A stretch of DNA of 20,351 nt. It comes from a virus. The notes beneath the pieces were generated by a model, which worked only from the letters and a program-made list of their open reading frames with translations, was not told where the DNA came from and made no database searches. Below are positions 1 through 20,351 of the stretch, piece after piece (the first letter of the stretch is position 1; each line of letters begins with the position of its first letter). The stretch lies in the IMG/VR virus record IMGVR_UViG_3300043409_000892, positions 1-20,351 of that record, one strand, 5' to 3'. A program made the position numbers and the translations under genes.

Positions 1-206
1 TCGGGGTCCACAGCATCGTCTGCCGTGCCCGCAGCACCCGCCCTGAGCGCTGCCAAATCAATTGCGTCGCCCAGATGGATTGTGGTGTGCGGCTTCCAAC
101 GCGCTTTGAACGCCAGCACCTTTTTTAGCAACGCCTGATCCGCGTGGTGCCCGTGGCTACACCCGACGGCCAAGAATCTGCGCCAGCTTCGGGTGATGTT
201 CGCCAT
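1..206 (-). CDS. Metallophosphoesterase-like protein, N-terminal fragment (cut by window edge)
   Basis: I translated this by hand from the ATG at 206-204. The reading frame stays open for 68 residues to the window edge, so the gene is partial at its C-terminus. Residues 11-23 read FLAVGCSHGHHAD and residues 43-50 read IHLGDAID. These match the layout of motif I (D-x-H) and motif II (G-D-x-x-D) of calcineurin-like metallophosphoesterases, which hydrolyse phosphoesters with two metal ions. Motif I has Cys16 where the family normally has a metal-binding Asp. The GNHD and later His motifs would lie outside the window. The gene starts 3 bases after the preceding stop (210) with no Shine-Dalgarno sequence, so it is probably co-transcribed with the lysis-region genes. 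Its substrate is unknown. Confidence 0.6.
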   Translation of the reverse strand, partial: MANITRSWRRFLAVGCSHGHHADQALLKKVLAFKARWKPHTTIHLGDAIDLAALRAGAAGTADDAVDP

Positions 207-209
207 GCG

Positions 210-380
210 CTATTTGCGAAGGCTGCGGATGGTTTCGATGATTTTCAACGCCGTAAAAACCGCTGCCAGTAGACATCCCGCAACCCTAATCCACTGCTCG
301 ACCTCGCTTAACGACAACGCCAAAGCGCTGACGTTTGCCAGATTAACGGTCGCGAGGTCGAGCAGATGGCGGCTAGACAT
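210..380 (-). CDS. Small single-pass membrane protein
   Basis: A 56-residue protein starting MSSRHLLDLA. Residues 31-48 (IRVAGCLLAAVFTALKII) form one hydrophobic segment, followed by a short positive tail (ETIRSLRK), suggesting a cytoplasmic C-terminus. I chose the ATG at 380 because it overlaps the stop of the 373-606 gene by 8 bases, and because the extra N-terminal residues from the in-frame ATG at 485 look like out-of-frame reading of that neighbour. The longer form (91 aa, 210-485) remains possible, since it would start exactly at the stop of the 485-730 gene (TGATG). No family is recognised. Its position after the holin-like gene suggests a lysis accessory or other small phage membrane protein. 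Confidence 0.55.
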   Translation of the reverse strand: MSSRHLLDLATVNLANVSALALSLSEVEQWIRVAGCLLAAVFTALKIIETIRSLRK

Positions 381-606
381 GGGCGAGGAAAGTTGAACCT
401 GGTCCTGGCACTGTTGGGAGCTTTCCATCGGATCCATAAATGCCAGAGTACGGCGAGATTTTATCGGGAGGAAGCCCAACCCCATCAGTCCCTGCGGGTG
501 GAAGGATTCGTTTTACGTTTGCCAGCACCTGTAGCCCGGCGGGCGGTGTTGCGCCTAGGTAACGTGCCTGCATCGCGGGAATTGTCGGGACGGGAAGAAC
601 GGTCAT
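373..606 (-). CDS. Hypothetical small protein (77 aa), overlapping both neighbours
   Basis: Starts MTVLPVPTIPAMQARYLG and ends in a Pro/Gly-rich tail (SPYSGIYGSDGKLPTVPGPG). It has no membrane segment, no signal peptide and no lipobox Cys. Its codons show the excess of G at first position typical of real genes (Ala, Gly, Val, Asp: about a third of residues by my count). The competing frames in the same DNA are Arg-rich (end of 485-730) or less gene-like (start of the 485 form of 210-380). It overlaps the 485-730 gene by 122 bases in the +1 frame. The function is unknown. A frameshift error in the assembly or a real overlapping gene pair would both explain the layout. Confidence 0.5.
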   Translation of the reverse strand: MTVLPVPTIPAMQARYLGATPPAGLQVLANVKRILPPAGTDGVGLPPDKISPYSGIYGSDGKLPTVPGPGSTFLAHV

Positions 607-730
607 AAATTTGTTTTCCGAAGAAACCCACGGCAGCCCCCGCAATACCAGCCACAAGCGCCCATGTGCCGGGGGCAACGGAAGACGCGATGGCGAGCAG
701 CATGGAGAGGTTGCCGGGGGTGATGGTCAT
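485..730 (-). CDS. Small membrane protein next to the holin-like gene
   Basis: An 81-residue protein whose ATG overlaps the stop of the holin-like gene (ATGA at 730-727). Residues 9-37 are hydrophobic and Gly/Ala-rich (LSMLLAIASS, then ALVAGIAGAAVGFFG), enough for one long or two short membrane segments. After KQIYD the sequence becomes Arg-rich (about residues 44-81), in exactly the part overlapped by the 373-606 gene, so the C-terminus may be biologically unimportant or the frame may be shifted. A second holin, an antiholin or an unrelated small membrane protein are all possible. No enzymatic motif is visible. Confidence 0.55.
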   Translation of the reverse strand: MTITPGNLSMLLAIASSVAPGTWALVAGIAGAAVGFFGKQIYDRSSRPDNSRDAGTLPRRNTARRATGAGKRKTNPSTRRD

Positions 731-1209
731 TTGGTCTGGTCGGGCTGCTTGTGTGACGCGCCGAAGTAAAACCCAAGCACCGCAGTAAATCCAGACGTAA
801 GTCCGCCAAGCAGTAAGGTTAGCGTTGGATCACTCCACAGCTTCATGTCGCCGGTAAGCAACATACAAATAATCACGAGGTAGCACGTCGTGAGCACCAT
901 TGCCAACGTAGCGGGCACCCAGTCCCGCGTGCTAATTTGCATCGCCCTTGCGCTCGCCCTGTCCTCGGCAGCCAGTTTCTCGGCGTCAATGCCCAATTCG
1001 GCCATGCGGGTCTTAAGTTGCAAGTCGGCGGCCTGTAAGGCGGCAATCTGCTCGGCGGTGAGGTTGCCCGATGTCAGCGCCCGTTGGACTTTATCAGTCG
1101 TCGCCTCGCTCATGCCCAACGCCTTGCCCACGGCCTCCACGGCAGCCCCCGCAAGGGGGGAGCCGAGGCAGCTAGCGATGGTTGGGAGGAGCTTGGAAAG
1201 GAAGGACAT
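727..1209 (-). CDS. Holin-like membrane protein (3TM holin type)
   Basis: A 160-residue protein. The N-terminal half is Ala-rich and amphipathic (residues 11-80), followed by AAEDRASARAM (81-90), resembling the acidic/DR-SAR segment before the membrane region of the 'holin of 3 TMs' family. Two membrane segments are clear: about 98-118 (VPATLAMVLTTCYLVIICML) and 129-150 (LLLGGLTSGFTAVLGFYFGA). Residues 8-30 are a third, weaker hydrophobic stretch. Holins form lesions in the inner membrane that release endolysin. No endolysin gene is visible in this window, so it would have to lie further left or elsewhere. The ATG directly abuts the stop of the fibre gene at 1210, without a Shine-Dalgarno sequence. 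Confidence 0.7.
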   Translation of the reverse strand: MSFLSKLLPTIASCLGSPLAGAAVEAVGKALGMSEATTDKVQRALTSGNLTAEQIAALQAADLQLKTRMAELGIDAEKLAAEDRASARAMQISTRDWVPATLAMVLTTCYLVIICMLLTGDMKLWSDPTLTLLLGGLTSGFTAVLGFYFGASHKQPDQTK

Positions 1210-2886
1210 TTAGAAATAAGTGGTGACAACTACGATGCCAGAATGTCCCGCTCCGCCTGCGCCAGAGTCCCCTACATTAAGCAATGAAGCGCCGCCGCCG
1301 CCGCCGCCGCCACCATAAAAGCCACCCGCGCCCCCGTTGCCCGCGTTGCCAGTGATTGACGACGCGCCGCCGCCGCCGCCGCCACCGCCTGCTGCTTGAT
1401 TGGCTGCTACATTGACGTTGGTGCCGCCATTGCCACCAGGAGCAATGCCAAGAACTGCCTGTCCTCCTGCAAGGAAGTAGCCAGACGTGCCGCCCGTGCC
1501 TCCGTTTGCGGCTGCCGGTGTTGCAGCGACTCCACCGCCCCCACCCCCGCCAGTAGCAGAGTTGCCACTTGTGCCACCCGATGCCCCTGCAGTGAGTGCA
1601 CCGGCCCCCCCGGTTGAGCCGGGAAACATAGCTCGCGTAGAGTTTGATGCAGCACCGCCCCCGCCGCTGGTAATTGTACCCCCAGCGCCGGGTTGTCCCC
1701 CAAAGGCAGCAACCAAAGTCCCAAAAGATGAATTGCCGCCAATCACGCCCACATTGCCGTTTGTCCCGCCGACAGGGTTGGTCGTGATTGCAGCCCCGCC
1801 AGTGCCACCTACGCCCACGGTCACCGTTTCAGTCGCGCCGCAGATGCCAGCCTGCAAAATCCGTTCCGAATAGCCTCCACCCATGCCACCTCCGCCGCCT
1901 GCGCCAGCAGTGCCAGATGGTGTCTTGCGCCCAGATCCACCACCGCCGCCACCAGACAAAAGAGCAACGTGCACCGCTTTTGCGCCTGCCGGTTTTGTCC
2001 ATGTAAAGGTGCCAGCCGTTGCGTACACGTCCACCTGCGCCTGTGCAGCTTTTGCCGCAAGTGCGTCAGTCAGCCCGCTGATTTTACTCTGCGCAATAGC
2101 CGCAGCCGCGTCCACGTCGGCATCCACCAGCAGGCTCGCAGGATTTTGGAGCACTCCTGCTGTATTCTTCCATAGCCCCGTGCCTCCAATTAAGCCAAGT
2201 GAGGTGTGGACGTGACTCGGTGTGTTGTCTCCGAACTGCGCCGTTACAGTGTGCCCGTTGGCTGTTGCAAGCGCCTCGATAGCAACGTAGATGCGATCCG
2301 TTGCAAGGATGGTCGTCTGCTCCACCAGCATCGACACCGAATACTGTTGCGACGTTGCCCCGATTGCCTGCACGGCAGACGTGCCCAGCGCGGTTAGCGT
2401 TGTGCCGTTGTAAATGTAAGCCTTGAGCCGGATGCTGTTGCTGTGGTTTTGGTCAGCAACGCCCAACGCCCAAATATTGAAGTCCCACAAGCCCGCAGGG
2501 ATGAGCGTCGTCGCGGGGTCTTGCGGAGTTGCCTCGCTCACAAAGCCAGTGACGAGCGTCCATGTGTCTGGCGTGAGGCTGCCGGTCGTCACGTCCACCT
2601 GCGTCACCTGCGCAGTGCGCCCCAATTGTTTAGGAGTGCCGGGAATGCCAGTCACGGGAGCGTCTGCGTCGGTGCTCTGGTTGAGGTAGTAAGTCAACCC
2701 GTTTGCTCCCCCGCCGCCCCCGCTCGATGGCGTAGCTGGTGCCCAAGCTGTGCCTGTCCACAAAAGCGTCTGCCCAGCGGTTGGCGCTGTTGCGGATACC
2801 GCGTTGCCCTTGAGCTTGTCCACCGAGGTTGAGTGCAGCCCGCCGGACACGTCGCCGGTGATGATTGGAGAGTTGAGAGAAGGCAT
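1210..2886 (-). CDS. Tail fibre / adhesin with glycine-rich C-terminal domain
   Basis: 558 residues. The N-terminus (1-50) is a fibre-type segment: SPIITGDVSGG, then SVDKLKGNAV and GQTLLWTGTAWAP. Residues about 60-235 form a predicted beta-rich domain (YYLNQSTDADAPVTG to HVHTSLGLIGG) of a type seen in phage fibres. A short helical linker (DADVDAAAAIAQSKISGL) precedes the C-terminal part. From about residue 285 to the end it is glycine-rich, opening with GTFTWTKPAGAKAVHVALL and then runs of 5-9 Gly. This is the known phage glycine-rich domain; in the S16 gp38 adhesin such repeats form a polyglycine-II helix bundle whose tip loops bind the receptor. The role, receptor recognition at the tail tip, is inferred. 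Several Gly runs use identical GGC codons. Confidence 0.85.
   Translation of the reverse strand: MPSLNSPIITGDVSGGLHSTSVDKLKGNAVSATAPTAGQTLLWTGTAWAPATPSSGGGGGANGLTYYLNQSTDADAPVTGIPGTPKQLGRTAQVTQVDVTTGSLTPDTWTLVTGFVSEATPQDPATTLIPAGLWDFNIWALGVADQNHSNSIRLKAYIYNGTTLTALGTSAVQAIGATSQQYSVSMLVEQTTILATDRIYVAIEALATANGHTVTAQFGDNTPSHVHTSLGLIGGTGLWKNTAGVLQNPASLLVDADVDAAAAIAQSKISGLTDALAAKAAQAQVDVYATAGTFTWTKPAGAKAVHVALLSGGGGGGSGRKTPSGTAGAGGGGGMGGGYSERILQAGICGATETVTVGVGGTGGAAITTNPVGGTNGNVGVIGGNSSFGTLVAAFGGQPGAGGTITSGGGGAASNSTRAMFPGSTGGAGALTAGASGGTSGNSATGGGGGGGVAATPAAANGGTGGTSGYFLAGGQAVLGIAPGGNGGTNVNVAANQAAGGGGGGGGASSITGNAGNGGAGGFYGGGGGGGGASLLNVGDSGAGGAGHSGIVVVTTYF
1291..1311 (-). repeat. (GGC)7 trinucleotide run inside the glycine-rich fibre
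   Basis: Seven identical GGC codons on the coding strand within an eight-Gly run. A (GGC)6 run lies nearby at 1366-1383, and another (GGC)6 lies in the second adhesin at 3409-3426. Confidence 0.8.
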
Positions 2887-2887
2887 G

Positions 2888-2898
2888 GTTAGTTAAGT
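2888..2898. repeat. Fibre-junction repeat, variant copy before the 1210-2886 fibre
   Basis: GTTAGTTAAGT (plus strand) covers the stop of the MAHFAK-type gene (encoding LN and TAA in another codon phase). It is the third copy of the junction motif. Confidence 0.4.
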
Positions 2899-3254
2899 TC
2901 GACCCAGTTCAGTTTGGCCTCGCTCCAAGTATACGCTTTATTGTCCTGCGGCATTGGCACGGGAGGCTGCCAGAGCCAAGTTGGCGCGGAAATGGTCCAC
3001 GATGGGAAAGGCTGCGGAGCGTGGAAAACGTCCTCCGCGGCGTTGTAAATATGCCCCACCCCAGCGTAGTTAGCGCGCAATGCAACCCCGTCGTCAGGTT
3101 GCCCGTCCTGCCCGTAATGCACGCCTCCACGGGTGTTGTAACTAGTTTGCAGCCAAGTTCCTGGCGATGTGTCTATAAATTTAGAAAAGAAATCAAAATC
3201 CGAAACAATCACTTGAACCACTTGTCCATTAAGTACTTTTGCAAAGTGTGCCAT
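2889..3254 (-). CDS. Fibre-associated protein of the 'MAHFAK' family
   Basis: 121 residues starting MAHFAKVLNGQVVQVIV. This N-terminus, together with GTWLQTSYNTRGGVHYG, NYAGVGHIYN, DVFHAPQPFPSW and the terminal YTWSEAKLNWVELN, is the pattern of a small protein I know from many marine and freshwater phages, including cyanophages, where it lies beside fibre genes. Its biochemical role is not established; a capping or trimerising fibre accessory is a guess. I chose the ATG at 3254 (one base after the upstream stop) because MAHFAK is the usual start; an in-frame ATG at 3263 would add only three residues. It is W-rich near the C-terminus. Confidence 0.75.
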   Translation of the reverse strand: MAHFAKVLNGQVVQVIVSDFDFFSKFIDTSPGTWLQTSYNTRGGVHYGQDGQPDDGVALRANYAGVGHIYNAAEDVFHAPQPFPSWTISAPTWLWQPPVPMPQDNKAYTWSEAKLNWVELN

Positions 3255-3255
3255 G

Positions 3256-4914
3256 TTAAGCAATAAAAGTTCCCGAAGTTAAAAATGTGTGAATCGTATT
3301 GCCACCAGCCGTTGTAACAGTGCCGCCTGTGCCACGTTGAGATCCCGCATATCTAATAATTACAATCCCAGATCCTCCCGGAGCCGCAGGAATTGAGCTC
3401 GCAGCGCTGCCGCCGCCGCCGCCGCCAGTGTTTGCAGTGCCAGCAACTGCCGATCCTGCAACATTAGTTCCGCCCCTGCCGCCGCCGCCATTTCCTCCGG
3501 CGCCAAAAACTCCAGCGTTTCCACCGCCGCCACCGCCGCCGCCGTAAAATAAAGCAGCCCCTGAAAATGAATTTGATGTTCCAACCCCACCATTCCCCCC
3601 TGCAACGCCACTTGTCCCGGCTGCGCCAGCACCGCCGCCACCACCACCGATAAAGCTGCCACTATTGGACCCTTGCCCGCCAGCAAAGCCTTGTCCTGTA
3701 GTGCCTGATCCGCCCGCCCCAATAGTGCCACTAGATGTGCCGCCTCCTCCCGATCCCCCGTTGCCTCCAGCAGCTCCAGATGATAGTCCACCACCTTTGC
3801 CGCCGCCAACGCTGGTACTTAAAACTCCAATCAAAGAGTTTGATCCATTTGTATCAACTGCCCCTCCAGCCCCTACTGTAATGGCATAAGACACTCCCCC
3901 GGTGAAGGTAACAGGCACTGCTAAAAGTCCGCCAGCTCCGCCGCCGCCTGCATTAGCAACTCCGCTAACTTGGCTTCCGCCGCCCCCGCCCCCTGCAACA
4001 ATTAAGGCATCTGCGGAATAGGAGACTGCTGCTGTTACAGAAGACAAGCTTGTTACTCTGCCCTTGGCGTCAATGCTTATGACGGGTATCTGCGTGCTGC
4101 TCCCCACATTGCTCTGCGCGGTCGTGATGGCTGCCAAAGTTGGCGCAGGATAAGCGCCTGCAAGGTCGCCGCTAGCGGTTGCAGTTGCTCCCAGCGCGCC
4201 AACTTGGGCGGCCGTTGGAAACTCATGTTGATGATCCGCACGGGCGGCAAATGTAGACAAGCCCACCACTGCGGACATTGACAACGCAGCGGGTGCCGTC
4301 GTCGATAGCCCTGCGATTTGAGTGGTCGTCAGAGCAGGGTTAGCCGCTGTAGTCAGCGCAGTAACACGCCCTTGCGCATCGGTGCTAATCACCGGGATCA
4401 CAAGCCCGCCTCCGACTGCGGTTTGTGGCGTGCCCACGTCTGGCATTGAGATCGTGCCGGAGTCCGTAATCGTCCCCCCGTCAAGCCCGGCGCCTGCAGT
4501 AATGCTGGTAACTGTTCCAGATCCACCACCACCACCACCACCACTGGCAACCAGTGCCCTGATGCTAATAAGTTCCCCCGCCGTCGGAGCCTCCACAAAC
4601 GTAATCGTGCCGCCTGCAGTTGAGGTCACCGCGTACTTACTAGGCGGCTGGTCGATGCCTCCCACGCTCACCAGGTAGCCGCCGTCGGCCGTGCCGTTGT
4701 AGCCCGTGAAAGTAAACGCCGTGGTTGTACCGTCGCCAGTGCGCTCGGTTGCCGTAGTGCCCGCTGCCGTCGGCGGGTTGAGCAAGAGCACAGCGCTGTC
4801 ACCGCCCAGGAATAACTCTCCGGTGGCGGTGTTGACGGCGAGCTCACCAACGGTCAGCGAGGTCGGCGAGCCCGTCGCCCCGCTCCTCTTTTTCGGGATG
4901 ATCGGGAAAGCCAT
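3256..4914 (-). CDS. Tail fibre with Mtd_N-like N-terminus and glycine-rich adhesin C-terminus
   Basis: 552 residues. Residues 1-45 (MAFPIIPKKRSGATG, then LTVGELAVNTATGELFLGG) match the N-terminal attachment motif of fibres such as the Bordetella phage major tropism determinant. Residues about 130-300 hold fibre repeats: two copies of IPVIS-D-A-x-GRVT (IPVISTDAQGRVTAL, IPVISIDAKGRVTSL), an ARADHQHEFP element and ASGDLAGAYPAPTL. Residues about 300-530 are very glycine-rich (runs of 4-8 Gly), ending GGSGIVIIRYAG, and the protein closes with IHTFLTSGTFIA, a common end for this domain. It is likely a distal fibre or receptor-binding protein. The N-terminus is homologous to that of the neighbouring fibre (4918-5859), suggesting both dock on the same baseplate partner or compete for it. 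Confidence 0.85.
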   Translation of the reverse strand: MAFPIIPKKRSGATGSPTSLTVGELAVNTATGELFLGGDSAVLLLNPPTAAGTTATERTGDGTTTAFTFTGYNGTADGGYLVSVGGIDQPPSKYAVTSTAGGTITFVEAPTAGELISIRALVASGGGGGGGSGTVTSITAGAGLDGGTITDSGTISMPDVGTPQTAVGGGLVIPVISTDAQGRVTALTTAANPALTTTQIAGLSTTAPAALSMSAVVGLSTFAARADHQHEFPTAAQVGALGATATASGDLAGAYPAPTLAAITTAQSNVGSSTQIPVISIDAKGRVTSLSSVTAAVSYSADALIVAGGGGGGSQVSGVANAGGGGAGGLLAVPVTFTGGVSYAITVGAGGAVDTNGSNSLIGVLSTSVGGGKGGGLSSGAAGGNGGSGGGGTSSGTIGAGGSGTTGQGFAGGQGSNSGSFIGGGGGGAGAAGTSGVAGGNGGVGTSNSFSGAALFYGGGGGGGGNAGVFGAGGNGGGGRGGTNVAGSAVAGTANTGGGGGGSAASSIPAAPGGSGIVIIRYAGSQRGTGGTVTTAGGNTIHTFLTSGTFIA

Positions 4915-4916
4915 AG

Positions 4917-4926
4917 GTTAGTAAGT
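4917..4926. repeat. Fibre-junction repeat, copy at the 4918-5859 / 3256-4914 junction
   Basis: GTTAGTAAGT (plus strand) is identical to 5868-5877 and nearly identical (one inserted T) to 2888-2898. Each copy covers the stop codon of one fibre-cluster gene, just before the next ATG. Confidence 0.6.
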
Positions 4927-5859
4927 TCCAGCTGAAGCCACTGTAGCAACGCCGGTTCCATCAATTTCGATGGAGGCAGAAGACTTCACTCCGCCCACTA
5001 CGGTGGACGTGCCAGGAATAACCTTGGCAGCGCCAGCAATGGAAATCTGCAGACCGTTGGAAGTCAACGGGTCGATGCTCAGCACCCCGAGTTGCGCCGT
5101 AGTTGCAATCTGCAACTGTGCCGTCGAGATCTGCCCGTTTGTGTTGAGCTGCGGGATCTTATCAGCAATCGCAAGCTGCGTAAGATCCGTAGTGGATAGT
5201 GCTCCAATATTTGCGGGAGTCAGCACCACGTTGCCCGCCGCCGTGGGGGAAATGTCATTGACGCTGCGCACCTCAGATTTTGCGCCATCAATAAAATCCC
5301 AAGTTGTGCCGTTATAGGCAATTACATCGCCAGCCTGCACATATGTCTGCCCGTTAATTGCAGGATCAAGCGGCGCGCTGTTGGCCGCAACATAATAATC
5401 ACCCTTTTCTGCAGTGCCTCCGCCAACGACGCCATTTGATGCGATCACCGGCGAGCTGTTGACCGTCCAAGCCCCTTTGTAGGTCAGCGCGCCAACGGAA
5501 GCGGCAGGAAGCTGCGCGGTTGAGATTTTGCCATCCACGCCCAACTGCGGGATCAGTCCAGCAATTGCGGCCGTCGTCAGCGCCGGAATCATCTGGGCCG
5601 TTGTCAGCCCCATGATCTGGTAGCTCGAAATAAACCCAAAACCAGTGAGCTGCGGAATTTTATCGGCCTCTGCCATCCTGGTTAGCTGCGAAGTCTGCAC
5701 TGCGCCGCCACCGATCTCTACCACTGAGGAGTTGCCTTTAACGTAAAGTTTTCCAGTTGCGGTATTTACGGCCAACTCGCCTAATTGCAAAACTCCAATA
5801 TCAGGAGCGATTTGAGAAGTCGTAACTGCGTTGCGAATCGGAACAATTGGAAATGCCAT
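4918..5859 (-). CDS. Tail fibre protein with Mtd_N-like N-terminus
   Basis: 313 residues. Residues 1-45 (MAFPIVPIRNAVTTS, then LQLGELAVNTATGKLYVKG) match the N-terminus of the 3256-4914 fibre. The middle has three degenerate repeats with core IPQL-x4-G-xIS-x2-QL, at about 65-85, 100-118 and 231-249. Residues 128-187 form a module starting YKGAWTVNSSPVIASNG, with EKGDYYVAANS and GDVIAYNGTTWDFIDG; residues 198-220 are the fibre element SVNDISPTAAGNVVLTPANI. It ends VASAGTY, like the small fibre upstream (TAGTY). It has no glycine-rich domain, so it may be a shaft or short-fibre version of its neighbour. It was probably produced by duplication and divergence, since DNA similarity is low. Confidence 0.8.
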   Translation of the reverse strand: MAFPIVPIRNAVTTSQIAPDIGVLQLGELAVNTATGKLYVKGNSSVVEIGGGAVQTSQLTRMAEADKIPQLTGFGFISSYQIMGLTTAQMIPALTTAAIAGLIPQLGVDGKISTAQLPAASVGALTYKGAWTVNSSPVIASNGVVGGGTAEKGDYYVAANSAPLDPAINGQTYVQAGDVIAYNGTTWDFIDGAKSEVRSVNDISPTAAGNVVLTPANIGALSTTDLTQLAIADKIPQLNTNGQISTAQLQIATTAQLGVLSIDPLTSNGLQISIAGAAKVIPGTSTVVGGVKSSASIEIDGTGVATVASAGTY

Positions 5860-5867
5860 GGTCGTAT

Positions 5868-5877
5868 GTTAGTAAGT
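5868..5877. repeat. Fibre-junction repeat, copy at the 5869-6150 / 4918-5859 junction
   Basis: GTTAGTAAGT (plus strand), covering the stop of the collagen-like fibre gene. On the coding strand it encodes the end of AGTY plus TAA. Confidence 0.6.
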
Positions 5878-6150
5878 GCCTGCGGTGTACGTTGTTGGCA
5901 CCCACTCGGTGCCGTTAAATTGGAAAACTTGGTTCGTCGTCGGGTCAGTGGCAGAGACTGGTTGCCCTTGGATGCCGATAACTGTTGCCACCGTCTCAGT
6001 CTCGCCATCTGTTAGCGAGAGGTCGCCAGTGATGCTAGTAAATGCACCAGGAGGGCCTTGCGGGCCAGCGGGGCCAGTGGGGCCTTGTAAGCCCGGGACT
6101 CCAGTAAGTAATGTGACGACCAAAGGGCCGCAAGAGTTGTCGCAGCTCAT
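5869..6150 (-). CDS. Small collagen-like tail fibre protein
   Basis: 93 residues. Residues 17-35 are six Gly-X-Y triplets (GVPGLQGPTGPAGPQGPPG), the collagen-type repeat used as a trimeric stalk in phage fibres. Two Cys (3 and 7) precede the stalk and could act in trimer locking or metal binding. The C-terminal part (37-93) is beta-like, with SITGDLSLTDGETETVATVIG and VFQFNGTEWVPTTY, and ends TAGTY. It overlaps the upstream gene by an ATGA junction (6150-6147). Its small size suggests an accessory fibre, spike or chaperone-like linker rather than a complete receptor-binding protein. Confidence 0.7.
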   Translation of the reverse strand: MSCDNSCGPLVVTLLTGVPGLQGPTGPAGPQGPPGAFTSITGDLSLTDGETETVATVIGIQGQPVSATDPTTNQVFQFNGTEWVPTTYTAGTY

Positions 6151-6473
6151 GAGATTGTTACGCGGGCCTCTATTAGCCGGATGTCCCAGCCGTCAGGCCG
6201 CTGGACGTTGATGGTTAGGACTGCCCCGAACTGGGCAGAGAAAAGCGCCGTCTGTGCGTTGGTCAGACGTACTGCCACCGTCTCGGGAGTCGGCCGCACG
6301 ATACTGGGAGTCGTCAGCGCTACCCCCGCAGCGGTCTTAAGCGTCACGGCGACAAACCATGCGGATAGGTCAGCGTATTGGCTGCACGGACCGTCCTCCT
6401 GGAGGGAAAAGGAAAAATCCCAGTCCGTCCCGCGCTGGATTGTTGAGGATGTTTGGACGGCAACCATGTACAC
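6147..6473 (-). CDS. Hypothetical tail protein (baseplate/fibre-linker candidate)
   Basis: 108 residues, starting MYMVAVQTSSTIQRGTDW; an alternative start is Met3 (6467). The pattern I-x-R-G-x-D-x-x-F followed by DLSAWFVAVTLKTAAG and a beta-rich remainder resembles the N-terminal domains of baseplate-upper or fibre-linker proteins, but I cannot assign a family. It starts 12 bases after the stop of the Cys-rich gene and is coupled (ATGA) to the collagen-like gene. Position argues for a structural role between tail tip and fibres. It has no signal peptide or membrane segment. Confidence 0.6.
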   Translation of the reverse strand: MYMVAVQTSSTIQRGTDWDFSFSLQEDGPCSQYADLSAWFVAVTLKTAAGVALTTPSIVRPTPETVAVRLTNAQTALFSAQFGAVLTINVQRPDGWDIRLIEARVTIS

Positions 6474-6485
6474 CTAGGGCGTTTT

Positions 6486-6701
6486 TTATAAGTAATTTTT
6501 GGCCGAGTCACAGCAACCGGAAACTGGCTGCGCTCCCTCTGGCCATGCCTTGGCGGCGATCTCATCGGATCGGCTTGCCAGTTTGTTGAGCGGACAGGTG
6601 GGAGCCTCGCTCAGGATCTGGAACCGTGCCACGCAGCCCGTCCGCTGATAGCAGCTTAAACAGATTGCGGTGCGCTTGTCTACGAGCCAACGCGGGATCA
6701 T
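6486..6701 (-). CDS. Small cysteine-rich protein (putative metal-binding)
   Basis: 71 residues with six Cys. Cys14, 17, 23 and 36 form C-x2-C-x5-C-x12-C (ICLSCYQRTGC ... TCPLNKL), suggesting a zinc or iron-sulfur site; a CC pair follows at 63-64 (PVSGCCDSAKNYL). Short R-x3-C-x2-C proteins are common in phage tail regions next to fibre genes; their function is unknown. It overlaps the upstream 428-aa gene by ATGA (6701-6698). It could be a tail-assembly cofactor or a tail-tip component. Confidence 0.6.
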   Translation of the reverse strand: MIPRWLVDKRTAICLSCYQRTGCVARFQILSEAPTCPLNKLASRSDEIAAKAWPEGAQPVSGCCDSAKNYL

Positions 6702-7984
6702 GCGAGTGATGTTTTGACGCTCAATGTGACTGTCACAGTGTTTGTCAATTCGTTCCCATCTGGGTCTTGGATTGTCTGAGTATTAACGGTGACATTTCCG
6801 TCTTCAAACGAATTTATATCAAATTGAAAAGTGCTTTGAGGATCCAAGAGAGAATCTTTCAAAACAAAGCCTGCGCCTGTAATGCCGGGAAACCTTGATT
6901 TAAGCCATTCAATATTTTGTAAATAGTAATTGCTCCAAGCATCTCCAAAATCATAAATGCCAAAAACGCTTGGCTGTATGTTTGGTTCATATCCTCCCAT
7001 TGGGGAAATCCATCTGAAAAAGTAATCAGAAACATCAGGTTCCCCGCCGCCTTCAGGAGTTACTGAAAACTTAATGGGCTCTTCATCGTTAATTGTTTGG
7101 TTTCCAAGCACGAACAACTTTGTGGAATGTTCATATTCCAATAAATTTTCATATCGTTGCGGAGAAATGTAAGATACATCAACATTGCGAAACTCTTTAA
7201 TCCCAGTCTCTGGAATGTAAACGCGAGGGTCTGGCAAGTTTTTTCGCCATTTTTGCCCGTCAAAATACACGCCTTGGTTTGCGTAAAAGTAGCGCATGCC
7301 ATCGACTGCGTCTTCCTCGTCCTCGACGTAGAAGTCAGCGGCGGGCAGCATAATTGTCCCTGGCAAGGCCAGCTCCCCGTTTGCAATTCCTCCAGATGCT
7401 AGCACCGGATCCGTATTAGGTTCCCAGGAAAAGGTGCGGTCAGCTTGAGGATACCGATATTGCGGCCCAACTACCCACCTAGCATATTCTGCCTTGCCCG
7501 CCACGTACACAAAGTCGCCAGGATAAACTCGCGTCAAAAAGTCAATCGCAGGCGAAATGTCAATTGGATCGTCTGGTGTCGTGTCTGCTGGCAAGCCCAC
7601 CACGTAGTACCCATTTTCAATTACTACATCATCCGCTTTTCCTCCTTGGCTCAAAACCGGCTCAGTATTTACCATCCATGTGCCAATTAAGGTCTGCCCT
7701 AGCACCGGGCCAGGTCTGCGCGGCAACTGCATTGCGTCTACGGTGCCCGAGGTGTTGCCTGTACTGCCAAGCATTGCAAAGCTGCGAAACTCTTTTGTGC
7801 TGCCATATGGCAGCCCGCAAGTTTCTTCCTTTGTTGTTAAGTTAATGGTCGGACTTGTTGCCTTTACTGTTCCCGATAAAGTCCAGCTTAATGGTTCTCC
7901 AGAAAATGGAGAAAAGCCACCAGTGCCAGAAATGTCAATGGTAATGTCTATCCTTGCCCGCTTGTTGAAATCATTAAGGCTCAT
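6698..7984 (-). CDS. Large tail-tip / baseplate protein, family not recognised
   Basis: 428 residues, probably virion structural by position after the tape measure gene. Two copies of a fibre-type module occur: residues 103-170 (WMVNTEPVLSQGG, ENGYYVVGLP, PGDFVYVAG) and 187-246 (WEPNTDPVLASGG, ADFYVEDEE, VYFDGQKW). The same module occurs once in the fibre at 4918-5859. The C-terminal third is beta-rich (DPDGNELTNTVTVTLSV). It is encoded in strikingly AT-rich DNA (18 G/C in the 60 bases 6901-6960) compared with the head genes, suggesting acquisition from another source. It is coupled by ATGA at both ends. It shows no similarity that I can see to lambda M, L, K, I or J. Confidence 0.75.
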   Translation of the reverse strand: MSLNDFNKRARIDITIDISGTGGFSPFSGEPLSWTLSGTVKATSPTINLTTKEETCGLPYGSTKEFRSFAMLGSTGNTSGTVDAMQLPRRPGPVLGQTLIGTWMVNTEPVLSQGGKADDVVIENGYYVVGLPADTTPDDPIDISPAIDFLTRVYPGDFVYVAGKAEYARWVVGPQYRYPQADRTFSWEPNTDPVLASGGIANGELALPGTIMLPAADFYVEDEEDAVDGMRYFYANQGVYFDGQKWRKNLPDPRVYIPETGIKEFRNVDVSYISPQRYENLLEYEHSTKLFVLGNQTINDEEPIKFSVTPEGGGEPDVSDYFFRWISPMGGYEPNIQPSVFGIYDFGDAWSNYYLQNIEWLKSRFPGITGAGFVLKDSLLDPQSTFQFDINSFEDGNVTVNTQTIQDPDGNELTNTVTVTLSVKTSLA

Positions 7985-8532
7985 GCGCTAGCAAGTGCAC
8001 AAGGACTTGGGAAAGGCTGTTGACAAATGTTTGTGATTTTTGTTATTGTTTTTGGCTCATTAGTTGAAACTAGCACGACCGCAATTAAATTGTATTGCAC
8101 GGTACTTGTATTCGTTTTTAATTCGGACTCTGCCGAAAAATCTACGGCAGTAGGAAGCAAAGTGTCTGTATTAAAAGTGATGCGACTGTAAATAAAACGG
8201 TTTCCCGCAATTGTTAATTTGAGAGTTGGGTCGTTATCTGGAAACATGCCAGTCGGCAGCATTTGCCAAATAAGACCCCAATCAATTTCAATCTTCAATT
8301 CTTCCTCGTCCGAAACATCCGAGCACTCAAATGGACAAGGGATTTCAGATCCACCACTTTGGCCGCCTCCTCCAGCATTGCCAGAGGGAATGTTGATGCT
8401 TGTCCCTCCAATTGTTCTGTTAAAGTTACCTCCAACAATGCTGCTAATTTGGTTGGATTTAACTTCGTCGATCAGCGCATTGAATGCGCTTGGCGATATA
8501 GGCTGCCCACGTTGTTGGTAGGGAGGAATCAT
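7981..8532 (-). CDS. Hypothetical tail protein with Gly-rich linker
   Basis: 183 residues starting MIPPYQQRGQPISPSAFNAL. The N-terminal 30 residues look helical, residues 50-62 are a Gly/Ser linker (SGNAGGGGQSGGS), and a CPFEC pair follows. The rest is beta-like (LKLTIAGNRFIYSRITFNTD) with two more Cys near the C-terminus. Its start directly abuts the upstream stop (8533), so translation is probably coupled. Position after tape measure and distal-tail candidates suggests a tail-tip component or adaptor. No family is recognised, and the DNA is AT-rich like both neighbours. Confidence 0.65.
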   Translation of the reverse strand: MIPPYQQRGQPISPSAFNALIDEVKSNQISSIVGGNFNRTIGGTSINIPSGNAGGGGQSGGSEIPCPFECSDVSDEEELKIEIDWGLIWQMLPTGMFPDNDPTLKLTIAGNRFIYSRITFNTDTLLPTAVDFSAESELKTNTSTVQYNLIAVVLVSTNEPKTITKITNICQQPFPSPCALASA

Positions 8533-9210
8533 TTAATAAAGAATAGAATTCCAAGCCGTTCCAGCAGGCGAAGACTGATATTCATAGGTAGTTCTAAATG
8601 AATCGCCCTCCTGTTGCGATCTAACACCGGACAAAATAAAGGTGCTTCCTTCAGGAGGAGTGAACCCGTTGGGCCACTCTCCCCACTGGTTAATTTTGCC
8701 CAAATTAGTCATGTCAGGAGCTCCAATTTCCAAAATTGTCACTCTAGCAGTAACTCTGCCGACATAGTAAGTTTCCATCCCGGCTTTCCAGAACGTATAA
8801 AAAACAATAAAACTAGGATCTTCTTCCCTTGCAGGCTGCCACAAATTTAAGGGGTTTTCAGTTGTAGTGCCTTTGCCCTTGCCTGCTAAATAGGGGTCAG
8901 TTGGGTTTCTTTTGTAGGTGATCCACTGTTTTCTGATTGCATCAGAAATCTGAAAATCTCCTCCGTCATTAAAAGCTGGATGCGTTTCCAAAGGCTCAGT
9001 GCCAATGCTTCCGTCAAAAGCAAATTGGGGAGTGCCTTGCTCCATCAAAAACTCTTCGACGAGGGTGTAGACTCCATCAGTCTGATCTTCCCGGTAGCTT
9101 CTTGCGTTGGAATTCTTTGGAATCTCGCCATCTAGGCTTTGCGTTGTGACCGTTTCAATGACGCACTTGTCGATGCCCATCGACGTTTCAATTTTTACTT
9201 GTGTAGCCAT
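8533..9210 (-). CDS. Hypothetical tail protein (distal tail candidate)
   Basis: 225 residues, first gene after the tape measure protein; this slot in siphophages usually encodes the distal tail or minor tail protein. It is rich in aromatics and beta-like, with no transmembrane segment (for example SFIVFYTFWKAGMETYYVGR and FILSGVRSQQEGDSFRTTYE). No catalytic or cysteine motif is visible. The start ATG lies 4 bases after the tape measure stop (9215) and is preceded by AT-rich DNA without a Shine-Dalgarno sequence close enough to use. The assignment rests on position only. Confidence 0.65.
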   Translation of the reverse strand: MATQVKIETSMGIDKCVIETVTTQSLDGEIPKNSNARSYREDQTDGVYTLVEEFLMEQGTPQFAFDGSIGTEPLETHPAFNDGGDFQISDAIRKQWITYKRNPTDPYLAGKGKGTTTENPLNLWQPAREEDPSFIVFYTFWKAGMETYYVGRVTARVTILEIGAPDMTNLGKINQWGEWPNGFTPPEGSTFILSGVRSQQEGDSFRTTYEYQSSPAGTAWNSILY

Positions 9211-9214
9211 AAAA

Positions 9215-10549
9215 TTAGATCACTCCAAGCTGTGGCATCACGCTGCCAATGTAAGGCTTGGACGTTGGCGCTGCTGCCTTGAGGAAAGCGTCGATTGAAT
9301 TGGCAATGCGCTGCTGCACTGCGAGTTGGTCACGCTGCACGTTTATAGATTCCTCCCCGCCCCATACTGCCCCGCCAAGGGCTCCAACCTTAGCGCCGCT
9401 AGTGGCAAGCATTGCGGCTGGGCCTTCTTTTCCAGCCTTGGGAATATAGGCTCCACTTGTGTCAGCCGCGCCTGGCGTCGGATTGGCTGCCCTAGCGGCG
9501 CCAGCAGTTGCCTCTTTTGACGCGTTAATTGCGTCCATGGCGTTTTGAATTTTTGCTTCGGTTTCTGTCGTGTCAAAAACAGGCCCGCCAGCCCTCGCTT
9601 GGATTTCAGCTTCTTGGATTGCTGCTTTTTGAGCGGCCTCGCCCTTAAAAACATTTTTTACCGATGCCGCCGTTTGTGCCATCAGCACTTTAATTTCTTC
9701 GGCCAAGAAATTAACTGCCCCTTGAAACGCCAGCTTCATGGTGTTGTAAATCAACTCACCAGTGGATCCAAAGTTGTTGAAATAGTTGATCCAGAAAGAA
9801 ATTGCCCCGCCAAATGCCTGCCCAATTTTGGACAAATCAATCTTTGCGGCCGCCTCAATAACCCCCATGAGCTGTGGCACAATCTCGGACGCAACTCCGA
9901 CAAAAAAGCCTTGGAGCTTGTCTCCTACTACGGACAAAAGGTCGCTTGCCTTGCCAAAAATCCCAGCGTTTTCGAGCATCAACGCCGCTTGATTTCCGAG
10001 CAGCTCGCGGACCTCGTCCATACCCCCAGCAGCAAAAACTGCAAGCAGCTTGGCCCCTTGTTTGCCGAAAATCTCCATTGCCATCGCGGAGCGTTGAGCC
10101 GGGTTTTCAATTTTGGAAATTGCCTGTCCCACTTTTGCCAACTGCTCGTCGGCTGTGAGTCCTTGGAGCTCGCTGATCTCCAACCCCATTTGCGAAAACT
10201 TTGAGGCCGCGTCCACGCTCCCACTGGCCGCTTCAGAAATGGACTTTTGCAGCTTTGCCAAAACCGGCTGCACCTGTTCAGCCTTCATCCCGTTCAAATC
10301 GAAGGCCAACTGAAGCTCCATCAGCTTGTCGATGGCAACGCCGGTTTGAGCGTTTAGGTCAACTAGGTCATCGCCCGCTTGGATGGCCCCGTAAAAACCA
10401 CGTGCGGCTGCTGCAAGCGCGCTAAACACAGCAGCGCCACCTACTACGTTTTGAATCATCGACCCAAGCCCTGCCATTGACGATTGCGCGCGGTTAATGC
10501 CACTGACAAAACCGCTGGTGTCTGCGCCGATCTGGATTGTGTTCGCCAT
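9215..10549 (-). CDS. Tail tape measure protein
   Basis: 444 residues, Ala-rich and mainly helical. The N-terminus (IQIGADTSGFVSGINRAQSS) is the typical tape-measure opening. It is followed by a hydrophobic segment (about 33-58, VVGGAAVFSALAAAARGFYG), the conserved pattern GDDLVDLNAQTGVAIDKLME and later ENPAQRSAMAMEIFGKQG. The protein sets tail length and is packed in the tail tube during assembly. It is short for the family: at about 0.15 nm per residue it would give a tail near 67 nm. The location right after the frameshifted chaperone gene and the 250-aa minor tail gene supports the call. Confidence 0.88.
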   Translation of the reverse strand: MANTIQIGADTSGFVSGINRAQSSMAGLGSMIQNVVGGAAVFSALAAAARGFYGAIQAGDDLVDLNAQTGVAIDKLMELQLAFDLNGMKAEQVQPVLAKLQKSISEAASGSVDAASKFSQMGLEISELQGLTADEQLAKVGQAISKIENPAQRSAMAMEIFGKQGAKLLAVFAAGGMDEVRELLGNQAALMLENAGIFGKASDLLSVVGDKLQGFFVGVASEIVPQLMGVIEAAAKIDLSKIGQAFGGAISFWINYFNNFGSTGELIYNTMKLAFQGAVNFLAEEIKVLMAQTAASVKNVFKGEAAQKAAIQEAEIQARAGGPVFDTTETEAKIQNAMDAINASKEATAGAARAANPTPGAADTSGAYIPKAGKEGPAAMLATSGAKVGALGGAVWGGEESINVQRDQLAVQQRIANSIDAFLKAAAPTSKPYIGSVMPQLGVI

Positions 10550-10554
10550 AATTT

Positions 10555-11307
10555 TTAACGAGAGAAAACGTCAGTGCGCCGAATTGCCCTAGCTGCGATG
10601 CCCGACACTAAACGGCGCCGCATCGCTTCTGCCTGGATGTCGTAAGCCTGCTGGAGTGCCCGCTGGATGGTTGCTGAGTCGGTGTGCTTGTTGGGATTTT
10701 TGGCGCGAAACGCCACAATATTTCCACTAACTCGAAGCGCTGCCGTTCCAGGGTTTTTGCTTTGCAGCCGTCCCACCCAGTCGGGAAAAATTACCCTAAG
10801 TCGAGTTGCGGCCTTGCACCACCCGGCGGCAGTGACTCCAATGGTACGCTCCAAAAGCGCCTCCACTTGTGCGCGTTTTGCTACCGTCGAAAAATGCTTG
10901 GGAGCGCTGTCTGGGTAGCGCTTGTCTGGCTTTTGGTGCTGCTTGATAAACTGCACCAGTGCCGAGGGAGAAGCTTCCAACTCTCTGGAAACAATCTCCA
11001 ACTGTTCGCGGCGTGCTGCTGTTCTGGCGCGATCCAACTGTCTTGCAATGGTTGCCTCATTTCGCATCACGAGTGCCTTGCGAAGTGAGTTCCTAATTGC
11101 TTTTTTAGACGCACGATACCCCGCGGCAAAGGTTCGCCCAGCCATTGGCGGTGTGTACTTAAACGCATTGCGTACCAGTCCGCGGGCCTGTTCCTCCACC
11201 ACCTCTTGCGTGGTTCTGCGCGTGATTGCAATTGAGCGTTGCAGGTAACGGTTAAACCGCGCCCCAAACTCACCCGCATTGGTGGTCACTCGGATTGCGT
11301 CACTCAT
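10555..11307 (-). CDS. Minor tail / tail-completion-like protein
   Basis: 250 residues starting MSDAIRVTTNAGEFGARFNR. It is strongly basic and helical in the first 110 residues, with EEQARGLVRNAFKYTPPMAG (about residues 37-56). The Q-A-x-x-L ... TPP pattern is reminiscent of lambda gpZ or HK97 gp10-like tail-completion proteins, but the similarity is weak. The ATG at 11307 overlaps the end of the frameshift product by 8 bases; the open frame extends further upstream (to 11385), but that part lies inside the chaperone C-terminal extension and is unlikely to be used. Its place between the chaperone and the tape measure gene supports a virion or tail-assembly role. Confidence 0.65.
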   Translation of the reverse strand: MSDAIRVTTNAGEFGARFNRYLQRSIAITRRTTQEVVEEQARGLVRNAFKYTPPMAGRTFAAGYRASKKAIRNSLRKALVMRNEATIARQLDRARTAARREQLEIVSRELEASPSALVQFIKQHQKPDKRYPDSAPKHFSTVAKRAQVEALLERTIGVTAAGWCKAATRLRVIFPDWVGRLQSKNPGTAALRVSGNIVAFRAKNPNKHTDSATIQRALQQAYDIQAEAMRRRLVSGIAARAIRRTDVFSR

Positions 11308-11865
11308 CGTCCTCGTCCTCCTCCTGCTGGCGGGGCATAAACAAACTTTCCAGTGCCACTTCCTTGCGACGCACGGTCCACGCACCGTTGCCCCATATCA
11401 CGGCGTGATAGATCCGCATGAGCTGCGCCAACGGGACCCGACGTTGTAAGTGGTCTTGTGTCCATCCTGTTTCACGCGCCAGCACCAAGAGGAACGATTC
11501 CTCCCAGCCTGGCGCCGTTAGTTTTTTGGCGCGTCCTCCCGTGTCTTGCCGGGCTGTGGCAGAACATCTACGCGGCCCGATTCTACGGCTTCGGCCTGCG
11601 CCCGGCACCATTCTGCCACCGGTTTTGCCAGCGCCAGCGGAAAGGCCCTTGTAAACGCCTTAATGGCACTCAACGCGGTGCCGTCGCTGATTGCCTGCTC
11701 CACGTCCTCCGGTTCGCGGCTTTGCAGCCACGCGCATGCAATCACCTGCTGCTGGTCGGACAGCTTTGCTAACTCCAGTTCGGAGATCGCAAACTGAGTC
11801 GTCATCGTCCATGGACGCAACTCAAGCGGCCCCACTTTGGTGTTTTTGAGAAAAAATGGGTTCAT
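11300..11865 (-). CDS. Tail assembly chaperone, long -1 frameshift form, GT-like
   Basis: Predicted 188-residue product made when ribosomes slip -1 on A AAA AAC at 11527-11521. After Asn115 reading continues with CTA ACG GCG (LTAPGWEESFLLVLARETGW) for 73 residues and stops at 11300. The extension includes RVPLAQLMRIYHAVIWGNG and an acidic end EEDEDDE. It has no plausible start of its own outside the overlap, and its frame is open through the whole overlap (11611-11518). In lambda the T extension recruits the tail tube protein to the gpG-coated tape measure. The stimulatory stem-loop and immediate stop are listed as a separate feature. Confidence 0.8.
11476..11527 (-). promoter_or_regulatory. 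Programmed -1 ribosomal frameshift signal (slippery heptamer, stop, nested stem-loop)
   Basis: Heptamer A AAA AAC at 11527-11521 in the 0 frame, followed at once by TAA (11520-11518). Five bases after the heptamer a stem starts: GCGCCAG (11515-11509) pairs with CTGGCGC (11482-11476), 7 bp. Inside it GAGGAA (11503-11498) pairs with TTCCTC (11494-11489) around a TCG loop. The spacer of 5 nt and a stable stem are the usual layout for stimulating -1 slippage. Confidence 0.85.
11518..11865 (-). CDS. Tail assembly chaperone, short (0-frame) form, G-like
   Basis: 115 residues, starting MNPFFLKNTKVGPLELRPWT, with helical content (AISELELAKLSDQQQVIACAW). It is located two genes before the tape measure gene, as lambda gpG. 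Translation in frame ends with GCG CCA AAA AAC TAA, so the stop directly follows an A AAA AAC slippery heptamer (11527-11521). It starts within the stop of the 141-aa gene (ATGA at 11865-11862). Chaperones of this family coat the tape measure protein and guide tube polymerisation; they are not in the mature virion. The sequence family is divergent, so the call relies on position, size and the frameshift site. Confidence 0.8.
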   Translation of the reverse strand: MNPFFLKNTKVGPLELRPWTMTTQFAISELELAKLSDQQQVIACAWLQSREPEDVEQAISDGTALSAIKAFTRAFPLALAKPVAEWCRAQAEAVESGRVDVLPQPGKTREDAPKN

Positions 11866-12287
11866 GCAAAGCGCGCTTGGAATTCGTTTTTGAGCCAGTC
11901 GGGGCTGTCAGGATAGACGACGCCGAAACTGCGTGCGTCCCCGCGGGAGATGCCAACCGCGGCCGATCTGGCAAAGCGCTTTAGGTCCCGTGCGTTGTCC
12001 CTGTACCCGCGCATCCACGAGATGTCGCTGTTAGGGTTGGCCTTGCACCAGTCGATGCTTTCAAAGCGCTTGCGAAACTCGTCAAAGTCGATGTCCTCGC
12101 CGTCAACCTTGGCAAGTACGTCGCAATTTACGACCCACCGGACGTGGGTCTTTCCAGCCTCATCCACGAAGTGTTGAAAGCCCCCACGTTTGATGAGAGC
12201 ACCGCCCGAGGTCAACCAGGCGGCGATGATGTCAGTGTTAAAGCTCTTTCCCGGAGCTTCGGAATCCTCAATTAATCGGAGGCGCAT
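11862..12287 (-). CDS. Hypothetical tail-region protein (141 aa)
   Basis: Starts MRLRLIEDSEAPGKSFNTDI. It appears a compact mixed alpha/beta soluble protein rich in Trp, Asp and Arg (for example FESIDWCKANPNSDISWMRG and NARDLKRFARSAAVGISRGD). It has no membrane segment, signal peptide or recognisable catalytic motif. It lies between the tube-like paralogs and the tail chaperone, and is coupled to the chaperone by ATGA. The start has AT-rich upstream DNA (AATAAATT) and no Shine-Dalgarno sequence. I do not recognise the family; a tail assembly factor is the most likely role from context. Confidence 0.65.
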   Translation of the reverse strand: MRLRLIEDSEAPGKSFNTDIIAAWLTSGGALIKRGGFQHFVDEAGKTHVRWVVNCDVLAKVDGEDIDFDEFRKRFESIDWCKANPNSDISWMRGYRDNARDLKRFARSAAVGISRGDARSFGVVYPDSPDWLKNEFQARFA

Positions 12288-12297
12288 AATTTATTTG

Positions 12298-12612
12298 CTA
12301 GGGGGCGTTCTTGTAGACTGTTGCAGATGCAGACCATCCACGAAAGTCGTCGTTTTTGGAGTCAAGAGTGACGTTGGTCCAGATGCCTTTGCCGGTTGTC
12401 ACGCTAGGCATCCCGCTAGAGGATCCCGGGGTAAACGGACAAGTGTCCCCTTTGCCTTTGACGCTAACGGAATAGGTTACGTCAAAAGTCTTAGCTTCAG
12501 AATGCGTGCCAGTGCTACTGATAAGCTGTTTGAACTCTGCCTTTTGCTCCACGTCTGCGGATTCAACAATTGATCCCGACGCGCTGATGATGGAAATTCC
12601 AAAGGTAGCCAT
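12298..12612 (-). CDS. Small tail-tube-like protein, copy 2
   Basis: 104 residues starting MATFGISIISASGSIVESAD. It is beta-rich and Thr/Ser-rich, with TYSVSVKGKGDT in the middle and the C-terminal motif SKNDDFRGWSASATVYKNA. The neighbour at 12614-12913 has matching elements in the same order (VKTKGEAD, then SETNDDFATSETTYTLFA), so the two are probably paralogs. I chose the ATG at 12612, one base after the stop of copy 1; the open frame continues upstream but runs through that gene. Position just before the tail chaperone is where major tail protein genes lie. Which copy forms the tube, and whether both do, cannot be decided from sequence. Confidence 0.65.
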   Translation of the reverse strand: MATFGISIISASGSIVESADVEQKAEFKQLISSTGTHSEAKTFDVTYSVSVKGKGDTCPFTPGSSSGMPSVTTGKGIWTNVTLDSKNDDFRGWSASATVYKNAP

Positions 12613-12613
12613 A

Positions 12614-12913
12614 TTAAGCGAAAAGCGTGTAGGTCGTTTCAGAAGTTGCGAAGTCGTCGTTGGTTTCTGACACCTTTGATCCAGTGATTTTGGCTCCGCT
12701 AAAGCCACCTTCTGGCACTACATCCAAATCTGCTTCGCCTTTGGTTTTGACCGTGGTGGTTGTTGTGCTGCGCGGCTTGGCCTGCACAATAACAGTTTGC
12801 CCGTCGCTATCGCGGATCGTTGCAAGCTCCACAACAGTTTCCTGCGTGGACTCTTGCAAGTAGCCGCTAGGTGCGGTAACTCCAAATGCAACTGCTCCAA
12901 ATGATACGGGCAT
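12614..12913 (-). CDS. Small tail-tube-like protein, copy 1
   Basis: 99 residues starting MPVSFGAVAFGVTAPSGYLQ. Beta-rich and Thr-rich (RSTTTTTVKTKGEADLDVVP), ending SETNDDFATSETTYTLFA. It shares the NDDF motif, the K-x-KG element and overall length with the next gene. It is small for a major tail protein of lambda type, but tube-fold proteins can be this short. A decoration or tail-terminator role is an alternative. The start follows the upstream stop by 6 bases, with TTAAATATCT before the ATG and no Shine-Dalgarno sequence. Confidence 0.65.
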   Translation of the reverse strand: MPVSFGAVAFGVTAPSGYLQESTQETVVELATIRDSDGQTVIVQAKPRSTTTTTVKTKGEADLDVVPEGGFSGAKITGSKVSETNDDFATSETTYTLFA

Positions 12914-12919
12914 AGATAT

Positions 12920-13300
12920 TTAAGGTTTGGGGCCAAAGCCCACAGTGTAGGGTAACGATGTGCGCCAGTGACGCTCATCGCGGAGATTGTCTGTTGATTG
13001 AGCCACAACGCCGTAAAGTTGCACGGCGTCAGAAACTAGGACCAAGGTTCGCATGGCAGCGTCCACCTCGGCAGCAAAATTAGCTTGGTCGGCACGCGTG
13101 AAATCGTCGGCCTGTAGGCACACGGACAGCGTCAGGTTTCCGCGTTGCAGCGGAGAGCCAACAACAACATCGCTTTGAAGCTCCATCAACACGGCCTTTG
13201 CCGGAATTGCTCGGTCATCCTGAGCCTCCCCGACGTACACGCCCGGAAGCGCCAACGAAAGAGCTACTTGCACTGCCTCGGAAAAAACGCCGTCGGTCAT
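12920..13300 (-). CDS. Putative tail terminator / minor tail protein
   Basis: 126 residues starting MTDGVFSEAVQVALSLALPG. The layout, an N-terminal helix, then beta strands (AVLMELQSDVVVGSPLQRGN, LTLSVCLQAD), then a helix (ADQANFAAEVDAAMRTLVLV) and a final strand segment (WRTSLPYTVGFGP), resembles lambda gpU-like tail terminators, and the position just before the tube candidates fits. I chose the ATG at 13300 because it overlaps the upstream stop as ATGA, like many junctions here; the upstream extension to 13330 is inside the neighbour. The family assignment is inference from layout and position. Confidence 0.6.
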   Translation of the reverse strand: MTDGVFSEAVQVALSLALPGVYVGEAQDDRAIPAKAVLMELQSDVVVGSPLQRGNLTLSVCLQADDFTRADQANFAAEVDAAMRTLVLVSDAVQLYGVVAQSTDNLRDERHWRTSLPYTVGFGPKP

Positions 13301-13599
13301 CGCGTCACGTCTTCCAAATAGAGCTTCCACGAAATGGGATCCTCGTCCCAGCTCGTGATGCGCCGCTCAGTGCCGTTCACGGTCAGCTTTGCGCCCTTCA
13401 CGGGCTCAGGAAAGCCATCTTTGAGTAGCCGCACAAAGCCCGCAAAGTGCTGCTCGTACCCGCCCATCGCCAGCAAGTCAGAGGTCTTCTCGCTCGCCAC
13501 CGAAAACACTGTCACGCCGTCGTAAGTGACGGAGTCGGCCTGCATGTAGTCCAGTGCCTGGCTCATTGCGGATTCAGTGATGGCGGTCCAGTCGGACAT
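13297..13599 (-). CDS. Putative head-tail joining (neck) protein
   Basis: 100 residues starting MSDWTAITESAMSQALDYMQ. A first half with a helix and beta turn (DSVTYDGVTVFSVASEK) is followed by AMGGYEQHFAGFVRLLKDGF and a strand-rich C-terminus (GAKLTVNGTERRITSWDEDP). This order is like small head-tail attachment proteins (lambda FII slot), which lie between coat protein and tail terminator genes. Its start shares one base with the upstream stop (TAATG at 13601-13597) and its stop overlaps the next gene (ATGA). No catalytic motif is visible. Confidence 0.6.
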   Translation of the reverse strand: MSDWTAITESAMSQALDYMQADSVTYDGVTVFSVASEKTSDLLAMGGYEQHFAGFVRLLKDGFPEPVKGAKLTVNGTERRITSWDEDPISWKLYLEDVTR

Positions 13600-13826
13600 T
13601 AGAGCAGGCTCTCTTTGTTGCGTTTAGTCGCGGGTCGCGGTGCAGGCTGTACGTTTGCCACCACTAGCGGGCGGCCCTTCTTACGATCAGGACGATTCAG
13701 GATGTGCAGCGAAAGCTCTCCCTTGTCGGTAGTTAGCGTCTTAAACTCTCGCACTGCGGAATCGTAATCGGTAAAGCTGGCAAGGATTTCCTGCCCTTGA
13801 AGGATAACTGTAATTGGTTTAGACAT
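13599..13826 (-). CDS. Hypothetical protein between coat and neck genes (75 aa)
   Basis: Starts MSKPITVILQGQEILASFTD. The first 50 residues look like a small alpha/beta unit; the rest is basic and Pro-rich (PAPRPATKRNKESLL), suggesting a flexible nucleic-acid-contacting or docking tail. It follows the GC-rich hairpin behind the coat gene and is coupled to the neck candidate through TAATG. The position is one where head completion or head fibre proteins are common, but I do not recognise a family. Confidence 0.6.
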   Translation of the reverse strand: MSKPITVILQGQEILASFTDYDSAVREFKTLTTDKGELSLHILNRPDRKKGRPLVVANVQPAPRPATKRNKESLL

Positions 13827-13838
13827 AATCGGATATGC

Positions 13839-13871
13839 AAAGGGGCGGGCAGGGATTAGCCCACCCGCCCC
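13839..13871 (-). terminator. GC-rich hairpin 12 bases after the coat gene, terminator-like
   Basis: On the minus strand GGGGCGGG (13871-13864) pairs with CCCGCCCC (13849-13842), 8 bp, with an inner GGG/CCC pairing, followed by only three T (13841-13839). The short T-run makes partial termination or mRNA 3'-end protection as likely as full termination. Confidence 0.6.
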
Positions 13872-13883
13872 AGAGCTTAAAAA

Positions 13884-14762
13884 CTACTCAGCAACGATGC
13901 GGATCCCCATTTCGGTGCGGCCAGCCTGCACACCGTAAAGCACTCCAAAGGAGTACACTAGAGTTGCAGTTAGGTTGTCGTAAAAACGGCGGAACTGCAC
14001 GGGCAAGTTCAAGCCGGGAACGATAACGTCGGCAACTTCGGTGCCCATCTGCTGTGCGCCGGAAGCGTCAACGCGGCGAGCTGCCATCAGGAGCGCGCTC
14101 TTGTGGAACACGAACCCACCAAGGCCCTGGCCGTTTGCGTCAGCAAGGTCGGACTCGTACACGTCAAACCCAGCAACGCGGGGAATGTAGCCTTCGGTCT
14201 TTTCGCGGATAAAGCCGGGGAACTCAGCACTGTTCAAGCTCTTCACGAGGCTCGCAAAGTAGGTGGGGTTCAGCACCACCGCACGGCCCATCTGAGGAGC
14301 ACCAGCGGCGTTCAGCGTTGCGCGGAGGTCAGCCAAATCGTCCCGGTTGAAGTTGCCTGCGTTGATGCCGACGCTGTTGAAATTGCTGGAGGTCACCAGA
14401 TTCCACAGATCGGAAAACATCTTTGCGCCGGTTGCCTGCAACGCGGGCTCAACGAAAAGCTGGTTGAGGTCGATGGCAGACTTGGAACGCTCCAAATCAT
14501 TGAACCCGTAAGGGAATCCAAAGAAGTTGGAAAGCGTGATGGTCTTCGCGACGGTTTCAACCCCCTGGGGGCTGTAGCCGCTGGAGAGGTCCACGGCAGT
14601 CGGCTTCACGGGATAACGAGTCGTAACGGAAGCGCCTGCGGCAGAGATGTCTGAGGAGAAATCCGTGGCGATGCCGTTAAGCGGCGCAAACAAATTTTGA
14701 AGCGCGGGCAAACTTTCCTGTGCGATGGCTGCCAGGTTCACCCCGGCGATGGTATTGGGCAT
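13884..14762 (-). CDS. Major capsid (coat) protein
   Basis: 292 residues. Recognisable as a coat protein by length, by its place after protease and scaffold, and by HK97-fold-like segments: an N-terminal helical part, a probable E-loop region (VTTRYPVKPTAVDLSSG), a middle helix with ALQATGAKMFSDLWNLVTSS, and a typical P-domain/A-domain pattern (RAVVLNPTYFASLVKSLN, FDVYESDLADAN, GFVFHKSALLMAARRVDA). The end YSFGVLYGVQAGRTEMGIRI is also typical. It should form the icosahedral shell with the scaffold protein. No N-terminal delta domain is obvious. The upstream region is A-rich (CCCCAAAAACACAAGACC) without a Shine-Dalgarno sequence, although this should be the most highly translated gene. Confidence 0.85.
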   Translation of the reverse strand: MPNTIAGVNLAAIAQESLPALQNLFAPLNGIATDFSSDISAAGASVTTRYPVKPTAVDLSSGYSPQGVETVAKTITLSNFFGFPYGFNDLERSKSAIDLNQLFVEPALQATGAKMFSDLWNLVTSSNFNSVGINAGNFNRDDLADLRATLNAAGAPQMGRAVVLNPTYFASLVKSLNSAEFPGFIREKTEGYIPRVAGFDVYESDLADANGQGLGGFVFHKSALLMAARRVDASGAQQMGTEVADVIVPGLNLPVQFRRFYDNLTATLVYSFGVLYGVQAGRTEMGIRIVAE

Positions 14763-14785
14763 GGTCTTGTGTTTTTGGGGTTAAA

Positions 14786-15193
14786 CTAGCTGAGTTTGAG
14801 CGCGGCTTTGTGCTGCGCGTAAAAAGCGTTTCGGGCGTCGAGCGGGAGGTTGTTGTACTCGGCCCACAGTTCAGAAACTGACTTAGTGGCAGAGACTTGC
14901 TCGGATTGGATGGTAACGGGAGCCACGCCCAGGTTTGCCACGATGGCGTTTGCTTTTGCGGAAGCGTCGGCCTCGGCGGCTTTGACTGCATCAAGCGCCT
15001 TTGCCAGCTCAAGCTTTTCAAGCTGCGCAACGTCGAGCGCTGCGGACAGTTCTGCGGTCTTTGCTTTCAGCGCGTCGAAAGTCGCCACCAGTGCGGTGTG
15101 CTCTGCGCTAAGTGCGTTAAGCGCGGCCACGTCTGCCTGCGCGGCAGTAAGCGCGGCCAGCGCGTCGGTCAGGGTGTTCGGTAGGTGATCCAT
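14786..15193 (-). CDS. Putative capsid scaffold protein
   Basis: 135 residues, with a long Ala/Leu-rich coiled coil at about 8-85 (LTDALAALTAAQADVAALNA, then AELSAALDVAQLEKLELAKA) and a short distinct C-terminal part SVSELWAEYNNLPLDARNAF, then YAQHKAALKLS. Helical proteins of this size between protease and coat genes are scaffolds that guide shell assembly and are then degraded by the protease. In lambda the scaffold (Nu3) is nested in the protease gene; here the protease lacks that extension and the scaffold is a separate gene. It follows a strong hairpin and a possible -10 element. Confidence 0.7.
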   Translation of the reverse strand: MDHLPNTLTDALAALTAAQADVAALNALSAEHTALVATFDALKAKTAELSAALDVAQLEKLELAKALDAVKAAEADASAKANAIVANLGVAPVTIQSEQVSATKSVSELWAEYNNLPLDARNAFYAQHKAALKLS

Positions 15194-15208
15194 CTACCTA
15201 TCTGCAAA

Positions 15209-15214
15209 TGTATA
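15209..15214 (-). promoter_or_regulatory. Possible -10 element of a capsid promoter
   Basis: TATACA on the minus strand lies right after the terminator-like hairpin and 15 bases before the scaffold ATG. The preceding -35 position falls inside the hairpin and has no good TTGACA match, so this is weak. It resembles the TATACT before the terminase gene. Confidence 0.25.
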
Positions 15215-15216
15215 AC

Positions 15217-15253
15217 AAAAAGCCCGCCCCGAGAAACCAAACTCGGGGCGGGC
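15217..15253 (-). terminator. Strong rho-independent terminator-like hairpin between protease and scaffold genes
   Basis: Minus strand: GCCCGCCCCGAG (15253-15242), loop TTTGGTTT, CTCGGGGCGGGC (15233-15222), 12 bp perfect, then TTTTT (15221-15217). On sequence grounds this is the best terminator in the window, and it sits upstream of the capsid genes. Confidence 0.8.
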
Positions 15254-15277
15254 GAGGAGACAAATGAACCTAATCCA

Positions 15278-16093
15278 CTACATGCCCACCATACCAAGGA
15301 GCGCTTGATAAGCAAGTTCTTCCGTGCCGATGTCGTCAATCAGGTTGCCTAGCTTTGCCCGTGGCGCAAGGTAAGCTGCGCCGGTCATGTACTCGTCGGA
15401 CACGCGCCGGTTGCGCAGCACGTTGCCCCGGAACTGGTCAAAGCTGTCATCCACGAGCTGCTGTAAACTAGCACGCTGGGCGGGACTCAAGGACGGCCCC
15501 ATGCCTGCACCTTTGAGTGGCCCGCTCGTAATTGGCTCCCAGCTTAGTCCTTGCGCTTCGTACGCGGCAGACTGATCCAGCCAGGGAATGATTGTGCCGA
15601 TGGAACCCCAAGTTGATCCCACGGATCCGATGAGCCGATCGCAACTGACGGCGATGTTGTAGGCGGCAGAGCAAGCGGTGTCGTTTGAGTAGGCCACAAT
15701 GGGCACTTTGAGCGATTGGATGAGATCCACCACCTCAGAGCACCCGGTGCAGTTCCCGCCGGGGGAGTTGATCTCCAGCATAATCCCGCGCACGTTGGCC
15801 TCCACTGCCTCTTCGATGTCCTCGGTGATCCACTCGTAATCCCACGCGCCACAGCATGCCTCCAGTGCGGAAATGCCTTTGGCAAGTGTTCCGTCAATGC
15901 AGATGTGAGCGATCCCTTGCCCATCAATTTCCATCTCTTCGCGCTTGTTCATCATCCCCGCCATCTTCTCATAGTCGTCGCCATTGGCACGGACAAGTCG
16001 CCCCTCAACTAGCTGGCGGACCGCTGCGTAGCCACCCGGGGTGATGAGCCAAGGACGGTAGAAAACTTGCTCGATGACGCGCTGGAATTTCAT
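15278..16093 (-). CDS. S49 (SppA/lambda C-type) capsid maturation protease
   Basis: 271 residues. The Ser/Lys dyad of family S49 is readable: Ser142 in NDTACSAAYNIAVSCD and Lys194 in EPITSGPLKGAG, 52 residues apart as in B. subtilis SppA. The oxyanion segment EINSPGGN (about 107-114) and SIGTII (164-169) also match. The C-terminus KLGNLIDDIGT (247-257) is the usual S49 end. It degrades scaffold and trims portal or coat during head maturation. Lambda C is much longer (439 aa) because it carries the scaffold; this one ends soon after the protease fold. It overlaps the portal stop through ATGA (16093-16090). Confidence 0.9.
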   Translation of the reverse strand: MKFQRVIEQVFYRPWLITPGGYAAVRQLVEGRLVRANGDDYEKMAGMMNKREEMEIDGQGIAHICIDGTLAKGISALEACCGAWDYEWITEDIEEAVEANVRGIMLEINSPGGNCTGCSEVVDLIQSLKVPIVAYSNDTACSAAYNIAVSCDRLIGSVGSTWGSIGTIIPWLDQSAAYEAQGLSWEPITSGPLKGAGMGPSLSPAQRASLQQLVDDSFDQFRGNVLRNRRVSDEYMTGAAYLAPRAKLGNLIDDIGTEELAYQALLGMVGM

Positions 16094-17589
16094 TCGGTGG
16101 GGGAAGTTGTCGGCGGGTTGCCGTTGGGGGTGAGCAAGCCAAACACGTCACGGCTAAGTCCTGAGCGTTGGACGCGCTTGTTAATCTCCAGTTCCTCGCG
16201 TTCAACCTCGTCTAGGTGCTCTTCCAGAGTTTTGGAGCCCGACGCCAGAATGTCAGTCATGCTGCGCATCCCTGCGCGGTAGGCTTCAATGGCGTCGCGG
16301 CTGGCGTAGCCGCTGTCAGCGGTAAGCCTGGCGGGCTCTGTAAAACGGAACTGGTAAGCGCCACCGCGGGAAGCGTCGGCGCCGGTGTAGGGCGGCAGCA
16401 TTCCCATTTCCACGAATTTGGCGATGGCGTAGGCGCACCGGCGCTTACAAAACGCCGCCAGGTAAGCGTGCCGCTCAGAGGTGATGCGGTTAACCTGTTC
16501 GAGCACGATGCGAGCGGATGCGCCCCCTAACTTGCTCATGTCCCAACCGAACTCTGGGGGCCACTGAGCTGCGAGCAGTGCGTTGCGGATAAGCCGTTCC
16601 TGTAGTCGGTCCTGAGCCTCCGTCGGGATTTTGGCGTCAATCTGGTTGATGGATTCACCAACTCCTGCGGTCAGGTACTCGATGCGCCCGCCAGCCATTG
16701 GCGTGATGCGAAGTCCTGGGCCACACTGCGGCACTGTGTTTTCGGAAAGCGCTTGGTACGCGTCGGATGCGTCGGCCATGCCTTGCTGGTTGGTGACAAG
16801 TAATCCAATCTTGGCAGCCATGCGGGATGCGGACTGGATGTCGTCGCCTAAGTCTTTAAGGGAAAGCAGATCGCGAATGGCAGGAGCAAACGCACTGATC
16901 CCGCGCACCTGGTCCACCTCGCGCGGATCCATCGTCAGCATGCACGCCTGGGCGGGAATGTCGCGGTCCTCGGATCCGTCGGACGCCTCGCCCAGCACGC
17001 GGTAAGCCACTGCGCGGTTGGTCTTGGAAAGAATGACGCCGTTGTAAATCCGCAGCCCACGATACCGGCCGGACTCTAAAACGCCTTCGTCATTACGGCT
17101 TCCAATCTGGTGCCACGGCACTTGTTGCAACTGTGGATAGCCGGTTGACGCCGTCGTCAGGATCGTCAGCAGATCGCCTTCACGGTCGATGGCGGTGGAC
17201 TCCAGCCGGAGCCCTTCCCACCACGTCTTCCCATCAATGTACGCAATTTGGAACCAATCCAAAAGCATCGCCTCGGCTTGTTTTCCCCATTCCTTGTCCG
17301 CTCCGACAAAAAGAGGTCGCATCGCCATCCCTACGGACAGCATGGATTTTTGATCTATCGCGCTATTGACAAGGCCATTATTCCAATACAGTTTCCTTGC
17401 CGCGCTGTTTAGCGTCCTCCACTCAGAGATGTTAAGCTCTTTGGAAATGCTTTGGGTGTGCGTCCTCCAGTAGGGTTCGCCCCAGACGCCCCCTTCAATA
17501 AGCCGCTGTCTGCGGTAAGAGTCGTATGCTCCCTGCACCTTTGGCCCCTTAAAGCCCATCAAGGTTTTGAGTTTGTCAAAAAGGCTCAT
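16090..17589 (-). CDS. Portal protein (lambda portal family)
   Basis: 499 residues. Conserved landmarks of the lambda gpB family are seen in order: an N-terminal SISKELNISEWRTLNSAARK segment, the ESTAIDREGDLLTILT region (about 132-147), WHQIGSR, DPREVDQVRGISAFAPAI and PPEFGWDMSKLGGASARIVL. The protein forms the dodecameric channel at one vertex through which terminase pumps DNA, and later the head-tail connection. The C-terminus is charged and possibly coiled (LEEHLDEVEREELEINKRVQ). Its ATG overlaps the stop of the gpW-like gene (ATGA), and its stop overlaps the protease start, so the three are translationally linked. Confidence 0.9.
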   Translation of the reverse strand: MSLFDKLKTLMGFKGPKVQGAYDSYRRQRLIEGGVWGEPYWRTHTQSISKELNISEWRTLNSAARKLYWNNGLVNSAIDQKSMLSVGMAMRPLFVGADKEWGKQAEAMLLDWFQIAYIDGKTWWEGLRLESTAIDREGDLLTILTTASTGYPQLQQVPWHQIGSRNDEGVLESGRYRGLRIYNGVILSKTNRAVAYRVLGEASDGSEDRDIPAQACMLTMDPREVDQVRGISAFAPAIRDLLSLKDLGDDIQSASRMAAKIGLLVTNQQGMADASDAYQALSENTVPQCGPGLRITPMAGGRIEYLTAGVGESINQIDAKIPTEAQDRLQERLIRNALLAAQWPPEFGWDMSKLGGASARIVLEQVNRITSERHAYLAAFCKRRCAYAIAKFVEMGMLPPYTGADASRGGAYQFRFTEPARLTADSGYASRDAIEAYRAGMRSMTDILASGSKTLEEHLDEVEREELEINKRVQRSGLSRDVFGLLTPNGNPPTTSPTE

Positions 17590-17852
17590 ATAAAAAACGC
17601 CTGCGTGCGGCGAATAGGCCCGTTAATGCCTGCGGCCTTGTAGTTTAAGGCCTGCTGCGCTAGCATGATGACATCCATCGGGCTGAGTGTCCCGCCCACA
17701 TTGAACTGGAACGCGGCGCCGTCGATGGACGACGAAACCAGCGAACTCTTCCCGGCCAGTACCAAATCAAACTTGCTGGCGACGATGGCGCGCAACTCGG
17801 CCACGTCCCGCGTCAGGAAAACTTGGAGTAGGAGTCTTGTATCGGGAGCCAT
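17586..17852 (-). CDS. gpW-like head-tail connector candidate
   Basis: 88 residues located between terminase large subunit and portal, the exact slot of lambda W (68 aa). The N-terminus is helical (LLLQVFLTRDVAELRAIVAS); a beta hairpin with SSSIDGAAFQFNVGGTLSP follows, then a second helix (MLAQQALNYKAAGI), an order similar to gpW. The assigned role would be sealing the portal after packaging and binding the next connector protein. It follows a bidirectional terminator, so it may be the first gene of a new transcript; AT-rich DNA (TTATAAAAG) lies just upstream. The family call rests mainly on position and layout. Confidence 0.6.
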   Translation of the reverse strand: MAPDTRLLLQVFLTRDVAELRAIVASKFDLVLAGKSSLVSSSIDGAAFQFNVGGTLSPMDVIMLAQQALNYKAAGINGPIRRTQAFFI

Positions 17853-17876
17853 CTACAAAAGAGCGCTTTTATAAGC

Positions 17877-17919
17877 AAAAAGCCCGGACATCTGCACACG
17901 CAGAGCCGGGCCGTTTTTT
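17877..17919. terminator. Bidirectional rho-independent terminator between terminase and connector genes
   Basis: GCCCGG (17882-17887) pairs with CCGGGC (17906-17911), and TCTGC (17891-17895) with GCAGA (17900-17904). A T-run follows on each strand: TTTTT on minus (17881-17877) and TTTTTT on plus (17914-17919). Confidence 0.75.
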
Positions 17920-17965
17920 CGTTGTCCTTGCCAGCAGCCCCTTTTGAGGTTGTTGAGCGGTCAAT

Positions 17966-19744
17966 CTACTCTGTGACGGCAGGCTCGTCAACCTCCGGCG
18001 CGGTGCTCGCCATATCCGGCAGGATGCCAAGGATCTGCGCGGCTAGGACGTTCATCGCTTCTGCGTCCCACATATGGTTGGGGCGGCCTGTTGCGGTCCA
18101 CCGAAGGCGGGTCTTCTTGGTCCGCTTGTCCACAGTTGCCCGCTTGCGCTCGCTGTTGAGGTGCCGGACGTATTCCGGCGGCGCGTCCTGCGGAAACTCC
18201 CATACGGGCGACCCCGTGTTGCGAAGGTTGGCAAGGATGTCTTTGATCGGGTCCGACGCCCAATAGAAAAAGGTCACAAACACGCGCTTGCCATTCTGGT
18301 CTTTGTACGTCGGCGCAACTACTCGATCCGGTGCCGAGTAATACCGGCGAATTGGTTTACCATCAGGCCCTCTCACGGTGAATTGATCTTCTGCGCGCCC
18401 AATGAGCGCCGTCCACCCGTAGCGGGCGCAGGTGTCGTAGATGCGCCCATGAAACGAATTGCCAGCGTCGAGCAAGGTGCGCTTGTCGGGCACCTTGAGC
18501 CTAGTTTGGATCTCGCGGAGCTGGTCCACCGTGAGAATCTTCCCCGCCCAGAGTAGGCGAGAATGCCCGTCTTTGAGCCACACCCGGCAGATCCCCCAGT
18601 AGTGATCCTGCTGGCAGTCCACCGTGAAAACGCGGGCGGCCTCCTCGGGCATTGGCCTGCCATCTTGCCACTCGTTTTGGAAGTACTCGCTGGCCTCCAG
18701 TTCGAGCGCCGGCAGTTCCTCCTCAAGTTTCCAAGGTTCCGCGAGCCGCTGCATTCGGAAGTCTTTGGTCGGCTGTAACACCCCGAGGTGTCGAGCGTCA
18801 GATGCCTGGCACCACTGAATCACCAAATCAGCCCACCGGATCCAATACACGGACTGAGCCGACACGCGCCGGGATCGGTAGCCTTCGACGTGGTCGTTGC
18901 CCTCGGTCCTCCACTCGCTGCGTTGGGTTAGCGCCCGCCTGGCTGCCGTCGTGTCTGGCGTAACGTGCCCGCAGTGGGGGCATTCATGCCGCACCGTTTT
19001 GACGAGCGCGCCCCAGTTCCACTCGCCCGACTCGTTTTTGGCTTCGTCGTATTTGATGTCGGTCCACGCTGGCTTAACCCACTGACTGCACCCTGGGCAG
19101 GAGTGGCACCACTGGAACTCCTCGCCAGATCTCCACTCCTCGGTCAGTTGGTGCGGCTCCTCAAAGCTCTGGCTGGTCAGCAGCGCGTAACCGTTCCAAC
19201 GGTCGTGGAGTCGCTTCTTAAACTGCGTGATGAGGTCGCTGTACTGCCAGCACTCATCCAAAAAAAGAACCTGCACGGACTTTTCTTGCGCGTTGCTGGT
19301 GTTTGCGCCTCCCAACATTAAAGGCATGTGCGGAAAATAAATGCCGTCCTTCTTCGTGTGATGCCGGTTCGTCGGCATCAATCCCCGCAGCGGTTCACAC
19401 GCGTTGAGCACCGGGAGCAACCTGGTTGCCATCCACTCGGCCGAGGTCGCGTCAGTCTGGGTAATACTCAGCATCGGCCCAGGCTGCTGTGCCACTGCCC
19501 AGCAAACCAGCGCCTCCAGTGCGGTAGACTTGCCTGCCCCAGTACACGCCTGGACGAATGTCTGGCGACAAGAAGGGTCGGCAAAATCAGCAAACACCGC
19601 GTTCCACCACGGCGCCGTGCCGCGGTCAAAGTGCGTCGAGCGGGAGCTGTGCGGCAGTCGGACGTATTGCTCGAGCCAGTCTAGCGGGTCGCCTGAATAG
19701 GCGAGTCGGATCCCGATGCAGGATCCTTCGGAAATCGGGTTCAT
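17966..19744 (-). CDS. Terminase large subunit (lambda GpA family)
   Basis: 592 residues. ATPase half: Walker A ACTGAGKS (66-73), with Lys72, and Walker B VLFLDE (159-164). A zinc-ribbon-like set follows: CHSCPGC (213-219) and CPHC (255-258). Nuclease half: Asp376 in FTVDCQQDHYW, LLDAGNSFHG (Asp426) and Asp560 in PNHMWDAEAMNVLA, matching the three-acid RuvC-like nuclease of GpA terminases. It cuts concatemeric DNA and drives packaging through the portal. GpA-type motors usually cut at cos, so cohesive ends are expected (inference). It starts within the stop of the small subunit (ATGA at 19744-19741) and is followed by a terminator. Confidence 0.95.
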   Translation of the reverse strand: MNPISEGSCIGIRLAYSGDPLDWLEQYVRLPHSSRSTHFDRGTAPWWNAVFADFADPSCRQTFVQACTGAGKSTALEALVCWAVAQQPGPMLSITQTDATSAEWMATRLLPVLNACEPLRGLMPTNRHHTKKDGIYFPHMPLMLGGANTSNAQEKSVQVLFLDECWQYSDLITQFKKRLHDRWNGYALLTSQSFEEPHQLTEEWRSGEEFQWCHSCPGCSQWVKPAWTDIKYDEAKNESGEWNWGALVKTVRHECPHCGHVTPDTTAARRALTQRSEWRTEGNDHVEGYRSRRVSAQSVYWIRWADLVIQWCQASDARHLGVLQPTKDFRMQRLAEPWKLEEELPALELEASEYFQNEWQDGRPMPEEAARVFTVDCQQDHYWGICRVWLKDGHSRLLWAGKILTVDQLREIQTRLKVPDKRTLLDAGNSFHGRIYDTCARYGWTALIGRAEDQFTVRGPDGKPIRRYYSAPDRVVAPTYKDQNGKRVFVTFFYWASDPIKDILANLRNTGSPVWEFPQDAPPEYVRHLNSERKRATVDKRTKKTRLRWTATGRPNHMWDAEAMNVLAAQILGILPDMASTAPEVDEPAVTE

Positions 19745-20241
19745 AAACCAGCAAACCCTTGCCGTGCGTTAGCCTTGAGCAACTCAATCCGGCTTCTGAG
19801 CTTCGGTTGGATTTCAGCTTCGGTCAGCCCCGCAAGTTGCCCCGGCAAATCGCCCACCAGTGCGTCCAGCTCGGAGCACCAGACTGACACCACCCGCGTC
19901 GCAGTTTCGCGCATTTCGGCAGCGGGCACCAGTTCGCCTTTCTCCCGCCCGATGATGATGGAGAGGCGTTCGATCTCTTTTGCCAGCTTCTGGGTGCGGG
20001 CCTCTTTGTAGTCAAGCACCGGCTCGGCAGTTGTTGCCGGACTGACTGCCTCCAGTTTCTTCCTGCGTAATGGAGGCTCTATGATGCGGTCCTTCGTATA
20101 GGTCTTGCGCCACGCTTCTTGCTCTTCTGTAGACCAGTCCCTGTCAAAGCCGTGCTTTTCCCAAAACTGCACGGACGAAGCGCTTACGCCAAAATGTTTG
20201 GCGACCTTGGAATACGATGCTCGTTTATTCTGATTTGCCAC
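19741..20241 (-). CDS. Terminase small subunit (Nu1-like)
   Basis: 166 residues with a GTG start at 20241-20239. The N-terminus has a winged-helix/HTH-like DNA-binding region (SYSKVAKHFGVSASSVQFWE, about 9-28) and the middle a coiled helix (YKEARTQKLAKEIERLSIII, about 77-96) followed by GELVPAAEMRETATRVVSVW, the layout of Nu1-type small terminases. The protein binds the packaging site and positions the large subunit. It is the first gene of the late block. A sigma70-like promoter ends only a few bases before the GTG, so the mRNA may be nearly leaderless. There is no Shine-Dalgarno sequence. Confidence 0.88.
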   Translation of the reverse strand: MANQNKRASYSKVAKHFGVSASSVQFWEKHGFDRDWSTEEQEAWRKTYTKDRIIEPPLRRKKLEAVSPATTAEPVLDYKEARTQKLAKEIERLSIIIGREKGELVPAAEMRETATRVVSVWCSELDALVGDLPGQLAGLTEAEIQPKLRSRIELLKANARQGFAGL

Positions 20242-20249
20242 AACGCAGT

Positions 20250-20276
20250 AGTATACCGGCAGATATTGCCGGTCAA
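20250..20276 (-). promoter_or_regulatory. Promoter for the terminase operon (-35 TTGACC, -10 TATACT)
   Basis: Minus strand: TTGACC (20276-20271), 15-nt spacer, TATACT (20255-20250). The spacer is shorter than the usual 16-18 nt. A start about 7 nt downstream would fall at about 20243, only 2-3 bases before the GTG. Confidence 0.55.
20255..20273. promoter_or_regulatory. Perfect 7-bp inverted repeat spanning the promoter spacer (operator or terminase-binding candidate)
   Basis: ACCGGCA (20255-20261), 5-base centre GATAT, TGCCGGT (20267-20273). It overlaps both the -10 and -35 boxes, as repressor operators often do. It could also be a small-terminase binding site. Confidence 0.55.
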
Positions 20277-20302
20277 TACCCTACTAGTCTGGTAGCCTAT
20301 GG

Positions 20303-20331
20303 CCGTTTTTTGCCGATTGCACAAAAAACGG
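20303..20331. repeat. Perfect 10-bp inverted repeat upstream of the terminase promoter
   Basis: CCGTTTTTTG (20303-20312) and CAAAAAACGG (20322-20331) around a 9-base centre. It is either a regulatory or cos-type site, or a terminator of an upstream gene outside the window. It is the only other structure in the gene-free stretch 20242-20351. Confidence 0.6.
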
Positions 20332-20351
20332 TGACACGTCCTCAACATCAC

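What the first reader, a model, noticed from the sequence alone, without database searches (positions are those of the whole stretch)
11300..11865. Textbook-quality -1 programmed frameshift in the tail chaperone gene with the stop codon directly behind the slip site
Seen: A AAA AAC in the 0 frame, TAA as the next codon, a 5-nt gap, then a nested stem (7 bp outer, 6 bp inner). The -1 frame is open across the overlap and for 73 codons after it. Known: lambda G/GT and many siphophages use -1 slippage here to set the ratio of chaperone forms. Unusual: slip site, stop and stem are packed into 52 bases, so ribosomes that do not slip terminate at the base of the stem. This tight layout may tune the ratio in a host that apparently does not use Shine-Dalgarno stimulators.
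Basis: partly seen in the sequence, partly recalled or inferred. Interest (0 to 1): 0.6.

Follow-up and report, generated by a model that had tools for sequence, protein, structure and literature searches.

The report
Phage tail-chaperone ribosomal frameshift signal
This is a built-in ribosome "slip" site that lets an uncultured phage, probably of Verrucomicrobiota, make a short and a long version of a tail-assembly helper protein from one gene; the trick is well known in phages, and here it is strongly confirmed by comparison with dozens of related viruses.

Summary
The slip heptamer A_AAA_AAC (11527-11521), the TAA directly behind it, a 5-nt spacer and a strong hairpin (11515-11476) fill 52 bases; the -1 frame stays open for 73 codons. 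It is a -1 programmed frameshift in a tail-assembly-chaperone gene upstream of the tape measure gene, of the lambda G/GT kind. In 82 compared regions (66 distinct) all keep X_XXA_AAC, with X = A, G or C. The hairpin beats protein-preserving recoding (z below -2) in 64 of 65 and shows compensatory changes. The extension is under purifying selection only in the -1 frame. The 0-frame stop lies on average 1.8 codons after the slip site, against 18 expected. A Verrucomicrobiaceae MAG encodes the same two parts as one in-frame protein. The "unusual" packing has a published precedent, Acinetobacter phage Loki. Gene starts here mostly lack Shine-Dalgarno sites, but an SD-like GGGAGGA sits 6 nt upstream of this slip site and is not conserved. 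The proteins match no Pfam or PHROG family and have no close relative among sequenced phage isolates. Verdict: new member of a known kind. The best open point is whether the abutting stop is a selected part of the signal.

The parts
11518..11865 (-). 0-frame ORF, short tail-assembly-chaperone form (G-like), 115 aa plus stop
   Evidence: ORF; 41-49 homologous loci; position before the tape measure gene
11521..11527 (-). slippery heptamer A_AAA_AAC in the 0 frame
   Evidence: read directly; X_XXA_AAC in all 66 distinct relatives
11518..11520 (-). 0-frame stop TAA directly behind the heptamer
   Evidence: stop directly behind in 53 of 66 distinct regions, otherwise 5-11 codons later and still before the end of the hairpin
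11516..11520 (-). 5-nt spacer between heptamer and hairpin (overlaps the stop)
11476..11515 (-). stimulatory hairpin: 18 bp, one 1-nt bulge, 3-nt loop
   Evidence: fold z -3.8; more stable than protein-preserving recoding in 64 of 65; compensatory changes
11300..11521 (-). -1 frame extension (T-like), 73 codons plus stop
   Evidence: pN/pS 0.225 in the -1 frame against 1.08 and 1.83 in the other frames
11534..11540 (-). SD-like GGGAGGA, 6 nt upstream of the heptamer; possible but not conserved stimulator
   Evidence: -9.8 kcal/mol against the anti-SD; at or below -6 in 27 of 69 distinct relatives, weaker than -3 in 19
10555..11307 (-). next gene (250 aa), overlapping the end of the extension by 8 nt; lies between chaperone and tape measure
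   Evidence: ORF; no Pfam match
9215..10549 (-). tail length tape measure protein, 444 aa
   Evidence: PHROG tail length tape measure families, best E 4.5e-17

Best explanation
This is a -1 programmed ribosomal frameshift signal in the tail-assembly-chaperone gene of a long-tailed phage, probably of Verrucomicrobiota. Most ribosomes read AAA AAC and end at the adjacent TAA, making the short form (115 aa). A minority, held at the hairpin with AAA and AAC in the P and A sites, re-pair both tRNAs one base back and read 73 more codons to give a long form of 188 aa. The two forms should help to assemble the tail around the tape measure, as lambda gpG and gpGT do. Shown by comparison: the signal, its conservation, selection on the RNA and on the -1 frame. 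Inferred: that slippage happens, its rate, and the chaperone function. Also inferred: the stop behind the slip site releases non-slipped ribosomes before they open the whole hairpin.
For: X_XXA_AAC in all 66 distinct regions, with X = A, G or C, and at least 6 changes of X on the tree, as tandem slippage predicts. Hairpin selected beyond coding with compensatory changes. -1 frame under purifying selection. Stop kept close: mean 1.8 codons against 18.0 expected; CTA at 52 of 70 junctions against 9% of CTN codons elsewhere. Same two parts fused in one frame, in the same gene order, in a Verrucomicrobiaceae MAG. One gene away from the tape measure gene, as in phage Loki.
Against: No expression data. 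G and T match no curated chaperone family, and the fold search was uninformative. The similarity of T to lambda T is only 14 residues. A_AAA_AAC slips much less than A_AAA_AAG in E. coli (PMC5009743), so the rate in this host is unknown. The counts over relatives are not independent.
Confidence: 0.93

Rival explanations
1. The long form arises from RNA polymerase slippage on the run of six A, not from ribosome slippage.
For: The window's own site has six A in a row.
Against: Relatives have GGGAAAC or CCCAAAC at the same place (22 of 66 distinct regions), without a long run of one base, and keep the codon phase X_XXA_AAC and the RNA hairpin.
Confidence: 0.03
2. The -1 frame extension is translated on its own from an internal start, as a separate protein.
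For: In the window the -1 frame holds an ATG 30 codons upstream of the junction.
Against: 34 of 69 distinct relatives have no ATG, GTG or TTG in that frame before residue 12 of T, and 23 have a stop within 6 codons upstream of the slip site. It would not explain the conserved heptamer.
Confidence: 0.02
3. The stop stays next to the slip site only because the short protein does not tolerate a longer tail; it has no role in frameshifting.
For: The stop lies outside the stem; a short G end would explain its position without any effect on the ribosome (inference). Stops can lie much further away in other phages (mean 26 nt in a training set, PMC10885494).
Against: Tails of 5-11 extra residues occur in 13 of 66 distinct regions, so some extra length is tolerated, yet no stop lies beyond the hairpin. 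In SARS-CoV-2, moving the 0-frame stop away lowers -1 frameshifting (PMC8168617).
Confidence: 0.5

Closest known systems
Phage lambda G/GT tail-assembly-chaperone frameshift
   Same: Short and -1 extended form upstream of the tape measure gene; lambda stop 5 codons after GGGAAAG; short local similarity of T, SFALKLAREMG against SFLLVLARETG
   Different: A-site codon AAC instead of AAG, strong hairpin, stop directly behind the heptamer, one gene between chaperone and tape measure; G not recognisably similar
Acinetobacter phage Loki gp12/gp13 (PMC5313236)
   Same: AAAAAAC immediately followed by TAA, hairpin 8 nt behind the heptamer, one gene between chaperone and tape measure
   Different: Extension of unrelated sequence; host genes with clear SD sites
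Caulobacter phages phiCbK (AAAAAAC) and Colossus (GGGAAAC), PMC3556154
   Same: Same slip sites before the tape measure gene
   Different: Stop position and hairpin not examined here
Verrucomicrobia phage P8625
   Same: Nearest cultured phage, major capsid protein 58% identical; gp18 lies directly before the tape measure gene
   Different: gp18 is one 206-aa frame without a slip site; its resemblance to G-T is weak

Membership tests
-1 programmed ribosomal frameshift signal | X_XXY_YYZ heptamer in the 0 frame | tested here: met
   A_AAA_AAC; X_XXA_AAC in all 66 distinct relatives
-1 programmed ribosomal frameshift signal | Stimulatory RNA structure a few bases downstream | tested here: met
   Hairpin after 5 nt, selected beyond coding, with compensatory changes
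-1 programmed ribosomal frameshift signal | Open, selected -1 frame behind the slip site | tested here: met
   73 codons, pN/pS 0.225 against 1.08 and 1.83 in the other frames
-1 programmed ribosomal frameshift signal | Fusion protein is made | not testable with these tools
   Needs mass spectrometry or a reporter
Phage tail assembly chaperone (G/GT type) | Gene close upstream of the tape measure gene | tested here: met
   One gene between it and the tape measure gene, as in Loki
Phage tail assembly chaperone (G/GT type) | Two forms with a common N-terminus, the longer by frameshift | tested here: met
   At the level of sequence only
Phage tail assembly chaperone (G/GT type) | Sequence match to a curated chaperone family | tested here: not met
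   No Pfam or PHROG match for G or T; such families are many and unlike each other, so this does not exclude the role
Phage tail assembly chaperone (G/GT type) | Chaperone fold | tested here: inconclusive
   G model pLDDT 80.5 with a beta hairpin and five helices; no informative match
Phage tail assembly chaperone (G/GT type) | G binds the tape measure, T binds the major tail protein; absent from the virion | not testable with these tools
   Needs experiment

The most novel reading that the evidence does not exclude
The 0-frame stop is itself a selected part of the frameshift signal: by releasing non-slipped ribosomes before the hairpin is fully opened, it keeps the structure folded for the next ribosome and makes the short-to-long ratio less sensitive to ribosome traffic. 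This would be a bacterial-virus counterpart of the effect measured for the SARS-CoV-2 stop codon.
Probability: 0.4. Interest if true: 0.5.

Novelty: new member of a known kind. Interest (0 to 1): 0.33.

Why it matters
It adds a protein family, unmatched in Pfam and PHROGs and without close relatives among sequenced phage isolates, to the known tail-chaperone frameshifts, with an unusually deep comparative record. The A-site codon is AAC in all 66 distinct viral regions, a type that slips poorly in E. coli, and the stop is always held before the end of the hairpin. The family therefore offers natural variants (stop at the slip site or 5-11 codons later, X = A, G or C, in-frame fusions) to test what sets frameshift rates in bacteria other than E. 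coli.

Tried and rejected
Queuosine idea: AAC slippage might be favoured if hosts lacked queuosine in tRNA-Asn. All six Verrucomicrobiota genomes tested carry tRNA-guanine transglycosylase, including those with AAC slip sites, so the idea found no support. Conserved SD stimulator: GGGAGGA is present in the window's own group but missing in others, with at least 7 changes on the tree. AAC is not universal in the wider family: two distant Verrucomicrobiota prophage-like loci (L161, L162) have AAAAAAG. Pfam and PHROG scans of both proteins, even at high E-values, gave nothing usable. Fold searches gave no known chaperone. The link of P8625 gp18 to this family stayed weak. RNAalifold on all 66 sequences recovered only 6 outer pairs, since the inner stem changes register between near and distant relatives; the two groups were then counted apart. 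The pN/pS figure for G is spoiled by a one-codon indel and is not used. An exact search for the 16S anti-SD found it in two of six genomes; some of these are draft assemblies, so absence says nothing.

Full report
What is there. The feature lies on the minus strand of a viral contig without a host genome. The 115-codon ORF 11865-11518 ends CCA AAA AAC TAA. The heptamer A_AAA_AAC is at 11527-11521, the stop at 11520-11518, and after five bases a hairpin runs from 11515 to 11476. The predicted fold is one 18-bp stem with a single bulged base and a three-base loop, -28.1 kcal/mol, z = -3.8. The -1 frame is open for 73 codons, down to 11300, and its end overlaps the next gene by 8 bases. After that gene comes the tape measure protein gene.

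Relatives. Scans of viral contigs gave 41, then 49, then 80 loci with the short protein or the extension. In all, 82 regions including the window were compared, 66 of them distinct in the 59 bases from slip site to stem. Every one has X_XXA_AAC: AAAAAAC 44, GGGAAAC 16, CCCAAAC 6. X changed at least 6 times on a protein tree, and the residue before the final Asn changes with it (Lys, Gly, Pro). This pattern fits re-pairing of the P-site and A-site tRNAs together. It speaks against polymerase slippage, which would need a long run of one base.

RNA selection. For each distinct sequence I recoded the extension with synonymous codons and folded the result. The natural hairpin was more stable at z below -2 in 64 of 65, mean z -3.15. 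In near relatives 97.7% of the cells of the 18 pairs form standard pairs. In distant relatives the outer 11 pairs show changes on both sides in 29 cells, against 9.2 after shuffling and at most 11 when the partners are slid. Related sequences are not independent, so these counts are not probabilities, but the slid controls keep relatedness.

Coding selection. In near relatives the extension behind the stem has pN/pS 0.225 in the -1 frame, against 1.08 and 1.83 in the other frames. Of 69 distinct relatives, 34 have no ATG, GTG or TTG in the -1 frame before residue 12 of the extension, and 23 have a stop within six codons upstream of the slip site, so independent initiation is not a general explanation.

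The stop. The 0-frame stop is directly behind the heptamer in 53 of 66 distinct regions, with all three stop codons used. In the others it follows after 5-11 codons, always before the hairpin ends. Against protein-preserving recoding the observed mean distance is 1.8 codons and the expected one 18.0. The first Leu codon of the extension, which overlaps the stop, is CTA in 52 of 70 cases, while CTA is 9% of CTN codons elsewhere in these genes. The stop lies outside the stem, so the stem does not explain this. For SARS-CoV-2, moving the 0-frame stop away from the slip site lowers frameshifting, and the authors propose that early release lets the structure refold before the next ribosome arrives (PMC8168617). 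The same logic may hold here, but a simple intolerance of the short protein for extra residues is not excluded.

Shine-Dalgarno. Gene starts in the window mostly lack SD sites (3 of 28 at or below -4 kcal/mol, background 25%). Phage P8625 is similar, while Loki, used as a control, shows clear SD sites. Some Verrucomicrobiota are described as SD-scarce (PMC10783764). Yet a strong SD-like GGGAGGA sits 6 nt upstream of the slip site in this window. It is missing in many relatives, so it is not a conserved stimulator, but it stands against the claim that this site works without one.

Host and in-frame relatives. The nearest cultured phage is P8625 of a Puniceicoccales (Verrucomicrobiota) host, with 58% identity in the major capsid protein. 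Matches to the extension occur in six of 387 Verrucomicrobiota genomes. One has AAAAAAC followed by TAG; others have GGGAAAC, CCCAAAC or AAAAAAG. A Verrucomicrobiaceae MAG carries two loci in which both parts form one open frame of 226 codons; in the locus read in full (L155) the gene order is the same. That supports the view that the two parts belong together as one protein. The scan of all GTDB species genomes found only this MAG, and no other phylum was searched by profile, so the host assignment is likely, not shown.

Known or new. The lambda-type tail frameshift is widespread (PMC5009743). AAAAAAC and GGGAAAC are known in Caulobacter phages (PMC3556154), and AAAAAAC immediately before the stop is described for phage Loki (PMC5313236), where I also find a hairpin. 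In E. coli A_AAA_AAC slips much less than A_AAA_AAG, so a family fixed on AAC is of some interest. Neither protein matches Pfam or PHROGs, and no sequenced phage isolate has a close relative. I file it as a new member of a known kind.

Noticed in passing
L155:1120-1770 and L157 (Verrucomicrobiaceae MAG): Both chaperone parts are encoded as one in-frame protein without a slip site, next to the same neighbour genes; how these elements make a short form, if they do, is open.
   Followed up: partly
window gene starts; L052 (P8625) gene starts: Shine-Dalgarno sites are no more common than background at gene starts, in contrast to phage Loki.
   Followed up: partly
L008:6001-6345 and L040:1-126 (contig IMGVR_UViG_3300043391_000200, 35,637 bases): The contig carries two non-identical copies of the chaperone region, one near each end (TGA and TAA behind the slip site); possibly a chimeric assembly.
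   Followed up: no
L154:4521-4530: CCCAAAAAAC directly before a 0-frame stop, with a long open -1 frame, in another gene: a possible second frameshift site.
   Followed up: no
window 1210-2886 and 3256-4914, minus strand: Two large proteins (558 and 552 aa) with similar glycine-rich C-terminal halves, likely tail fibre or adhesin proteins.
   Followed up: no
window 11862-11865: The upstream gene's stop overlaps the chaperone start (ATGA), suggesting coupled translation of a gene without an SD site.
   Followed up: no
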